A DNA stretch of 64,000 nt from Robiginitalea marina. GTDB taxonomy: Bacteria; Bacteroidota; Bacteroidia; Flavobacteriales; Flavobacteriaceae. The stretch lies in contig NZ_JAMXIB010000001.1 in the NCBI RefSeq assembly GCF_024006985.1, forward strand, positions 558,001 to 622,000, read 5' to 3'. Within the stretch, counting starts at the first letter, position 1. Each line of letters starts with the position of its first letter. Shown piece by piece: positions 1 to 64,000 of this stretch. The notes beneath the pieces were generated by a model. It was not told the origin of the DNA and ran no database searches. It saw nothing but the letters and a program-made list of their open reading frames with translations. Made by a program: the position numbers and the translations under genes.

Positions 1-1
1 G

Positions 2-862
2 GCCCTTGCCAGTATTTTGTATAAAAATTTCTATTACAAGGAGAAGTATCCCTTTTGGCACCGGCAGGTCATTGGTGAAGGTGTCCTTCACGACCTTCCG
101 GCCGATTTCTACGACTACCGCAGCCAGGTTTCCTACGACAACCCGAACCTGACTTTCCTGAAACCGTACTACGATTTCATGCTCTACCATATAGGTAACC
201 TCGCCTTTATGGGATGCCAGAAATCCTGTGATATGGATCAGGCAAAGATCAGGAACCAGCTGCACTTCAACCAGCACCAGCTCCAGCTGATCGACAGCCT
301 CGTTACCGGTCAGGACTTGCGGGATAACCTTTTCCGGACCGTAGCCTTTGAATACCTGCTAAAAAATGACACGGAAGAGAATTTCGAGATTTTCATGGAG
401 GATTTCCATGCCCGCTCCGGCGAAAACAGGCACCTGGAGGAAATCAACCATCTAAGCGAGTCCATCCGCAACCTCAGGCCCAATGTGGAGTTGCCCGCCC
501 TTCTGGTGGAAAACACCGAAGGGGAAAACCTCAGCCTGAAGGATATCGCCTCCAGGGGAAAAGTAGTCTTCTATTTCTGGTCGGGGCCAGAACCGCGACA
601 CCTGGTCAACATCACCCGCAGGGTACATGACCTGAGCGAAAAACATCCCGATACCCGATTTGTGGGGATTTGCCTGCGAACCAGCCGTGACCGGTGGAAA
701 ACCCTACTTGGGAACCATGGGCTCAAAGAAGAAGACCAGTTCTGGACCGGGGATTTCCAAAGTTTCGCCCATACGCTGGTGGTCTACCACCCCTTCAAAA
801 GTATCCTTACCAAGGACGGCCGTATCATCGACGGGTTTGCCAACCTGAATACCTCATTCTAG
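2..862 (+). CDS. Thioredoxin-fold (TlpA-like) protein, 5' partial
   Basis: The frame is open to the left edge, so the N terminus lies outside the window. The last ~120 residues resemble a TlpA/AhpC-type thioredoxin fold: a short strand followed by KVVFYFWSGPEPRH, then a helix and a second strand (RFVGICLR). In redox-active relatives the position after the Trp carries CxxC; here it reads WSGPEPRH, so both catalytic cysteines are absent. The upstream ~150 residues are helical and resemble the N-terminal region of Bacteroidota TlpA-like exported proteins. The visible part has two isolated Cys (CQKSC). The likely location is periplasmic, but no signal peptide can be seen. A structural or binding role rather than disulfide reduction is inferred; substrate unknown. 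Confidence 0.7.
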   Translation, partial: ALASILYKNFYYKEKYPFWHRQVIGEGVLHDLPADFYDYRSQVSYDNPNLTFLKPYYDFMLYHIGNLAFMGCQKSCDMDQAKIRNQLHFNQHQLQLIDSLVTGQDLRDNLFRTVAFEYLLKNDTEENFEIFMEDFHARSGENRHLEEINHLSESIRNLRPNVELPALLVENTEGENLSLKDIASRGKVVFYFWSGPEPRHLVNITRRVHDLSEKHPDTRFVGICLRTSRDRWKTLLGNHGLKEEDQFWTGDFQSFAHTLVVYHPFKSILTKDGRIIDGFANLNTSF

Positions 863-919
863 GCAGTTTTCTCAGATGCGCATTAACCGGGGGATCGCTT
901 GCCCGGACAAGCGGTCGCT

Positions 920-1576
920 TCAGGAATTTCCTTTGCGATAATCTTCCAGGAACTTTTCAAGACCGATATCGGTGAGGGGGTGCTTAAGCAGGCCCTCAAT
1001 TGAGGAAAGGGGCCCGGTCATGACATCGGCCCCGAGCTTCGCACAGGCAATGATGTGCATCGTATGGCGGATGGAAGCAGCCAGGATTTCCGTTTCAAAC
1101 TCGTAGTTGTCGTAGATCTCCCGGATTTCCGCAATCAGGTTCAGCCCGTCGGTGGAGATATCATCGAGCCGCCCGATGAAGGGGGAAACATAACTTGCGC
1201 CTGCCTTGGCGGCCACCAGGGCCTGGCCTGCAGAAAAAACCAGGGTACAGTTGGTGCGGATCCCTTTTTCGGAAAAATACCGCAGGGCCTTTACCCCGTC
1301 GCGGATCATCGGGACCTTTACCACGATCTGTTCGTGGAGGTCAGCCAATTCTTCCCCCTCACGCACCATCTGGTCGAAGGTCGTGCCAATCACCTCAGCG
1401 GAAACGTCACCCTCCACAATGTTGCAGATATCCACATAATGCTTCAAAATGTTGTTCCTTCCGGTAATCCCCTCCTTGGCCATAAGGGAAGGGTTGGTGG
1501 TTACCCCATCCAGGACGCCGAGTTCCTGGGCTTCACGGATTTGGTCTATGTTCGCGGTATCGATAAAGAATTTCAT
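920..1576 (-). CDS. tal: Transaldolase (fructose-6-phosphate aldolase-like subfamily)
   Basis: 218 residues, the usual length of the short TalC/MipB subfamily. It begins MKFFIDTANIDQIREA and has TTNPS near residue 27, the Schiff-base lysine in VVKVP (K87), and NCTLVFSAGQA followed by SPFIGRLDD. These are hallmarks of class I aldolases of this group. It transfers a dihydroxyacetone unit between sugar phosphates in the non-oxidative pentose phosphate pathway, in the cytosol. Members split between true transaldolase and fructose-6-phosphate aldolase activity; sequence alone does not settle it, though most Bacteroidota copies are annotated as transaldolase. It has its own promoter candidate just upstream on the minus strand. 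Confidence 0.95.
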   Translation of the reverse strand: MKFFIDTANIDQIREAQELGVLDGVTTNPSLMAKEGITGRNNILKHYVDICNIVEGDVSAEVIGTTFDQMVREGEELADLHEQIVVKVPMIRDGVKALRYFSEKGIRTNCTLVFSAGQALVAAKAGASYVSPFIGRLDDISTDGLNLIAEIREIYDNYEFETEILAASIRHTMHIIACAKLGADVMTGPLSSIEGLLKHPLTDIGLEKFLEDYRKGNS

Positions 1577-1622
1577 GGATAAATGTGGTTTGAATGAGCT
1601 GGAAAAACGAGCGTTCCCCGGG

Positions 1623-1651
1623 CAAAACTACAATTTATAATGGTTCAGCAA
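1623..1651 (-). promoter_or_regulatory. Promoter candidate for the transaldolase gene
   Basis: On the minus strand TAGTTTTG (1623-1630) fits the Bacteroidota -7 consensus TAnnTTTG, and a TTG (1649-1651) lies 18 bases upstream as a -33 box. The predicted transcript would start about 40 bases before the transaldolase ATG. It overlaps the 3' end of the upstream dehydrogenase gene. Confidence 0.5.
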
Positions 1652-2443
1652 CAGGCGTTCGTAGATTTTGTCGGGGAGGATTTTTTTCAGAACCAACGAC
1701 AGACGCTGCAGGAAACTGCCGGCCGTATAATGCACTTTCGGGTGGCGCTGCTGCAGAATCTGGTATACTTTTCGGGCAAGTACCACGGGGTCTTTCCCCG
1801 AGGCCACGTGTTGGTCCATGAGGTCGAGGGTGCGCCCGTAGGGCTCCCGGTAAGGGGAGCCCTGGAGCATCGGGCAATGGTATCTGCCGGCGGCAATGTT
1901 GGTAGCAAAGTCCCCCGGGGCAAGGTTAGCCATCCGTATGCCGAATTCCCGGATTTCCATCCGGTAGGCCTCGGTAATGATCCCCAGGGCCCCTTTTGAG
2001 GCCGAATAAAACCCCCGGTAAGGAAGGCCCATGTAGCCCGCCACAGAGGTGATATTCAGGATGAAGCCCTTCCGGTGCTGACGCATGTGCGGTAAAACCG
2101 CGCGGATTACCCTTAGCGGGCCGTGAAAGTTTGTTTCGAAGGCATCCCCCACAGCCTCCCCGGGAGTCTCCTCGATCGGGCCCGTAATACCGACTCCGGC
2201 ATTGTTGATCAGTATATCGACACGGCCTTCCCGCCCGATAAGTTCCGCAATAGCCGCCTCGACGGAGGAGCTTTGCCGCACATCCATCTGAAGCAGGGGG
2301 AACAGGTCAAAACCGGGATATTTTTCAGGGCTGCGCGCAGTTCCATAAACCCGGTAACCGCGCGAAGCCAGGTACTGGCCCGTGGCCTTTCCCAGGCCGG
2401 AAGCCCCGCCCGTGATCAGAACAACTTCACTGTGATGCGCCAT
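1628..2443 (-). CDS. Short-chain dehydrogenase/reductase (SDR)
   Basis: 271 residues with the classical SDR layout: the nucleotide-binding motif TGGASGLGKATG near residue 11, NNAGVG, and the catalytic Tyr/Lys in FYSASKGALG after a Ser-containing strand (NITSVAG). It is a soluble NAD(P)-dependent oxidoreductase. The basic TARSPEK after the second strand leans towards NADP(H). The C-terminal ~80 residues are long and basic, as in SDRs acting on lipids or sterol-like compounds, but the substrate cannot be read from the sequence. It ends 51 bases before the transaldolase start on the same strand. Confidence 0.85.
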   Translation of the reverse strand: MAHHSEVVLITGGASGLGKATGQYLASRGYRVYGTARSPEKYPGFDLFPLLQMDVRQSSSVEAAIAELIGREGRVDILINNAGVGITGPIEETPGEAVGDAFETNFHGPLRVIRAVLPHMRQHRKGFILNITSVAGYMGLPYRGFYSASKGALGIITEAYRMEIREFGIRMANLAPGDFATNIAAGRYHCPMLQGSPYREPYGRTLDLMDQHVASGKDPVVLARKVYQILQQRHPKVHYTAGSFLQRLSLVLKKILPDKIYERLLLNHYKL

Positions 2444-2518
2444 ACCTGCAAAGAAATGAAAAAAGCAGCGTTTTTGCTGCCTGCCAGGAGGGGTACCTCT
2501 GAGAATGGGGTAAAAAAA

Positions 2519-2616
2519 ACGGCAAGCTACCTACATCGCACCGCTACGACCGCTTACCCTTGCTGCGTTCCCGCCCTGGGGGATTCTGCAGGAGCTGGTC
2601 GTGTAGGACTTGCCGC
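2519..2616 (-). ncRNA. ffs: Signal recognition particle RNA (small bacterial 4.5S type)
   Basis: Read on the minus strand, GGCAAG at 2614-2609 pairs with CTTGCC at 2526-2521, closing a long hairpin of about 95 bases. The apical part contains GGGCGGGAACGCAGCAAGGG, the conserved SRP domain IV core (symmetric loop with GGAA-type tetraloop region and AGCA side) bound by Ffh. This is the short SRP RNA lacking the Alu domain. It guides membrane and secreted proteins co-translationally together with Ffh and FtsY. It sits between the SDR gene and the glutaminyl cyclase gene. End positions are good to within a few bases. Confidence 0.9.
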
Positions 2617-2730
2617 GTGCAAATATAAGACCTTTTTTGGGTTTGGGACAAAGCGAATACCTCCTTAATTTAGCAAAGCACCAAATAGCCCGGTTTGCGT
2701 TACATCGGGCAAGGCAAAAAAAACAGGCAA

Positions 2731-3774
2731 ATGGGTCTTTGGAAATCATCAGTGGCATTGGCATTCTTAAATTTGTTCCTGGCTTGCGGGGAAACCGACC
2801 CGTCGAAGCAGTTCTCCCTGGTCCTCGACGAAGGCGGGGGGAAGTTTACCGCCGGGGCGCAGATTGGCGTGCGCCTCGAGAACCTGGAGGGCCTTGGCGT
2901 GGATTCCCTCAGTTACTTCCTGGAAGGCACCCCCCTCCGGGCCGAGGGTAACCGGGTCACCCTTGCGTCCCAAACCCTGGGCAGCAAAACCCTGCAGGCC
3001 CGGTTCCGCTCCGGGGGAAAATGGATTACGCTCGAAAAGGACATCCTCCTGCTCGCGAACACGAAACCGGAGGTTTATTCCTATGAGGTTTTAGCTACAT
3101 ACCCCCACGACCGGGGGGCCTTTACACAGGGACTGGAATTCCATGGCGATACGCTCTACGAAAGCACGGGACGCAAGGGGGCTTCTACCCTAAGGAAGGT
3201 AGATTACCGAAGCGGAAGGGTTCTGAAGTCGGTCGCGCTCGACAAACAGTACTTCGGGGAGGGGATTACCATCTGGAAAGACACCATTGCCATGCTCACC
3301 TGGAAGGAAGGCATTGGTTTCCTGTACGACCGGGAAAGCCTGGAACCCATAGGGTCCTTTTCTTACGGGCAAAGTCGCGAAGGATGGGGGCTCTGCAACG
3401 ACGGGCAAAGCATCTACAAAAGTGACGGTACCGAGAAAATATGGCGCCTAAACCCGGTTACCCTCAGGGAAGAAGGCTTTATTCAGACCGTAACGGACCG
3501 TTCTATATTCAATAAAGCCAATGAGCTCGAATACGCGGGGGGAAAGATCTATGCCAATGTCTGGCAAAAAGAAAGCATGATGATCATCGATCCGCAAACC
3601 GGGGCCATTGAGGGGGTAGTGAACTTCGGGGGGCTCCGCGACCAGGTAACCCCTCACCGGGAACTGGATGTTTTCAACGGGGTTGCCTACCATCGGCAAC
3701 GGGGGACCTTCTTTGTGACGGGCAAGCACTGGGACAAGCTTTTCGAAGTCAGGATCGTGAAAAAAGGGGAATGA
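2731..3774 (+). CDS. Glutaminyl-peptide cyclotransferase lipoprotein (plant/bacterial beta-propeller type)
   Basis: 347 residues from the ATG at 2731, chosen because it opens a lipoprotein signal (MGLWKSSVALAFLNLFLACGE); a longer frame from an upstream TTG would bury the signal. An N-terminal ~100-residue Ig-like region precedes the conserved glutamine-cyclotransferase propeller: FTQGLEFHGDTLYESTG, YFGEGI, EGWGLCNDG, SDGTEKIWRLNP, NELEYAGGKIYANVW, and the C-terminal LDVFNGVAYH and FFVTGKHWDKLFEV. The enzyme converts N-terminal glutamine to pyroglutamate. Placement on the periplasmic side suggests it modifies exported proteins, as known for Bacteroidota homologues. It overlaps the next gene by four bases (ATGA), so the two are probably co-transcribed. 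Confidence 0.93.
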   Translation: MGLWKSSVALAFLNLFLACGETDPSKQFSLVLDEGGGKFTAGAQIGVRLENLEGLGVDSLSYFLEGTPLRAEGNRVTLASQTLGSKTLQARFRSGGKWITLEKDILLLANTKPEVYSYEVLATYPHDRGAFTQGLEFHGDTLYESTGRKGASTLRKVDYRSGRVLKSVALDKQYFGEGITIWKDTIAMLTWKEGIGFLYDRESLEPIGSFSYGQSREGWGLCNDGQSIYKSDGTEKIWRLNPVTLREEGFIQTVTDRSIFNKANELEYAGGKIYANVWQKESMMIIDPQTGAIEGVVNFGGLRDQVTPHRELDVFNGVAYHRQRGTFFVTGKHWDKLFEVRIVKKGE

Positions 3775-4160
3775 AAAAATACCATAAAGACCTGGTGGTA
3801 ACTGCAGGGGACCTCGATGCGCTGCAACATGTAAACAATGTGCGGTACCTCGAGTGGGTGCAGGAGGTCTCCGGGGAGCACTGGGAGCAACTCGCCCTTC
3901 CCGGGTGGGACGAAAAATACCTTTGGGTGGTGAAAAGCCATTCCATTGCCTACCACCGCCCTGCCCTGGAAGGAATGGTGCTGCGGCTATCCACCTTTGT
4001 GCCGGAAGCCCGTGGTGCCCTGTGCCGCCGGGTAGTGGAGGTCGCAGAGAAAGCTACGGGGGTTTGCCTTGCAGATTGTTCCACCGAATGGGTCCTGCTC
4101 GACCGGGCCGGCAACAGGCCCGTTCGCATGCCGGAGGAGATCCGGCTTGCTTTTACATAG
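3771..4160 (+). CDS. Acyl-CoA thioesterase, hot-dog fold (4HBT family)
   Basis: 129 residues, typical for a single hot-dog domain. The motif GDLDALQHVNNVRYLEWVQE carries the family Asp/His/Asn signature that positions the thioester, followed by a central strand region (SIAYHRPALEG). It hydrolyses acyl-CoA (or acyl-ACP) thioesters in the cytosol; chain preference is unknown. The start codon overlaps the glutaminyl cyclase stop (ATGA), implying translational coupling without an obvious functional link. A second, more YbgC-like thioesterase is at 49414. Confidence 0.88.
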   Translation: MKKYHKDLVVTAGDLDALQHVNNVRYLEWVQEVSGEHWEQLALPGWDEKYLWVVKSHSIAYHRPALEGMVLRLSTFVPEARGALCRRVVEVAEKATGVCLADCSTEWVLLDRAGNRPVRMPEEIRLAFT

Positions 4161-4215
4161 GTACCTACCCCCTTCAGGGCATACCCGCTTGCAGCGGGGA
4201 CAGGCGCGAATGAGG

Positions 4216-4276
4216 AAAACCATAAATATTCTATGGTTTTTATATAGCCGCAAAATACAGGGGATCACTACCTTGG
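4216..4276 (+). promoter_or_regulatory. Palindromic activator-type promoter element, left copy
   Basis: AAAACCATA (4216-4224), seven bases, TATGGTTTT (4232-4240) form a perfect 9-bp inverted repeat. Two bases later TATAGCC (4243-4249) occupies the -33 slot, and after exactly 19 bases TACCTTGG (4269-4276) matches the -7 consensus TAnnTTTG at all but one position. The right copy at 8198-8258 has identical spacing at every step. The palindrome centre is 41 bases before the -7 box. The implied transcript start near 4282 supports the GTG start at 4295 for the LytTR gene. I infer a dimeric activator site; the binding protein is not proven. Confidence 0.75.
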
Positions 4277-4294
4277 GAGATATTTCAGCACCCT

Positions 4295-5026
4295 GTGGAA
4301 TACGCCTATGGCATCATATCCTCCAATGCGGCCACAAGCCTGCAACTCCAGCATTTCATGCAAGAGCACGATGCCTTCTATTGCGTATCCGTAGACCCCA
4401 CCGCCGGGGAAGGCATGAAAAACCTGCTGAAATTCAAGCCCGATGTGGTCTTTGTGGACCTCGACGGGCAGGCTGCCGAATGCTTCCGGATGTGGGGGGA
4501 ACTGGCACAATACCTCGAGGCACTCCCGGCAGGGGTGGCCCTGGCGTCGACCAACAGCTACGCCTATGATGCCCTTAAAAGCCAGTTCTTCGATTACTGG
4601 ATCCTCCCCCTTGAGGAATTTGAAATCAGGAAGACCCTATTGAAACTCCAGAAACGCCTGCCCAGGCCTGAAGTGCCCACTACCATCTGCCTGCAGTCTT
4701 ACAAGGATTACCAGTACCTGAACACCCGCGATATCCTCTACCTGCAAGCCGACAACAATGCTACTGATTTTGTGCTGGCCGACGGGCGCCGGGTAAGTGC
4801 CTATAAAACCCTGAAGAGTTTTGAAGGGCAACTCCCGCCAAACTTTGTGCGGATCCACCAGAGCTACATCCTGAACTGCGATTACGTTTCGCGCATCCAC
4901 TATGGCAAAAACCGGTGTACCCTCCGGGGCGGCCGTACGGAGCTCCCGTTCTCGCGGGGTTACCGGAAAAATGTGGATGCCCTGAAGGAACTCCTCACCC
5001 AGAAAGCCTACCTGGGGCATTCATGA
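4295..5026 (+). CDS. LytTR-family response regulator with a degenerate receiver
   Basis: 243 residues. Residues 1-120 have a CheY-like layout but key residues have decayed. The acidic pocket that should be DD is SSN (9-11) and the conserved lysine is Leu (YWILP, L104), while the Asp of VFVDLD (D55) and a Ser/Thr at 85-86 remain. Residues ~128-235 form a LytTR DNA-binding domain (DILYLQADNNATDFVLADG, LPPNFVRIHQSYILN, LPFSRGYRKNV). Such proteins bind direct repeats and control target genes. A start at GTG 4295 is favoured because the -7 box at 4269-4276 lies just upstream and no in-frame ATG is better. Phosphorylation-independent control is inferred. No adjacent LytS-type kinase is seen. Confidence 0.88.
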   Translation: MEYAYGIISSNAATSLQLQHFMQEHDAFYCVSVDPTAGEGMKNLLKFKPDVVFVDLDGQAAECFRMWGELAQYLEALPAGVALASTNSYAYDALKSQFFDYWILPLEEFEIRKTLLKLQKRLPRPEVPTTICLQSYKDYQYLNTRDILYLQADNNATDFVLADGRRVSAYKTLKSFEGQLPPNFVRIHQSYILNCDYVSRIHYGKNRCTLRGGRTELPFSRGYRKNVDALKELLTQKAYLGHS

Positions 5027-5154
5027 CCAGATTCTCCCAAAACCCTGTCAAATCCTCGCAGAGGCGCACCATTGGCTAAACGCGTTGGAAATCATGCAAT
5101 AAACCTTCTGAAGGATTGTAGTTTAGGACCAGTTAATGTTCAACCAAAACCCTG

Positions 5155-5322
5155 ATGAAGATGAAAAAATTAGTCCCTATTGCCGCGATTTGCCTGTTGT
5201 TTGCCGGAACCTTTGCCTCCTGCGAGGCCGAAACTTCCGTAGAGGATACCGAAGCCCTGTACAACCTGGAAGTACAGGCCGGTGAAGATGATAACCATCA
5301 AGTAAATGGTCGGAATGGATAA
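5155..5322 (+). CDS. Small secreted lipoprotein/lipopeptide (53-55 aa)
   Basis: An ATG at 5155 (or 5161) opens a 55- or 53-codon frame ending at 5322. It has a basic start (MKKL), a hydrophobic stretch (VPIAAICLLFAGTFA) and a lipobox-like FASC, so the mature product would be a lipid-anchored peptide of about 33 residues. That peptide is acidic, then ends in polar Asn/Gly-rich sequence (HQVNGRNG). Codon usage and the following terminator (5350-5376) support a real gene. Similar short lipoproteins are common in Flavobacteriia beside TPR kinases and NarL-type regulators (recalled, not searched). A signal or ligand role for the neighbouring kinase is inference. A weak -7-like TAGTTTAG is at 5119-5126. 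Confidence 0.75.
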   Translation: MKMKKLVPIAAICLLFAGTFASCEAETSVEDTEALYNLEVQAGEDDNHQVNGRNG

Positions 5323-5349
5323 CTTTTTTAAGGGATATTCCTATTTAAA

Positions 5350-5376
5350 AGAGCCCCAGACTTCGGGGCTTTTTTA
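5350..5376 (+). terminator. Rho-independent terminator after the small lipoprotein gene
   Basis: AGCCCC (5352-5357) pairs with GGGGCT (5365-5370) across a seven-base loop and is followed by a run of T. It separates the small lipoprotein gene from the kinase gene, so the two may be expressed at different levels. Confidence 0.85.
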
Positions 5377-5403
5377 TATCTTAAAGGTAAAATACAGCGT
5401 GCC

Positions 5404-7476
5404 ATGGGTAGAGTGGTCCACATCCTTACCGCAAGCCTTGCCTTCTTTTTTGCGCATGCCCAGCAGCCCGGACCCGGGATATCGCGCCAACTGCTGGTGT
5501 GGAAGGACAGCCTTGAACGCCCCTCCACCGAAGACAGGGTCAAAAGGGAGCTGATCGGCCGGATTTTCGACAACCGGGACCACCTCTGGCCCGACACCCT
5601 GTTCCCGCATGTTCTGGCCCGGCTTTCCTACCACGCCGTGGACCTAACGGATGACTCCCTCTTTCTCGCCATCAACCGCGAGGCCCGTTTGGTGGCCCGC
5701 TCCTTCCGGGATACCCTGGCCCTGGGCAGCGCCTACTGGGACCTGGGCTGGTACCATGAAAAAACCCTGCAGCGCGACAGCGCCTACTACTATTACTTCC
5801 TGGCCAAAGACCTCCTCCAGGCCCGGGGAGACCTCGCCTCCACGGCTTCCCTCTACCGGAAGATGGCCTCGATGCAGAACCTCTTAAAGGATTACGCCGG
5901 GGCGGAGGCCAACCTGGTGGAGGCCATCAGAATTTCGGGTATTGAGGAGGATAAGAGAGGGCTCTTCCGCAGTTACCACATGTTAGGCACCAACCTGAAA
6001 GACCAGGGGTTGTACCCGGAGGCCCTGGACTATTTTGAACGGGCCAGGGGATACCTCCGGGAAATTGACGGAGGTCCCAATGAATGGTATGCCTTCTACA
6101 ACAACCTTGGGAACGTGTACCGGGCTTCAGGGAATTATCAACTGGCGGCGGAATACTATCGGCAAGCCATTGAAAATGACAGTTTAGAATACAAAAACCC
6201 GCGTGAATTCAGCCTTTACAAAACCAACCTGGCGACGGCGCTCTATGCTTTGGGTCGAATACAGGAAGCTGAAAAGGCCTACCTGGAGGCCCTGGCGATC
6301 AGGCAATCCGGAGGGAATGCTGTGGATCTGGCTTCGTCCCATTACTACCTGGCCCGTCTATACCAGGGCGAAGGCAGGGATTCCCTTGCTGAAAACCACC
6401 TGGAACAGGCCCTTGGATATGCGGAAGCCAGCAATAGCCCGGAACGGCTGCTGGAGCTCTATCCGCTTGCCGCCCAAATCGTTCCTCAGGAGGCGCCCTA
6501 TTTTTTTCAACAGTATGCAGCCCTGAACCAGGAATTACTGGAAAATGAAAGGGACGAAAGAAACCGGTTTGCCCGTATCCGCTACAATACCGAACAATAC
6601 ATCGCCCAGAATGAGGCCCTGGAGCAACAGCTCCTCCTGTGGGTGGGCATCGCCCTGGGGGTTTTCCTGCTCGGGGCAGCGGCCGTGGTGATTATCCTGC
6701 AGCGCATCCGGAACCAGAAACTGCGGTTCCAGCAGCAGCAACAGGCGGTAAACCAGGAAATTTTCAACCTGATGCTGGCCCAGAATGAGAAAATCGAACA
6801 GGAAAAACAAAAGGTGCAAAAACGCATATCCGAAGAGTTGCACGACGGGGTCCTGGGGGAATTGAACGGCATACGGATGGTGCTCCTGGGGCTTAACGGG
6901 AAATCAGACCCGGCTTCCCTCTCCATGAGGACCAAAGCCATAGAAAAGCTTCAGGGCCTGCAGGAGGATATTCGGGGGATATCCCACGAGTTGAGCAATG
7001 CGGTTTACCGTAAAATCCATAATTTTACCCATTCGCTTACTGAGTTGGCAGAAGAAATTTCCCTGGGATCGGGCCTGCACTTTAATTGCCAGTACAACCA
7101 GGATGTTGACTGGGACGCCCTTCCTGGCGAGGTGAAGATCAACCTGTACCGGGTAATCCAGGAAAGCCTGCAGAACGTGGTAAAGCACGCCAGCGCCTCG
7201 GAAGTGACCCTCCAGATGGAAGGCGACAGCACCCATCTGGAGATCCATGTCAGGGACGATGGCAAAGGCTTCAACCCGAGGCTGGCCAGAAAGGGCATAG
7301 GCCTAAAAAATATCCAGTCGCGGGTTAGGGCCATCGGAGGCAAGCTGAAGGTATCGTCAGCACCCGGAAAGGGGACAACGCTTTCGGTGCTGCTGCCATG
7401 GCCGGGAGCAAACCCCCTGGCAGGCAGCCATCCTTCCTGGAAATACAGGAATACTGAAACACTTGAAACGGGATGA
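5404..7476 (+). CDS. TPR-containing sensor histidine kinase (HisKA_3/NarX type)
   Basis: 690 residues. A signal peptide (GRVVHILTASLAFFFAHAQ) is followed by about 360 residues of tetratricopeptide-like repeats (for example YPEALDYFERARGYL, YQLAAEYYRQAIEND, IQEAEKAYLEALAIR). A coiled segment, one membrane helix (~410-434), a second coiled coil, the HisKA_3 phosphoacceptor helix RISEELHDGVLGELN (His480) and an HATPase domain (N box ESLQNVVKHA, DDGKGF, GIGLKN) complete it. The TPR region is predicted periplasmic and the kinase cytoplasmic. It probably phosphorylates the regulator encoded next, whose ATG overlaps its stop. The small lipoprotein gene directly upstream encodes a plausible periplasmic partner of the TPR region. 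Confidence 0.93.
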   Translation: MGRVVHILTASLAFFFAHAQQPGPGISRQLLVWKDSLERPSTEDRVKRELIGRIFDNRDHLWPDTLFPHVLARLSYHAVDLTDDSLFLAINREARLVARSFRDTLALGSAYWDLGWYHEKTLQRDSAYYYYFLAKDLLQARGDLASTASLYRKMASMQNLLKDYAGAEANLVEAIRISGIEEDKRGLFRSYHMLGTNLKDQGLYPEALDYFERARGYLREIDGGPNEWYAFYNNLGNVYRASGNYQLAAEYYRQAIENDSLEYKNPREFSLYKTNLATALYALGRIQEAEKAYLEALAIRQSGGNAVDLASSHYYLARLYQGEGRDSLAENHLEQALGYAEASNSPERLLELYPLAAQIVPQEAPYFFQQYAALNQELLENERDERNRFARIRYNTEQYIAQNEALEQQLLLWVGIALGVFLLGAAAVVIILQRIRNQKLRFQQQQQAVNQEIFNLMLAQNEKIEQEKQKVQKRISEELHDGVLGELNGIRMVLLGLNGKSDPASLSMRTKAIEKLQGLQEDIRGISHELSNAVYRKIHNFTHSLTELAEEISLGSGLHFNCQYNQDVDWDALPGEVKINLYRVIQESLQNVVKHASASEVTLQMEGDSTHLEIHVRDDGKGFNPRLARKGIGLKNIQSRVRAIGGKLKVSSAPGKGTTLSVLLPWPGANPLAGSHPSWKYRNTETLETG

Positions 7477-8153
7477 TGGAGACGGATCAAATAGTACGGA
7501 TACTTGCTGTGGATGACCACGAGATGACCACCCTGGGGTATAAGTATATCCTGGAAGACACTGCTTTCAAGGGGTTTCGGGTCGACCTCGATACCGCAAA
7601 AACCTTTGAGGAAGCCAAAACCAAACTGGAGCAGAGTACCCGCGGGCTTCCCTACCGCATCCTCCTGCTCGACATCCAGTTGTCGCAGGGAGAAAGCGGA
7701 CCCACCAAATCCGGTGAGGAACTGGGAATCCTGGCGCGGAAAATCACCCCGAACACGCGAATTGTGTTTATGTCTTCCTTCAGCGATAACTACCGGATCA
7801 ACAGCGTAATGCAAAGCGTGGACCCGGAAGGGTATATGGTGAAATCCGAAATCGACCAGCCTTCGCTCCAGGCCATGGTGGAAACCGTCCTGGAATCGCC
7901 ACCCTACTATACCCAAAGGGCACTCACCGCAATTCGGAAGCGAATGGCCAATACCATCCACCTCGATGAGAACGACAAGAAAATACTGTATTGCCTTTCC
8001 CAGGGTACCAAAACCAAAGACATGGTGGAACATATTTCCCTTTCCCTGCCCTCGATTGAAAATCGGAAACGACAGATAAAAGCGCTCTTCGGCATCGAAA
8101 AGCAAAACGACCAGGCCCTGATTGCAGAGGCGCGCAGGCGGGGATTCCTCTGA
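7473..8153 (+). CDS. NarL/LuxR-type response regulator
   Basis: 226 residues. The receiver is intact: acidic pair DDH near residue 15, phosphoacceptor Asp67 in LLLDIQL, MSS for the Thr/Ser position and the lysine in YMVKSE. The C-terminal ~65 residues replace the usual LuxR consensus with LDENDKKILYCLSQGTKTKD and IENRKRQIKALFGI, a variant helix-turn-helix I associate with flavobacterial regulators paired with TPR kinases. Its ATG overlaps the kinase stop, so they form a cognate pair. It is the leading candidate to bind the two matching palindromes at 4216 and 8198; that is inference. Confidence 0.92.
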   Translation: MMETDQIVRILAVDDHEMTTLGYKYILEDTAFKGFRVDLDTAKTFEEAKTKLEQSTRGLPYRILLLDIQLSQGESGPTKSGEELGILARKITPNTRIVFMSSFSDNYRINSVMQSVDPEGYMVKSEIDQPSLQAMVETVLESPPYYTQRALTAIRKRMANTIHLDENDKKILYCLSQGTKTKDMVEHISLSLPSIENRKRQIKALFGIEKQNDQALIAEARRRGFL

Positions 8154-8156
8154 AAC

Positions 8157-8185
8157 CGGCCCCGTAGTCCCGGGGATATTTTAAG
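8157..8185 (+). terminator. Possible weak terminator after the response regulator
   Basis: CCCCG (8160-8164) can pair with CGGGG (8171-8175) with a six-base loop, followed by ATATTTTAAG rather than a clean T run. It lies directly after the regulator stop and before the right palindrome, so it could insulate that promoter. Confidence 0.35.
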
Positions 8186-8197
8186 TAAATTCTTACA

Positions 8198-8258
8198 AAA
8201 ACCATAAAACTTTTATGGTTTTCCTATAACCCCGCCTTCCGGATTAGGCCTAATTTTG
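8198..8258 (+). promoter_or_regulatory. Palindromic activator-type promoter element, right copy
   Basis: AAAACCATA (8198-8206), seven bases, TATGGTTTT (8214-8222); here the arms extend to a 12-bp inverted repeat around one central base. TATAACC (8225-8231) follows after two bases, then 19 bases, then a perfect -7 box TAATTTTG (8251-8258). There is no TTG/TTTG -33 box, its slot being taken by TATAACC, as at the left copy. The start of transcription is expected near 8264, about 20 bases before the orphan gene's ATG. Confidence 0.8.
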
Positions 8259-8284
8259 AATAAAGATTGCTAATCCTGAAGGCT

Positions 8285-8923
8285 ATGCGCGATTCCCTCA
8301 TGTTCCCAAGGCTTCTTGCACCAGGCATACGGACCCCCCTCCACCTTCATGGGCTGGATGAATTCACCCGCTCCCTGGAGCGCCTGTTTTATGCCCGGGC
8401 CCGGGTGGAGTGTACCGCCATAAGCAAGTCGTCCGCAAGCTTTACCATCTCCCTTGAATGCCCCCTGAGCATAAGGGAGGTGCTGGATGCCTATGGCAAC
8501 GGCTGCTGGGGGCATCAGCGGATCGAAGGTGGAAACGGGGCCGAATGCAGGAACCTTGGGTCCCTCCACCGGGAGCTGGAACAGCGGAGTGGCCTTAAAC
8601 TCGTAATGGAGGAGCTTTCATTACAATGTGCAGACACCCTCCTGGTATTGCAAAAGATTCGGGCCGAAGGGGTCCAAAAGGACTTCTACCCCCTCTTGCA
8701 TCTCCTCGGCCTGCAGGATGCCAGGGTTTGGGACCGCGCTGAAGGAAGGCCTGTTGAAATATATGCCCCGGTACGGTTGGCCAATCGAAAAAACACCCCC
8801 GGGCTTTCAGATGACCCCATTCGCTATTGGGCCATATATTGCGAAAAAAAGGAAGAACCCCTGATTTTTGATTCATGCCTGATGCGGGAAGTAGAGGGCG
8901 ACCTAAGCCTTAACCTCGGCTGA
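8285..8923 (+). CDS. Orphan protein of unknown function controlled by the right palindrome
   Basis: 212 residues from the ATG at 8285, preceded by AAGG at suitable spacing and about 20 bases from the predicted transcript start. I do not recognise a family. It has no signal peptide or membrane segment and seven Cys spread over the chain, and it looks soluble and cytosolic. Visible segments include a His-rich early stretch (PLHLHGLDEF), a glycine-rich patch (YGNGCWGHQRIEGGNG) and a helical middle (SLHRELEQRSGLKLVMEEL). Its promoter architecture equals that of the LytTR gene at the other edge of the island, so it is probably an output or modulator of the same signalling system. Confidence 0.7.
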   Translation: MRDSLMFPRLLAPGIRTPLHLHGLDEFTRSLERLFYARARVECTAISKSSASFTISLECPLSIREVLDAYGNGCWGHQRIEGGNGAECRNLGSLHRELEQRSGLKLVMEELSLQCADTLLVLQKIRAEGVQKDFYPLLHLLGLQDARVWDRAEGRPVEIYAPVRLANRKNTPGLSDDPIRYWAIYCEKKEEPLIFDSCLMREVEGDLSLNLG

Positions 8924-8954
8924 GGCACCAACCGGGTTGCGCCCGGCAGGGGGC

Positions 8955-10229
8955 TTAGCCCGCAAACAGGGGAAGCCCGCCCATGAAGGCGTTTACTTCC
9001 TTCCTGACCTCGGCAGCGGCTGCCTCCGAATCCGGATCCTGCAAAATGCGGTCTATCCATGTGACGATCTTCGCCATATCCCCTTCCTTTAACCCGCGGG
9101 TGGTTACGGCTGCCACCCCGAAACGGATGCCCGAGGTAACAAAGGGCGATTGGTCGTCGAAAGGCACCATGTTTTTGTTAGCAGTAATGTCTGCCCTTAC
9201 CAGGACCTTTTCGGCCTCTTTCCCGGTAATCCCCTTGTTCCTGAGATCGATCAGCATCATGTGGTTGTCGGTACCCCCGGAGATGATGTGGTAGCCCCGG
9301 TCGACAAAGGCCCGGGCCATCGCAGCGGCATTTTTCTGAACCTGCACCATATAATGCAGGAATCCATCCGTAAGGGCCTCCCCAAAGGCAATTGCCTTGG
9401 CCGCAATGATATGCTCCAGGGGGCCGCCCTGGTTCCCGGGAAAGACCGCCAGGTCAATCAGGGACGACATGCGCTTCAGGGCCCCGGACTTCAGGCGCTG
9501 CCCAAAGGGGTTTTCAAAATCCTCCCCCATCAGGATCAACCCTCCCCTTGGGCCCCTAAGGGTTTTGTGGGTGGTGGTGGTTACAAAATGGCAATGGGGC
9601 ACCGGGTCATTCAGGATACCCTTGGCGATCAGCCCGGCCGGGTGGGCGATATCGGCCAGCAGGAAGGCACCGGCCCGGTCCGCGATTTCCCTGAACCGGC
9701 GGTAATCGATATCCCTGGAATAGGCCGAGGCCCCTGCAATGATCAGTCTGGGGTTTTCCTTTTTGGCCAGGGCCTCAATCTGGTCGTAATCGAGGCGCCC
9801 GGTTTGCCGGTCGACCCCGTAAAAGACAGGCCTGTAAAGCTTTCCGGAAAAGTTTACCGGGGAGCCGTGGGTTAGGTGGCCCCCATGGGAAAGGTCGAAT
9901 CCAAGGATGGTATCCCCGGGCTTGAGGATGGCCTGATACACGGCGGCATTGGCCTGGGACCCGGAATGGGGCTGCACATTGGCATACACGGCCCCAAAGA
10001 GCGCCTTGGCCCGGTCAATGGCTATCTGTTCCACCTGGTCCACCACTTCACAGCCACCGTAATACCGCTTACCCGGGTACCCCTCCGCATATTTGTTGGT
10101 CAGCACGGAACCTGAGGCCTCCATAACCTGCGGGCTTGCAAAATTTTCAGAGGCAATAAGTTCAACGCCATTGATCTGGCGTTGTTTTTCGGCTTCGATC
10201 AGGTCAAATATCTGATGGTCTCTTTCCAT
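8955..10229 (-). CDS. glyA: Serine hydroxymethyltransferase
   Basis: 424 residues, normal length. It shows [27 protein letters not shown], the cofactor-binding HSGSQAN and the PLP lysine in [14 protein letters not shown] (K222). It interconverts serine and glycine, charging tetrahydrofolate with a one-carbon unit, in the cytosol; the product feeds purine, thymidylate and methionine synthesis. It is transcribed away from fumarylacetoacetase, with about 108 bases between the two starts for divergent promoters. It appears monocistronic. Confidence 0.98.
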
Positions 10230-10294
10230 GCTTGCGGACGGGTTTTAAGTCGGGTAAAAGTACAAATTGCCTCGGGTTAAACCAGATAAAATGA

Positions 10295-10302
10295 TATATT
10301 TG
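10295..10302 (+). promoter_or_regulatory. -7 promoter box for fahA
   Basis: TATATTTG matches TAnnTTTG perfectly, 35 bases before the fahA ATG. No convincing -33 box sits 17-20 bases upstream; the nearest TTG (10267-10269) is 25 bases away. Confidence 0.5.
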
Positions 10303-10337
10303 GTCAGGATTTTATCAAACGTCAATTAACAAATTCC

Positions 10338-11633
10338 ATGTCCATAAAAGCCAATGATCCCAGCCGGAAGTCATGGCTTCCGGTACCGCCGGAATCTGAT
10401 TTTCCCATACAAAACATCCCTTTCGGGGTATTCCTGACCCGGGACGATGTAATCACTATCGGGACCCGTATCGGGAATACGGCCATTGACCTTGGGGCCC
10501 TCCACCAACTGGGGTATTTCAACGAAATCCCGCTGACTGATGATATTTTCCTTCAGGATTCCCTTAACGATTTCATCTCCGACGGAAAAAAGACCTGGAG
10601 GCTGGTGCGGAACCGGATCGCCGAGCTCTTCGACCGCAACAACCGGGAACTGCAGCACCACGAGGAACACAAAAAAATCATCCTTTTTGACCTCGATGAA
10701 ATCGAGATGCAGCTGCCCGTACAAATAGGGGATTATACAGATTTTTACTCGAGCAGGGAGCACGCCACCAACGTGGGAAAAATGTTCCGCGACCCGGAAA
10801 ATGCGCTGCTCCCGAACTGGCTCCACATCCCTGTAGGATACCACGGAAGGAGTTCAAGCATCGTGCCCAGCGGCACCCCCATCCGACGGCCCTACGGCCA
10901 AACCCACCCGGGGGAATCCGGAACCCCGGTCTTCGGCCCTTCGAAAAGGGTGGACTTTGAGCTGGAAATGGCCTTCATTACCACGGACGCCAATAAACTC
11001 GGGGAACCGATCCCGATTGCGGAGGCTGAAGAATACATCTTTGGACTTATCCTTTTCAATGACTGGAGTGCCCGCGATATCCAAAAGTGGGAATACGTGC
11101 CCCTGGGGCCCTTTCTGGCAAAGAATTTTGCCTCTTCCGTTTCCCCCTGGATCGTAACCCTGGACGCCCTGGAACCCTTCCGGGTCCCAAGCCCGAAGCA
11201 GGATCCCCTGCCCCTGCCCTACCTGAGGCAACCGGGTCCGGGAAGCTTCGATATCCATCTTGAGGTGGAGCTGATCCCCGAAGGCGGGGCCGCAAACACC
11301 ATTTCGCGTTCCAACTTCAAATACATGTACTGGACCATGGCCCAGCAATTGGCCCACCATACCGTAAATGGCTGCAAAGTCAACAGCGGCGATATGATGG
11401 GAAGCGGTACCATCTCCGGGCCCACGCCTGATTCCTATGGCTCCCTCCTGGAACTCGCCTGGATGGGCAGCAAGCCCCTGGTTTTGGAGGGCGGTGAGCG
11501 CCGTACCTTTGTGGAAGACAGGGATACGGTTGTGATGAAAGGGCATTGTAAAAAGGACGGGCTTCGCATCGGTTTCGGGGAGGTGAGCACCCAACTCCTG
11601 CCCGCCCTCCCAGCGGAAACGTTCCCGGGATAA
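10338..11633 (+). CDS. fahA: Fumarylacetoacetase
   Basis: 431 residues, close to the eukaryote-like two-domain enzyme. An N-terminal SH3-like domain (FPIQNIPFGVF) precedes the catalytic fold with DYTDFYSSREHATNVG (catalytic His and metal-binding Asp), YHGRSSS, FNDWSARDIQKWEYVPLGPF and the C-terminal GSGTISGPTPDSYGS. It cleaves fumarylacetoacetate to fumarate and acetoacetate, the last step of tyrosine/phenylalanine breakdown via homogentisate. No other gene of that pathway lies nearby. Confidence 0.97.
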   Translation: MSIKANDPSRKSWLPVPPESDFPIQNIPFGVFLTRDDVITIGTRIGNTAIDLGALHQLGYFNEIPLTDDIFLQDSLNDFISDGKKTWRLVRNRIAELFDRNNRELQHHEEHKKIILFDLDEIEMQLPVQIGDYTDFYSSREHATNVGKMFRDPENALLPNWLHIPVGYHGRSSSIVPSGTPIRRPYGQTHPGESGTPVFGPSKRVDFELEMAFITTDANKLGEPIPIAEAEEYIFGLILFNDWSARDIQKWEYVPLGPFLAKNFASSVSPWIVTLDALEPFRVPSPKQDPLPLPYLRQPGPGSFDIHLEVELIPEGGAANTISRSNFKYMYWTMAQQLAHHTVNGCKVNSGDMMGSGTISGPTPDSYGSLLELAWMGSKPLVLEGGERRTFVEDRDTVVMKGHCKKDGLRIGFGEVSTQLLPALPAETFPG

Positions 11634-11745
11634 CCCTTTGCATTTGGTCGGGGATATACGATATCCGGTCGATTTTCGTTTTAGTGGTGATCGGTTTTGG
11701 CACATCCGTTGGATGGGTTATGCCAAACCCCTAAAGTGATCAACC

Positions 11746-12933
11746 ATGAAAAACGCATTCCTTCAAGCCCTCGCCCTGGCCTTGCTCATCTCGTGCGGGG
11801 GGGTAAAGAAAACGCAGGAAGCCCTGAATACGGGGAATTTCGGACAAGCCATAGACAAGTCCATCCGGGAACTGGCCGGCAACAAAACCAAAAGGGGCAA
11901 CCAGCCTTATGTGGTGTTGCTGGAGGATGCCTATGGAAAATTTGTGGAATCGGAACTCCGGGAAATCAATTTCCTCGAAAAAGAGGGCAACCCGGCGAAC
12001 CTGGAGCGCATCTACCGCAAATACACCGGCCTGAAGGAGGTGCAAAACCGCATCCGCCCCTTGCTTCCGCTGCCGGTATATGAAGAAAACCGGGAAGCCC
12101 GTTTCGCCTTCCGGGAATACGACCGGGAAATCCTGTCGGTAAAGCAGGACCTGTCGGCCTACCTTTATGACAATGCCTCCAACCTGCTGGAACAGGCCAC
12201 CCAAAAAGGGGAGTTCCGCAAGGCATACGAAGATTTCCGCTATCTGAATGAAATCAACCCGGGGTATGCCGATACCAGGGAGCAGATGGACCGGGCCTAC
12301 CGCAACGGATTAGACTACGTGCGGGTGCAGATGATCAACGATACCCGTCAGATCATTCCCGAACGCCTCGAAGCCGACCTGCTGAATTTCAATACCTATG
12401 GCCTGAACGACCTTTGGACCGAATACCACACCAACCCCCTGGATGAGGTAGATTACGACTATGAGATGCAACTGGCCTTCCGGGAGATCCTCATTTCACC
12501 GGAGCAGGTTTCGGAAAAGCAGCTGATCAAGGAGCGCCAGGTTGCAGACGGAACCGAATTCCTGCGCGACCGGGATGGGAATGTAGTGCGCGACAGCCTG
12601 GGGAACCGCATTGAAGTAGACCGGTTAAGGACGGTGCGCTGCAATTTCTACCAGTTTACCCAGCAAAAAATGGTGGAGGTAATGGGAACCGTCAATTTTG
12701 TGGACCTGCGGAGCCGTCAGCCCCTTAACCAGTACCCCCTGTCGAGCCAATACGTATTCCAGCATGTTTATGCCAACTTTGACGGGGACCGGCGCGCCCT
12801 GGACAATGACCTGGTCGCCTTGCTGGACCTGGCAGCCGTGCCCTTCCCTTCCAATGAAGAAATGGTCTTCCTTGCCGGGGAAGACCTCAAAAACCGGCTA
12901 AAAAATATCATGACCCGTCAACGGTTCAACTGA
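11746..12933 (+). CDS. Putative lipoprotein of unknown function
   Basis: 395 residues with a lipoprotein signal ending LLISCGG, so it is probably membrane-anchored and periplasmic. The mature part is helical early on, with TPR-like character (ALNTGNFGQAIDKSIRELA, GEFRKAYEDFRYLNEINPGYADT), and ends in a beta-rich region containing VRCNFYQFTQQKMVEVMG. I recall such proteins as uncharacterised in Flavobacteriaceae. It stands alone, followed by a strong terminator. No catalytic motif is visible. Confidence 0.8.
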   Translation: MKNAFLQALALALLISCGGVKKTQEALNTGNFGQAIDKSIRELAGNKTKRGNQPYVVLLEDAYGKFVESELREINFLEKEGNPANLERIYRKYTGLKEVQNRIRPLLPLPVYEENREARFAFREYDREILSVKQDLSAYLYDNASNLLEQATQKGEFRKAYEDFRYLNEINPGYADTREQMDRAYRNGLDYVRVQMINDTRQIIPERLEADLLNFNTYGLNDLWTEYHTNPLDEVDYDYEMQLAFREILISPEQVSEKQLIKERQVADGTEFLRDRDGNVVRDSLGNRIEVDRLRTVRCNFYQFTQQKMVEVMGTVNFVDLRSRQPLNQYPLSSQYVFQHVYANFDGDRRALDNDLVALLDLAAVPFPSNEEMVFLAGEDLKNRLKNIMTRQRFN

Positions 12934-12937
12934 TGTA

Positions 12938-12963
12938 AAACCCGGCTCAGGCCGGGTTTTTTA
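12938..12963. terminator. Bidirectional terminator between lipoprotein gene and ytxJ
   Basis: AACCCGGC and GCCGGGTT form an eight-base stem with a TCAG loop, flanked by A on one side and T on the other, so it can act in both directions. The ytxJ stop codon lies inside the hairpin. Confidence 0.85.
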
Positions 12964-13357
12964 GTCCCTCGCCCGGCACCACGTCTCCGATTTCCCCATG
13001 GGAGGCCGCGAGCCGTACTTCCCCCCCTTCCAGGAGCAGCACCTGGGGCGACTGGTGCCATACATTGAGCCGGTCGGCTACCAGGTTTGAGACCCCCCTG
13101 TACCGGATCAGGTCCAGGAAATAAAAATCGGCCCGGTCCCTGGCCTGGTCCCACTGGTTTTCAAACCGCTTCAGCATCATGGCGCTCAACCCACAGGAAG
13201 TGGAATGCTTAAAAATCACCTGGGGCCGCACGTGGCTCGATTCCATAAGGTTTTCGAGGGTTTGGGAAGCCTCAAGCGGCTTCCAGGGAAACTCCTGGCG
13301 GGCCGATTGCCTATTGGGTTCCCTGCCACCAAACAGGGATTGGAGGTGTTGGATCAT
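12947..13357 (-). CDS. ytxJ: Monothiol bacilliredoxin (YtxJ family)
   Basis: 136 residues with a thioredoxin-like fold and the single-cysteine motif HSTSCGLSAMMLKRFE, the YtxJ/BrxC signature (TSCxxS instead of CxxC). In Firmicutes and in Bacteroidota that make bacillithiol these proteins remove bacillithiol from S-thiolated proteins; that this organism makes bacillithiol is an inference. The conserved second half reads SPQVLLLEGGEVRLAASHGEI. It converges on the lipoprotein gene, its last codons overlapping the shared terminator. Confidence 0.85.
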   Translation of the reverse strand: MIQHLQSLFGGREPNRQSARQEFPWKPLEASQTLENLMESSHVRPQVIFKHSTSCGLSAMMLKRFENQWDQARDRADFYFLDLIRYRGVSNLVADRLNVWHQSPQVLLLEGGEVRLAASHGEIGDVVPGEGLKNPA

Positions 13358-13499
13358 AAGCGGTTGCTCTTAATTTTCTCTGACGTATTGTCTTGTTTTT
13401 TAGGGATTTTGCTGCCAGGTTGTCTGTCCCCGCAGCTTGGTAAGGTTATTGACCGAATTGGATAAAAGTGCATATCCAAAGATAAAAAACTAAGGGGTC

Positions 13500-16100
13500 A
13501 TGAACATCAATAATTTTACCATTAAGGCGCAGGAAGCCCTGCAACAGGCACAGCAACTCGCCCAGGAGCTCGGTCATGCCCAGGTGGAAAACGAACACCT
13601 TTACAAGGCGATTTCCATGGTGGACGAGAACGTATTGCCGTTCCTGCTCAAAAAACTGAACGTGAATGAAGCCCTTGTGGGGCAAATCCTTGAAAAGGAA
13701 TTCCAGAGTTTCCCGAAGGTCTCGGGTGGAAATCTCATGTTTTCGAGCGAGGCCGGGAAGACGCTCAACGAGGCCTCCATCGTTGCCCGGAACATGTCCG
13801 ATGACTTTGTTTCCATTGAGCATCTGCTTTTGGCGATTTTTAATTCCAAAAGCAGGATTGCCAGGATCCTCAAGGACCAGGGGGTGACCGAAAAGGACCT
13901 GAAGGCCGCCATCCAGGCCCTCCGGAAGGGGGACAGGGTAACTTCCCAGAGTGCGGAAGAAACCTACAATGCCCTGGAGAAGTATGCCCGGAACCTGAAC
14001 AAACTGGCAGACAGCGGAAAGCTGGACCCGGTAATCGGGCGGGATGAGGAAATCCGAAGGATCCTCCAGATCTTATCGAGGCGCACCAAAAACAACCCGA
14101 TGCTGGTGGGGGAACCCGGTACCGGGAAAACCGCCATTGCGGAGGGCCTGGCCCACCGTATCATCCAGGGGGACGTACCGGAAAACCTCAGGGACAAAGT
14201 CATTTATTCCCTGGATATGGGAGCCCTGATTGCCGGGGCTAAATATAAGGGGGAGTTCGAGGAACGGCTGAAATCCGTGATCAAGGAGGTGACGTCCTCA
14301 GAGGGGAATATCGTCCTTTTCATCGACGAGATCCATACCCTGGTCGGGGCTGGCGGAGGACAGGGGGCGATGGATGCCGCAAACATCCTGAAACCTGCCC
14401 TGGCCCGCGGGGAACTCAGAGCCATAGGGGCCACTACGCTCGATGAATACCAGAAATATTTTGAACAGGACAAGGCCCTGGAGCGCCGGTTCCAGAAGAT
14501 CACCGTGGATGAACCCGATACGGAGAGCGCCATTTCGATCCTGAGGGGCCTGAAGGAAAAGTACGAAACCCACCACAAGGTACAGATCAAGGATGAAGCC
14601 GTGATTGCGGCGGTGGAACTATCCCAACGCTACATCACCAACCGGTTCCTCCCCGACAAGGCCATTGACCTGATGGATGAAGCAGCGGCCAGGTTGCGGA
14701 TGGAAATCAATTCCAAACCGGAAGAACTCGACATGCTGGATCGGAAAATCATGCAACTGGAGATTGAGATAGAGGCCATCAAAAGGGAAAACGACCACAC
14801 CAAGCTGAAGGCGCTAAATGTGGACCTGGCGAACCTCAAGGAAGAGCGTGCCTCCATCTTTGCCCAGTGGGAAAGTGAAAAAGGGGTGGTGGATGCCATC
14901 CAGAAGACGAAACAAGATATTGAGGACTTTAAGCTCGAGGCAGAGCGGGCAGAGCGCAATGGCGATTACGGCACGGTGGCTGAGTTGCGCTATGGAAAGA
15001 TAAAAGAAGCCCAGGCAAGGCTTGAAAAACTGCAGGGGGAACTGGCCGAGCAACAGCGGACCGGTACCCTGATAAAGGAAGAAGTAACCGCAGAGGATAT
15101 TGCAGAGGTGGTGGCCAAATGGACCGGGATCCCGGTGAACAAAATGCTGCAGAGCGAGCGGGAAAAACTGCTGAAGCTCGAGGATGTGCTCCACCAGAGG
15201 GTCGTGGGCCAGGAAGAGGCCATTCAGGCGGTTTCCGATGCCATCCGGCGAAGCAGGGCCGGGCTGCAGGACCCGAAAAAGCCTATTGGTTCGTTCCTTT
15301 TCCTGGGGACTACCGGGGTGGGGAAGACCGAGTTGGCCAAAACCCTTGCGGCCTACCTTTTTGACGATGAAAACGCCCTTACCCGGATTGATATGAGCGA
15401 ATACCAGGAACGCCACGCTGTAAGCCGCCTGGTTGGGGCCCCTCCGGGATACGTGGGGTATGACGAAGGCGGCCAGCTGACCGAAGCTGTGCGGCGCAAG
15501 CCCTATTCCGTAGTGCTGCTCGATGAAATCGAAAAAGCCCACCCCGATACCTTCAACATCCTCCTGCAGGTGCTCGATGAGGGACGCCTGACGGACAACA
15601 AAGGCAGGCTGGCCGATTTCAAGAATACGATCATCATTATGACCAGCAATATGGGCAGCCATATCATCCAGGAAAAATTCGAGGAATATAACGATATGGA
15701 GCAGGCCTCCGAAGCGGCACGGGACGAGGTACTGGCCTTGCTGCGCAAGTCGATCCGCCCTGAGTTCCTGAACCGGATCGACGATATCATCATGTTCACC
15801 CCCCTCGACCGGGAGGCCATCCGAGAAGTGGTGCGCCTGCAACTGGAGTCGCTGAAAAAGATGCTGGCCCGCCAGCATATCACCATCGATGCCACGGAAG
15901 AGGCCATTGGGTACCTGGCGAAAAAAGGATTTGATCCCCAATATGGGGCCCGCCCGATCAAGCGGACGCTGCAACGGGAGGTGCTCAACGCCCTTTCAAA
16001 AGAAATCCTCAGTGGCAGCATCCATCCGGAGAGCATCGTGCTGATCGATTGCTTCGATGACGAACTGGTGTTCAGGAACCAGGATGAACTGGTGGAATAA
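13500..16100 (+). CDS. clpB: ATP-dependent disaggregase ClpB
   Basis: 866 residues, full length. The order is: N-terminal Clp repeat domain (to ~145); first AAA module with Walker A GEPGTGKT (204-211) and Walker [11 protein letters not shown]; a coiled-coil middle domain (~400-530, [12 protein letters not shown] and following) that separates ClpB from ClpA/C; second AAA module with GTTGVGKT (603-610); and the C-terminal sensor [13 protein letters not shown]. It threads aggregated proteins through a hexamer together with DnaK. A strong terminator follows. It is divergent from ytxJ with a 142-base gap. No CIRCE-like element is visible upstream. Confidence 0.98.
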
Positions 16101-16120
16101 GCCTGCCCTTGCAAAACTTG

Positions 16121-16158
16121 AAAACCCCGGTGCCGTTTGCGGCCCGGGGTTCTTTTTT
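16121..16158 (+). terminator. Rho-independent terminator of clpB
   Basis: AACCCCGG pairs with CCGGGGTT and GCCG with CGGC around a TTTG loop, with one bulged T, followed by CTTTTTT. It lies 20 bases after the clpB stop. Confidence 0.88.
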
Positions 16159-16216
16159 GCCGGCGCTTATACCGCACAGTATCTTATTTTTTATCTTCGT
16201 AAAAAATCCACCCCTG

Positions 16217-16813
16217 ATGACCACCAAGGCCGAACGCACCACCGCCTACATTATTGAAACCGTAGCCCCCCTGTTCAACCGCCACGGGTACGTGGGCACC
16301 AGCATGAGTGACCTGACCGGGGCCACAGGCCTTACCAAAGGGGCTTTATACGGGAATTTTGAAAATAAGGACGCCCTGGCCCTGGCCGCTTTCCAGTACA
16401 ACAGCACCCGGTTGCTCAGCGCCCTGGATGACGTGTTGGTAGGGGAAGGCACCGCCCTGGAAAAGCTGTTTCGCCTCCTGGATTTCTACCGGCATTACGA
16501 CCATTTTACCAGGGATATGGGCGGATGCCCCGTCCTGAATGTCGGCATGGATGCCCTGCACAACCACCGGACCCTCTCTGCGGCTGCGCGGGAAACGGCA
16601 CGTACCATCGAGGGAAAAATCGCGCTTGTCCTGGAAACCGGCGTGAAGCAGGGGGAAATGAAGGTGCCTGTGCCCCCCCTGCAATTTGCCAGACAACTTT
16701 ACACCATGATCCAGGGGGCTGTAGCCATGGCCAGCATTATGACTGACCGCAAATACCTGCACAACACCATGGCATACCTTGAGGTCCTGATCCGAAGGGA
16801 AATCAAAAAATAA
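16217..16813 (+). CDS. TetR/AcrR-family transcriptional regulator
   Basis: 198 residues from the ATG at 16217; the frame is open further upstream but through the clpB terminator, so that extension is not coding. The N-terminal helix-turn-helix reads FNRHGYVGTSMSDLTGATGLTKGALYGNFENKDAL, a textbook TetR signature. The C-terminal ligand domain contains GGCPVLNVGMDA, similar to the YxaF/LmrA-like TetR_C group. It is a ligand-responsive repressor, but its target is not evident: neighbours are clpB upstream and a convergent PorP/SprF gene. Confidence 0.92.
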   Translation: MTTKAERTTAYIIETVAPLFNRHGYVGTSMSDLTGATGLTKGALYGNFENKDALALAAFQYNSTRLLSALDDVLVGEGTALEKLFRLLDFYRHYDHFTRDMGGCPVLNVGMDALHNHRTLSAAARETARTIEGKIALVLETGVKQGEMKVPVPPLQFARQLYTMIQGAVAMASIMTDRKYLHNTMAYLEVLIRREIKK

Positions 16814-16822
16814 AGGCAGGCT

Positions 16823-18346
16823 TTACCGGACCCTGAAGATCCAGAGTTCGCCCTGGTACCTTCCATTGAATTTGCTGTCGCGTGCCCTTCTGGCCTCCTC
16901 TATGGTATCATAGCGCTCCAGGTAAACGTAGTTGAACCGGTTTGCGCTCCGGTAGAAGGATTTGGGTTCCAACCCGCGACCCTGTAACCTTTCCATAAAG
17001 AGGTCGTAGTATTTTTTGGTTCCGAACACATTGGTTATCAGGTAGAATCCTGGCTCCAGTCCCTCTTCCCGGCTGACTTCCTGATACTTCTCGCCTTTCT
17101 CAGGGACCACTTTCGCCTCCCGCCCTGCGAGGGCCGCCGCTGCCTTATCGAGGGAGTCTTTACGGCGCTCCATGGCAAGGGCTGCTTCGGCCTGCTGACG
17201 GAGGGAATCCTCATTGCGGCGCAGGGCGAGGGCTGCCTCCTGCATTTGCCTGATGGAATCCCGGCGTTGCCGGAGCACAAGCTCCTGCTCCCGGGCGCGG
17301 GCATCCAGGGAATCCCTTTGCAGGGCAGCCTGCCGGATAGCCTCTTCCTGGGCATCTATTTGGGCAGCCACCCGGGCCTTTTCCGCGTCGTCCTCACCCT
17401 TCACGATAAGTTCCTCCCGCGGTGCTTCTTTCGGGGCCTCCGGTTGCTTCCCGCCAAAGGAAAAGGCCAGCACCACCTCAAAGGAGGTATCGCTTTCCAG
17501 GGGGCTCTCATCCGAACCAAACTCCACAAGCCCGCCCAGGGATACCTTCTGGAACAGGCGTATGCCGGCCCCTGCAGAGAGGCCATAGTAACTGTTATAT
17601 CCGGCCTGCGCCCAATAGGTCGGCGCGGCCCACAGAGCATTCAGACCGACCTGATTGTCAAAACCCGGGATTCGGCGATAATACGCCCTGGGTTCAAGGG
17701 TTGTGACCTGGCCTGCCGCATTTTCAGCTACCTGAAAGGCATAGCGCCCCATGAGGGTAACGGTTTTCTGGTCCGATTCGGTCACGGCCTGGCTTTCCGT
17801 AAAGTTGTAGTCAAAGAGGTTTTCCGCCACTACGCCCAGGGCAAAGCGCTCGATGGTGACTTCCAAAGCAGGCGCCATTTGCACGATAAAATCGTTTACG
17901 GTCCTATCTATTGGCAGAATCGGATCCGAAGGGTTCAGGCGGTCATCGGCCAGTTCCTGCTGGTATCCGAAAAGGTTAAGTCCGAAGGCAATACCAAACC
18001 CTTCCCCCACCGGGATCCGGTAAGCGAAATTCAGGACGCCCCCGTTTTGCTGGAACAACCCTGTATTATGCTGGAAGAACCCGCCCCCGAAAGCCACATT
18101 GTTTTCCCGTCGCAGGTAACTCAGGTAAAGGGTAGTTGGGTCTGCATCTACCGATTGCCATTGCCATCGGGTCCAAAGGGCCAGGCGCTGCTGCTGGTCC
18201 TGAGTGAGGGAAAGCACGGGGCTGAACAGGTTGGCATTGTAATCGGTAAGGTTGTGCTGACGAAAATCAGGCGGCAGGTCCAAAGCCTGGGAAAAGGCCG
18301 CGGAAGCGAATAGAAAAAATAAACCGGCAAAACTTTTTTTGCCCAT
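16823..18346 (-). CDS. PorP/SprF-type outer-membrane protein with coiled coil and C-terminal SPOR-like domain
   Basis: 507 residues. A signal peptide (KKSFAGLFFLFASAAFSQ) is followed by ~280 residues of PorP/SprF-like beta-barrel, with repeating amphipathic strands such as LWTRWQWQSVDADPTTLYLSYL and GFGIAFGLNLFGYQ. A highly charged coiled coil (~300-410, rich in Arg/Glu/Ala with repeated RRDSIR/RRKDSL) leads to a ~75-residue SPOR-like end (GFYLITNVFGTKKYYDLFMERL, FNYVYLERYDTIEEARRARDS). PorP/SprF proteins accompany the type IX secretion and gliding machinery. The added SPOR-like end suggests it reaches into the peptidoglycan. No other secretion gene is adjacent. Confidence 0.88.
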   Translation of the reverse strand: MGKKSFAGLFFLFASAAFSQALDLPPDFRQHNLTDYNANLFSPVLSLTQDQQQRLALWTRWQWQSVDADPTTLYLSYLRRENNVAFGGGFFQHNTGLFQQNGGVLNFAYRIPVGEGFGIAFGLNLFGYQQELADDRLNPSDPILPIDRTVNDFIVQMAPALEVTIERFALGVVAENLFDYNFTESQAVTESDQKTVTLMGRYAFQVAENAAGQVTTLEPRAYYRRIPGFDNQVGLNALWAAPTYWAQAGYNSYYGLSAGAGIRLFQKVSLGGLVEFGSDESPLESDTSFEVVLAFSFGGKQPEAPKEAPREELIVKGEDDAEKARVAAQIDAQEEAIRQAALQRDSLDARAREQELVLRQRRDSIRQMQEAALALRRNEDSLRQQAEAALAMERRKDSLDKAAAALAGREAKVVPEKGEKYQEVSREEGLEPGFYLITNVFGTKKYYDLFMERLQGRGLEPKSFYRSANRFNYVYLERYDTIEEARRARDSKFNGRYQGELWIFRVR

Positions 18347-18378
18347 ATCCGGTTTTTTAAAACAATGGTTTGAAATGC

Positions 18379-18386
18379 TATATTTG
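18379..18386 (+). promoter_or_regulatory. -7 promoter box for the phosphatase lipoprotein gene
   Basis: TATATTTG is a perfect TAnnTTTG box 52 bases before the ATG at 18439, in the gap between divergent genes. A -33 partner is not clear. Confidence 0.45.
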
Positions 18387-18438
18387 CTTTGCGACCGCTT
18401 CCCGTTCGGGTGGGGTAATGTACGTAAAGCACAAAACT

Positions 18439-18984
18439 ATGAAAATTTTTCCCTCCTTTTTTTTCGGAATATGCCTGTTAACACTTATCTCCTGCAAAGA
18501 GGAGCCCGCGGTCACGATTGAGGAGGCTTCCCCGGATGTCACCACTTTTTATTTTATCCGGCATGCGGAAAAGGACCGGACGAATCCGGAGGACTCTGAT
18601 CCGGAATTGAACCAGAAAGGACTGGGAAGGGCCATGCACTGGGCAGAGATTCTGGATGAGGTCAGCTTGGACGCCATCTATGCCACCGACTTCGAAAGGA
18701 CCAGCATGACAGCGGCCCCGGTAGCCGTCAAACAGGACATTACCGTGCAGTATTACGACCCGGCCACGCTTGACACCGGGGCCTTCCTTGCGGAAAACCG
18801 GGGTAAAAACGTGCTCGTGGTGGGCCATAGCAATTCCACCCCTGAACTGGTAAACCGCCTCCTGGGGGAGGAGCGCTTCCCTTCCATGGACGACCAGGAC
18901 AACGGAAGCCTTTTTATCGTGACCCTGGTCGGTTCGCACCCCTCGGTCACCAGGCTGCATTTCAATTGTAATTGCCCGGAATAA
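18439..18984 (+). CDS. Histidine phosphatase (phosphoglycerate-mutase-like) lipoprotein
   Basis: 181 residues from the ATG at 18439, chosen because it begins a lipoprotein signal (MKIFPSFFFGICLLTLISCKEE); an ATG at 18418 would add a hydrophilic tail. The catalytic motif is FYFIRHAEK, with the second histidine in VVGHSN and the intermediate ATDFERTSMTA. The branch-2-free, short histidine-phosphatase fold acts on phosphorylated small molecules or proteins; the substrate is unknown. The location is periplasmic and lipid-anchored. Its 3' end overlaps the convergent DUF6503-like gene by 23 bases. Confidence 0.88.
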   Translation: MKIFPSFFFGICLLTLISCKEEPAVTIEEASPDVTTFYFIRHAEKDRTNPEDSDPELNQKGLGRAMHWAEILDEVSLDAIYATDFERTSMTAAPVAVKQDITVQYYDPATLDTGAFLAENRGKNVLVVGHSNSTPELVNRLLGEERFPSMDDQDNGSLFIVTLVGSHPSVTRLHFNCNCPE

Positions 18985-19711
18985 CTTCCAGGTCCAGGAG
19001 TTCGATCAGGGAAAGCAGTTCCAGTTCCCCCCTCTCAAAAAGGCTGTCGAGTGCCGTTACCGGCAAAGGACCTTCGTACTTGTAATTTTTGTAGTCCACA
19101 AAGCGGATACCCCCCGCACGGCGCTCGTTGTAGGCCTCCCGAAAACGTTTGCCGCCCCCGTTCGTATGGTATTCATAGGCCAGGTATTCGGGCAGGAAGC
19201 TCCCGGTATGGAACCAGTAGACGAATACATCTTCAAAATCGGTCCCCCCGCCTTCCTCCCGGAAGGTAACCCTCACTTTATGGTACTCGGAGCCCTTTAG
19301 GCGCACCTTGCCCAGGTATTCCTTCCTGACGGCGGCATCGTTCAGGCCATACGGCAGATAGGCAAAATAATGCACGGAATTCACGGCTTCGGAAACGGCT
19401 TTTTGCGTGGAATCGGCCAGGGTTACGGGCTGCCCGTCTATTTTGCGCTCAAAGGTCCCTCCCCTAAGGACATCTTCGATGCGGGCAGTATCTGTGGGAG
19501 TGATCCGCATGAGCACCCGCTGCCCATTTTCCCGGTAATACCCGTATTGCCGGTCCCGGAACGTAAACCGGACCCGGCTCCCCTCATACAGGTCGCCCCC
19601 GGCAGCTTCGATAGCCCGGTCGACGATGGCCTGGGCCGACAGGGTTTCAGGTCGCTTTTCCCCGCAACCGACAGACAGCAGTATCAGGATAAAAACAATG
19701 GCTTTTCTCAT
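18962..19711 (-). CDS. DUF6503-like lipoprotein
   Basis: 249 residues from the ATG at 19709-19711, which starts a lipoprotein signal (MRKAIVFILILLSVGCGEK). An ATG 13 codons further upstream adds a non-signal tail. The mature part is beta-rich, with alternating aromatic and charged residues (RFTFRDRQYGYYRENG, NSVHYFAYLPYGLNDAAV, YKNYKYEGPLP), a LolA/LppX-like impression. I recall the family as DUF6503, a Flavobacteriaceae protein of unknown role. It faces smpB divergently, and its last bases overlap the phosphatase gene. Confidence 0.8.
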   Translation of the reverse strand: MRKAIVFILILLSVGCGEKRPETLSAQAIVDRAIEAAGGDLYEGSRVRFTFRDRQYGYYRENGQRVLMRITPTDTARIEDVLRGGTFERKIDGQPVTLADSTQKAVSEAVNSVHYFAYLPYGLNDAAVRKEYLGKVRLKGSEYHKVRVTFREEGGGTDFEDVFVYWFHTGSFLPEYLAYEYHTNGGGKRFREAYNERRAGGIRFVDYKNYKYEGPLPVTALDSLFERGELELLSLIELLDLEVIPGNYN

Positions 19712-19799
19712 GTTGTACACATTTGGTACAAAGGTGGGGTTTTTGCCCAAAACCTTACGGCCGTTGGGAAAATTCCCGGGGATACCCCGGATTTTGTGC

Positions 19800-19807
19800 T
19801 ACTTTTG
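19800..19807 (+). promoter_or_regulatory. -7 promoter box abutting the smpB start
   Basis: TACTTTTG ends five bases before the smpB ATG (19813). With the usual 5-7 base distance from box to transcript start, the mRNA would begin at or next to the ATG, that is, be leaderless. Confidence 0.65.
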
Positions 19808-19812
19808 CAGCG

Positions 19813-20274
19813 ATGCAGAAGCAGATAAACATAAAGAACAAGCGGGCTCGCTTCGATTATGAATTCCTGGACACCTTTGTGGCGGGGATCGTGCTGTCGG
19901 GTACGGAAATCAAGTCCATACGCGAGGGCAAGGCATCCATTGCGGAGAGCTTTTGCGAATTCAACGAACAGGGTGAGCTTTTTGTCATCAACATGCAGGT
20001 GGATCCTTACAGCCATGGCACACATTACAACCACCAGCCCAAAGCCGCCCGGAAACTGCTGCTCCACCGGCAGGAACTCAAAAAACTCTTCAAGGAGGTC
20101 AAAACCAGCGGAAACACCATCGTGCCACTGAACCTCTTCATCAACGACCGTGGCCTGGCGAAAATGAAGATTGCCCTGGCCCGGGGAAAGAAACAGTACG
20201 ACAAAAGGGAAACCATTAAAACACGGGAAACCAAAAGGCACCTGGACCGGGTAAAGAAACAGTTTAATGCCTGA
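19813..20274 (+). CDS. smpB: SsrA-binding protein SmpB
   Basis: 153 residues, normal length. It contains NKRARFDYEFLDTFVAGIVLSGTEIKSIREGKASI, VDPYSHGTHYNHQPKAARKLLLHR and the basic C-terminal tail that mimics an mRNA-bound codon (KKQYDKRETIKTRETKRHLDR). It delivers tmRNA to stalled ribosomes for trans-translation. The start at 19813 is fixed by the -7 box immediately upstream. It converges on pcm with a 9-base gap. Confidence 0.98.
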   Translation: MQKQINIKNKRARFDYEFLDTFVAGIVLSGTEIKSIREGKASIAESFCEFNEQGELFVINMQVDPYSHGTHYNHQPKAARKLLLHRQELKKLFKEVKTSGNTIVPLNLFINDRGLAKMKIALARGKKQYDKRETIKTRETKRHLDRVKKQFNA

Positions 20275-20283
20275 GGGTTTGCC

Positions 20284-20928
20284 CTAGCCTTTTTTATCTT
20301 CCAGCAACGGGACAAAACGAAAACTGCCGCATTCCCGGCGTTCAAATTCCCGCTCACCTGTACGGCGGATGAGCAGCATGGTTTGTTCTTCCCCGCCCAC
20401 GGGAATGACGAGCCTCCCCCCCACTTTCAGCTGAGACATTAGGGGCTTTGGGATCATGGGGGCGCCCGCAGTGACAATGATGCTGTCGAAGGGAGCTTCC
20501 TCCGGCAAGCCTTTGTACCCGTCACCAAAGACATAGCGTTTGGGGCGATAGCCCATTTTTTTGAAGAACAGGCTGGTTTTTTTAAACAGGGACAACTGGC
20601 GCTCCACCGTGTAAACCCGGGCGCCGAGTTTGAGCAATACGGCTGTCTGATACCCGCTGCCGGTGCCGATTTCCAGGATTTTGTCGCCGGGGCTGACCTC
20701 CAGCAGTTCGCTCTGGTAGGCCACCGTATACGGTTGGGATATGGTCTGCCCGGCTGCTATGGGGAAGGCTTTATCCTGGTAGGCGTGGTCCTCGAACCCA
20801 CTGTCCATGAACAGGTGCCGTGGCACGGACCGGATGGCGTCGAGCACGGCCTTGCTGGTAATGCCCTTTCCCTCGAGCAACTCGGCCAGCTGGTTCCTTT
20901 TTCCCTGGTGCTTTAACGTATCCCTCAA
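20284..20928 (-). CDS. pcm: Protein-L-isoaspartate O-methyltransferase
   Basis: 214 residues. It has VPRHLFMDSGFEDHAYQDKAFPIAAGQTISQPY, the SAM-binding ILEIGTGSGYQTAVL, and IIVTAGAPMIPKPLMSQLKVGGRLVIPVG. It methylates abnormal isoaspartyl residues to start their repair. The start is the TTG at 20926-20928: no in-frame ATG precedes it before a stop codon, and beginning later would lose conserved helix. A TAAATTCG near-match to the -7 box lies a little upstream. Confidence 0.95.
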   Translation of the reverse strand: MRDTLKHQGKRNQLAELLEGKGITSKAVLDAIRSVPRHLFMDSGFEDHAYQDKAFPIAAGQTISQPYTVAYQSELLEVSPGDKILEIGTGSGYQTAVLLKLGARVYTVERQLSLFKKTSLFFKKMGYRPKRYVFGDGYKGLPEEAPFDSIIVTAGAPMIPKPLMSQLKVGGRLVIPVGGEEQTMLLIRRTGEREFERRECGSFRFVPLLEDKKG

Positions 20929-21066
20929 GGCGGTGATGTTTTCGCGAATTTAGAAAAACTTGGGCACAGTAGCCCCCAACGGCGAAAAATGCCCCCGAAC
21001 GGGCCATCGCCCTTCGAAAGGCGAGAAGTTCTTCGGCCCCCGGAAGGTCAACTCACAAAGTATGAT

Positions 21067-21074
21067 TATTTTTG
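21067..21074 (+). promoter_or_regulatory. -7 promoter box for the Gfo/Idh oxidoreductase gene
   Basis: TATTTTTG fits TAnnTTTG and lies 23 bases before the ATG at 21098, in the 169-base gap after the divergent pcm gene. No clear -33 box. Confidence 0.45.
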
Positions 21075-21097
21075 AATCCTAATCCAACTCCTCGAAT

Positions 21098-22075
21098 ATG
21101 TTAAAAGCCGGCGTACTGGGTGCAGGCCACCTGGGAAAAATACACCTGAGGTTGCTCAGGGAATCCCCCAGGTACGACCTGGTGGGGTTTTACGATCCCG
21201 ATAGCATACAGGGAAAAAAGGTTTCCGAAGAATTCGGCATTCCGTACTTCGACAACATGAACGCCCTGATCGCGGCCGTCGACGTGGTGGATATCGTAAC
21301 CCCCACCCTTTCCCATTTCGACTGTGCAAAAAAAGCCATTGAGGCCGGAAGGCACGTGTTTATCGAAAAACCGGTAACCCATACCTTCGAGGAGGCCGCC
21401 CTGCTGATGGAACTGCTCCGTAAAACAGGGCTCAAAGGGCAGGTGGGGCACGTGGAACGCTTTAACCCGGCCTTTCAGGCAGTGAGGGGGCTGATCGGAA
21501 CCCCCATGTTCATAGAGGCCCACCGTTTAGCCGAGTTCAACCCCAGGGGTACCGACGTACCCGTGGTCCTCGATTTGATGATCCACGACATCGATATCAT
21601 CCTCAGCGTGGTAGATTCCGAAGTACGCGACATCCAGGCCAGCGGGGTATCGGTGATCAGCAGTTCCCCCGATATTGCCAATGCCCGTATCGCTTTTGAA
21701 AACGGCTGTGTAGCCAACCTCACGGCCAGCCGGATTTCCCTGAAAAACATGCGGAAATCGCGGTTTTTCCAACGCGATGCCTATATCTCCGTCGATTTCC
21801 TCGACCGGAAGGTGGAAGTCGTTCGGATGAAGGACGCCCCGGCCACCCCGGGGGAATTCGACATGATCCTCCAGAATGCCGAAGGGGAACAGAAACAGAT
21901 TTATTTCGAAAACCCGGAAATCAAAGCGAACAACCCCATCCTGGACGAGCTCGAGCAGTTTGCCGATGCGATTGAAAAGGACCTGGAGCCGGCGGTACCA
22001 CTTGGGGCCGGGGCCCGGGCCCTGGATGTGGCCCTTAAAATCATAGAAGCATTTGGGCGGGGCAATTCCCTGTAA
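21098..22075 (+). CDS. Gfo/Idh/MocA-family oxidoreductase
   Basis: 325 residues. The N-terminal Rossmann fold begins LKAGVLGAGHLGKIHLRLL; the family motif EKPVTHT follows GRHVFIEKP, and the central domain contains GQVGHVERFNPAF. These NAD(P)-dependent enzymes oxidise or reduce sugars and related compounds. GHVERFNPA is typical of the group close to bacterial UDP-sugar/inositol-type dehydrogenases, but the substrate is unknown. The hydroxyacyl-CoA dehydrogenase gene starts 32 bases after it and may be co-transcribed. Confidence 0.9.
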   Translation: MLKAGVLGAGHLGKIHLRLLRESPRYDLVGFYDPDSIQGKKVSEEFGIPYFDNMNALIAAVDVVDIVTPTLSHFDCAKKAIEAGRHVFIEKPVTHTFEEAALLMELLRKTGLKGQVGHVERFNPAFQAVRGLIGTPMFIEAHRLAEFNPRGTDVPVVLDLMIHDIDIILSVVDSEVRDIQASGVSVISSSPDIANARIAFENGCVANLTASRISLKNMRKSRFFQRDAYISVDFLDRKVEVVRMKDAPATPGEFDMILQNAEGEQKQIYFENPEIKANNPILDELEQFADAIEKDLEPAVPLGAGARALDVALKIIEAFGRGNSL

Positions 22076-22107
22076 CCGAAGTAAACGAAACATACCAGAA
22101 CAAAAAA

Positions 22108-22998
22108 ATGATCGCAAACGTAACGGTAATTGGGGCCGGTACCATGGGTAACGGGATCGCCCACGTATTTGCCCAGCACCAGTTCAAGGTAACCCTGGTC
22201 GACATTTCCCCTGACAACCTGAAGAAGGGGGTGGCAACCATAGAAAAGAACCTCCAGCGCATGGTCGGAAAAGGGGTACTCGACCCGGAAGCAGTACAGA
22301 CCACCCTTGGCAACATAACGACCACTACCCACCTGGCAACCGGGGTATCACAGGCCGACCTGGTGGTGGAGGCTGCCACCGAAGACCGCGAGCTCAAAAA
22401 AAAGATCTTCCGCGAAATGGACGCCCACTGCCGGGCAGGGGCCATCCTGGCCACCAACACCTCCTCCATCTCCATTACGGAAATCGGGGCGGCAACAGGC
22501 AGGCCCGAAAACGTCATCGGGATGCACTTCATGAACCCGGTACCGGTGATGAAACTGGTGGAGGTGATACGGGGCTACAGTACCTCGGCAGAAGTAACCC
22601 GTACCATCCTGGAACTTTCGCGAAAACTGGGGAAAACCCCCACCGAGGTGAACGATTACCCGGGTTTTATCGCCAACCGCATCCTGATGCCCATGATCAA
22701 CGAAGCCATCGAAAGCCTGTTCCACGGGATCGCCGGGGTATCGGAAATCGACACCGTGATGAAGCTGGGCATGGGGCATCCGATGGGGCCCCTCCAACTG
22801 GCTGACTTTATAGGGCTGGACGTGTGCCTGTCGATCCTGGAGGTGATGCATGAAGGCTTCAAAAACCCCAAGTACGCGCCCTGCCCGCTGTTGGTGAAGA
22901 TGGTTGCCGCCGGGAAGCTCGGGGTGAAATCCGGCGAAGGTTTTTACGATTATTCCCAATCCGCAAAAGCCGAAAAAGTGGCTGCACAATTCAGCTGA
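22108..22998 (+). CDS. 3-hydroxybutyryl-CoA (3-hydroxyacyl-CoA) dehydrogenase
   Basis: 296 residues, the length of the stand-alone short enzyme. NAD-binding GAGTMGNGIAHVFA starts at residue 9; catalytic ATNTSSISITEIG and GMHFMNPVPVMKLVEVI (His/Glu pair), followed by YPGFIANRILMPMINEAI and GMGHPMGPLQLADFIGLD, are all family hallmarks. It interconverts 3-hydroxyacyl-CoA and 3-oxoacyl-CoA with NAD(H) in fatty-acid or butanoate metabolism. It is followed after five bases by the DUF1015 gene. Confidence 0.96.
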   Translation: MIANVTVIGAGTMGNGIAHVFAQHQFKVTLVDISPDNLKKGVATIEKNLQRMVGKGVLDPEAVQTTLGNITTTTHLATGVSQADLVVEAATEDRELKKKIFREMDAHCRAGAILATNTSSISITEIGAATGRPENVIGMHFMNPVPVMKLVEVIRGYSTSAEVTRTILELSRKLGKTPTEVNDYPGFIANRILMPMINEAIESLFHGIAGVSEIDTVMKLGMGHPMGPLQLADFIGLDVCLSILEVMHEGFKNPKYAPCPLLVKMVAAGKLGVKSGEGFYDYSQSAKAEKVAAQFS

Positions 22999-23003
22999 GG
23001 CCC

Positions 23004-24254
23004 ATGGCGGATCTGATCCCTTTCCCGGCCACCCGCCCGGCCCCTGACAAGGTGGCACACGTGGTGTCGCGGTCTTACGAGGAATACGGGCGAAAGGAAC
23101 GCAAGGCCCTGATGAAGCACAACCCGTTTTCCTTCCTCCACATCATCAGGCCGGGGTTTAAGTTCCACCGGGAATTCAGCGGGGCCAGGCGCTTTGAAAT
23201 GGTCCGTAACCGGTACCTGGAGTTCCTGGAAGAAGGCATCCTCATCCGCGATCAGGAACCCGCCTTCTACCTGTACCATACCCGGAGCGGGGCAGATTCG
23301 GCCTATGGGGTATTCTGTGCCGCCAGCACGGAAGACTACCGGAGCAACCTCATCAAAAGGCATGAAGACACCCTGTTGCGACGGGAGGAGTTGTTTGCCG
23401 ACTATCTGGAAAAAGTCCGCTTCAATGCGGAACCCGTGCTGATGGCTTATCCCGACCAGCAAAACCTAGAAGCCCTGTTTGGGGAAATCATGCAGGAGGC
23501 CCCGGAATATTTTTTCACCACCCCGGACCGGGTTACCCACCGCCTCTGGGTGATCCGGCAGCAGGGACGCGTGGCCGCCATCCGTGAAGCCTTCAGGACC
23601 ATGGATTCCCTCTATATCGCCGACGGGCACCACCGCTGTGCTTCCTCGGACCTCCTGGCCCGGCGCACGGAAACCCTGCCCGGTGGAAAGGAGCAGGATA
23701 AATCCTTCCGCTATTTCATGGCATACCTGATCCCTGAATCCCAGTTGAGGATACACTCCTTTTACCGCCTGCTGACCACCATGAACGGGCTTTCAAAAAA
23801 TGAGCTCCTGGTGCGCCTTGACCATTATTTCCGAATCCATGACATGGGCCCCGCCCATTTTGAGCCCACGGAAAAGCACCAGTTTTCGATGTACCTCGAA
23901 GGGGAGTTTTTTGCCCTCTACCTCCGACGGCAACCCAAGGCTTCCAAAGACCCCCTGGGCCGGCTCGATACCCAGCTGCTGTACGAAAACATCCTGAAAC
24001 CGGTTTTTGGGGTATCGGACCCCAGAAATGACCCGAGGGTGCGCTATCTTCACGATCGGCACGGCGGGGCCGAAATGCGTCAATTGATTGACCGGGGCGC
24101 CTGTGCAGTTGGGTTCGGGATGAAACCCGTCACTATGGAAGAACTGAAGGCTGTGGCCGATGCAGGCCAAACCATGCCCCCAAAAAGCACCTTTATCGAA
24201 CCGAAACTCCCCAGCGGGCTCACCCTGTACGATTTTCAAAACCACCCGTCATGA
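23004..24254 (+). CDS. DUF1015 family protein
   Basis: 416 residues, normal for DUF1015 (PF06245-like). It opens IPFPATRPAPDKVAHVVSRSYEEY and has the signature RVTHRLWVI, the IADGHHRCASSDLLA motif and GRLDTQLLYENILKPVFG. The ADGHHR motif with conserved His suggests a kinase-like or hydrolase active site, but no activity is established to my knowledge. In many Bacteroidota it is near serine/phosphoglycerate metabolism genes; here it lies between a hydroxyacyl-CoA dehydrogenase and yggS, sharing ATGA with the latter. Confidence 0.9.
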   Translation: MADLIPFPATRPAPDKVAHVVSRSYEEYGRKERKALMKHNPFSFLHIIRPGFKFHREFSGARRFEMVRNRYLEFLEEGILIRDQEPAFYLYHTRSGADSAYGVFCAASTEDYRSNLIKRHEDTLLRREELFADYLEKVRFNAEPVLMAYPDQQNLEALFGEIMQEAPEYFFTTPDRVTHRLWVIRQQGRVAAIREAFRTMDSLYIADGHHRCASSDLLARRTETLPGGKEQDKSFRYFMAYLIPESQLRIHSFYRLLTTMNGLSKNELLVRLDHYFRIHDMGPAHFEPTEKHQFSMYLEGEFFALYLRRQPKASKDPLGRLDTQLLYENILKPVFGVSDPRNDPRVRYLHDRHGGAEMRQLIDRGACAVGFGMKPVTMEELKAVADAGQTMPPKSTFIEPKLPSGLTLYDFQNHPS

Positions 24255-24910
24255 GCATTGCCGAAAACCTGAAAAAAATTGAGGAATCCCTACCCCCGCA
24301 GGTCACCCTGGTGGCCGTCTCCAAGACGCATGGCGAATCGGAGATTATGGAAGCCTACCATGCGGGGCAGCGGGCCTTCGGGGAAAACAAGGTCCAGGAA
24401 CTGGTGGGCAAATGGGAGGCACTCCCCAAAGACATCGAATGGCACATGATCGGCCACCTGCAGCGCAACAAGGTAAAGTACCTTGCTGGGTTCGTATCCC
24501 TGATCCACGGGGTCGACAGCCAACGCCTGCTGGAGGAAATCGACAAACGGGCCGGCGCCCACAACAGGGTCGTCGACTGCCTGTTACAGGTCCATATTGC
24601 CCGGGAATCCTCAAAGTTCGGTTTTGACGAAAAAGAACTGGAAGGAGTCCTGCAGGAAGGGGTCTTATCGTCCCTCCCGAATGTCCGCATACGGGGGCTG
24701 ATGGGGATGGCCACCTTCAGTGATGACCCGGAGCTGGTGGCTTCTGAATTCCGGTACTTGAAATCCCTGTTCGACCGGTTAATGGCCGGCCGGGAGCATG
24801 CCGACATCCTCTCCATGGGGATGAGCGGCGATTATCGGATCGCCATTGGCGAGGGAAGTACCATGGTCCGCATAGGAAGTAGTATCTTTGGGGAAAGGAA
24901 TTACCCTTAA
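24251..24910 (+). CDS. PLP homeostasis protein, YggS/PLPBP family
   Basis: 219 residues, single-domain TIM barrel. The PLP lysine lies in LVAVSKTH; then GENKVQELVGK, WHMIGHLQRNKVKYLAG, IRGLMGMATFSDD and the C-terminal SMGMSGDYRIAIGEGSTMVRIGSSIFGER. The protein binds pyridoxal phosphate without known catalysis and buffers the cofactor and amino-acid pools. Its start overlaps the DUF1015 stop by four bases. Confidence 0.95.
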   Translation: MSIAENLKKIEESLPPQVTLVAVSKTHGESEIMEAYHAGQRAFGENKVQELVGKWEALPKDIEWHMIGHLQRNKVKYLAGFVSLIHGVDSQRLLEEIDKRAGAHNRVVDCLLQVHIARESSKFGFDEKELEGVLQEGVLSSLPNVRIRGLMGMATFSDDPELVASEFRYLKSLFDRLMAGREHADILSMGMSGDYRIAIGEGSTMVRIGSSIFGERNYP

Positions 24911-24925
24911 ATTAACAAAAACGCA

Positions 24926-26038
24926 GTGTACGCTGTACTGGATATAGAAACCACCGGGGGGAGATTCGGGGAGGAAGGCATCACGGAAATTGCCATCCAC
25001 CTGTTTGACGGGCACCAGGTGGTGGATACGTTTATCAGCCTGGTTAACCCGGAGCGCGACATCCAGCCCTATGTCCAGAAGCTCACCGGGATCAGCCCCC
25101 AGATGGTGCGCTCCGCGCCCAAATTCTTCCAGGTGGCCAAGCGTATCGTGGAGATTACGGAAGGATCGGTATTGGTTGCCCACAACGCCCAGTTTGATTA
25201 CCGCATCCTCAGGACTGAATTCCAGCGGCTCGGATATGAGTTCCAGCGGAAGACCCTTTGCACGGTAGACCTCTCCAAACGCCTGATCCCGGAGGCGGAA
25301 TCCCACAGCCTCGGAAAACTGGTCAAAGCCCTGGGCATCCCCCTGAGCGACCGCCACCGGGCCAACGGGGATGCCCTCGCCACCCTGAAGTTGCTCCAGG
25401 TGCTCCTGGACCGCGACACTGAAAAAGGCATCCTGAGGGAAGTTATCCGATCTGAGGCGCACGGGGAGCTTTCTTCGCGCCAGTTGCAGCTTGTGGAATC
25501 GGTACCCGACCAAACAGGCGTGTACTACCTCTTCAACCGGGACCGGGAATTGATTTACCTCGATTACAGCCGCAACATGCGGGCTGCCGTAAACCAGCAC
25601 TTTACCCGGCAGGACCAGGCTGGGCGCCGGCTGCGGAAGGATATACGGGAGGTGCAGTTCGAACAAACCGGCAGCGAACTCATGGCCCGCCTGAAATCAT
25701 TTGTGGAGGTCCTGCAGAACCGGCCCTCGCACAACCGCCTGCCCAGGCGGAAGGCCGCGAAGGCCCGCACCCCGCTTTATATCAATGGGGATCCCTATCC
25801 CCTGGAGGGCAGGGACCTGCTCCTGGTGGACCATGGACGCGACAAGGGGGAACGCGCCGCCATCTGGCTCAGCGGGACGCAGGTGCGTGGCATGGGGTAT
25901 TTCTCCCTGAACCACCAGGTGCGCAACCTCCCAATCCTGGAAACGCTGCTGACCCCCCTGGAAAAGCAGGACGGGGCTTTGGAACTCATCGCGGATTTCC
26001 TGCGCGAAAAGAAGATTATGAAGGTCATCGAACTTTAA
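24926..26038 (+). CDS. DnaQ-type 3'-5' exonuclease fused to a GIY-YIG-like domain
   Basis: 370 residues from GTG 24926. Residues 1-165 are a DEDDh exonuclease: DIETTGG, NAQFDYRIL and HRANGDALAT supply the acidic triad and the histidine. Residues ~195-275 resemble the GIY-YIG nuclease of UvrC (DQTGVYYLFNRDRELIYLDYSRNMRAAVNQHFT), then a ~90-residue C-terminal region with no clear family. Similar fusions are annotated as polymerase III epsilon or UvrC-like in Bacteroidota. The GIY-YIG copy reads VYY-YLD with Ser-Arg-Asn, so its catalytic residues need checking. A DNA repair or recombination role is inferred. Confidence 0.88.
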   Translation: MYAVLDIETTGGRFGEEGITEIAIHLFDGHQVVDTFISLVNPERDIQPYVQKLTGISPQMVRSAPKFFQVAKRIVEITEGSVLVAHNAQFDYRILRTEFQRLGYEFQRKTLCTVDLSKRLIPEAESHSLGKLVKALGIPLSDRHRANGDALATLKLLQVLLDRDTEKGILREVIRSEAHGELSSRQLQLVESVPDQTGVYYLFNRDRELIYLDYSRNMRAAVNQHFTRQDQAGRRLRKDIREVQFEQTGSELMARLKSFVEVLQNRPSHNRLPRRKAAKARTPLYINGDPYPLEGRDLLLVDHGRDKGERAAIWLSGTQVRGMGYFSLNHQVRNLPILETLLTPLEKQDGALELIADFLREKKIMKVIEL

Positions 26039-26048
26039 ACCCCGGGCT

Positions 26049-26900
26049 TTGGGAAAAAAAGCGAAAAGCGAAAACTGGAAAGACCGGCTTCATGAAATCA
26101 TCTATGAGGCCGATACCCCCGCGGGTAAGTGGTTCGACCTGGTCCTGATCGCGCTGATCCTCTTCAGCGTCGTGCTGGTGATGCTTGAAAGCGTGGATAC
26201 CATAGATGCCAGGTACCACAGGACCCTGTTGGCCCTGGAATGGGTGGTAACCGTGCTTTTTACCCTGGAATATATCGCCCGCATTATCAGCATCCGAAAA
26301 CCAGCCCACTACATTTTCAGCTTTTACGGGATCATCGACCTTTTATCGACTATCCCGCTCTACCTTTCCTACGTCGTAGCCGGGTCACAGGTACTCCTGG
26401 CCTTGCGGGCCCTGCGGCTGCTCAGGATTTTCCGGATCCTCAAGCTCGTGCAATTTCTGGGGGAGGCTTCAATGCTGCGGGAAGCCCTTAGAGCCAGCCG
26501 GACCAAGATCGCTGTCTTTATTTATACCGTGCTGATTCTGTCCATTTTGATGGGAACCCTGATGTATCTGATCGAGAGTGATGAGGCAGGCTTTACGAGC
26601 ATCCCGCGCAGTATTTACTGGACCATTGTGACCCTGACCACGGTGGGGTACGGGGATATTGCCCCCCAGACCACCCTTGGGCAACTCATCGCCACAGTGG
26701 TGATGATCATGGGCTATGGGATCATTGCGGTCCCAACCGGGATCGTTACCGTGGAATTTTCCAAACAGGAAAAAAACAAAGGGTCCAGGCCGGAAGGCTA
26801 TCCCCCGGTACATACCAACACCCAGGCCTGCCCACATTGCGGGGTGGGAGGCCACCGGGACGACGCCTCCTTCTGTTATCAATGCGGGGCGAAACTCTGA
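26049..26900 (+). CDS. Voltage-gated-type potassium channel with C-terminal zinc ribbon
   Basis: 283 residues from TTG 26049; the first in-frame ATG lies inside the first helix. There are six membrane segments: S1 FDLVLIALILFSVVLVM, S2-S3 with YGIIDLLSTIPLYLSYVV, a positively charged S4 (LRALRLLRIFRILKLV), S5, and a pore helix with the K+ filter TLTTVGYGDI, then S6. After about 30 linker residues the tail carries CPHCG and CYQCG, a zinc-ribbon pair. It forms a tetrameric K+ channel in the inner membrane. The gene is packed against miaA, whose ATG overlaps its stop. Confidence 0.93.
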   Translation: MGKKAKSENWKDRLHEIIYEADTPAGKWFDLVLIALILFSVVLVMLESVDTIDARYHRTLLALEWVVTVLFTLEYIARIISIRKPAHYIFSFYGIIDLLSTIPLYLSYVVAGSQVLLALRALRLLRIFRILKLVQFLGEASMLREALRASRTKIAVFIYTVLILSILMGTLMYLIESDEAGFTSIPRSIYWTIVTLTTVGYGDIAPQTTLGQLIATVVMIMGYGIIAVPTGIVTVEFSKQEKNKGSRPEGYPPVHTNTQACPHCGVGGHRDDASFCYQCGAKL

Positions 26901-27823
26901 TGGAAGGCCGCTACCTGATCTCCGTAAGTGGCCCAACCGCGATTGGAAAAACCGACTGGGCTATCCGCCTGGCCCGCCATTACAACACCAGCATCCTCTC
27001 CGCAGATTCCAGGCAGTTCTACAGGGAAATGCGAATAGGGACAGCCGTTCCCTCAATAGCGGAACTGGAGCAGGCCCCGCACTTTTTCATACAGCACCGC
27101 TCGATTTCTGAGCCCTATTCGGTAGGCGATTTTCAACGGGAAGCCCTCCAAAAGCTCAGGGAGCTGTTCGCTACCCGGAACGCAGTGATCATGGTCGGGG
27201 GGAGCGGGCTCTACCTGGATGCCGTAACCGGCGGCCTGGATGAGTTCCCGGAGGTACCCGCGGAGGTCCGGGAAAACCTTCAGGACCTCCTTAAACGCGA
27301 AGGAATAGCGGCCCTGCAGCAACTGCTGCAGGAACACGACCCGAAATACTTCGGCATTGTGGATACACAAAACCCCAGGCGCCTGATCCGGGCCCTTGAA
27401 GTCTGCCTGGCCTCCGGACAACCTTACAGTTCCTTCCGGGGGAAAAAGGCTGCCCCCGACTTTTTCACGCACCTGCCCCTGGGCATACAGGCCCCCAGGG
27501 AAATCGTCTATCGCAGGATCGACCAGCGGGTCGACCTGATGATGGCAGCAGGCCTTCTGGAAGAAGCCGAAAGGCTATACCCCTCCCGGGACCTAACCGC
27601 CCTTCAAACGGTGGGCTACCAGGAGCTCTTTGCCTACCTTGAAGGCCGGTGGGACCTGGCTACGGCCGTTGCGGAAATAAAGAAAAATACGCGGCGGTTT
27701 GCCAGGAGGCAAGGGACCTGGCTGCGAAAGCACCCGGAAATCCACTGGGTGCCCTATGATGCCCCGACCAGGGAGGCCACCGATTACCTCGACATCCGAA
27801 TGAAAGCCCCGAACCATGGTTGA
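26900..27823 (+). CDS. miaA: tRNA dimethylallyltransferase
   Basis: 307 residues from ATG 26900, which overlaps the upstream TGA; earlier in-frame codons lie inside the channel gene. It shows the P-loop SGPTAIGKTDWAIRLA, ILSADSRQFYREM, the catalytic-site Thr/Asp pattern, VGGSGLYLDAV and QNPRRLIRALEV. It adds a dimethylallyl group to N6 of A37 in tRNAs reading codons with initial U. It overlaps gluconokinase by eight bases. Confidence 0.97.
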   Translation: MEGRYLISVSGPTAIGKTDWAIRLARHYNTSILSADSRQFYREMRIGTAVPSIAELEQAPHFFIQHRSISEPYSVGDFQREALQKLRELFATRNAVIMVGGSGLYLDAVTGGLDEFPEVPAEVRENLQDLLKREGIAALQQLLQEHDPKYFGIVDTQNPRRLIRALEVCLASGQPYSSFRGKKAAPDFFTHLPLGIQAPREIVYRRIDQRVDLMMAAGLLEEAERLYPSRDLTALQTVGYQELFAYLEGRWDLATAVAEIKKNTRRFARRQGTWLRKHPEIHWVPYDAPTREATDYLDIRMKAPNHG

Positions 27824-28328
27824 AGAAGCGAAGATTTACTTTGTTATGGGGGTCTCGGGCAGTGGAAAGACCACCCTGGGAAAGGCACTTGCCCAAAGGC
27901 TGAAAATCCCGTTTTTCGATGGGGATGATTTCCACCCTGCGGAGAACATCGCCAGGATGTCGCGGGGCATCCCCCTGCAGGATGCCGACCGGGAAGGATG
28001 GCTGCGCCGGCTTAACGCCCTGGCAGGGGAGCATACGGCCAGGGGGGCGGTGATCGCCTGTTCGGCCCTTAAGGAACACTATCGGGACCTGCTCGCCCAG
28101 GGGGTTGAAAGGCAGGTCGTCTGGATCTTCCTCAAGGGAACCTATGATGAAATTTCAGAACGGTTGAAAAATAGAAAGGGGCATTATATGCCCCCTTCCC
28201 TGCTTCGTTCCCAATTTGACGACTTGCAGCCGCCAGCCCGGGCGATTGTGATTCCGGTATCCGCTTCCGTGGAGGAAGCCCTGCAAAGCCTCAGGGCGCA
28301 ACTGGCCCAGGGAGGCCGACCGGGTTAG
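27816..28328 (+). CDS. gntK: Gluconokinase
   Basis: 170 residues. P-loop VMGVSGSGKTTLGKALA, the gluconokinase signature FFDGDDFHPAENIARMSRGIPLQDADREGWL (residues ~32-62) and CSALKEHYRDLL. It phosphorylates D-gluconate to 6-phosphogluconate with ATP for the pentose phosphate or Entner-Doudoroff route. No gluconate transporter or dehydratase is adjacent. It converges on the response regulator gene at 28335, the two stops being six bases apart. Confidence 0.95.
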   Translation: MVEEAKIYFVMGVSGSGKTTLGKALAQRLKIPFFDGDDFHPAENIARMSRGIPLQDADREGWLRRLNALAGEHTARGAVIACSALKEHYRDLLAQGVERQVVWIFLKGTYDEISERLKNRKGHYMPPSLLRSQFDDLQPPARAIVIPVSASVEEALQSLRAQLAQGGRPG

Positions 28329-28334
28329 CACACC

Positions 28335-29051
28335 CTATTTTTCGGAATCCGTTTTAACCACCAGGCGGAACCCTTCCCCATGGATGTTGAGGATTTCCAC
28401 GCTGTCATCCCGTTTCAGGTACTTGCGGAGCTTGGCAATGTACACATCCATACTGCGGGAGGTGAAATAATTGTCGTCCCTCCAGATTTTGGTCAGGGCC
28501 AGTTCACGGGGCATCAGGTCGTTCTGGTGCAGGGCGAGCAACCGCAGCAATTCATTCTCCTTGGGGGAAAGCTTTATGGGCTCCTCTTCTTTGTATTTGA
28601 GGAACCGCAGTTTGGAATTCAGGTGGAAATTCCCAATCTGGAATTCGTGCTGCTTGCTTTCCGCCAGGTTGCTGGACTCCTTCCGTTGCAGGATGGCCCT
28701 GAGCTTGGCCAGGAGCACTTCGGAATCAAAGGGCTTGTTCAGGTAATCGTCGGCCCCGGCCTTATAGCCTTTCAAAACGTCTTCCTTCATGGTCTTTGCC
28801 GTAAGGAAAACGATCGGGATGTTTTCATTTTTCTCCCTGATTTCCCTGGCCAGGGTAAAGCCATCCTTATAGGGCATCATCACATCCAGGATACAGACAT
28901 CAAAATGCTCCTTTTTAAATTTTTCAAACCCTTCCATCCCATTTTTGGCCAGCGTGACCTCAAAATCGTTCATAGAAAGGTAGTCCTTAAGCACAATCCC
29001 GAAATTCGGGTCGTCCTCTACCAGCAATATTTTCTTATTTTCTGTTTCCAT
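28335..29051 (-). CDS. OmpR/PhoB-type response regulator (RprY-like)
   Basis: 238 residues. The receiver is complete: VEDD, phosphoacceptor Asp56 in CILDVMMPYKDG, FLTAKT, and YLNKPF. The C-terminal winged helix contains LSPKENELLRLLALHQNDLMPRELALTKIW and MDVYIAKLRKYLKRD. It pairs with the kinase encoded six bases upstream. The kinase-then-regulator order and sequence match the Bacteroidota RprX/RprY system, for which envelope- and protein-quality-related roles have been proposed elsewhere; the stimulus here is unknown. Confidence 0.94.
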   Translation of the reverse strand: METENKKILLVEDDPNFGIVLKDYLSMNDFEVTLAKNGMEGFEKFKKEHFDVCILDVMMPYKDGFTLAREIREKNENIPIVFLTAKTMKEDVLKGYKAGADDYLNKPFDSEVLLAKLRAILQRKESSNLAESKQHEFQIGNFHLNSKLRFLKYKEEEPIKLSPKENELLRLLALHQNDLMPRELALTKIWRDDNYFTSRSMDVYIAKLRKYLKRDDSVEILNIHGEGFRLVVKTDSEK

Positions 29052-29057
29052 ACTATT

Positions 29058-30638
29058 TCAAATTAAAGGGAGCTTGATATAGAAAGTACTTCCTTTTCCT
29101 TTCTCGCTTTCTGCATAGACCTCTCCCTGGTGGTCTTCAACAATTTTTTTGACATAGGCAAGGCCCAGGCCGTGGCCCTTGACGTTGTGAATGTCACCGG
29201 TATGCTCCCGGTAAAACTTTTCAAAAATCCGCTTCAGCACCACTTTTGACATTCCCGCCCCCTGGTCCTGGACCCGGATAATCAGGAAATTCTTGGCCAC
29301 TTCGGTGAACACGTCAATTTTCGGGGCATCCGGGGAGTACTTTATCGCATTGTCCAGGATGTTTACGATAACATTCCCAAAATGGGTTTCATTGGCCAGC
29401 ACCTCGGATCGTTCAGCATCCAGGTGGGCCTTTACATATCCGCCCCGGTCCTGTACGATGAGCTCCACGTGGTTGATGGACTTTTGGATTAGTTCGTGTG
29501 CATCCACCCGTTCCTTACTGATATCGAGCTGGTTTTTTTCCAATTTGGAAATCCTCAGCACGTTTTCGACCTGGGCGTGCATCCGTTTGTTTTCATCCCG
29601 GATCATCTGCAGGTACCGCAGGGTCTTGTCGCGGTCTTCCATGATCTTCGGGTTCTTGATGGCCTCAACGGCCAGGTTTATGGTGGCTATCGGGGTTTTG
29701 AACTCATGGGTCATGTTGTTGATGAAATCAGACTTGATCTCAGAAATCTGCTTCTGCCTGATCAGCTGATAGATGGCGCTCGCATAGGCGATCATGATGA
29801 TAAGGGTAAAGAGCAAAGAAAGGGCGGTCATCCCCAGTACGGAGTTCAGCAGGAATTTCTTTTTCCTCGGAAAGGAAATGAGCAGGGCAAATTCGGTATT
29901 ACCCTCGCTGTCCCTGAAAATAGGGGCCTGGTAGTGCCCGTCTTTCTCAAAACGGAATTTCATGGACTTCACCCTGGTCGGCAGCCCGCGGCTGTAGACC
30001 CCATATTCAAAGTCGAGGTCAAGGTTCCTGGCCTTTAGCTCCTGGTCCAGGAGCAATTCGATTTCCTCCCTCCCCACCCGCTCGTGGATGGGCACCCGGC
30101 TGGCGTAAACCCGATAAACATCGTCGAACATGGCTTTTTCCATGGCGGAAATCCCCCCTACTTTTTCCCATTTCTCCACGGGGCTCAACCGGTAGGTGGT
30201 ACCGTCCAGGCCGTATTCTTCCCTGAAAATCGTCCGCGTCCGCCGGCTCGTATAATTTTTAATGGTGGAGGAATCCGAAGGGGCCTCGCTGTCAAAGAAC
30301 GTGGATGCGATATTGTAATCCTCCTCTAAAATACCATGGGAATAAAACAGGATTTCATTGGAGTTCAAATCTCGGTCGACGAAAAAAATATTGCTGAGGT
30401 GGGAACTCTTGAGCTCTCCCACGCTGTCCTTGAGGTCCAGGAAACGTTCGGAATACTCCTTCATTTCCCGTTCTTCAATTTTTTCAGCAACCCTGGTCAG
30501 CACTTCGGTCACCGTATTGGAAAACTGCTCTTCCCGGTCTTCGACCGAACTGCGGATCCAGTAGAGCTGAACAGCGATGATCCCTACCAGGGAAAGGCTC
30601 ATCAGGGTGACCAGCAGCGCAAATAACCTCCTATTCAT
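29058..30638 (-). CDS. Two-component sensor histidine kinase (RprX-like)
   Basis: 526 residues. The first membrane helix is at 5-28, the periplasmic sensor region at ~30-260, the second helix at ~262-290, and the HisKA box FINNMTHEFKTPIATINLAVE holds the phosphorylated His311. The HATPase domain shows NVIVNILDNAIKYS, VQDQGAGM and GHGLGLAYVKKIV. It senses at the inner membrane and phosphorylates the OmpR-type regulator directly downstream. The periplasmic part has no named domain that I recognise. A 61-base gap separates it from coaE. Confidence 0.94.
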   Translation of the reverse strand: MNRRLFALLVTLMSLSLVGIIAVQLYWIRSSVEDREEQFSNTVTEVLTRVAEKIEEREMKEYSERFLDLKDSVGELKSSHLSNIFFVDRDLNSNEILFYSHGILEEDYNIASTFFDSEAPSDSSTIKNYTSRRTRTIFREEYGLDGTTYRLSPVEKWEKVGGISAMEKAMFDDVYRVYASRVPIHERVGREEIELLLDQELKARNLDLDFEYGVYSRGLPTRVKSMKFRFEKDGHYQAPIFRDSEGNTEFALLISFPRKKKFLLNSVLGMTALSLLFTLIIMIAYASAIYQLIRQKQISEIKSDFINNMTHEFKTPIATINLAVEAIKNPKIMEDRDKTLRYLQMIRDENKRMHAQVENVLRISKLEKNQLDISKERVDAHELIQKSINHVELIVQDRGGYVKAHLDAERSEVLANETHFGNVIVNILDNAIKYSPDAPKIDVFTEVAKNFLIIRVQDQGAGMSKVVLKRIFEKFYREHTGDIHNVKGHGLGLAYVKKIVEDHQGEVYAESEKGKGSTFYIKLPLI

Positions 30639-30699
30639 CGTCTACGTAAAAGTAAAAATTTAACATTTAGGGACTGGGGGGTTTAACCTAACCTTAACA

Positions 30700-31302
30700 C
30701 TAGGAATTAAGCGCATTCCCAGCGAGTTGGAGGAGTTCCCGGTGTACCTTCCGGGTATCCCGGAGGGTTTGTTGAAGTTCCGTGTTCCGGATTACAAAAT
30801 CAGCCAATGGGATTTTTTTTGCATCCCCCCACTGGTTCCGCATACGGGAGCGCACCGCCTCCCGGGAAACCCCGTCGCGGAGCATTACCCTGCGGATCCG
30901 CTCATCTTCAGGGGCAGTTACCAGGACCATCCGGTCCAGCCCCCTGTATCCGCCGTTTTCGAACAGGACCGCCGCTTCCTGCACGACATACGGGGCCGAT
31001 TGCCCCTCTGCCCAGGACTCAAAATCAGCCCTCACCACGGGGTGAACCAGGGCATTGAGGGCTTCGAGCATGGAGGGGTCGTCAAAAACCCTGGAGGCGA
31101 TAAAAGGCCGGTTAAGCGTTTTCCCTTCATATGCCCCGGGTCCGAGCAATTCCGTAATCGCTGCCCTAAGGCCATCTTCCCCTTCCATCAAATCCCTGGC
31201 CCTGCGGTCGGAATCGTACACCGGCACCCCCAGTTGACGCAGTGCATTGGCAACCGTACTTTTCCCGCTCCCGATACCCCCGGTAAGTCCGACCCGCATC
31301 AT
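30700..31302 (-). CDS. coaE: Dephospho-CoA kinase
   Basis: 200 residues from ATG 31302 (a second ATG follows directly). P-loop GLTGGIGSGKSTVANALRQLG, then VYDSDRRARDLM, NRPFIASRVF, HPVVRADFESW and VQEAAVLFENGGY. It phosphorylates dephospho-CoA, the last step of coenzyme A synthesis. The start overlaps the ybbR stop, so it is translationally coupled to that gene. The longer open frame extending upstream lies inside ybbR and is not used. Confidence 0.96.
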   Translation of the reverse strand: MMRVGLTGGIGSGKSTVANALRQLGVPVYDSDRRARDLMEGEDGLRAAITELLGPGAYEGKTLNRPFIASRVFDDPSMLEALNALVHPVVRADFESWAEGQSAPYVVQEAAVLFENGGYRGLDRMVLVTAPEDERIRRVMLRDGVSREAVRSRMRNQWGDAKKIPLADFVIRNTELQQTLRDTRKVHRELLQLAGNALNS

Positions 31303-32228
31303 TCTCGCTTGATGATAAATTCCACGGAAGTCTCCAGGGGCTGAGCCTCGTAAACCTCGCCGGGCTGCTTTTCCAGGGATAATTGCAGCCTGCCCGATTC
31401 CACCTGCGAAGAGGCATAGTCGGCCACCAACCGAAAATCTTCGGGCTTCAGGTCCTTGAGCGTTGCAATCCTTCCCCTGCACAGTACCCCGACGATTTTC
31501 GGAAACATTTGAATTTGAAGGTCTTCAGGGGCATTAACCACTTCCACGGGGACTTCCACCACGGCTTCCGAAAACCGGAACACCTTTGCCGACACCGAAA
31601 TGCGCTCTGCGGAAAAGCGGGTATGCGGAAAGTGCTCCCGGCCGGCCAGGGCAAGGGTGTGCTCAAAGTCTTCCTTTATCTGCTCCAATGCCAGCGGAAC
31701 GGTCCTCAGCTCATACAGGCTGTCAATTTCAGCGGGCGGGCCCAGGACCTCAACCGTTTCGGGGGAAATGACCAGCTCCCCGTCGAGCATGTGGTTCTGG
31801 GCAAAGTCGAGGGAAGCCTCGACCCGGACCGGTACGGTTTTGGAAATCACTTTCTGGAAATCCACAAACAGGGTATCGCCAGGGGCCTGCAGCAGGCTGG
31901 CCGATTCTCCCAATTGCGCTTCAATCTGTCCCCAGTAGGCTGCGGGGCTGATGTAAAACCCCCGACTGCCCTGCTGGGCTTCCCTCAGGTCAATCGCAAT
32001 GGTTTTTGGGCTGAGTTGGTACCGCAGGAGCTGAAAGCCGCTGGCCCTCAAACGGACACCCACCGCCTCGGGCGGGGCTTGCATAAGTACCATTTCCCGG
32101 GGCAGGTGTGCGTATTCGAGGCGGACCTTTACCGTGTGGCTGTAAGACTGGGAAAGCCGGCTGATGAACCAGGCAGTAAAGGAAAAAGCAAGGAAAATCA
32201 GGAAAACCCTAACTTTCCTGTGCTTCAT
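31299..32228 (-). CDS. YbbR-like (CdaR-type) membrane-anchored protein
   Basis: 309 residues from ATG 32226-32228; a TTG eight codons upstream is an alternative. One N-terminal membrane helix (VRVFLIFLAFSFTAWFISRL) is followed by at least two YbbR-type beta domains in the periplasm (for example ISKTVPVRVEASLDFAQNHMLDG and VISPETVEVLGPPAEIDSL). In Firmicutes, CdaR regulates the cyclic-di-AMP cyclase CdaA; here no cyclase gene is adjacent, so that role is only a possibility. It overlaps coaE by four bases and is preceded by a glycosyltransferase gene. Confidence 0.88.
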   Translation of the reverse strand: MKHRKVRVFLIFLAFSFTAWFISRLSQSYSHTVKVRLEYAHLPREMVLMQAPPEAVGVRLRASGFQLLRYQLSPKTIAIDLREAQQGSRGFYISPAAYWGQIEAQLGESASLLQAPGDTLFVDFQKVISKTVPVRVEASLDFAQNHMLDGELVISPETVEVLGPPAEIDSLYELRTVPLALEQIKEDFEHTLALAGREHFPHTRFSAERISVSAKVFRFSEAVVEVPVEVVNAPEDLQIQMFPKIVGVLCRGRIATLKDLKPEDFRLVADYASSQVESGRLQLSLEKQPGEVYEAQPLETSVEFIIKRE

Positions 32229-32255
32229 TCCGGATTGTAGTCGCTTGATCAAGGG

Positions 32256-33272
32256 TCAGGTTTTGAAAAACAACCGGGGAAACAGTTCTTCCGGTTTCTT
32301 CCTACTAAAGGTAAGCAAGATGGTGGATTTAAGAAAACCGAGTCCGTACCCGCAAAACTGCACCAGCAAGGCTACCGGAGCCAAAGCCGCCGCTGCAAGG
32401 CTCCCGGCCTTCAGTCCGGCCCCCACCCCTGTCGCCAGAAGGTAGGCGCAGGCCATGGAAAGGGGAAGCCAGGCCAGGGGGGTTGCCCGGAAAAAGGGCA
32501 ACAGGATTGCGCCGGCCAGCCCTCCCAGAAAAAGGGCAGGCAGCCAGTATACCAGCCTGGAAGATTCCGGGTGCCACCGGTTTAAGACCGGGCGGGCCAT
32601 CCCAAATTTAAAAACCTGACGGTAAAAGGAGCGAAGGGTGACCCTTCGCTTGTGGTATACCCTGGCCCCTTCGATCAGGCGTATTGAAAACCCCAGTTTT
32701 TTAAGGCGAAGGCTAAGGTCCGGGTCTTCCCCGGGGTGGATATTGCCAAACCCCCCGCTGGCCGCGAATGCCTCCCGGGAAAGGCCCATATTGAAACTTC
32801 GGGGCTGGAAGTTCCTGCGGGCTATTCGCCTGCCCCGGATCCCGCCTGTGGTCAAAACGGAAGTCATGGTATAACTGATGGCCTGTTGCAGGGCGTTAAA
32901 GGACGGATGCGCATCATCGGGACCCCCGAAGCAATCGGCGTATTCCTTTTTGAGGGCTTTATCGACCGCTTCCAGATAGCCCGGGGGCAGGAGGCAATCG
33001 GAATCCACCAGGATATAATACGTCCCTTTTGCCTTTTTCATGCCGTAATTCCGGGAATCGCCCGGCCCGGTATTTTCTTTGCAGAAATAAGACAGCTCCA
33101 GCCGGTCGCGGAACTCCGAAACCACCTTTTCAGACGTCAGGCTCGAACCGTCTTCCACGATTACGACCTCAAAGGGGCGCGGGAACACCTGTAAGGCCAG
33201 ACTCCCGAGGAGTTCCCGGGTTTCTTCGGGCCGGTTGTACACCGGGATGACAAAGGAATAAAACCGTTCCAT
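32256..33272 (-). CDS. Family 2 glycosyltransferase with C-terminal membrane segments
   Basis: 338 residues. The GT-A domain starts YSFVIPVYNRPEETRELLGSL, has VVIVEDGS and the metal-binding LVDSDCLLPP (DxD-like), then a second half with GGFGNIHPGEDPDLSLRLKKLGF, the acceptor-side ED/RR signature. The last ~90 residues form about three hydrophobic helices (LPALFLGGLAGAILLPFF, LAWLPLSMACAYLLATGV, ALAPVALLVQFCGYGLGF). It probably transfers a sugar to a lipid-linked or surface polymer at the inner membrane. It is in line with ybbR-coaE, downstream of the fabI terminator. Confidence 0.9.
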   Translation of the reverse strand: MERFYSFVIPVYNRPEETRELLGSLALQVFPRPFEVVIVEDGSSLTSEKVVSEFRDRLELSYFCKENTGPGDSRNYGMKKAKGTYYILVDSDCLLPPGYLEAVDKALKKEYADCFGGPDDAHPSFNALQQAISYTMTSVLTTGGIRGRRIARRNFQPRSFNMGLSREAFAASGGFGNIHPGEDPDLSLRLKKLGFSIRLIEGARVYHKRRVTLRSFYRQVFKFGMARPVLNRWHPESSRLVYWLPALFLGGLAGAILLPFFRATPLAWLPLSMACAYLLATGVGAGLKAGSLAAAALAPVALLVQFCGYGLGFLKSTILLTFSRKKPEELFPRLFFKT

Positions 33273-33282
33273 ACACGCTTAT

Positions 33283-33314
33283 AAAAAAGCCATCCGCGGG
33301 CGGGATGGCTTTTC
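33283..33314 (-). terminator. Rho-independent terminator of fabI
   Basis: On the minus strand AAAAGCCATCC pairs with GGATGGCTTTT, with a GCCCGC-type loop and further T after the stem. It sits between the fabI stop and the glycosyltransferase start, so the latter needs its own promoter or read-through. Confidence 0.85.
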
Positions 33315-33331
33315 AACAGAAAAATATCTTC

Positions 33332-34144
33332 CTATTCCGTAAACCCGTCAATAACCTCCTGGCTGACCCCGGTAGAGGAAAACCCTCCATCGTGGAACAG
33401 GTTCTGCATGGTCACTTTCCGGGTCAGGTCCGAAAACAGGCTTACCGTGTAATTGGCGCATTCCAGGGCGGTTGCATTGCCCAGGGGCGACATTTTCTCA
33501 GCGTAGGCGATAAAACCGTCGAAGCCCTTGACCCCTTTGCCTGCCGTGGTCGGGGTAGGCGACTGGGAAATGGTATTGACCCGCACTTTCTTTTCTTTCC
33601 CGAAAAAGTATCCGAAGCTTCGCGCCACGGACTCGAGGTAGGCTTTGTTGTCGGCCATGTCGTTATAATCGGGGAAGGTCCTCTGGGCCGCCATATAGGT
33701 GAGGGCCACGATGCTGCCCCAGGGGTTCATGGCATCGGCCTTGTAGAGCGACTGCATGACTTTGTGGAAGGAGAGGGCGGAGACATCCCATCCCTTGGTG
33801 GTGAAATCGTACTTCTGGTCGGTGTACGACCTGCCCTTCCTGACGTTGATCGACATGCCGATGGAATGGAGCACAAAATCCAGTTTGCCCCCCAGGGTTT
33901 CCATGGCCTGTGCAACCAGGGCGTCGAGGTCTTCCTCGCTGGTGGCATCGGCCGGAATGATAACCGATCCTGTTTTTTCGGCAAGTTCGTTTATTTTCCC
34001 CATCCGCATGGCGATGGGGGCGTTGGTCAGCACAAAGGTTCCCCCTTCCTCGTGGACGCGTTCTGCCGTTTTCCAGGCAATGGAAAATTCATCAAGGGCC
34101 CCGAAGATGATCCCCTTTTTACCCTTCAATAGATTATAGGCCAT
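33332..34144 (-). CDS. fabI: Enoyl-[acyl-carrier-protein] reductase (NADH)
   Basis: 270 residues. It has the FabI-type dinucleotide site GIIFGALDEFSIAWKTAERV, HSIGMS, and the catalytic Tyr-x6-Lys in DYNDMADNKAYLESVARSFG, followed by VRVNTISQSPTPTTAGKGVKGF. It reduces the double bond of enoyl-ACP in each cycle of fatty-acid elongation. A TATCTTTG -7 box lies 25 bases upstream of the ATG. It ends in its own terminator. Confidence 0.97.
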   Translation of the reverse strand: MAYNLLKGKKGIIFGALDEFSIAWKTAERVHEEGGTFVLTNAPIAMRMGKINELAEKTGSVIIPADATSEEDLDALVAQAMETLGGKLDFVLHSIGMSINVRKGRSYTDQKYDFTTKGWDVSALSFHKVMQSLYKADAMNPWGSIVALTYMAAQRTFPDYNDMADNKAYLESVARSFGYFFGKEKKVRVNTISQSPTPTTAGKGVKGFDGFIAYAEKMSPLGNATALECANYTVSLFSDLTRKVTMQNLFHDGGFSSTGVSQEVIDGFTE

Positions 34145-34169
34145 GGTGTGTTGTTAAAGTTGCACGCCT

Positions 34170-34177
34170 CAAAGATA
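34170..34177 (-). promoter_or_regulatory. -7 promoter box for fabI
   Basis: TATCTTTG on the minus strand fits TAnnTTTG, 25 bases from the fabI ATG. Confidence 0.5.
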
Positions 34178-34237
34178 TTTAAAAAATAGGGAATAAACCC
34201 GGTTGCAGAAGCCGGCCAAAAGGGTGGTGGCAAAACT

Positions 34238-35893
34238 TCAATTCAACAATTCCCGGGCATGCGTGATGGCGGAATCGGAAAGCCCGCTGCCCCCAAGCAT
34301 CTGTGCCAGTTCTATAATACGTTCCTCCTGGGTGAGTTCCTTGATCCGGGTATGGGTGCGGCCGGCGCTTACTTCCTTGTATACCTTGTATTGCCGGTGG
34401 CCCTTGGAAGCGACCTGCGGGAGGTGGGTGATGGCAAATACCTGCATATGGCCGGACATCTGCTGCATGATCTCGGCCATGCGGACAGAGATCTCCCCGG
34501 ATACCCCGGTATCGATCTCGTCGAACATCATCGTGGGCAGGGGTTCATAGGCCGCCAGGATCGCCTTGATGGTCAGCATGATCCGGGAAAGCTCCCCCCC
34601 GGAAGCCGTTTTTTTGAGCAACCCATGCTGCCCCCCTTTATTGGCGGTAAACAACAGCTCGAGGGAATCGCGGCCGGAACGGGTAAAGTTCTCGGTTGGC
34701 AAAAGCCGCCATTGGAAAGAGGCATTGGGCATTCCCAGGGCCCCGAGTTGCTGCTCCAGGGCCCGGGTGAAACCGGGCAGGACGGCTTCCCGTTCCCGGC
34801 GCAATTTCCCGGCAAGGTCCTCAAGGGCAGCCCGCCGCGCAGTTACCTGCGCTTCCAGACGTTCCATTTCAAGGTCCAGGTCTGCCGTCTGGTCTACCTT
34901 TACCCTGAGGGATTCCCGGATTTGGACCAATTCCTCCACGGTGCCAACCCCGTGTTTCTTTTGCAGGGCATAGAGCAGTTGCAGCCCTGCGTTCACTTCT
35001 TCCAGTTGCCCCGGGTCGGCCTCCTGCGCGGCAACCAGGTCCTGCAACTCTCCTGCCAGGTCGTCTGCCTCTATGTAAAGGGACTGCACGCGCTGGTGCA
35101 ATTCGGAAAATCGGGGGCCAAAATCGGACAGGCGCGCGGTGAGCTGGCGCAGTTGCGCCTGCAGGGACAGCAGGCCATAATCGTCTTCCTGCATCAACCG
35201 GTTGGCACTGGCCAGGGTTTCCAGGATTTCCTCCGCATTGCTCAGCGTGTTGAACCGCGTTTCCAGGTCTTCCTGCATCCCCGGTTTCAGGGCCGCCTTA
35301 TCGAGTTCATCGAGCAGGAATTCATTGTAATCCTGTTCCCTGAACGCTTCTTCGCGTTGCTTTCTTAGCGTTTCCAAACGGTGGCTGGCTTCGAGGTAGG
35401 CCTGCCTTTCACTCCCGTAGGCTGCGAGCAATTCCCCGTTGCCGGCCAGGGCATCCACCACGCGCAGCTGGAATTCCTGTTCGGTAAGTTCCAGGGTCTG
35501 GTGCTGGGAATGTACGTCTATCAGGCGCTTGCCGAGGTCTGAGAGGATGTCGAGGGTCACCGGGCTGTCATTGACAAAAGCCCTTGATTTGCCGCTGGGC
35601 TGGATCTCACGCCTGAGGATGGTCCGCGGGTCGTAGTCGAGGTCCTGTTCCCTGAAAAAAACCAGGAGGGCCGGGTACCGCTGCAGGTCAAATTCGGCTT
35701 CTACCACGCATTTCTGGTCCTGGTCCCTCAGGGCCGACCGGTCGGCACGCTTTCCGAGGACCAGGGAAAGGCTCTCCAGCAAAATAGACTTGCCCGCCCC
35801 TGTTTCGCCTGTAATAGTGGTCAGGCCCTCCTTAAAGGAAACCTTTAGGTCGTCAATCAGGGCATAGTTCTTTATGGCTAAGCGGGTAAGCAC
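34238..35893 (-). CDS. recN: DNA repair protein RecN
   Basis: 551 residues from GTG 35893. An SMC-like ABC ATPase: Walker A TITGETGAGKSILLESL, long coiled coils (~160-380), ABC signature TASGGELSRIMLTIKAIL, Walker B PTMMFDEIDTGVSG and HLPQVASKGH. It acts in double-strand break repair with RecA. A near-match -7 box (TATCTTTA) precedes the GTG by about 20 bases. It is separated by 57 bases from DUF4835, on the same strand. Confidence 0.96.
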   Translation of the reverse strand: MLTRLAIKNYALIDDLKVSFKEGLTTITGETGAGKSILLESLSLVLGKRADRSALRDQDQKCVVEAEFDLQRYPALLVFFREQDLDYDPRTILRREIQPSGKSRAFVNDSPVTLDILSDLGKRLIDVHSQHQTLELTEQEFQLRVVDALAGNGELLAAYGSERQAYLEASHRLETLRKQREEAFREQDYNEFLLDELDKAALKPGMQEDLETRFNTLSNAEEILETLASANRLMQEDDYGLLSLQAQLRQLTARLSDFGPRFSELHQRVQSLYIEADDLAGELQDLVAAQEADPGQLEEVNAGLQLLYALQKKHGVGTVEELVQIRESLRVKVDQTADLDLEMERLEAQVTARRAALEDLAGKLRREREAVLPGFTRALEQQLGALGMPNASFQWRLLPTENFTRSGRDSLELLFTANKGGQHGLLKKTASGGELSRIMLTIKAILAAYEPLPTMMFDEIDTGVSGEISVRMAEIMQQMSGHMQVFAITHLPQVASKGHRQYKVYKEVSAGRTHTRIKELTQEERIIELAQMLGGSGLSDSAITHARELLN

Positions 35894-35950
35894 CTGTCTG
35901 TGGATTTTGCGCAGCGTAAAGATACAGGTTCCCCCTGTAAAAAAATGCGG

Positions 35951-36865
35951 TCAGTAGGTAATTTGGCTCCAGGTACTGGCGTAGAACGGGGCCACGCGGT
36001 TCAGGGTTTCTTTTAGCTGCACGATGTCGATCTTCGGGCCGTCGGAAAATACATTCTGGATTTCTTCCGCCTTCGCGTCGAAGAACGTCTGAATCAAAAA
36101 GGCATTGGGCCTCCGCTGGATAAGGGTTTCGAACAGCCGTAGGGTACCGGCGATCACCTGTTTCCCCGTACTGTTGTTGTCGGCCAGGATATCCAATCCC
36201 TTGCGGTGGTAATTGTAAAGGGCTATGCGGTATTCCCTGAAGGTATTGGAAAGCAGGTTGTCCACCAGCTGGAACCGGGTGCGGTTGTCGGCCGCAGTTT
36301 GCCCCCACCCTCCATAATTGCCCCCCTGGGCCTGGGTGACGATCCCCTGGGCTGTTTTATAATACTCCGTGCCCCCTTCCAGGGCAAAGGTGTCTGCATC
36401 CAGGCCGAGGATCATGTAGGCATAATAGGAGATCACCCCCACCAGGTTGGAGTTGAAGACATTTTCATTGAATACCAGGGGCTGGAATTCGATGTATTCA
36501 AAATTGAACTGGTCATCCTTGTAGTTGAAGACCTGAGTTTCATAGGAGGTATTGTACACCGGGCGGGAAGACTGCACCTGTATGGTGGCCTGAAAACGGC
36601 TTGACTCAAAATTGGTTACCGTGATAAACATACGGCAGTTGATCCGTTCATTTTCCCGGAATACCCGGTTGGTCCACCGCGTCTTGTTGACAAATTCGGT
36701 TAGGGAGCGCTCCAGGGTGGTGATCACCTGCTGGTTGGTCTGGGAAACCTGGTCGGCATTTACGGTAACCGTGCAATTGAGCTCCTGTCCCCTCAGGGGA
36801 GCGCACAGCAGCAGGCCCAACAAGAGGGCCATACCGTTATTTCGCAAGGCGTTTCCGTATTTCAT
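35951..36865 (-). CDS. DUF4835 family protein
   Basis: 304 residues with a signal peptide (MALLLGLLLCAPLRGQ), so exported. It shows the family's conserved start ELNCTVTVNADQVSQTNQQVITTLERSLTEFVNKTRWT and the SFRATIQVQSSRPVYNTSY-like strand, ending FFDAKAEEIQNVFSDGPKIDI. The function is unknown, but in Bacteroidota it is nearly always next to coaBC, omega and bamD, as here, which suggests an envelope role. The start lies 29 bases inside the coaBC gene. Confidence 0.9.
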   Translation of the reverse strand: MKYGNALRNNGMALLLGLLLCAPLRGQELNCTVTVNADQVSQTNQQVITTLERSLTEFVNKTRWTNRVFRENERINCRMFITVTNFESSRFQATIQVQSSRPVYNTSYETQVFNYKDDQFNFEYIEFQPLVFNENVFNSNLVGVISYYAYMILGLDADTFALEGGTEYYKTAQGIVTQAQGGNYGGWGQTAADNRTRFQLVDNLLSNTFREYRIALYNYHRKGLDILADNNSTGKQVIAGTLRLFETLIQRRPNAFLIQTFFDAKAEEIQNVFSDGPKIDIVQLKETLNRVAPFYASTWSQITY

Positions 36866-38042
36866 GGAGAAGGTCCAGGGCCACCTCGCCCTTGGTTTTT
36901 AATTCAAACGGCGTAATCTCCGAATTCTTGTCTATGAAGGCCACTTTATTGGTGTCGGAGGCAAACCCGGCCCCCGGGTCACGGAGGGAATTCAGCACAA
37001 TGGCGTCCAGGTGCTTTTCCTTTAACTTCTTCCGGGCATAGTCCAGTTCCCTTTCAGTCTCCAGGGCGAAGCCCACCATATACTGGGTGGTTTTCCGCTC
37101 CCCCAGGGAGGCAATAATATCCGGGTTCCGCACCAGATGGAGCGACATGGTGTCGCCGTCCTTTTTCAATTTTTCAGGCGCCCTTGATTCGGGACGGTAA
37201 TCGGCCACTGCAGCAGCCCCGATCACAACATCCATAGAAGGAAACGCGTTAAGGGCATGCGAATACATCTCCAGGGCGGTTTTCACCCGAACCAGCCTGA
37301 TTTGCGGGTTTGTTATCCGGAGGTGGGTAGGGCCGCTCAACAGGGTGACCTCCGCCCCCATTGCCGCGGCAGCCTCTGCGAGGGCATATCCCATTTTCCC
37401 GGAGGAGTAGTTTCCGATAAACCGGACGGGGTCGATCGGCTCATAGGTGGGCCCGGCGGTGATCAGGAATTTCATCCCGTTAAAGGGCTGGCCGGCACGA
37501 AGGTGGTCTTCCAGAAAGGCCATGATCTGCTCCGGTTCGGCCATACGGCCTTCCCCGCGTAGCCCGCTGGCCAGTTCCCCCTCCCCGGCCGGGATCACCA
37601 GGTTTCCGAAACCAAGAAGGGTATCGAGGGCTTTACGAGTGGTCGGATGGCGATACATGTCCAGGTCCATGGCCGGGGCCACAAAAACAGGGCATTTAGC
37701 GGAAAGGTAGCAGGCCAGGAGCAGGTTGTCGCAGGTGCCTGAGGCCATTTTGGAAAGGGTGTTGGCCGTAGCCGGGGCCACCAGCATCAGGTCAGCCCAT
37801 AGCGCGAGCTCCACATGGTTGTTCCAGTTGGTACTCCCCTCCTCTTCCCTGACAAAATCCTGGAGGACCTCGTTTCTGGAAAGGGTAGCCAGGGTGAGTG
37901 GGGTGACAAAGTCTGACGCACTGGGCGTCATCACGACCCTGACCTCCGCCCCGGCCCGGATCAGCAAACGGGTGAGAAAAGTAGTTTTATAGGCAGCGAT
38001 TCCCCCGGTTACCCCCAAAAGGACGCGCTTTCCTGCCAGCAT
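36837..38042 (-). CDS. coaBC: Bifunctional phosphopantothenoylcysteine decarboxylase/phosphopantothenate-cysteine ligase
   Basis: 401 residues from ATG 38042, one base after the omega stop; a longer frame would run into omega. The N-terminal CoaC flavoprotein domain has LLGVTGGIAAYKT, the catalytic-His region NHVELALWADLML, APATANTLSKMASGTCDNLL and APAMDLDMY. The C-terminal CoaB domain has ITAGPTYEPIDPVRFIGNYSSGKMGYALAEAA. Together they convert 4'-phosphopantothenate and cysteine to 4'-phosphopantetheine for CoA synthesis. Confidence 0.96.
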   Translation of the reverse strand: MLAGKRVLLGVTGGIAAYKTTFLTRLLIRAGAEVRVVMTPSASDFVTPLTLATLSRNEVLQDFVREEEGSTNWNNHVELALWADLMLVAPATANTLSKMASGTCDNLLLACYLSAKCPVFVAPAMDLDMYRHPTTRKALDTLLGFGNLVIPAGEGELASGLRGEGRMAEPEQIMAFLEDHLRAGQPFNGMKFLITAGPTYEPIDPVRFIGNYSSGKMGYALAEAAAAMGAEVTLLSGPTHLRITNPQIRLVRVKTALEMYSHALNAFPSMDVVIGAAAVADYRPESRAPEKLKKDGDTMSLHLVRNPDIIASLGERKTTQYMVGFALETERELDYARKKLKEKHLDAIVLNSLRDPGAGFASDTNKVAFIDKNSEITPFELKTKGEVALDLLHEIRKRLAK

Positions 38043-38043
38043 C

Positions 38044-38379
38044 CTATTCCGGGTCTTTCTCCGTGTTCCTGTAGTAAATCTTGTCTTCCAGCCATTCCTG
38101 GATGGCAAGGGAATGGGGCTTGGGCAGCTTTTCGTAAAACTTGGAGACCTCTATTTGCTCCTTGTTTTCAAATACCTCTTCCAGGCTGTCGCTGTAGGTG
38201 GCAAACTCCTCGAGTTTTTCAAGAAGTTCCTTCTTGATCTCAGAATTGATCTGGGAAGCCCTTTTGGCTACGATAGAGAGGGCTTCATAAATATTTCCGG
38301 TCTTTTGGTCGAATTCGTCCCGGTTGACTGTGACCGTGGTCACCGGGGCTTTAGAATTTTTCAGGTCGTTCATAGTCAT
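38044..38379 (-). CDS. rpoZ: RNA polymerase omega subunit (Bacteroidota type)
   Basis: 111 residues. Contains KTGNIYEALSIVAKRASQINSEIKKEL, the omega/Rpb6 core (the region that clamps beta-prime), followed by a Bacteroidota-specific acidic and helical tail (LEEFATYSDSLEEVFENKEQIEVSKFYEKLPKPHSLAIQEWL region). Its ATG overlaps the bamD stop and it ends one base before coaBC, so bamD-rpoZ-coaBC-DUF4835 read as one operon. Confidence 0.9.
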   Translation of the reverse strand: MTMNDLKNSKAPVTTVTVNRDEFDQKTGNIYEALSIVAKRASQINSEIKKELLEKLEEFATYSDSLEEVFENKEQIEVSKFYEKLPKPHSLAIQEWLEDKIYYRNTEKDPE

Positions 38380-39218
38380 TTTGCCAATATTTCTAATTCC
38401 TTGTAAGCGTCAATTTCCTTTTGCAGGGTACTCATTAGTTTCTCCGCCTCATCCGAAAAACTGGTTTCCGGGAAGTTGCGCAGGAGGTTGTTATAGGCCG
38501 CCAGGGCGGCATCGAGCCGTTCTTTTTTCTTCTGGAAGGTACTGTTGATGGCCAGGTTTGTAGCTGCCTTGAATTTCAGAAAATACGCTTCCTCCCTGAA
38601 CACTGACCCGGGGTGGTCCGAAATGAAGTTGTCAAGGGCCGCGATGGCCGACAAATTGTAATCCAGGATAAAATATTCCCCAAGCTTTACAAACTGCCTG
38701 GCAATTTCAAAGGCCTTCTTTTCCTTTTTGGTCGTAAGCTCCTGGGCCATGGCATTGGCTTCCTGCTGGAATTCCGACTCCGGGTAGGAGTTGATAAAGA
38801 GCTGCAACTTGGTCAGGGCCTTGTCCGTGTCGGTCTGGTCGAGGGAATACCGGGGCGATAGCATGTAGTAGCTCTTGGCACCGAGGAAGGAGGCTTCGGC
38901 CGCCTTGTCGCTCTTCGGGTAGGACTTCAAAAAGCGTTCAAACTGATATCCCGCAAAATTGTAGTCCCCTATCTTGAAGTAACTGTCTGCCAGAAAGAAC
39001 TGCACCCGCTCCCCCTGCGGCTTGCCCACAAACTGGGGAGCCACCTGCTCCAGGAGTCTGTTGGCCCTCTTGTAATCGCCCTCGCCGTATAGCCGTTCGG
39101 CAAATTCATACTTCTTGGCTATATCCGTTTCCTTCAGGACCTTCTGGTACTCACTGCAGGACAGGATGGCCAGGGCCAGACCAAGAGAGAGGGCGTATCG
39201 GGCTATTTTCCAAAACAT
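38376..39218 (-). CDS. bamD: Outer-membrane assembly lipoprotein BamD
   Basis: 280 residues from ATG 39218, chosen because it opens a lipoprotein signal (MFWKIARYALSLGLALAILSC) and lies four bases after a -7 box. The mature part has five TPR-like repeats (YEFAERLYGEGDYKRANRLLEQVAP, DYNFAGYQFERFLKSYPKSDKA and more). It is part of the BAM machine that inserts beta-barrel proteins into the outer membrane. It is the first gene of the bamD-rpoZ-coaBC-DUF4835 operon. Confidence 0.94.
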   Translation of the reverse strand: MFWKIARYALSLGLALAILSCSEYQKVLKETDIAKKYEFAERLYGEGDYKRANRLLEQVAPQFVGKPQGERVQFFLADSYFKIGDYNFAGYQFERFLKSYPKSDKAAEASFLGAKSYYMLSPRYSLDQTDTDKALTKLQLFINSYPESEFQQEANAMAQELTTKKEKKAFEIARQFVKLGEYFILDYNLSAIAALDNFISDHPGSVFREEAYFLKFKAATNLAINSTFQKKKERLDAALAAYNNLLRNFPETSFSDEAEKLMSTLQKEIDAYKELEILAK

Positions 39219-39222
39219 TGGG

Positions 39223-39230
39223 CAAAAGTA
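39223..39230 (-). promoter_or_regulatory. -7 promoter box abutting the bamD start
   Basis: TACTTTTG on the minus strand ends four bases before the bamD ATG, predicting a leaderless transcript. Confidence 0.65.
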
Positions 39231-39317
39231 GCGATATTTCACGGAATATAAAACGGTAAAATCGGGCCTAAAGTACACAATCCGGTGATCCCCCCAGGGA
39301 GCCAGGGAATGTTTTAA

Positions 39318-40211
39318 CTATCCTTTACCACTAAGGATCCTGTGCAGGAAAGCCTCCAGGTCATCCTGCAGGGCTTTGCCGGCCGGGACCAAAGGCAACC
39401 GGACCCATGGCTGGCATATCTGCTGAACGGACAGCAATGCCTTGATGCCCGCCGGGTTTCCTTCCCGGAAGAGCATTTCCACAAGGGGTTCGATGCGATG
39501 GTGCGCTTCCAGCGCCTCGCGGGCCCCACCCTGCATGGCCAGACGGATCATCCGGGAGAAGGGGCCCGGAATTCCCTGTGCCAGGACCGAAATGACCCCT
39601 GCACCCCCCGCCAGCACCGTTGGTACAGCCGTGAGGTCGTCGCCGGAGATCACCATAAAACCTTCCGGGGCTTCCCGGATCAGTGCCTCTATTTGCGCCA
39701 TGTCGCCGCTGGCTTCCTTGATCCCGAGGAGGTTCCCGCAAGAGGCGGCCAGCCGCAGGACGGTTTCGGGCAACACGTTGCTTGCAGTCCGGGAAGGGAC
39801 ATTATAGAGGATTAACGGGAGAGGGCTGTTTTCCGAAAGCGTTTTAAAATGCCTGAAAATACCCTCCTGGGTAGGGCGGTTGTAGTAAGGGGATACCGAA
39901 AGGATGGCCTCATACCCTTCGAGGTTGGTTTCGGCCAGGTCGGCGACCACCGCTGCGGTATGGTTTCCCCCGATCCCGGCTACCAGGGGCAGCCGACCCC
40001 TGTTGGCCCTGGCCACGGCCCTGAAAATTTCCTGCTTTTCAGCCCGCCCAAGGGTTGCCGATTCCCCTGTGGTGCCCAGGACCACCAGGTAATCGACCCC
40101 TCCCGAGACTACGTGTTCCACCAGTTTCGAAAGGGCTTCCAGGTCAGGCTCCAGGTCCCGGGTAAAGGGAGTGACCAGCGCCACCCCGGTTCCCTTGATC
40201 CGCTCGTTCAT
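39318..40211 (-). CDS. dapA: 4-hydroxy-tetrahydrodipicolinate synthase
   Basis: 297 residues. It contains VALVTPF, GTTGESATL, SVSPYYNRPTQEGIFRHFKTL with the catalytic tyrosine, LYNVPSRTASNVLPETVLRLA and the Schiff-base lysine in LLGIKEASGD. It condenses pyruvate and aspartate semialdehyde, the first step towards diaminopimelate and lysine. The pathway's epimerase, dapF, is at 55001. Its ATG overlaps the stop of the DUF6913-like gene. Confidence 0.97.
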   Translation of the reverse strand: MNERIKGTGVALVTPFTRDLEPDLEALSKLVEHVVSGGVDYLVVLGTTGESATLGRAEKQEIFRAVARANRGRLPLVAGIGGNHTAAVVADLAETNLEGYEAILSVSPYYNRPTQEGIFRHFKTLSENSPLPLILYNVPSRTASNVLPETVLRLAASCGNLLGIKEASGDMAQIEALIREAPEGFMVISGDDLTAVPTVLAGGAGVISVLAQGIPGPFSRMIRLAMQGGAREALEAHHRIEPLVEMLFREGNPAGIKALLSVQQICQPWVRLPLVPAGKALQDDLEAFLHRILSGKG

Positions 40212-40756
40212 TTCAATTTTTTAAGCAATGTGAGGTACTTCAGTATCTCCTCCCTGACGACTTCAAAATCGGCCAGGGAGCATTCCAGGATCAGGTCATT
40301 AAAGACGGGGTTGATCCCGGGAAAACCGATTCGCATCCCTGCGCGCGTTTTCAGGCTCAGCAGCTGCAACATGAGTCGGGGCTCGTCAAAATAATTAATC
40401 AGCAAGTCGTATTCACGGCTCAAAAACTCCAGCACGTAGCTGTTCTCAATGGCCCCCTTCCATCCAAGGTCCTTGTCGGAAAAGACCGGGGTGGCATAGG
40501 GGGAATTTTTGTCGTACTGCGCCCTGTAGCCAATAATCCGTATGGCATTGGGCCGAAGGCCAAGCATATCCACGAGGCTATGGAAGCGTTCCTCCCGGGT
40601 AAAACGTTCCAGGTCCACGATAATACCCACAGTAGCAATGGGCCCTTTGCGCTTCCAGGGAGGGGGAAACCCCTTTAATTCCTGGCGGAGGTATTTTTCA
40701 GCGGATTTGTGTTTAAATTTGCTTTTCAGCCCCTTCAGAGACATGTGGCAATGCAT
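40208..40756 (-). CDS. DUF6913-like protein
   Basis: 182 residues starting MHCHMSLKGLKSKF; this start, not a longer one, is supported by a -7 box six bases upstream. A basic N terminus is followed by an alpha/beta region: IATVGIIVDLERF, IRIIGYRAQYDKN, YDLLINYFDEPRLMLQLLSLKT and MRIGFPGINPVFNDL. I recall this as a Flavobacteriaceae family of unknown function (DUF6913), usually next to dapA as here. No signal peptide, so cytosolic. A role linked to the cell wall or to lysine is only suggested by the context. Confidence 0.82.
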   Translation of the reverse strand: MHCHMSLKGLKSKFKHKSAEKYLRQELKGFPPPWKRKGPIATVGIIVDLERFTREERFHSLVDMLGLRPNAIRIIGYRAQYDKNSPYATPVFSDKDLGWKGAIENSYVLEFLSREYDLLINYFDEPRLMLQLLSLKTRAGMRIGFPGINPVFNDLILECSLADFEVVREEILKYLTLLKKLK

Positions 40757-40762
40757 TTTGCG

Positions 40763-40770
40763 CAAAGTTA
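40763..40770 (-). promoter_or_regulatory. -7 promoter box abutting the DUF6913-like start
   Basis: TAACTTTG on the minus strand ends six bases before the ATG at 40756, predicting a leaderless mRNA for the DUF6913-dapA pair. Confidence 0.62.
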
Positions 40771-40806
40771 ATCGAAATCCGGCCAACCCGAACCAAAGGT
40801 AATTCC

Positions 40807-41580
40807 ATGCGTTTGCAATTTTTAAAACTTTTTGTTGCATTTATAACATTAGGTTGGGCCCTGGGTTGCCGGGAGGGCAAACCCCAAGTGCAGGGTATTG
40901 CCGTGAGCCAGGTCCGTATCGACAGCACCCTTGCCGAAGATGATTCCCTTCGCGCCTTCATAGCACCCTACAGGGAGCACCTTAACGCGGTGCTCGATTC
41001 CCAGCTTTGTTACGCCCCGAAACCTCTCACCAAGGAAGACGGCCACCTAAATACCTCCCTGGGGAATTTGATGGCCGACATCCTCCTCGAAAGGGCCTCC
41101 GTGGTCCTCGGCCGGCGCGAAGGCCTTCCCGTTGATATGGCCCTGATGAACCACGGTGGGATCCGCAGCACCATCTCCGGGGGCCCCGTTACGGAACGAA
41201 CCGCCTACCAGGTAATGCCCTTTGAAAACCAACTGGTTGTAGTGGCCTTAAAGGGCAGTGTGATCCGCGAAATGGTGGAATTCCTGAGGCAGGCGGGGGA
41301 ACCCCACCCGGTGGCCGGCCTGCGGATCGCCCTCGATTCCGAAGGAAACCTCGATACCCTGCTGGTACAGGGGAAACCTTTGGAAGCATCGCGCACCTAT
41401 TATGTAGCTACTTCCGATTACCTTCTGGGCGGTGGGGACCATATGGATTTCCTGGGGAAAAACGAAGCCGTTTTCGCCACCGGGTATACCATCCGCAACG
41501 CCATGGTGGATTACTTTAAGGAAACCGACACCCTCAGGGCAACGGTGGATCAGAGATTTGTTCAGGCATTGCAACCATGA
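40807..41580 (+). CDS. 5'-nucleotidase C-terminal-domain lipoprotein
   Basis: 257 residues with a lipoprotein signal (LFVAFITLGWALGCREG). The mature protein is only the nucleotide-binding half of UshA-type 5'-nucleotidases: NLMADILLE, MALMNHGGIRSTI, GPVTERTAYQVMPFENQLVVVALKG and YYVATSDYLLGGGDHMDFLG. The metal-binding phosphoesterase half is encoded by the next gene, in reversed domain order. The pair would act together on nucleotides in the periplasm. Stop and start overlap (ATGA). The start lies close to, and diverges from, the DUF6913-like gene. Confidence 0.93.
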   Translation: MRLQFLKLFVAFITLGWALGCREGKPQVQGIAVSQVRIDSTLAEDDSLRAFIAPYREHLNAVLDSQLCYAPKPLTKEDGHLNTSLGNLMADILLERASVVLGRREGLPVDMALMNHGGIRSTISGGPVTERTAYQVMPFENQLVVVALKGSVIREMVEFLRQAGEPHPVAGLRIALDSEGNLDTLLVQGKPLEASRTYYVATSDYLLGGGDHMDFLGKNEAVFATGYTIRNAMVDYFKETDTLRATVDQRFVQALQP

Positions 41581-42488
41581 GAAGAAGAAAATTCCTCAAA
41601 ACCTCATTTGTCGGGGGGGCAGCCCTCGGGGCCGGAAGCCTTGCCTTGCAAGGTTGTTACCGGAAAACCCCAAGGCAGCTTACCATCCTGCATACCAACG
41701 ACGTACACAGCCACATCGATCCCTTCCCCCCCACGGATGCCCGGTTTCCCAACCTGGGCGGGGTGGCCAGAAGGGCCTCCCTGATCGCGCAGATCCGCAG
41801 CGAAAACCCCAACACCCTCCTGCTGGATGCCGGGGATATCTTCCAGGGCACCCCGTATTTCAACTTTTACGGGGGTGAACTGGAATTCCGGCTGATGAGC
41901 AAAATGGGGTACCAGGCCGCCACCCTGGGCAACCACGATTTCGACAACGGGCTGGACGGGCTGCTGGCGCAGCTGCCCCATGCCCGATTCCCCTTCCTCT
42001 CCGCGAATTACGATTTTTCCAATACGGTACTGGATGGGTATATTAAACCCTATGAGGTTTTTGTGGCGGACGGGATCCGGGTGGGGATCTTCGGGCTTGG
42101 GATTGAGCTGAAAGGCCTTGTACCCGGGGAACTTTACGGGGAGACCGCATACCTGGACCCGGTGGAAACAGCACAGGAATTCTCTGGAATCCTCCGGGGC
42201 CAGGAAGCCTGCGACCTGGTGGTTTGCCTTTCGCACCTGGGCTACCGGTACAGGGAAGCCAACAGGGTAAGCGACCAGTCCCTGGCCGCAGCCACAGAAG
42301 GGATCGACCTGATCCTGGGCGGGCACACCCACACATTTATGGAAAAAGCGGAGATCACCACAAACCGGGCCGGGGAGCCGGTGCTGATCCACCAGGTCGG
42401 ATGTTACGGGGTAAACCTCGGCAGGGTCGACTTTTACTTTCACCCCGACGGAAGTCGTGGTGCCGACAGTCGTTCCATCCGGGTCTGA
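41577..42488 (+). CDS. 5'-nucleotidase metallophosphatase half, Tat-exported
   Basis: 303 residues. The start MRRRKFLKTSFVGGAALGAG is a twin-arginine signal, followed by LQGC, a possible lipobox. The metallophosphoesterase motifs are complete: ILHTNDVHSH, DAGDIFQG, GNHDFDNG, LSHLGY and GGHTHTF. It lacks the nucleotide-binding domain, which the preceding gene provides. It hydrolyses nucleoside monophosphates or UDP-sugars outside the cytoplasm. Tat export implies folding, perhaps metal loading, before export, unlike its partner with a Sec-type signal. Confidence 0.94.
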   Translation: MRRRKFLKTSFVGGAALGAGSLALQGCYRKTPRQLTILHTNDVHSHIDPFPPTDARFPNLGGVARRASLIAQIRSENPNTLLLDAGDIFQGTPYFNFYGGELEFRLMSKMGYQAATLGNHDFDNGLDGLLAQLPHARFPFLSANYDFSNTVLDGYIKPYEVFVADGIRVGIFGLGIELKGLVPGELYGETAYLDPVETAQEFSGILRGQEACDLVVCLSHLGYRYREANRVSDQSLAAATEGIDLILGGHTHTFMEKAEITTNRAGEPVLIHQVGCYGVNLGRVDFYFHPDGSRGADSRSIRV

Positions 42489-42502
42489 TCCCCGGGGGGA
42501 AG

Positions 42503-44835
<2,333 letters not shown>

Positions 44836-45747
44836 CTAATCGTCTGATTTTGTGTTCCCCCCGCCGGCAGGCACCGCAGGCCTCCAGCCCTGCCATTGGC
44901 CTCTTACAAAACGGTCTTTGCCAAAAATATCCTTTTTCAGGATAACATGGGCAAAACCTTCCCCTTCCAGCAGGCCGGCCACCCCTTTTCCAAATGCTTC
45001 ATGGACCTCAAGATACAGCCACCCCCCTGTTTTGAGGTGTGCCGAACCAAAACGGGCGAGGTGTCGATACATCAAAAGCGGATCTGTATCTGGAACAAAC
45101 AGGGCCGTATGGGGTTCTGACAGGGCCACGCGGGGCATCATCCGGTCCTTTTCGGACAGGGGAACATAAGGTGGGTTGGAGACCAGCAGGTCAAACTCGG
45201 GCCACTCCCCCTCCGGGAGGCGCAGGTCGGTTTGGTGGAATGCCAGTTCCACCTCCTGTGCCATGGCGTTTGATCGCGCTATTTCCAATGCGTTCCCCGA
45301 TATATCCATGGCGTGGCCCTCTGCAGCGGGCAGGGCCTGCTTAAGGGCCAGGGCAATGCATCCGCTTCCCGTTCCCACATCCATAAAGCGGCATTCCCGG
45401 GGAAAAAACCCCGGGGATTCAAGGATCCAAAGGACCAGTTCTTCGGTTTCAGGCCTGGGGATCAGTACCTCAGGGGTTACCCTGAGGTCCATTCCCATAA
45501 ACGGGGCCCTGCCCGTTATGTATTGGACCGGTTGGTACGCCTTAAGGGCGTCAAGGGCATCCAGCAGGGGTTGGGCCTGCTTTTCGGAAAGGGTTTTGCC
45601 CGGTTCCATGGCCAGGGTAATCCTGGGCAATCCGAGGAAGTGTTCCAGGAGGATGTTGAACACGTGGTCGATTTCCTCGGGCGGGTACTGGGCCTTTAGT
45701 CGCTCCCGATAGTCTTGCCGTATCTGTCTGAGACCCTTCAATCGCAA
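44836..45747 (-). CDS. prmC: Release-factor glutamine methyltransferase
   Basis: 303 residues from TTG 45747, three bases after the GNAT gene's stop; no ATG precedes the conserved N-terminal helices. It shows YITGRAPFMGMDLRVTPEVLIPRPETEELV, the SAM-binding FMDVGTGSGCIALALKQ and the catalytic SNPPYVPLSEKD. It methylates the glutamine of the GGQ motif in RF1/RF2. The C-terminal ~15 residues are a low-complexity extension. Confidence 0.94.
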   Translation of the reverse strand: MRLKGLRQIRQDYRERLKAQYPPEEIDHVFNILLEHFLGLPRITLAMEPGKTLSEKQAQPLLDALDALKAYQPVQYITGRAPFMGMDLRVTPEVLIPRPETEELVLWILESPGFFPRECRFMDVGTGSGCIALALKQALPAAEGHAMDISGNALEIARSNAMAQEVELAFHQTDLRLPEGEWPEFDLLVSNPPYVPLSEKDRMMPRVALSEPHTALFVPDTDPLLMYRHLARFGSAHLKTGGWLYLEVHEAFGKGVAGLLEGEGFAHVILKKDIFGKDRFVRGQWQGWRPAVPAGGGNTKSDD

Positions 45748-45750
45748 AGG

Positions 45751-46245
45751 CTATACAAGTTCCTTTTCCATCCAGACCGTACAGGAAGTATGCCCGGTTT
45801 GCCCAAGGGGCCGGTCGCGATAGCCGAAGCCATGGCGCTGGTATAGCTTCTGGGCGGCTTCCATGTAGGGCATGGTTTCCAGGTAGCATTTTTCGAAGCC
45901 CAGCCGGACGGCCTCTTCCAGGGCACGGGTGAGTAACCGGTCTCCCCAGCCCTTGCCGCGCAGGGCACTCCTGAAATACATCTTCTGCAATTCGCAAATG
46001 CCCCTTTCAGCCCCTTCCAGGGGGGCTATGCCTCCCCCGCCCCATACCCCGGAGCCGCCGGCCACCACCCAGTAGGCCGAACGGGGGGCCTGATAGGTTT
46101 CATACATCCGGTCCACGGCGGAATCGGCATAGGCCGTGCCTACCCTGGGCACTCCCAGTTCAACGAGAACTTCCCTGATGAGGGAAGCCAGCATCTGGTT
46201 GTCTTCCGGAAAAACCGGGCGGATCAGAAGGCCGTCGGGATTCAT
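45751..46245 (-). CDS. GNAT-family N-acetyltransferase
   Basis: 164 residues from ATG 46245; an upstream TTG two codons earlier is less likely. The acetyl-CoA site is ICELQKMYFRSALRGKGWGDRLLTRALEEA and the C-terminal beta-strand/helix is KCYLETMPYMEAAQKLYQRHGF. It acetylates an unknown small molecule or protein amine. Only 23 bases separate its start from ribD, which runs divergently, and prmC follows three bases after its stop. Confidence 0.9.
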   Translation of the reverse strand: MNPDGLLIRPVFPEDNQMLASLIREVLVELGVPRVGTAYADSAVDRMYETYQAPRSAYWVVAGGSGVWGGGGIAPLEGAERGICELQKMYFRSALRGKGWGDRLLTRALEEAVRLGFEKCYLETMPYMEAAQKLYQRHGFGYRDRPLGQTGHTSCTVWMEKELV

Positions 46246-46256
46246 GGGCAATGTGC

Positions 46257-46264
46257 TATTTTTG
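46257..46264 (+). promoter_or_regulatory. -7 promoter box abutting the ribD start
   Basis: TATTTTTG ends four bases before GTG 46269. It sets the ribD start at this GTG rather than the ATG at 46251, which lies upstream of the box. Confidence 0.7.
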
Positions 46265-46268
46265 CGGG

Positions 46269-47321
46269 GTGAAGATACACGAAAAATACCTTTCCCGTTG
46301 CCTGCAGATCGCCAAAAACGGCCTTGGAAACACGGCGCCGAACCCCATGGTAGGGGCCGTGGTGGTCCATGGGGACCGGGTCATCGGGGAAGGCTTCACC
46401 AGCCCTTACGGGGGGCCCCATGCCGAAGTGCGCGCCATCGCCTCTGTGAAAGACCAGTCCCTGCTGAAAGAAGCCACCCTGTATGTAAGCCTGGAGCCTT
46501 GTTGCCACTATGGGAAAACCCCGCCCTGTACCGATCTCATCCTGGAAAAAGGCATCCCTAAAGTGGTATTGGGCATTCCCGATCCCCACACCAAGGTAGG
46601 CGGGAAGGGCATTGCAAAGCTCCGGGAAGGCGGGTGCGAAGTCCTGACCGGGGTTTTGGAGGCCGCATGCCGGGAACACCTCAAACGCTTTCTCACCTTT
46701 CATGAAAAGCGTCGGCCCTACGTGATTTTAAAATGGGCACAAAGCGCCGATGGGTTCTTTGCCCCTGAAAAAGGTCTGCGCGACAGGGAAGCACGCCCTT
46801 ACTGGATCTCAGGCCCTCGCGCCCGGCAACTCGCCCACCAGTGGCGCAGCGAGGAACAGGCGATTTTGGTAGGCACCCGCACGGCCATTGAAGACAACCC
46901 GGCCCTCACCACCCGGGAATGGAAAGGCAGGAACCCCTTGCGGGTGCTGCTCGATCGCACGCTGCGCGTGCCTGCAGGCTACCGGGTTTTCGACGGGCAG
47001 GCAGACACGCTGGTTTGTTGTGCCCCAGACCAGGTGAGGGAACCCAATGGGCGGATTACCTACCAGGCCCTGGATTTCGAGGGGGATCCCCTACCGGATC
47101 TGATGCACCTCCTTTGGGAAAAGCAGGTTTTGAGCCTGATCGTGGAAGGGGGGGCCGAAACCCTCCGGGGGTTTATCAAGGCGGGGCTTTGGGATGAGGC
47201 CCGTGTAATCGAAAGCCCCCGTTCCCTTGGGGGCGGCCTGCCCGCGCCCCGGTCGGGAGGAACCCTGATCGGGGAATTCGCCGCCGGGCAGGACCGCGTC
47301 AAAATCTTCAGCCATGATTAA
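46269..47321 (+). CDS. ribD: Bifunctional riboflavin deaminase/reductase RibD
   Basis: 350 residues from GTG 46269. The deaminase domain has the zinc site HAEVRAI (H51, E53) with PCCHYGKTPPC (C78, C87). The reductase domain holds VILKWAQSADG, WISGPRARQLAHQWRSEEQAILVGTRT and SLIVEGGAETLRGFI. It performs two successive steps of riboflavin synthesis. It overlaps the HAD gene by eight bases. The start codon is fixed by the -7 box upstream. Confidence 0.96.
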   Translation: MKIHEKYLSRCLQIAKNGLGNTAPNPMVGAVVVHGDRVIGEGFTSPYGGPHAEVRAIASVKDQSLLKEATLYVSLEPCCHYGKTPPCTDLILEKGIPKVVLGIPDPHTKVGGKGIAKLREGGCEVLTGVLEAACREHLKRFLTFHEKRRPYVILKWAQSADGFFAPEKGLRDREARPYWISGPRARQLAHQWRSEEQAILVGTRTAIEDNPALTTREWKGRNPLRVLLDRTLRVPAGYRVFDGQADTLVCCAPDQVREPNGRITYQALDFEGDPLPDLMHLLWEKQVLSLIVEGGAETLRGFIKAGLWDEARVIESPRSLGGGLPAPRSGGTLIGEFAAGQDRVKIFSHD

Positions 47322-47919
47322 GAACCTTATTTTTGATTTTGGGGGGGTGTTGATCAACCTCGATATGGAATCGGTTCCGAGGGGCCTCAGCACTTTCAAC
47401 CGGCACGGGGCGGCCGGGGAACTCCTGCCCCTGGCCCGGCAATACGAAAAAGGCATGGTAAGCACCCAGGGCTTCCTAAAAGGGGTGCAGCAGGCACTCC
47501 CGGGGATCGGGAGGGACCAGGTACAGCAGATCTGGAACGGCACCGTGGCAGACTTCCCCCCCGAAAGGCAGGAATTCATCAGCAGGTTGAAGGCTGCCGG
47601 ATCGCATCGGATGTTCCTGCTGAGCAACACCAATGCCCTCCACATGGAAGCTGTGGAAAGCATTATGGGCACCGACCGTTTCGTAGCGTTTCGCAATTGT
47701 TTTGAGGGGTTTTACCTCTCCCATGAATTGGGCATGCGCAAACCGGACCGGGAAATATTCGAGTATGTCCTTGACAGGCACGGGCTGCAGGCAGGGGAAA
47801 CCCTCTTTATCGACGATACCCTGGAACACACCCTGGGCGCTGCCAGCCTGGGCATCCACACCTGGCATTTCCGGGTAGGGGTCGATTCCATCCTGGAACT
47901 GGAAAAAAAACTGCTGTAA
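47314..47919 (+). CDS. HAD-family phosphatase
   Basis: 201 residues. Motif I is IFDFGGVLINLD, then SNTNALHMEAV, the Lys motif LGMRKPDREIFEYVL and acidic LFIDDTLEHTLGA. The FDxGGV start is typical of HAD-IA hydrolases close to YihX/GEP families. It dephosphorylates a small phosphate ester; it follows ribD, and a missing-phosphatase role in riboflavin synthesis is tempting but unproven. Its stop is followed directly by the transporter ATG. Confidence 0.92.
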   Translation: MIKNLIFDFGGVLINLDMESVPRGLSTFNRHGAAGELLPLARQYEKGMVSTQGFLKGVQQALPGIGRDQVQQIWNGTVADFPPERQEFISRLKAAGSHRMFLLSNTNALHMEAVESIMGTDRFVAFRNCFEGFYLSHELGMRKPDREIFEYVLDRHGLQAGETLFIDDTLEHTLGAASLGIHTWHFRVGVDSILELEKKLL

Positions 47920-48783
47920 ATGTTGGATTTGTTTCTGAGCATCCTATGCTCGAGCCTCATTTTTGTGGTCTTTAAACTTTTCGACACCTACAGGGTCGCT
48001 ACCTTCCACGCCATAGTGGCCAATTACCTCACAGCCCTTCTTACCGGGCTCGCCCTTTACGGGGGAAGCCTCGGGCCCTCAGAACTGCCACAGCAACCCT
48101 GGCTGGCAGGGGCCGCAATACTGGGGGGTATTTTTATCCTTATTTTCAACCTGATGGCGCGGACCTCGCAAAGGCTGGGTGTTTCCGTCGCCTCCATCGC
48201 CACCAAAATGTCCCTGGTGATCCCGGTAATTGCGGGTCTCCTGCTTTATGGGGAACACCTCAGCGCCATGAAGGTCCTGGGGATCCTTATGGCCCTGGTA
48301 GCCGTGTATTTTGCCTCCCTGAAAAACGAAAAGTTCCGGTTCAGCCGGCGGGCGCTTTACCTGCCTTTCTTCGTCTTCCTGGGGTCCGGCGTTATCGACA
48401 CCAGCATCAAATACCTTCAGGCCACACAGGTCCCGGAAGCGGAATACCCCATTTTCTCCGCCACTATTTTTGGCTTTGCCGCCCTTACCGGGCTGGGGGT
48501 GCTCCTCTTGAGGAGCCCGGCAGACCTTCTCCGGTGGCGGCCGGCGAACCTGCTGGGGGGCATTGTGCTTGGAGTACCCAACTACTTTTCGATCTATTTC
48601 CTGCTCAGGGCCTTGCAGCATGGCGGGTTGAACAGTGCCTCGGTGTTCACCCTAAACAACGTGACCATTGTGATGCTGACTACCCTCCTGGGGATTCTGC
48701 TGTTCCGTGAAACCATGAGTCCCAAAAACTGGATGGGCGTCGCGCTGGCAGTCCTGAGTATTGTTGTAATCAGTCTGTTCTGA
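47920..48783 (+). CDS. EamA/DMT-family membrane transporter
   Basis: 287 residues, about ten membrane helices (for example FLSILCSSLIFVVFKLF, SLVIPVIAGLLLYGEHL, VTIVMLTTLLGILLF, GVALAVLSIVVISLF). Two EamA repeats can be made out, the second ending LFRETMSPKNWMGVALAVLSI. Drug/metabolite exporters of this kind move small amphipathic compounds or amino acids across the inner membrane; the substrate is unknown. It starts at the base after the HAD stop and overlaps the IMPACT-family gene by one base. Confidence 0.9.
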   Translation: MLDLFLSILCSSLIFVVFKLFDTYRVATFHAIVANYLTALLTGLALYGGSLGPSELPQQPWLAGAAILGGIFILIFNLMARTSQRLGVSVASIATKMSLVIPVIAGLLLYGEHLSAMKVLGILMALVAVYFASLKNEKFRFSRRALYLPFFVFLGSGVIDTSIKYLQATQVPEAEYPIFSATIFGFAALTGLGVLLLRSPADLLRWRPANLLGGIVLGVPNYFSIYFLLRALQHGGLNSASVFTLNNVTIVMLTTLLGILLFRETMSPKNWMGVALAVLSIVVISLF

Positions 48784-49406
48784 TGTCGGAAGGCGGCCAA
48801 ACCCATAAAACCCTTGCCGGGCCATCCGGGCCGTTTCCCCTGCGGGAAAAAAAGAGCAAATTCATGGGCTATGCCTTCCCGGCCAAAACCCGGGAGGAGG
48901 CCGAGGCATCCCTGACCGCATTGAAAAAAGAACACCACGGGGCTACCCATGTGTGCTATGCGTACCGGATCGGGCCCCTACCCGGAGCGGTGCGGGTCAG
49001 CGATGACGGGGAACCCGCCTACAGCGCAGGAGCCCCAATCCTTGGAAAAATCGAGTCTTCAGGCCTTACCGATGTGCTCGTTTGCGTAGTGCGCTATTAC
49101 GGGGGCACCAAACTCGGGGTTGGGGGGCTGATTCAGGCCTACCGGAATGCGGCTGGCCTGGCCCTTGAGAACGCGGTGGTCCTGGAAGTGGAACCGGTGG
49201 AAGTGCTTGGCCTGCTATTCGAATATGAGCGCCTGGACGCTGTAATGCGCTTTATAGCCCAAAACCAGCTGGAGCTTCGTTCCCAGCAGATGGCACTCGA
49301 CTGCGCCCTTGAGCTGGCGGTGCCCCCGGCTGATCTGGACCGCGTCCTGGAAGGGTTGCGGTCGCTGGGGCCATTGACGATCAAAATACACGGAACCCGG
49401 GACTAA
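48783..49406 (+). CDS. YigZ/IMPACT-family protein (UPF0029)
   Basis: 207 residues. The N-terminal IMPACT domain is plain: KKSKFMGYAFPAKTREEAEASLTALKKEHHGATHVCYAYRIG, DDGEPAYSAGAPILGKIE and VRYYGGTKLGVGGLIQAYRNAA. A short C-terminal DUF1949-like part follows. Homologues bind ribosomes or nucleic acids; the molecular role in bacteria is unclear. It ends the ribD-HAD-EamA-yigZ run and converges with a thioesterase gene. Confidence 0.92.
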   Translation: MSEGGQTHKTLAGPSGPFPLREKKSKFMGYAFPAKTREEAEASLTALKKEHHGATHVCYAYRIGPLPGAVRVSDDGEPAYSAGAPILGKIESSGLTDVLVCVVRYYGGTKLGVGGLIQAYRNAAGLALENAVVLEVEPVEVLGLLFEYERLDAVMRFIAQNQLELRSQQMALDCALELAVPPADLDRVLEGLRSLGPLTIKIHGTRD

Positions 49407-49413
49407 CGGGCCC

Positions 49414-49809
49414 TTATTGTAATCGTTCCATAAGGTAGGACGGACACCTTACGGGCCGTTTGGTACGCATATCCACAAAGGCAAGATCGGTCTGGGCCGT
49501 GACCAGGAGGGAGCCGTCTTCCCCCCGGATTTCATAGTCAAAAGAGATCCGCACCCCTGGTAATTCCCGTAACCGGGTATGCACCGTAATGACCTCGTCG
49601 TAAACGGCAGATTTTTTAAACTGCATTTCTAAGGAAATTACCGGCAGCATGCATCCGTTTTCTTCCATGCTTTTGTAGGAAATTCCGAAGCTGCGTAACC
49701 ACTCTACCCGGCCCATCTCCAGGAATTGCGGGTAATTGCCATGGTAGACCACTCCCATCTGGTCGGTTTCCCCATAGCGGACCCTGAAAGAAATCTGGTG
49801 AGAATGCAT
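49414..49809 (-). CDS. Acyl-CoA thioesterase, YbgC-like
   Basis: 131 residues. The motif RVRYGETDQMGVVYHGNYPQFLEMGRVEWLR carries the catalytic Asp and the YbgC/FadM-type HxNY pattern. It hydrolyses acyl-CoA or acyl-ACP thioesters in the cytosol; YbgC homologues are linked to the Tol-Pal system or to fatty-acid synthesis, but no tol genes are adjacent. It diverges from dnaA. Confidence 0.92.
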   Translation of the reverse strand: MHSHQISFRVRYGETDQMGVVYHGNYPQFLEMGRVEWLRSFGISYKSMEENGCMLPVISLEMQFKKSAVYDEVITVHTRLRELPGVRISFDYEIRGEDGSLLVTAQTDLAFVDMRTKRPVRCPSYLMERLQ

Positions 49810-50010
49810 AAAAGACGGGTGAAATTTGATATATTTAAATGATGTTGGAACGCTTTAGAACTTGCGAAAAAAAAAGGAGAATTTCAACCCTGTTCTGATT
49901 TTTTTTTTAGGTTTTTTGTTCACATATTTGTCTCGCTCTAGCCAGACAGATCTACTGTCTTTTTTTATACCAACTAAGCGTCAACTAACCAATACAAGAT
50001 TAGCTTACTA
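49810..50010. other. dnaA upstream region, AT-rich
   Basis: The 201 bases between the thioesterase and dnaA are AT-rich, with T-tracts near 49901 and 49967. I see no clear DnaA box (TTATCCACA); TTGTTCACA at 49917 differs at two positions. No gene, tRNA or hairpin terminator is evident. A -7-like TATATTTA is at 49829-49836. Confidence 0.6.
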
Positions 50011-51435
50011 ATGAATGTTTCTGCGAATTCCGTATGGGAAAATTGTTTGGCTTTTATAAAAGACAACATCCAGCCGCAGGCATTCAAGACTTGGTTTGAG
50101 CCCATTAAGCCTGTTCGGCTTTCTGAGAAATCCCTGAGCATCCAGGTCCCCAGTAAATTTTTCTATGAGTGGCTCGAGGAGCATTACATCAAATTGCTCA
50201 AGGTAGCCCTCACCCGGGAACTTGGTGAGGGGGCCAAACTGGTCTACGTGATCAAAATGGAGAATACCTACGGGAACCGCGAACCCTTTACGGAAAAAAT
50301 CCCCAGCGCCAACAGGGGGCAGCTCATGCCCCAGGAGATGGACGTACCCATTAAATCCAAAAACCCGGAACTCAAAAACCCGTTTGTGATCCCCGGGATC
50401 CGGAACATCAAGATAGAATCGCAGCTCAACCCGGGGTACAACTTCGAGAACTTCCTGGAAGGCGACTCCAACCGGCTGGCGCGATCCGCAGGCCTTGCCG
50501 TTGCCAACAAGCCGGGGGGCACTTCGTTCAACCCCCTGCTTATCTTCGGTGGGGTAGGCCTTGGGAAGACCCACCTGGCGCACGCCATTGGGGTGGAGAT
50601 CAAAGACAAATACCCGGAAAGGACCGTCCTCTATATTTCTGCCGAGAAGTTTACCCAGCAGTATATCGAATCAGTCAAGAAAAATACCCGGAATGATTTC
50701 ATCCATTTCTACCAGCTCATCGACGTCCTGATTATTGACGATGTGCAGTTCCTCTCCGGGAAATCGGGGACCCAGGATGTCTTTTTCCACATTTTCAACC
50801 ACCTGCACCAAAACGGCAAGCAGGTGATCCTGACCTCCGACAAAGCCCCCGTGGACATGCAGGACATCGAGCAGCGCCTGCTCTCTCGCTTTAAGTGGGG
50901 GCTTTCGGCGGAATTGCAAAGCCCGGATTACGAGACCCGCATCAGCATCCTCAAAAACAAGCTCTACCGCGACGGGGTGGAAATGCCAGACGAAATCATC
51001 GACTACGTGGCCAAACACATCAAGTCGAATATCAGGGAACTGGAAGGAGCGATTATTTCGCTCATCGCCCAGTCGTCCTTCAACAAAAGGGAGGTAACCC
51101 TGGAACTGGCCCAGCAGGTGGTAGAAAAATTCGTGAAGAACACCAAGCGGGAGGTCTCCATCGACTACATCCAGAAGGTGGTGTCCGATTACTTTGAAAT
51201 GGATGTGGCCACCCTCCAGTCCAAAACCCGAAAGAGGCATATCGTACAGGCCAGGCAGCTGGCCATGTTCTTTGCCAAAAAATACACCAAGGCCTCCCTG
51301 GCCAGCATCGGTTCCCAAATCGGGAAACGCGACCACGCCACCGTATTGCATGCCTGCAAAACCGTAGACAATCTGGCGGAGACGGACAAGCAGTTCCGAA
51401 AATACATCGACGACCTCAACAAGAAATTTTCCTGA
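50011..51435 (+). CDS. dnaA: Chromosomal replication initiator DnaA
   Basis: 474 residues. Domain I with SVWENCLAFIKDNIQPQAFKTWF; AAA+ domain with Walker A GGVGLGKTHLAHAIG (Lys186) and Walker B VLIIDDVQFLSG; DNA-binding domain IV with IGKRDHATVLHACKTVDN. It binds origin boxes and opens the replication origin. Downstream lie a phosphatase gene and an RsmI-type gene. Confidence 0.99.
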   Translation: MNVSANSVWENCLAFIKDNIQPQAFKTWFEPIKPVRLSEKSLSIQVPSKFFYEWLEEHYIKLLKVALTRELGEGAKLVYVIKMENTYGNREPFTEKIPSANRGQLMPQEMDVPIKSKNPELKNPFVIPGIRNIKIESQLNPGYNFENFLEGDSNRLARSAGLAVANKPGGTSFNPLLIFGGVGLGKTHLAHAIGVEIKDKYPERTVLYISAEKFTQQYIESVKKNTRNDFIHFYQLIDVLIIDDVQFLSGKSGTQDVFFHIFNHLHQNGKQVILTSDKAPVDMQDIEQRLLSRFKWGLSAELQSPDYETRISILKNKLYRDGVEMPDEIIDYVAKHIKSNIRELEGAIISLIAQSSFNKREVTLELAQQVVEKFVKNTKREVSIDYIQKVVSDYFEMDVATLQSKTRKRHIVQARQLAMFFAKKYTKASLASIGSQIGKRDHATVLHACKTVDNLAETDKQFRKYIDDLNKKFS

Positions 51436-51441
51436 TCCATA

Positions 51442-51897
51442 ATGCAGGTACGCGTGCTGATGGTTTGCCTGGGTAACATCTGTCGATCTCCCCTGGCAGA
51501 AGGCATCCTGGCATCAAAAACCGACCCGGGCCATATCGTAGTGGATTCCGCGGGGACCGCCGGGTACCACATCGGAAACCCACCGGACCCCAGGTCGGTG
51601 GCTGTGGCGGCACTACACGGCATAGATATAAGCGCCCAGCGCTGCAGGAGGTTCACAGTATCCGATTTTGACCGGTTTGACTATATTTTTGCCATGGACC
51701 TGGAAAATTTACGACACTTGCGCCAGTTAGCGCGCAATCCATCGGACCGGGCCAAGACCGCCCTGCTCCTGGAGGCCTCCGGGATCCGGGAAGGGGAAGT
51801 CCCCGATCCGTACTATGGGGGTGAAGAGGGTTTTGAAGCGGTATTCCGGATGATCGATCAGGCCTGTGACCGCCTCCTGCCTGCCCTGTTGCCCTAA
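51442..51897 (+). CDS. Low-molecular-weight protein-tyrosine phosphatase
   Basis: 151 residues. The active loop is VCLGNICRSPLAEGIL (CX5R-type CLGNICRS), followed by the general acid in VPDPYYGGEEGF near the end. This is the Wzb/Ptp family that dephosphorylates tyrosine, including on polysaccharide-export kinases and arsenate-reductase relatives. It starts six bases after dnaA and may be read from its message. No tyrosine kinase lies nearby. Confidence 0.95.
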   Translation: MQVRVLMVCLGNICRSPLAEGILASKTDPGHIVVDSAGTAGYHIGNPPDPRSVAVAALHGIDISAQRCRRFTVSDFDRFDYIFAMDLENLRHLRQLARNPSDRAKTALLLEASGIREGEVPDPYYGGEEGFEAVFRMIDQACDRLLPALLP

Positions 51898-51906
51898 AGA
51901 CAGCTT

Positions 51907-52629
51907 ATGGAAAATGAACATTCCGCATACGGGAAACTTTACCTGATCCCAACCCCCCTGGGGGACACCGAGCCCCTTGAGGTCCTGCCCTTTATCGTTA
52001 AGCAGGTGGTGGAAGGCTGCACCCATTTCATCGTGGAGAACGAAAAAAGCGCCAGGAGGTTCATCAAAAAAATAGCGCCGCGAAAACCGCAGCCCTCCCT
52101 GAAACTTTACCTCCTGAATAAATACACGGAACCCGCATCCATCCCAGGGTTCCTGGAACCCTGCCTGCAAGGGGAGTCGGTGGGTGTCCTTTCGGAAGCC
52201 GGGTGTCCCACTATTGCCGACCCCGGGGCGGATATCGTAAGGCTGGCCCATGGGAAAGGGATCCGGGTGGTCCCCCTTGTGGGTCCGTCCTCTATTATCC
52301 TCGCCCTCATGGCCAGTGGGTTGAACGGGCAGAACTTCGCCTTTAACGGCTACCTGCCGATCGAACCGGCGGAGCGTAAAAAAACGCTGAAATCCCTTGA
52401 AAAGAAATCGAGGGAGAGCGGGCAAACCCAACTCTTCATGGAAACCCCGTACCGCAACGACAAACTTTTTTCGGAACTCCTGCGAACCCTGCACCGCGAC
52501 ACCTTGCTCTGTGTGGCGGCAGACCTTACCCTTAAAAGCGAAACGATCCGAACGCTAAGGGTATCGGAGTGGCCCGGGGAAATCCCCGACCTGCATAAAA
52601 GGCCCGCGATTTTTGCCCTTCAGGCCTGA
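51907..52629 (+). CDS. RsmI-like SAM-dependent methyltransferase
   Basis: 240 residues of tetrapyrrole-methylase fold: YLIPTPLGDTEPLEVLPF, FIVENEKSARRF, VLSEAGCPTIADPGADIVRLAH and FNGYLPIEPAERKK, TQLFMETPYRND. This is the RsmI family that 2'-O-methylates C1402 of 16S rRNA; Bacteroidota have two divergent copies, and this is the shorter, variant one, so rRNA as substrate is likely but not certain. Nine bases follow the phosphatase gene. Confidence 0.9.
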   Translation: MENEHSAYGKLYLIPTPLGDTEPLEVLPFIVKQVVEGCTHFIVENEKSARRFIKKIAPRKPQPSLKLYLLNKYTEPASIPGFLEPCLQGESVGVLSEAGCPTIADPGADIVRLAHGKGIRVVPLVGPSSIILALMASGLNGQNFAFNGYLPIEPAERKKTLKSLEKKSRESGQTQLFMETPYRNDKLFSELLRTLHRDTLLCVAADLTLKSETIRTLRVSEWPGEIPDLHKRPAIFALQA

Positions 52630-52644
52630 AGGGAGGCAGGAAAT

Positions 52645-53289
52645 CTAATGTAGTACCCTGGGGTTCTTCTCGGGGGGGATGGAGGAGGTGTCGTATCCCT
52701 TGAATTTTTTCAGGTAATGCGTAATGGAAGTCCCAAAGGCATCCGAAACGTCATGGGCCCCGTTGGACCTCAGGAATTTTTTCACATTCCCCGGCCCCGA
52801 CAGGTGGGCGGCGGCCAAAATTCCGGATTCAGTAATCTCCACCCCATTGATCCGCCTGCCGACAAAGCGGGGGATATCTTTTCGCAAAATCCATTTGTTC
52901 CTGGCCAGGTTAGATTCAAATACCCGTTCCTGCAGTTCGGGGTTCGCCAGGAATTTGGTGGCATTATAAACCCCCATCAGCTGGAGGGTCCCTATCCCAA
53001 ACTGGTACTTGCCCAAATAACCCAGGGTATTGGTGCTGAAATAATCTCCCCTGGATTCCTTAAAGGCCAGGGCCTCGCGGAAGCCGATCACCGAGGTGCC
53101 CAGGAAGGGCGGATGTATGATAGAGGATTGCTGAGCTACGGGTAGGGCGGGTTGCAGTACGGCAACGGGATCTAAAACCTTCAGCGATTCAGGTACCCGG
53201 ACAGCAGTATGCTCCCCGGATTCTGAGTCAAAACTCGCTAAAACAAAGATCATGATAAAAGGACCTAAAAGGCGAATCCTTCTTCTCAT
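52645..53289 (-). CDS. Lysozyme-like (SLT-type) exported protein
   Basis: 214 residues. An N-terminal hydrophobic segment (LLGPFIMIFVLASF) is followed by ~60 poorly conserved residues and a lysozyme-like core with ALAFKESRGDYFSTNTLGYLGKYQFGIGTLQLMGV, where the Glu in FKESRGDY is the likely catalytic acid. Then come NLARNKWILRKDI and AAAHLSGPGNVKKFLRSNG. It probably cleaves peptidoglycan in the periplasm. A -7 box (TATCTTTG) lies upstream. Converges on the RsmI-like gene. Confidence 0.85.
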   Translation of the reverse strand: MRRRIRLLGPFIMIFVLASFDSESGEHTAVRVPESLKVLDPVAVLQPALPVAQQSSIIHPPFLGTSVIGFREALAFKESRGDYFSTNTLGYLGKYQFGIGTLQLMGVYNATKFLANPELQERVFESNLARNKWILRKDIPRFVGRRINGVEITESGILAAAHLSGPGNVKKFLRSNGAHDVSDAFGTSITHYLKKFKGYDTSSIPPEKNPRVLH

Positions 53290-53345
53290 ATAGTGGCTTT
53301 CTTAAGACTTACGGACCATGACGGTCCTGCTTAACGTTCTCGGGG

Positions 53346-53353
53346 CAAAGATA
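53346..53353 (-). promoter_or_regulatory. -7 promoter box for the lysozyme-like gene
   Basis: TATCTTTG on the minus strand, 56 bases before the ATG at 53289. The adjoining 148-base gap up to mltG's 3' end holds no gene that I can see. Confidence 0.45.
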
Positions 53354-53437
53354 CGGCCTCTTTTGCCTGAAAAGCCCAATTTTTTCTTAAAACGGGCAAA
53401 ATCCCGGGTGAACTACCCAAAACCGTAGGGTATCTGC

Positions 53438-54481
53438 TTATCTGCGGATATCCTGGGCGTTGATCCAACGGACGTACTGCTCCCTGTTCCGGTTGTGCTG
53501 TGCAAGGGTCTGCGCAAACAGGTGAAAGCCGGGCCTGGAGGTATCTGCCACAAAGTACAGGTATTGGTGCTTTTCCGGGTTTAATACCGCGTCGATAGCC
53601 GAAATGTCGGGCATGGCAATAGGTCCCGGGGGGATCCCCGCATATTTATAGGTATTAAAGGGGGAATCGATCTCCAGGTCGCGATACAGCACCCTCCTTA
53701 TGACGGTATCCCAGTTCCCTGTTGATTTCTTCAGGGCGAAAATTACCGTGGGGTCGGCCTGCAGGAGCATGCCCCCGCGCAGGCGGTTCAGGTACACCCC
53801 GGCCACCCTGGGCCGTTCCTCCACCCGCGCGGTTTCCTTGTGGACAATGGACGCCAGCGCGATGACTTCTTCCGGGCTCAGGCCCTGCGACTGCGCCTTT
53901 TCCAGGCGTTCCCCCGACCAGAAACGCTGGTATTCCTTCAGCATACGCTCGCGGAATTCAAGCGACGGGGTGTTCCAGTAAAATTCGTAGCTGTTCGGGA
54001 TATAGGGCAACAGGGCCTGGTCCTGGCTCCATCCGTTGGCCCTCAGGAATTCCGGGTCCGTAATCGCCTGGTACAGGGAGGCGCTATCGGCCTCAAGCTG
54101 GCTGGCAATCCTCCCGGCCAGCAGGGACGGGGTCTCCTGGTTATTGAAGGAAACCTTCACCGGGGTGTTCCGGCTCCTGAGGGAGTTGACGATTTCGTTG
54201 TTGTTCATCCCCTTTTCAATGGGGTACCGCCCGCCCTTTATGCGGGTGGCATACTGTTTTCTCCGGGCCACGGCTGCAAAGGCGTCAGGGTCTTTGAGCA
54301 ACGGGCCAACCTGCTCCATTACCTGTGCAAAATCGGCATCCGAAGGCAGGTAGATATAGGCGACTTCATTCGAAAAAGCGGTGTTCGGGCTGAAAAACGT
54401 ACGGTACACCATGGCCGCAAACAGCCCACCGAGCAGCAGGCCCAGGAATACCACAAACAACAGGATCCGTTTAAGATACAT
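53438..54481 (-). CDS. mltG: Endolytic murein transglycosylase MltG
   Basis: 347 residues from ATG 54481, which opens the membrane anchor (LKRILLFVVFLGLLLGGLFAAMVY); longer readings run into the GNAT gene. A LysM-like module (YIYLPSDADFAQVMEQVGPLL) precedes the YceG core IPNSYEFYWNTPSLEF, ASIVHKETARVEERPRVAGVYLNRLRGGMLLQADPTV, YRDLEIDSPFNTYKYAGIPPGPI. The catalytic Glu is in HKET (E216), although the preceding residue is His where most have Glu. It cuts nascent glycan strands at the inner membrane. It overlaps the GNAT stop by 11 bases. Confidence 0.94.
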   Translation of the reverse strand: MYLKRILLFVVFLGLLLGGLFAAMVYRTFFSPNTAFSNEVAYIYLPSDADFAQVMEQVGPLLKDPDAFAAVARRKQYATRIKGGRYPIEKGMNNNEIVNSLRSRNTPVKVSFNNQETPSLLAGRIASQLEADSASLYQAITDPEFLRANGWSQDQALLPYIPNSYEFYWNTPSLEFRERMLKEYQRFWSGERLEKAQSQGLSPEEVIALASIVHKETARVEERPRVAGVYLNRLRGGMLLQADPTVIFALKKSTGNWDTVIRRVLYRDLEIDSPFNTYKYAGIPPGPIAMPDISAIDAVLNPEKHQYLYFVADTSRPGFHLFAQTLAQHNRNREQYVRWINAQDIRR

Positions 54482-55010
54482 TTTCCCTGAATTTTTGAAA
54501 AAAAACTTCATTTTCAAATCCTTCGGGGGTCCGGAGCCAATGCAGGCGGATGCCGGTTTCCCGGAATCCCGCCTTTCGAAACAGCCCGAGGCTTGGGGCA
54601 TTGGAAACCCCCACGCTGGCATAGACCTGGTGCAACTGAAGCACCCCGAAAGCATAATCGCACAACACCCTTAGGGCCTGGCTCCCAAAGCCGTGGCCCC
54701 GGTGGCGGGCGGAGATGAGGATCCCCACTCCTGCCTTGAGGTTCACCGGGTCAAAATCATATAAATCCACCAGGCCCACAAGGTGGCTTTCCCGGCGGGA
54801 ATTGATGGCCAGCCGCAATTGACGGGCTTCATAAATATCAAGGTGTGCCCTGTCGAGGTAGTCCTTAAGGACTTTCCTGGAATACGGGGCCAGGGTGCCA
54901 CTGACCCCCCAAATGCCAGGGTCATTCTCCATGGCATAGAGAAATTCCAGGTCTCCCGGCTCCAACGCCCTAAGCAATACGGTGTCGCCCTGCAGGTAGT
55001 TCATTTCCAT
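54471..55010 (-). CDS. GNAT-family N-acetyltransferase (SpeG/RimJ-like)
   Basis: 179 residues. Starts YLQGDTVLLRALEPGDLEFLYAMEND, with acetyl-CoA-binding GILISARHRGHGFGSQALRVLCDYAF and the C-terminal NAPSLGLFRKAGFRETG. Resembles polyamine- or protein-N-acetylating members; the substrate is unknown. It is sandwiched in a dapF-GNAT-mltG run with overlapping ends, so it may be part of a cell-wall operon. Confidence 0.9.
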   Translation of the reverse strand: MEMNYLQGDTVLLRALEPGDLEFLYAMENDPGIWGVSGTLAPYSRKVLKDYLDRAHLDIYEARQLRLAINSRRESHLVGLVDLYDFDPVNLKAGVGILISARHRGHGFGSQALRVLCDYAFGVLQLHQVYASVGVSNAPSLGLFRKAGFRETGIRLHWLRTPEGFENEVFFQKFRENVS

Positions 55011-55774
55011 TCGCCTTTAAAGACCAGTTGGGCCGGACCTTTGAGCCAGATATCCGAATAGCCGCCGCCCGTAGCGACAAAACGCACCTCGAGTTCCCCT
55101 CCCGGGGTATCTATCCTTGCCGGGGAAGCGGCAAGCTTGCCCAGATAATGCATGGCCAGGGCCACCGCTGTAACCCCCGTGCCGCAGGAATACGTTTCGT
55201 CTTCCACCCCCCTCTCGTAGGTGCGCACGCGGAAGCGGTTCCCACCCAGGGCCTGCACAAAATTAATATTGCTCCCCGAAGCGCCGTAAAGGCCATAGCG
55301 AAGGCGCCTGCCTTCGCGCTGTACGTCCAGTTCCTCCCAATGTTCCCAAAGCTGCACATGGTGGGGCGACCCGGTGTCGAGCCACAAGTATCTGGGGGTA
55401 GCATGGACTTCGGTTACATCGGACATCTGAAGGGAAACGGTTCCGTTTTCGACCCGGGCCAGGTGGGGTCCGTCCACTGCCATAAACCTGCAGGTATCTC
55501 CTGTAAGGCCCAGCAGCCCGGCAAAAGCGACAATGCAACGACCACCATTGCCACACATGCTGCCCACGTTGCCATCGGAATTGAAATAGACCATCCGGAA
55601 ATCTGCCGAGTCATGGCTTTCAAGCAAGATAAGGCCGTCGGCCCCTATCCCGAAACGCCTGTGGCACAGGCGCGCTATGAGGCCGCTGTCTTCCCCTGGG
55701 AATAGGCCCTCACGGTTGTCGATGAGGATGAAATCGTTCCCCGTTGCCTGGTATTTGTAAAACGTCATTTGCAT
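55001..55774 (-). CDS. dapF: Diaminopimelate epimerase
   Basis: 257 residues from ATG 55774 (an ATG two codons on is equally possible). It has KYQATGNDFILIDNREG, the catalytic Cys pair in SMCGNGGRCIVAFAGLLG and ETYSCGTGVTAVALAM, and QALGGNRFRVRTYERGVEDE. It converts LL- to meso-diaminopimelate for peptidoglycan and lysine. A TATCTTTG box lies 15 bases upstream. Head of the dapF-GNAT-mltG run, diverging from the HtrA gene. Confidence 0.96.
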   Translation of the reverse strand: MQMTFYKYQATGNDFILIDNREGLFPGEDSGLIARLCHRRFGIGADGLILLESHDSADFRMVYFNSDGNVGSMCGNGGRCIVAFAGLLGLTGDTCRFMAVDGPHLARVENGTVSLQMSDVTEVHATPRYLWLDTGSPHHVQLWEHWEELDVQREGRRLRYGLYGASGSNINFVQALGGNRFRVRTYERGVEDETYSCGTGVTAVALAMHYLGKLAASPARIDTPGGELEVRFVATGGGYSDIWLKGPAQLVFKGEWK

Positions 55775-55789
55775 CGTTCGGGTTCCCTG

Positions 55790-55797
55790 CAAAGATA
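55790..55797 (-). promoter_or_regulatory. -7 promoter box for dapF
   Basis: TATCTTTG on the minus strand fits TAnnTTTG, 15 bases before the first dapF ATG. Confidence 0.5.
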
Positions 55798-55892
55798 CAT
55801 TTTATCATATGCCCCCAAGCCGTTAAAATGTCGTTAAACGAAAATAGGATGCCTTCAAAAACCGTTACCTTTACCATTCAAAAACCAAGATT

Positions 55893-57272
55893 ATGAAGCG
55901 AACCGGAAGCTTGTTTCTCGTCGCTTTGCTGGCGGGAACCCTTACCTTGGGAGCCTATAAACTCCTTTTTGAGAATCCTTCTGCACACGGTATTTCCTCC
56001 GGACAGGAACTGCCGGTTTTCCAGACCAGCAACCTGCCGGTCTACCCCGCCGGGGCAGCCATTGAAGGCGTCGATTTTACCCTTGCGGCGGAAAACACCG
56101 TCAATGCCGTAGTACACGTCAAAAACATTACCCTGAGCCGGGGACCCAGCCTCCTCGAGTTCTTCTATGGATATGAGGAACGGGCACGCCCGCAGGTGGG
56201 TACAGGTTCCGGGGTGATTATTTCCCCGGACGGGTACGTGGTGACCAACAACCACGTGATTGCCCAGGCAAACCAGCTCATGGTAACCCTGAACAACAAC
56301 AAGACCTATGAGGCCACTGTGGTGGGGACGGACCCAACCACGGATATCGCCTTGCTGAAAATTGAAGAAGAGGGCCTGCCCTACCTCGCCTTTGGCGATT
56401 CCGACCAGGTGAAAGTGGGGGAATGGGTCCTGGCCGTGGGGAACCCCTTCAACCTCACCTCCACGGTTACGGCCGGGATTGTCAGTGCCAAGGCCCGGAA
56501 CCTGGGCAGGAACCAGTCCTTCCTCCAAACCGATGCTGCGGTAAACCCCGGTAACAGCGGCGGGGCTTTGGTCAATATCCGCGGCGACCTGGTCGGTATC
56601 AACACCGCCATCACTTCCCAGACCGGTTCCTATATCGGGTATTCTTTCGCCGTCCCGAGCAATATCGCCCGGAAGGTGGTGCAGGACCTGCTGGAATACG
56701 GAAGTGTCATCAAAGGCGTGCTTGGGGTACAAACCCTGCGGCCCGACCTGGTTAAGGAAAGGGGCATTGACGCCGTAGAAGGCGTTTATGTGGAAAGCGT
56801 GGAGGAAGACTCCGGCGCGGAGCAGGCCGGGCTCAGACAAGGGGACATCATCAAACAGGTCGACGGGGTCAAAATCAGGACCTTTACGGACCTTACCGGG
56901 TATATTGCCTCCAAGAGCCCTGGGGACAGGGTTGAAGTCCGCCTGGAGCGGGGTGGGGAATCTGTTTCCGTACCCGTGGAGGTCCGGGAACGACAAACCC
57001 TGCAGCTACCCCTGTTGGGCTTTACTGTGAAGAATCTCTCTGAAGCCGACCGCAAAAAATTCAAGACCGATCAGGGGGTGAAAATCCTGGCGGTCCCGCC
57101 GAGTTCCGAGAAATACGGGTTGGTGGGCAAGGTCATTTTGGCGGTGGACGGACAGGCGATAAGGGATGTAAAGGACGCCGGCAAATACTTTGGGGAAATT
57201 TCGCGCTACGGGCAAACCAGCATTACCCTGATGGACGAGAAGGGTGAAAAGGAACGGCTCATCTTCCAGTAA
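55893..57272 (+). CDS. HtrA/DegP-like serine protease with two PDZ domains
   Basis: 459 residues. A signal or anchor segment (LFLVALLAGTLTLGAYKLLF), then the trypsin-like domain with catalytic His121 (TNNHV), Asp151 (TTDIALLK) and Ser222 (NPGNSGGALVN). Two PDZ domains follow: ~265-355 (VYVESVEEDSGAEQAGLRQGDIIKQVDG) and ~365-455. It degrades or refolds misfolded envelope proteins in the periplasm. Own terminator at 57295. Confidence 0.96.
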   Translation: MKRTGSLFLVALLAGTLTLGAYKLLFENPSAHGISSGQELPVFQTSNLPVYPAGAAIEGVDFTLAAENTVNAVVHVKNITLSRGPSLLEFFYGYEERARPQVGTGSGVIISPDGYVVTNNHVIAQANQLMVTLNNNKTYEATVVGTDPTTDIALLKIEEEGLPYLAFGDSDQVKVGEWVLAVGNPFNLTSTVTAGIVSAKARNLGRNQSFLQTDAAVNPGNSGGALVNIRGDLVGINTAITSQTGSYIGYSFAVPSNIARKVVQDLLEYGSVIKGVLGVQTLRPDLVKERGIDAVEGVYVESVEEDSGAEQAGLRQGDIIKQVDGVKIRTFTDLTGYIASKSPGDRVEVRLERGGESVSVPVEVRERQTLQLPLLGFTVKNLSEADRKKFKTDQGVKILAVPPSSEKYGLVGKVILAVDGQAIRDVKDAGKYFGEISRYGQTSITLMDEKGEKERLIFQ

Positions 57273-57294
57273 TCCCATCCTGAAAAAAACCTGA

Positions 57295-57322
57295 CCCCAC
57301 CCCTGAACCGGTGGGGTTTTTT
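57295..57322 (+). terminator. Rho-independent terminator after the HtrA gene
   Basis: CCCCACC (57295-57301) pairs with GGTGGGG (57310-57316) around an eight-base loop, then TTTTTTG. Confidence 0.88.
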
Positions 57323-57359
57323 GTACACTAATTCGCATGGCGAGAACGTTTGAAACATA

Positions 57360-57367
57360 TACTTTTG
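57360..57367 (+). promoter_or_regulatory. -7 promoter box for the GAPDH gene
   Basis: TACTTTTG, 22 bases before the GAPDH ATG. No clear -33 partner. Confidence 0.45.
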
Positions 57368-57389
57368 CAGTATTCTTAAAACCCGTTCC

Positions 57390-58838
57390 ATGAGCAACAA
57401 TACCTACGAGAAAGAACTGGCCTTTCAGGCCGACCGCAGGAAAGCCACCACCGAATTCATCAAGATCATCAGCGACCTGTGGTACGATAAATCCATCGAG
57501 GTCGTGTTGTTCAAGAACCAGATCATAGATCGGAATGTCAGCGATATCATCAACCTGCACGAATACGCCGGACAGTTTGTACAGAAGCCCATTTCCATTT
57601 TTGACTCCGTGGAACTGCTGCGCGCCATCAACGATATCCCCCTGCCCCCCTCCAAGCTTGATATCGGAAAGCTGACCTTTGAGTACCATTCCGACCATCA
57701 TAATGTGTACCACAATGTAAAGGCCTTTATACTGGATAAACTAAGGGATGCACAATCCTATCCGGGTATTGAACCCAAGGATGTGGTGCTCTATGGGTTT
57801 GGCCGTATCGGGAGGCTGCTGGCCAGGGAGTTGATGGCCAAGACAGGGAAGGGAAACCAGCTTCGACTGAGGGCTGTGGTTACCCGGGGAAAGCTCACCC
57901 CTGAGATCCTTGAAAAACGGGCTGCCCTTTTGCGGACCGATTCCGTCCACGGCCAGTTCAGCGGTACGGTCGAGGCAGACCCCGATAAAATGGCCCTGGT
58001 GATCAACGGGACCACCGTACACATGATTGCGGCCAATACGCCTGAAGAAATAGACTACACTGCCTTTGGCATAAAAGACGCCCTGGTCATAGACAATACC
58101 GGAGCTTTCAGGGACAAAACCGCCCTTGGGAGGCACCTGAAGTCCAAAGGGGCGTCAAAGGTATTGCTCACGGCTCCGGGTAAAGACGTACCGAACATTG
58201 TCCACGGGGTCAACCACAGGGAATTCGATCCGGGAAAGGTAAACCTCTACTCCGCCGCCTCCTGCACTACCAATGCCATAACCCCCGTGCTGAAGGTGGT
58301 GGAAGACAGCCTGGGCATTGAAAGAGGGCATATTGAAACCATCCATGCCTACACCAATGACCAAAACCTGGTCGATAACATCCATTCCAAATACCGCAGG
58401 GGGCGGGCGGCGGCCCTGAATATGGTCATCACGGAAACCGGGGCGGGGGAAGCCGTAGCCAAGGCGCTTCCCGCCCTTGAGGGGAAACTGACCTCCAATG
58501 CCATCCGGGTGCCCGTGCCCAACGGGTCCCTGGCCATCCTGAACCTGGAACTCCAGAACAAGACCACCCTGGAGGGAATTAACACCATCCTGAAAAAATA
58601 CGCCCTGGAGGGCGACCTGGTGGAACAAATCAAATATTCCCTGAGCAACGAACTGGTTTCGTCGGACATCATAGGGACTTCGGCCCCTGCCATTTACGAC
58701 AGCCGGGCCACCATCATTTCCCCTGACGGGAAAAACATCGTACTCTATATCTGGTACGACAACGAATACGGATATGCCCATCAGGTCATCCGCCTGGCCA
58801 AGTATATTGCCCGGGTACGCCGGTTTACATACTACTAA
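57390..58838 (+). CDS. gap: Glyceraldehyde-3-phosphate dehydrogenase, long form
   Basis: 482 residues, ~140 longer than usual. Residues 1-128 are a helical extension with no Rossmann motif (ELAFQADRRKATTEFIKIISDLWYDKS start). The catalytic core follows: VVLYGFGRIGRLLARELM, active-site Cys292 in SAASCTTNAITPVLK and HAYTNDQNLVDN, and WYDNEYGYAHQVIRL at the end. It oxidises glyceraldehyde 3-phosphate with phosphate and NAD(P). This long form is typical of Bacteroidota second GAPDH genes, often assigned to gluconeogenic flux; here a gluconokinase and transaldolase lie in the same window but not adjacent. Confidence 0.95.
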   Translation: MSNNTYEKELAFQADRRKATTEFIKIISDLWYDKSIEVVLFKNQIIDRNVSDIINLHEYAGQFVQKPISIFDSVELLRAINDIPLPPSKLDIGKLTFEYHSDHHNVYHNVKAFILDKLRDAQSYPGIEPKDVVLYGFGRIGRLLARELMAKTGKGNQLRLRAVVTRGKLTPEILEKRAALLRTDSVHGQFSGTVEADPDKMALVINGTTVHMIAANTPEEIDYTAFGIKDALVIDNTGAFRDKTALGRHLKSKGASKVLLTAPGKDVPNIVHGVNHREFDPGKVNLYSAASCTTNAITPVLKVVEDSLGIERGHIETIHAYTNDQNLVDNIHSKYRRGRAAALNMVITETGAGEAVAKALPALEGKLTSNAIRVPVPNGSLAILNLELQNKTTLEGINTILKKYALEGDLVEQIKYSLSNELVSSDIIGTSAPAIYDSRATIISPDGKNIVLYIWYDNEYGYAHQVIRLAKYIARVRRFTYY

Positions 58839-58906
58839 AAGTTGAACCCCTGCGGTGAACCACATGGCGGTTTCGGCCGTATATAGGTAAGAACCGGTGG
58901 GGTACC

Positions 58907-58937
58907 TTTAATATTCCCCGGCTTTGGAGTACTTTTG
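58907..58937 (+). promoter_or_regulatory. Promoter candidate for the 58977 gene
   Basis: TTTA (58907-58910) then 19 bases then TACTTTTG (58930-58937). The -7 box is perfect and the spacing canonical; the -33 element is one base off TTTG. The predicted leader is ~33 bases. Confidence 0.5.
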
Positions 58938-58976
58938 GAGTTCCTTGAATCTTTATTGACTTAATGACAGACTAAC

Positions 58977-59594
58977 ATGACGCCACTAAAAAGAGTCATC
59001 CTCGCCTGTGCCCTGATCGGGGCCGCCCTCACCCGCGGGCAGGAAACACCCGATGAGCCCTCTCTCGATGGGGGACCCATTGAAAGCCAGTTCGAATACC
59101 TGTATACCAAGTCGGGGAATTACAATGCCGAGGGCGTGAGCTACGAGGTGGTGCGCCGGATCTATCTGGATAAAATAAAGGGAAACATCCTGGATAGCCT
59201 AAGCGCCTATGGGACCCGGGTAGGCGAACTCAAGGCCACCATCGACAGGCAATTGGGTACCATAGAAGACCTCAATGGCAAACTGGAAAATACCACAAAA
59301 CAGCTGGAGGAAGTCACCGGGGAAAAAGACAGTATGTCCTTCTTCGGCGCCCAGGTATCTAAGACGACTTATAACCTGGTCCTTTGGACTATTATTTTGG
59401 TCCTGGGGCTGTTCCTGTTGCTGTTCGTCTATAAATTCAACAGGAGCAATGTCCTGACACAGGAAGCCAAGATAAAACTGGGCGACCTGGAAGCCGAGTA
59501 TGAGGAGCACCGCAGAAAGGCCCTGGAACGGGAGCAGCGGATCAGCAGGCAGTTACAGGACGAGATCAACAAATACAAAAAAGGGAAGCCCTGA
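58977..59594 (+). CDS. Membrane-anchored coiled-coil protein of unknown function upstream of trmD
   Basis: 205 residues: signal peptide (VILACALIGAALTRG), periplasmic coiled coil (~80-120, KATIDRQLGTIEDLNGKLENTTKQ), one membrane helix (LVLWTIILVLGLFLLLFVYKF) and a cytoplasmic charged helix (LEAEYEEHRRKALEREQR). It lacks any methyltransferase motif, although I recall homologues in Flavobacteriia being labelled tRNA (guanine-N1)-methyltransferase merely because they precede trmD. A scaffolding or envelope role is possible but unknown. Confidence 0.85.
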   Translation: MTPLKRVILACALIGAALTRGQETPDEPSLDGGPIESQFEYLYTKSGNYNAEGVSYEVVRRIYLDKIKGNILDSLSAYGTRVGELKATIDRQLGTIEDLNGKLENTTKQLEEVTGEKDSMSFFGAQVSKTTYNLVLWTIILVLGLFLLLFVYKFNRSNVLTQEAKIKLGDLEAEYEEHRRKALEREQRISRQLQDEINKYKKGKP

Positions 59595-59723
59595 GGGCGC
59601 GTTCCCAGGTGAGAGGGATAACCCGGATGATTTCCGGAGCCCCAATCCCCGGGGTCTTGTTCCTGCCTTTGGCCGGGTTTTCCATCGTTCACGGCCCCGG
59701 GGCCTGAAGCCAGTCGAGTTCCC

Positions 59724-60422
59724 ATGCGTATAGACATCGTTACCGTATTGCCCGAACTCCTTAGGAGTCCTTTCGAAGCCTCGATCCTTAAGCGCGCTAT
59801 TGAAAAAGGCCTGGTCGAGGTACACCTGCATAACCTCAGGGACTATGCTTCCAACCGGTACAAACAGGTGGACGATTATGCTTTTGGCGGAGGGGCCGGA
59901 ATGGTCCTGATGCCAGGCCCCCTGGACCGCTGTTTGCAGGCCCTTACCAGCGAGCGGGAATACGACGAGGTAATCTACATGACCCCGGATGGCCATCCAT
60001 TGAAACAAGCCATGGCCAACGGGTTATCCCTGAAACGAAACCTGCTCATCCTCTGTGGGCACTACAAAGGAATCGACCAGCGGATCCGCGACCTCTGGGT
60101 CACCCGTGAGATTTCCATCGGGGATTATGTCCTGTCAGGCGGCGAACTGGCTGCAGCAGTACTCTGCGATGCCGTCATAAGGCTGCTCCCCGGGGTATTG
60201 AACGACGAAACCTCGGCCCTCACAGACACCTTCCAGGACAACCTCCTGGCGCCACCGGTATATACGCGCCCAAGGGAATTCAAAGGCTTAAAGGTTCCTG
60301 AAGTACTCCTTGGCGGGGATTTTAATAAAATCGAGGACTGGAGGGAAGAACAGGCCTACCGAAGGACCATGGAAAGGCGGCCCGATTTGCTGAACCTCCC
60401 GGATGGGTCAAAAATGGAATGA
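59724..60422 (+). CDS. trmD: tRNA (guanine37-N1)-methyltransferase TrmD
   Basis: 232 residues. It begins [25 protein letters not shown], contains the knot-forming [16 protein letters not shown] and [16 protein letters not shown], and ends with [24 protein letters not shown]. It methylates G37 of tRNAs to keep the reading frame. A 129-base gap upstream holds GC-rich palindromes (for example GGCCCCGGGGCC). rplS follows. Confidence 0.98.
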
Positions 60423-60427
60423 TTTTC

Positions 60428-60458
60428 CTTGCCAATTGCGATTATTGCATTATTTTTG
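60428..60458 (+). promoter_or_regulatory. Promoter candidate for rplS
   Basis: TTG (60428-60430), 20 bases, then TATTTTTG (60451-60458), a good Bacteroidota pair between trmD and rplS. Confidence 0.55.
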
Positions 60459-60526
60459 CACACGATTTTGGATCAACCTCTGACGAAACTCGTGAACGTT
60501 GGTTCGAGGAAACTTAAAGCCATGCC
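60459..60526 (+). promoter_or_regulatory. Structured rplS leader, possible autoregulatory RNA
   Basis: The ~60-base leader can fold a tiny hairpin ACGA-AAC-TCGT inside an outer AACC...GGTT pairing, or alternatively CTCG with CGAG further on. Ribosomal protein leaders exist for L19 in other bacteria. The fold is short and I cannot confirm it. Confidence 0.25.
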
Positions 60527-60877
60527 ATGGAATCCTTAGTCAGTTTTATTGAAAACGAATTTGTTGCCAAAAAGGATTTTCCGGAGTTCTCTGCCGGAGA
60601 TACCATCACCGTGTATTACGAAATCAAGGAAGGGGAAAAAACCCGGACCCAGTTCTTTCGCGGGGTTGTCATCCAGCGTCGGGGTTCCGGAGCCACCGAA
60701 ACGTTTACCATCCGCAAAATGAGTGGTACCGTTGGGGTCGAGCGGATTTTCCCGATCAACATGCCCGCCCTCCAGAAGGTTGAGATCAACAAGCGCGGAA
60801 AGGTGCGTCGCGCCCGGATTTTCTATTTCCGAGGCCTGACCGGGAAGAAAGCCCGGATCAAGGAAGTACGTTCCTAA
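60527..60877 (+). CDS. rplS: Large-subunit ribosomal protein L19
   Basis: 116 residues. It has FPEFSAGDTITVYYEIKEGEKTRTQFFRGVVIQRRG and FTIRKMSGTVGVERIFPINMPALQKVEINKRGKVRRARIFYFRGLTGKKARIKE, the L19 signature throughout. It sits at the 30S-50S interface. Preceded by its own promoter candidate and followed by a strong terminator. Confidence 0.99.
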   Translation: MESLVSFIENEFVAKKDFPEFSAGDTITVYYEIKEGEKTRTQFFRGVVIQRRGSGATETFTIRKMSGTVGVERIFPINMPALQKVEINKRGKVRRARIFYFRGLTGKKARIKEVRS

Positions 60878-60893
60878 GCGTAACTAAAAAAAA

Positions 60894-60926
60894 CAAACCC
60901 CGAAGGAGCTCCTTCGGGGTTTTTTG
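60894..60926. terminator. Bidirectional terminator between rplS and ornithine aminotransferase
   Basis: AAACCCCGAAGGAGCTCCTTCGGGGTTT forms a near-perfect long hairpin followed by T on the plus strand and, read backwards, by T-rich sequence too. It ends three bases from the rocD stop, so it serves both genes. Confidence 0.92.
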
Positions 60927-60928
60927 TT

Positions 60929-62206
60929 TTAATCAACTCTGAATTCCAGGAGGGTTTTCCTGATGATGCCCACGCAATCCAGGATTTGTTCCTCCGTCAT
61001 TACCAACGGGGGTGCAAATCGGATGATGTTCCCATGGGTTGGCTTGGCCAAAAGGCCATTTTCCTTCAGGGCCATGCAAATGTCCCAGGCGGTGGAGCTG
61101 TCTTCCGTATCATTGATCACAATGGCATTAAGCAGCCCCTTGCCCCTGACCAGGGTTACCAGGTCGGTTTCCCCGATTACTTCTTCCATCTTTTCCCTGA
61201 AGATTTTACCCAGGCGCTCCGCCCTATCTGCCAGGCGCTCCTCGCGCACCACCTCCAGGGCCGCCATGGCTACTGCACAGGCAATTGGATTTCCCCCGAA
61301 TGTGGACCCGTGGTTCCCCGGGCGGATGACTTCCATGATTTCATTGTTGGCCAGCACGGCAGAAACCGGGAATACCCCTCCCGAAAGGGCTTTCCCCAGG
61401 ATCAGGATATCGGGCTTTACTTCCGGGGTCCCCGAACAGTTCCTATCGGGGCAGCTGCAGTTCCCGCAGCTGGCCAGCAGCCTGCCGGTGCGGGCAATGC
61501 CTGTCTGGACTTCATCGGCAATAAACAGCACATTGTGCTCCTTACAGATACGGTAAGCTTCCTTCAGGTAATTCTCGTCGGGTACATATACCCCGGCTTC
61601 GCCCTGTATGGGTTCCACCAAAAAAGCGGCCACATCCTCAGACATGACTTCCTCAAGGGCGCTGAGGTCATTATACCGTACCGCGATGATCCCAGGGGTA
61701 AATGGCCCGAAATTCTCAGTTGCGATCGGGTCGTTCGAAGCGGAAATAATGGTAATGGTACGCCCGTGAAAATTATTCTGACACACCACGATCCTGGCTT
61801 TGTTAGCGGGAATGCCTTTTTTTTCGTACCCCCATTTCCGGGCCAGTTTGATGGCGGTCTCCACGGCTTCTGCCCCGGTGTTCATGGGCAGGACCTTATC
61901 GAAGCCAAAATATTCGGTGATGTATTTTTCGTACTGCCCCAACTGGTCGTTGTAAAAGGCCCTGGAAGTTAGGGTAAGGGTTTCGGCCTGGGCCTTCAGG
62001 GCCCCAATGATGTGCGGGTGGCAGTGTCCCTGGTTGACTGCGGAATAGGCTGACAGGAAGTCGTAATACCTTCGGCCCTCCACATCCCAGACAAAGACCC
62101 CTTCTCCCCTGCTCAGGACCACGGGCAATGGATGGTAATTTTGCGCGCCATACTTCGCCTCAAGGGCCATCGCCTCCTTCGTGCTGAGTTGTTCCATTAC
62201 TGACAT
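60929..62206 (-). CDS. rocD: Ornithine--oxo-acid aminotransferase
   Basis: 425 residues, class III aminotransferase: [51 protein letters not shown] and PLP lysine K272 in [13 protein letters not shown]. It transfers the delta-amino group of ornithine to 2-oxoglutarate, giving glutamate semialdehyde. Between the two last motifs is a Cys-rich insert, [17 protein letters not shown] (C247, C250, C252, C257), absent from the model enzymes. It is convergent with rplS. Confidence 0.96.
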
Positions 62207-62396
62207 GAAATCGTAGATTTAAGATTAACCGTTTACCATTCCTGCTTTGGGAGAGAAATCATCCGCGAAGTGGGATAAAAGTACAAATTATTCCCTCCGG
62301 AGTACAAGAAAATGCCCTCAAATCGGCATCCTGCAGGGAGCTGGGCGGCCCGATCCTCCAATGGTGAATTCCTCCACCCGATTGGGGAAAAGGAAG

Positions 62397-62404
62397 TACT
62401 TTTG
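62397..62404 (+). promoter_or_regulatory. -7 promoter box abutting the rlmD start
   Basis: TACTTTTG ends four bases before ATG 62409, predicting a leaderless mRNA and excluding a longer reading that begins at 62247. Confidence 0.68.
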
Positions 62405-62408
62405 CGCT

Positions 62409-63827
62409 ATGGCACGACGAAAAGAAAATCCGGTTTTTCATGGCCTTGAAGTCATAGATGCCGGGGCAAAGGGCAAGGCTGTGGCCAAAGCCCCCGATGG
62501 CCGGGTGGTCTTCCTTAAGAATGCCGTCCCGGGCGACCGGGTTTCGGTACAGGTGACCAAAAAACGAAAAGGATATTACGAGGGGTTTGTGACGGAATTG
62601 CTGGAACCTTCCACATTGCGCATTGAACCCCGTTGCCTCCATTTCGGCACCTGTGGCGGTTGCAAATGGCAGAATATGGGGTACCCGGCCCAACTCAAAT
62701 TCAAAGAAAAGGAAGTCGTAAATAACCTGCAGCGCATCGGAAAGCTGGAACTGCCTGAAATTTCACCCATCCTGGGATCGGCCGAACAATTTGGCTACCG
62801 CAACAAAATGGAATTCTCCTTTTCAAACAACCGGTGGCTCGAACCGGCGGAATTGGAAGGCGGGAAAGCCATTGAAAACCGCAATGCCCTGGGGCTCCAT
62901 ATCCCGGGAATGTGGGATAAGGTCCTGGACCTCAAGGAATGTCACCTGATGGCGCCCCCATCTGAAGCGATACGATTGGCCGTGAAGGAATTTGCTGAAA
63001 AACACGGCCTTTCCTTCTTTGACCCGCGCCGGCAGGAGGGCATGCTCAGGAACCTGATGCTCCGCAATACCCTGGGCGGGGAACTTATGGTCCTGCTGCA
63101 GTTTTTTGACGACCAACCCGCTGAAAGGGAGGTCCTGCTCGACTATCTCAAAGGGAAATTCCCTGAAATAACGTCCCTTTATTACGTGATCAACCAAAAG
63201 AAGAACGATACCCTCTATGACCAGGAATTGGTCTGCTACTCCGGCAAACCCTATATTACCGAATACATAGAAGACCTTCAATTCCGGATCACCCCAAAAT
63301 CGTTTTATCAGACCAATAGTGCCCAGGCCCTGGAGCTGTACCGCAAGGTCAGGGAATTTGCAGCCTTGCAGGGGCATGAACTGGTATATGACCTGTATAC
63401 GGGACTGGGCACCATTGCACAGTTTATCGCCCGGCAGGCCGGGAAGGTAGTGGGGATCGAAGCGGTGCCGGAAGCCATTGAAGCGGCAAAAAACAATGCC
63501 CGGGATAATGGGATTGAAAATGTCTCGTTTTTTGCCGGCGACATGAAAGCTTTGTTTACCGATGATTTCCTTTCCGCCCATGGAACCCCTGATGTGATCA
63601 TTACCGACCCCCCCAGGGATGGGATGCATCGGGAAGTGGTGGCGCAGATCCTGGCCATTGCTCCGGAAAGGATCGTCTATGTGAGCTGCAACAGCGCGAC
63701 CCAGGCCCGCGACCTGGAACTGATGAAAGGCCTGTACCGGGTAACCCGCGTACAACCGGTAGACATGTTTCCTCAGACCCACCACGTGGAAAATATTGTA
63801 CTTTTACAACGGAAGAATAATCCGTAA
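62409..63827 (+). CDS. rlmD: 23S rRNA (uracil1939-C5)-methyltransferase
   Basis: 472 residues from ATG 62409. TRAM-like start (FHGLEVIDAGAKGKAVAKAPDGRVVFLKNAVPGDRV region), iron-sulfur cysteines CLHFGTCGGC (C76, C82, C85) with a further Cys in LKECHL, SAM-binding VYDLYTGLGTIAQFIA and TDPPRDGMH, and the catalytic Cys in YVSCNSATQARD. It methylates U1939 of 23S rRNA; RlmD and TrmA/RumB relatives differ in the N terminus, and the Fe-S motif favours RlmD. Confidence 0.95.
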   Translation: MARRKENPVFHGLEVIDAGAKGKAVAKAPDGRVVFLKNAVPGDRVSVQVTKKRKGYYEGFVTELLEPSTLRIEPRCLHFGTCGGCKWQNMGYPAQLKFKEKEVVNNLQRIGKLELPEISPILGSAEQFGYRNKMEFSFSNNRWLEPAELEGGKAIENRNALGLHIPGMWDKVLDLKECHLMAPPSEAIRLAVKEFAEKHGLSFFDPRRQEGMLRNLMLRNTLGGELMVLLQFFDDQPAEREVLLDYLKGKFPEITSLYYVINQKKNDTLYDQELVCYSGKPYITEYIEDLQFRITPKSFYQTNSAQALELYRKVREFAALQGHELVYDLYTGLGTIAQFIARQAGKVVGIEAVPEAIEAAKNNARDNGIENVSFFAGDMKALFTDDFLSAHGTPDVIITDPPRDGMHREVVAQILAIAPERIVYVSCNSATQARDLELMKGLYRVTRVQPVDMFPQTHHVENIVLLQRKNNP

Positions 63828-63837
63828 TTTGCCCTTC

Positions 63838-64000
63838 ATGCTACGACTCCCCTTCCGATTTTTCAGGGCTTTCCTGGTCACAGGGCTTTGTTTCCTGTTT
63901 TTGCTGGGCGCTTTCTGGTCCTGTGAAAAGGACGACATCTGCGTGGATGGGGATACCGCCCTGCTCGTCCTGCGGTTCTTTGACAATGCATCACCCGAAA
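63838..64000 (+). CDS. DUF6452-like lipoprotein, 3' partial
   Basis: 54 codons before the right edge. The start MLRLPFRFFRAFLVTGLC and FLFLLGAFWSCEKDD give a lipoprotein signal; the mature part begins CEKDDICVDGDTALLVLRFFD, which resembles the Flavobacteriaceae DUF6452 family I recall as following rlmD. Function unknown. Starts 10 bases after rlmD. Confidence 0.72.
   Translation, partial: MLRLPFRFFRAFLVTGLCFLFLLGAFWSCEKDDICVDGDTALLVLRFFDNASPE

Follow-up and report, generated by a model that had tools for sequence, protein, structure and literature searches.

Two conserved, identically spaced palindromic promoter elements flank a signalling island of Robiginitalea marina and suggest a putative peptide circuit

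The stretch of DNA analysed here, referred to as the window, comprises 64 kb of the Robiginitalea marina assembly GCF_024006985.1 (contig NZ_JAMXIB010000001.1, positions 558,001-622,000 of the forward strand). It contains a signalling island whose gene order, namely a LytTR gene, a small gene, a TPR histidine kinase gene, a NarL-type regulator gene, and an orphan gene, is shared with related Flavobacteriaceae. The features of the island are collected in Table 1.

Table 1. Features of the signalling island, in coordinates of the 64-kb window
Feature	Position	Strand	Basis
Putative palindromic operator, copy 1 (AAAACCATA-N7-TATGGTTTT), upstream of LytTR	4216..4240	+	Exact match; kept in islands
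TATAG directly behind operator copy 1, at the expected place of the -33 box	4243..4247	+	Alignment columns
-7 box TACCTTGG, LytTR promoter	4269..4276	+	Coordinates; transcription start predicted at ~4281
LytTR-domain regulator, 243 aa, GTG start, degenerate receiver-like N-terminus	4295..5026	+	ORF; PF04397; alignment
Direct repeat 1: AAATCCTCGCAGA (family consensus AAATACTCACAGA)	5050..5062	+	Comparison with relatives
Direct repeat 2: ATTGGCTAAACG (family consensus TTTACTAAAA), 21 bp past repeat 1	5071..5082	+	Lag-21 self-similarity peak
-7 box TAGTTTAG, peptide-gene promoter	5119..5126	+	R2 profile match
Small secreted-peptide precursor, 55 aa, ATG 5155 or 5161	5155..5322	+	Relatives; lipoprotein-like signal peptide by eye
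Terminator-like element (hairpin plus T run), 3' of the peptide gene	5353..5375	+	Folding of 5323-5376
Histidine kinase: signal peptide (by eye), TPR array, membrane helix, HisKA_3-like region, HATPase_c	5404..7476	+	
NarL/VraR-type response regulator, complete receiver, divergent HTH	7473..8153	+	Domain and profile searches
Putative palindromic operator, copy 2, upstream of the orphan	8198..8222	+	Exact match; kept in islands
TATAA directly behind operator copy 2	8225..8229	+	Alignment
-7 box TAATTTTG, orphan promoter	8251..8258	+	Coordinates; transcription start predicted at ~8263
Orphan protein, 212 aa from ATG 8285	8285..8923	+	Alignment of relatives; no family

The DNA-binding part of the first protein is recognised as a LytTR domain (PF04397, E 2.9e-19). 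Because the Asp that accepts phosphate is mostly missing from its receiver-like part (among eight aligned proteins the position is N in six, H in one, and D in one, that of the window), the protein is inferred probably to act through its amount. In the kinase, TPR_12 (4.4e-24) and HATPase_c (1.9e-14) were matched, with HisKA_3 under the cut-off, and the TPRs follow a signal peptide recognised by eye at the N-terminus and precede a membrane helix at residues 410-432. Mean identity among relatives is 24-41% in the TPR part and 44-72% in the kinase part, a divergence that might simply reflect ordinary rapid evolution of an exposed domain. The receiver of the NarL-type regulator matches Response_reg under the Pfam cut-off (E 4e-5); its acidic pair, phospho-Asp, and Lys are complete, with D14, D15, D67, and K124 invariant in 9/9 aligned regulators. 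Its C-terminus gave no Pfam HTH match at E <= 0.001, and a profile of the regulator aligns to VraR (5hev, positions 1-208 of 219, E 2.3e-5). The orphan is fast-evolving, with 52 relatives at 17-28% identity to the copy in the window, and most likely starts at ATG 8285 rather than TTG 8267, because the first start codons of the relatives mostly lie 78-98 nt past the palindromic site. No family match was obtained for it, no signal peptide was seen by eye, and no solved relative was found by sequence better than E 0.47; its AlphaFold2 model (pLDDT 84.6) gave no Foldseek match at E <= 0.001, the best VIA-align Z being 4.2.

The first-pass annotation, made from the sequence alone, had described two identically built promoter-like elements flanking the island, and this description held letter for letter, including the spacing of 41 bp from the palindrome centre to the -7 box in both promoters. 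The palindrome occurs with 0 mismatches in exactly two places in the 64 kb, and the further claim that no third full copy exists also held, as no third copy with <=3 mismatches is present in the window (shuffles expect 0.07). An exact search of the whole 3.25-Mb genome for the core ACCATA-N7-TATGGT returned the same two places only, while AAACCATA-N7-TATGGTTT with <=2 mismatches gave one extra genome place, at 2 mismatches, and the reversed control likewise gave 3 places. In each promoter the -7 box of Bacteroidota sigma-A promoters, TAnnTTTG, is present, with a deviation of one base in the LytTR copy; its TA and TT keep a fixed place in 45 and 77 aligned promoters. The transcription starts predicted in Table 1 rest on the -7 box occupying -12 to -5 (PMC9723704). 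The Bacteroidota sigma-A consensus also carries a -33 TTG, which is missing here, its place being occupied by TATA(G/A). The annotated TATAnCC element, proposed to replace the -33 TTG, was thus upheld only in part: TATA(G/A) is conserved across relatives, with its first T (column +26) in 44/45 and 74/77 sequences, and CC is not.

For the promoter, a weight matrix of 61 columns was trained on relatives together with the two sites of the window. It gave those sites scores of 54.2 and 47.2, and no other place on that strand exceeded -19.9; on the opposite strand, the same palindromes read in reverse scored 9.4 and -1.7, followed by a place at -8.9. A promoter profile (R1), the training set of which includes copy 1, recovered copy 1 at E 2.4e-12 and copy 2 at E 3.1e-10 in the own genome. 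As profile training took in sites of the window and of other tested genomes, these E-values are partly built in.

Conservation upstream of the orthologous LytTR and orphan genes, the lack of which had been named beforehand as grounds for refutation, was found. With its centre exactly 41 bp before the -7 box, a palindrome precedes LytTR in 76/79 islands and the orphan in 93/101, the exact spacing being seen in both promoters across 102 distinct islands, and several of the failures (L085, L088, L091, L119, L217, L227) are palindromes displaced by one base. For these counts the best TAnnTT box was picked beforehand, which makes them less blind than the ungapped logos. In the latter, anchored on the palindrome alone and excluding 14/59 and 4/81 sites with >2 core mismatches, 94-100% of the 45 and 77 sequences carry TA at +52/+53 and TT at +56/+57, and AAACC-N13-GGTTT emerges as the near-invariant palindrome core. 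Within single sites, complementarity of the arms is clearly above independence at one position pair only (48 vs 34.5 of 90).

A referee might object that the palindromes are ordinary inverted repeats, for instance a copied element, without regulatory meaning. In favour of this reading, the bare pattern AACCATA-N7-TATGGTT matches family genomes about as often as its reversed control does (30 vs 29 of 299, counted manually from a table), and bare frequency was dropped as evidence. Coding sequence accounts for some of these matches, as 5 of 30 fetched loci (L003, L017, L019, L023, L024) represent codons for KPYVIYG(Y/F) in an open frame. In many islands an extra palindrome lies roughly 1 kb ahead of LytTR. 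It was likewise set aside as a chance product of coding sequence; a large secreted-protein ORF contains it in L058 and L116, as codons for KPYVIYGY. Against the objection stand the fixed place and spacing in two promoters over many genera, in which arms and box are conserved and the remaining promoter bases have diverged. The evidential weight therefore lies in position and fixed spacing, not in the bare palindrome: the check for random occurrence finds the bare pattern no commoner than its control, and the pattern with its spacing and position far beyond chance. The meaningless-repeat reading is all but excluded.

The two palindromes of an island also change together. Two sites within one genome share 4.92 of 6 variable arm bases, compared with 3.32 between genomes (0/10000 permutations), and in one lineage both sites have turned into CCCCA-N7-ATGGGG-like forms with unchanged spacing. 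Among the regulator columns, 7 of the 10 most informative on palindrome type are residues 185-195, at the HTH (hypergeometric 1e-8), and mean covariation with palindrome type is 0.393 for the regulator HTH vs 0.188 for the DNA-binding part of LytTR. Because palindrome type covaries with the HTH of the NarL-type regulator more than with LytTR, the LytTR and orphan promoters are assigned to that regulator, an assignment that is inferred. The test ignored phylogeny and dropped 16/102 loci with palindromes outside the four classes used. It is confounded, since palindrome type tracks phylogeny with few independent switches; some LytTR columns covary too (best 0.66 vs 0.71), and kinase columns covary on average above those of LytTR (0.308 vs 0.219).

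Co-occurrence points in the same direction. Promoter-profile matches at E <= 3e-6 were obtained in 23/47 genomes with a close regulator (>=289 bits, counted manually from a listing) and in 0/252 others. Of the 24/47 lacking a strong match, 21 were inspected (G001 and 20 more), and most retain the geometry with different arms. Within the genus, strong matches occur in exactly 7/10 genomes, those having the regulator. No operator-like score was found upstream of the kinase or regulator genes in 63 loci.

The converse assignment, in which LytTR would bind the palindromes (its own promoter and that of the orphan) and the NarL-type regulator would act at the direct repeats or elsewhere, draws support from the inverse repeats admitted for LytTR sites (PMC4847170), set beside the core AAACC-N13-GGTTT; moreover, regulators commonly autoregulate their own promoters. 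It is contradicted by the higher covariation of the regulator HTH, where the top columns cluster, and by the 21-bp-pitch direct repeats, which fit LytTR, and is considered unlikely. Binding of both palindromes by the NarL-type regulator, as the first-pass annotation had inferred, is thus well supported by covariation and co-occurrence and remains unproven, neither binding nor activation having been shown.

That annotation missed the 55-aa peptide gene and its promoter, the third of the island. A small precursor gene lies at the same place, between LytTR and kinase, in 63/64 and 19/20 islands (controls: reverse strand, 2/63; shuffles, 10/630), and the precursor of the window has three relatives at E 3e-6 to 1e-5. 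Precursors of relatives combine a signal-peptide-like start with an acidic tail; the lipobox pattern occurs in 60/82, and tandem repeats occur in 17/81 readable precursors (18/82 before L092, which reads as masked letters, was excluded) compared with 0/1620 after shuffling, the peptide of the window itself having no tandem repeat. Seven precursors scanned for families gave none that was credible, and the family matches of a long tandem-repeat copy were discounted as CxxC zinc-ribbon look-alikes. NVEALA peptides were considered as a possible relative, and the word was not found in the open-licence literature searched. The gene has its own promoter with 21-bp-spaced direct repeats, self-similarity peaking at lag 21, and a second profile (R2) finds positions 5049-5126 of the window at E 7.8e-5, best in the own genome, with that site among its training sequences. 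The repeats of the window fit the consensus in part, having TCCT and GGCT where TACT is expected. The repeats of a LytTR site may be direct or inverse, each 9-11 nt long and separated by 11-13 nt (PMC4847170); the 21-bp pitch suits a LytTR protein and falls within this form, without binding data to confirm it. The hairpin region behind the gene folds at -18.9 kcal/mol, and a simple scan found terminator-like hairpins there in 18/63 loci only. No dedicated exporter or processing gene of the AgrB or ComA type was found among eight proteins scanned from 2695 to 10229.

Taken together, these results make a self-contained, quorum-sensing-like peptide circuit with positive feedback the reading that is favoured by a modest margin, its protein-DNA and peptide-kinase contacts being inferred. 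In this model, the NarL/VraR-type regulator, whose gene lies between the two elements, would use both of them as operator-promoters. Once the adjacent kinase has phosphorylated it, the regulator would bind the inverted repeat as a dimer, centred near -53, and activate sigma-A promoters with a -7 box of the TAnnTTTG type and no recognisable -33 TTG, one driving LytTR and the other the orphan; the kinase and regulator genes themselves carry no such operator. LytTR would then bind the direct repeats and drive the small secreted-peptide gene. Freed from its lipoprotein-like precursor, the peptide may be detected by the kinase through its periplasmic TPR domain. The identity of the binder, the direction of control, and the role of the peptide as ligand are inferred in the absence of binding, expression, or peptide data.

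It is also possible, though less likely, that promoters and regulators work as proposed and that the precursor is an effector, bacteriocin-like or a surface lipopeptide, the kinase sensing something else. This alternative is supported by the lack of a credible family and the lipoprotein-like character of many precursors, and by off-island promoter targets in some genomes (patatin, HNH nuclease, tyrosinase, and peptidase-like proteins), as in competition or stress regulons. Against it, the gene lies between LytTR and kinase in nearly all islands, and its tail diverges between species alongside the fast-evolving sensor; by analogy, the short acidic tandem repeats are reminiscent of multi-copy precursors of signals. 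If the circuit reading is extended, the Flavobacteriaceae may possess a family of peptide-pheromone circuits, with peptides that are acidic, often present in multiple copies and released from precursors resembling lipoproteins, a TPR kinase acting as receptor in the periplasm, a two-tier relay from the NarL-type regulator (inverted repeats) through LytTR (direct repeats) to the peptide, and species-specific additional targets of effector type; for this bolder proposal the balance currently tips slightly to the negative.

Peptide-based cell-to-cell signalling is best known in Gram-positive bacteria, while Bacteroidota are abundant in the sea and the gut, and no Bacteroidota peptide quorum-sensing system of this kind was found described in the open-licence literature searched. 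The island offers a full, testable set of putative parts in marine bacteria, including operators, two regulators, a sensor, and a precursor, together with a well-defined architecture of a regulated promoter for Bacteroidota and a natural case in which an operator pair and its probable regulator shift specificity together.

Among known systems, FimS/FimR of Porphyromonas gingivalis likewise pairs a kinase bearing TPRs with an adjacent NarL-family regulator in a member of the Bacteroidota, FimR belonging to the NarL-family class. The NCBIfam FimS model matches residues 109-439 of the kinase (E 7.1e-9), at 34.5 bits against a cut-off of 600 for NF053520, far short of the FimS equivalog level. To our knowledge, no LytTR or peptide gene lies beside FimS/FimR, and in one study a streptococcal peptide elicited its response without a requirement for FimS/R (PMC5431200). 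The Gram-positive Agr, Com, and Pln systems, which run as peptide autoinduction loops, resemble the island in uniting a small secreted precursor, a sensor kinase, and a LytTR regulator. Unlike them, the island shows no dedicated exporter or processing gene, its precursor is signal-peptide- or lipoprotein-like, its TPR sensor is non-cytoplasmic, and a NarL-type regulator accompanies the kinase, LytTR forming an inferred second tier. The RRNPP receptors (Rap, Rgg, NprR, PlcR) bind short processed peptides through TPR domains in the cytoplasm; a similar role is proposed for the TPRs of the island, which in contrast are bounded by an N-terminal signal peptide on one side and a membrane helix on the other. 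With the NarL/FixJ regulators of the VraR class, the island regulator shares a whole-length profile match (5hev, 2.3e-5) and an inferred inverted-repeat operator, although the operator sequence and its 41-bp geometry are those described here for the island and Pfam assigns no C-terminal HTH family. Finally, BtsR, YpdB, and AgrA share with the island LytTR the LytTR domain and, at what is inferred to be its target, direct repeats with a 21-bp pitch, BtsR being its best NCBIfam match, far under the cut-off (58.9 of 246 bits); the island LytTR differs from them in mostly lacking the phospho-Asp and in its inferred position downstream of another regulator.

The claim of the first-pass annotation that two identically built promoter elements flank the signalling island held exactly, and both elements were found as described, with the palindrome centre lying 41 bp from the -7 box (the Bacteroidota sigma-A element of the TAnnTTTG type) in either promoter. 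No third palindrome copy occurs within 3 mismatches across the window, where shuffled sequence is expected to give 0.07 matches, and ACCATA-N7-TATGGT is present at just these two places in the whole 3.25-Mb genome. The pair of matching elements is real and well beyond chance. The flavobacterial -7 box is located at -12 to -5 (PMC9723704), and transcript starts are therefore expected near 4281 and 8263; the box position would imply leaders of approximately 14 nt (to GTG 4295) and 22 nt (to ATG 8285).

Features of the signalling island and its neighbours in the window
Feature	Position	Strand	Remarks
Glutamine cyclotransferase and thioesterase genes			Upstream neighbours
Palindrome AAAACCATA-N7-TATGGTTTT, copy 1	4216-4240	+	0 mismatches
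-7 box TACCTTGG of LytTR promoter	4269-4276	+	
LytTR-domain protein	4295-5026	+	PF04397; GTG start 4295
55-codon small gene	5155-5322	+	Between LytTR and kinase genes
Histidine kinase	5404-7476	+	Signal peptide (by eye), TPR repeats, one membrane helix, kinase domain
NarL/VraR-type response regulator	7473-8153	+	Profile matches VraR along its length
Palindrome AAAACCATA-N7-TATGGTTTT, copy 2	8198-8222	+	0 mismatches
-7 box TAATTTTG of orphan promoter	8251-8258	+	
Orphan	8285-8923	+	ATG 8285; without known family
Serine hydroxymethyltransferase (SHMT) gene			Downstream neighbour

Relatives were drawn from a regulator-profile scan of species genomes, the best 80 of 207 being used; their titles give Flavobacteriaceae genera or the family, apart from three named just Bacteroidia or Bacteroidetes. 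Gene order is identical around most of them as far as the contigs extend. In the window, the island is also followed by what we take to be a fumarylacetoacetase-like gene. In many relatives, a large secreted-protein gene (such as 3071-4612 of locus L058) stands between the thioesterase and LytTR genes, for which the window has no room; a palindrome-like sequence inside it was rejected as mimicry by KPYVIYGY codons. The orphan retains its regulation and place, yet its identity to 52 aligned relatives is only 17-28%, and its model-predicted fold is alpha-beta without a clear match.

Sites in the 80 loci and the window were chosen on the palindrome alone, the -7 box playing no part, and the core AAACC-N13-GGTTT is unbroken in 28 of 59 LytTR-side and 69 of 81 orphan-side places. 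Sites with at most two core mismatches (45 LytTR-side, 77 orphan-side) were aligned on the palindrome with no gaps allowed. In this alignment, TA occupies +52/+53 (T in 44/45 and 72/77, A in 45/45 and 77/77, LytTR and orphan sides respectively) and TT occupies +56/+57 (45/45 and 44/45 on the LytTR side; 77/77 and 76/77 on the orphan side), at equal distances from the palindrome in both promoters, while T at +26 (44/45 and 74/77) marks the TATA(G/A) standing in place of the -33 box; the intervening bases are mostly weakly conserved. Since this spacing is fixed without the -7 box having been used in selection, the architecture is under selection and common to both promoters. Across a wider set of 102 islands, none sharing identical regulator DNA, the exact geometry, CC and GG included, holds on the LytTR side in 76 of 79 cases and on the orphan side in 93 of 101.

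The two sites also change together. Of 21 additional islands whose regulator is close but which lack a strong promoter match, most retain the geometry with altered arms: both promoters carry ACCCCA...TGGGG in one group and ACCTC...AAGGT in a second, and one genome has ACCGTA...TACGGT-like arms. Of the 6 variable arm bases, 4.92 agree between the two sites of one genome, versus 3.32 between sites of different genomes (74 islands with both), with 0 of 10000 permutations reaching the within-genome level; for the 7 central bases the effect is weaker (4.55 versus 3.87). A single trans-acting factor reading both sites probably accounts for this paired change.

Protein alignment columns were tested for information on palindrome class, using 86 islands for the regulator and 72 islands for LytTR. 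Of the ten regulator columns that carry the most information, seven fall at residues 185-195 (chance 1e-8), which we take, by family pattern, to be the turn and start of the recognition helix of the HTH. Information averages 0.393 over the HTH part of the regulator and 0.291 over its receiver, 0.308 for the kinase and 0.079 for housekeeping SHMT; phylogeny confounds the level of this signal, its place less so. Of the 47 family genomes with a close regulator, 23 have a promoter-profile match at E <= 3e-6, against 0 of 252 others, nine other genomes matching at E 1e-4 or weaker. Because the profile's training set included the window and islands from some of these species, part of this association is built in; in the genus, the 7 of 10 genomes that carry the regulator, and no others, give strong matches. 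It is possible that LytTR binds the palindromes instead, and inverse repeats may serve LytTR proteins as sites (PMC4847170); its mean information is 0.219 overall and 0.188 in the DNA-binding part. This rival remains, and we infer from covariation and co-occurrence that the NarL/VraR-type regulator is the likely factor at both palindromes.

The first-pass annotation made no mention of the 55-codon gene, which we read as encoding a small secreted peptide. Between LytTR and kinase, 63 of 64 islands and 19 of 20 further ones have a short gene that encodes a basic start and a hydrophobic stretch, beginning 128-158 nt past the LytTR stop in 59/63; the same finder returned 2/63 on the reverse strand and 10/630 on shuffles. 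The precursor tails are acidic (30% acidic versus 6% basic residues), a simple lipobox pattern fits 60 of 82, and no credible family model was found for the seven scanned. Tails are tandem-repeated in 17 of 81 readable precursors (shuffled tails 0/1620), for example TDGDDTPT five times in locus L060, CTTCDDIDM three times in L048 and CDDCSHDKDERE eight times in L227; the window's precursor has a single copy, its tail without a repeat. Near-identical repeats with CDDC number six in L225 and eight in L227.

This gene has its own promoter, whose TAnTTTAG box in most loci is 92 nt past the LytTR stop. Ahead of the box stand AATACTCACARA and TTTACTAAAA; their ACT cores lie 21 bp apart, and 33 of 63 loci have both cores exact. 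At lag 21 the self-similarity reaches 4.38/9, other lags from 10 to 39 giving 1.35-3.33. The window copy, which belonged to the training set of the direct-repeat profile, is the best in its own genome (E 7.8e-5). We incline, by inference and without firm confidence, to LytTR as the factor acting here.

The simplest circuit that we can propose is that the tail peptide, outside the cytoplasm, would be sensed by the kinase TPR domain, the kinase would act on the regulator, the regulator on the two palindromes, and LytTR on the direct repeats, giving more peptide. All phosphorylation residues are present in the regulator; the LytTR position for phosphorylated Asp is N in 6/8, H in 1/8 and D in the window. 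No operator-like score was found before the kinase or regulator genes in 63 loci. Conservation within the kinase is lowest in its TPR half (24-41% mean identity versus 44-72% in the kinase half), which could fit a receptor tracking a changing ligand, although any exposed domain could do likewise. Given the rest of the circuit, inference slightly favours the precursor peptide as the kinase's signal.

In the window's own genome, the next matches are at E 0.21 for the palindromic promoter and E 0.078 for the direct-repeat promoter, other-strand readings of the same palindromes excluded; with no further good matches, the loop appears closed there. A different genome of the genus has an extra palindromic promoter outside the island, ahead of a second small lipoprotein with tandem repeats (locus L196, 2208-2396, +). 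Extra palindromic promoters outside the island also occur in other relatives' loci (L199, L201, L205, L207, L193, L194, L211, L206, L037, L040), the genes behind them encoding proteins of effector-like or secreted type, namely tyrosinase, HNH nuclease, phosphorylase superfamily, patatin, endonuclease/phosphatase, peptidase-like and secreted proteins, and 624-, 652- and 705-aa proteins without family; the circuit's output therefore probably varies by species.

No description of this proposed peptide two-component signalling system was found in the open-licence literature searched, and we infer that it represents a variant of peptide two-component signalling that is new as far as that literature extends.
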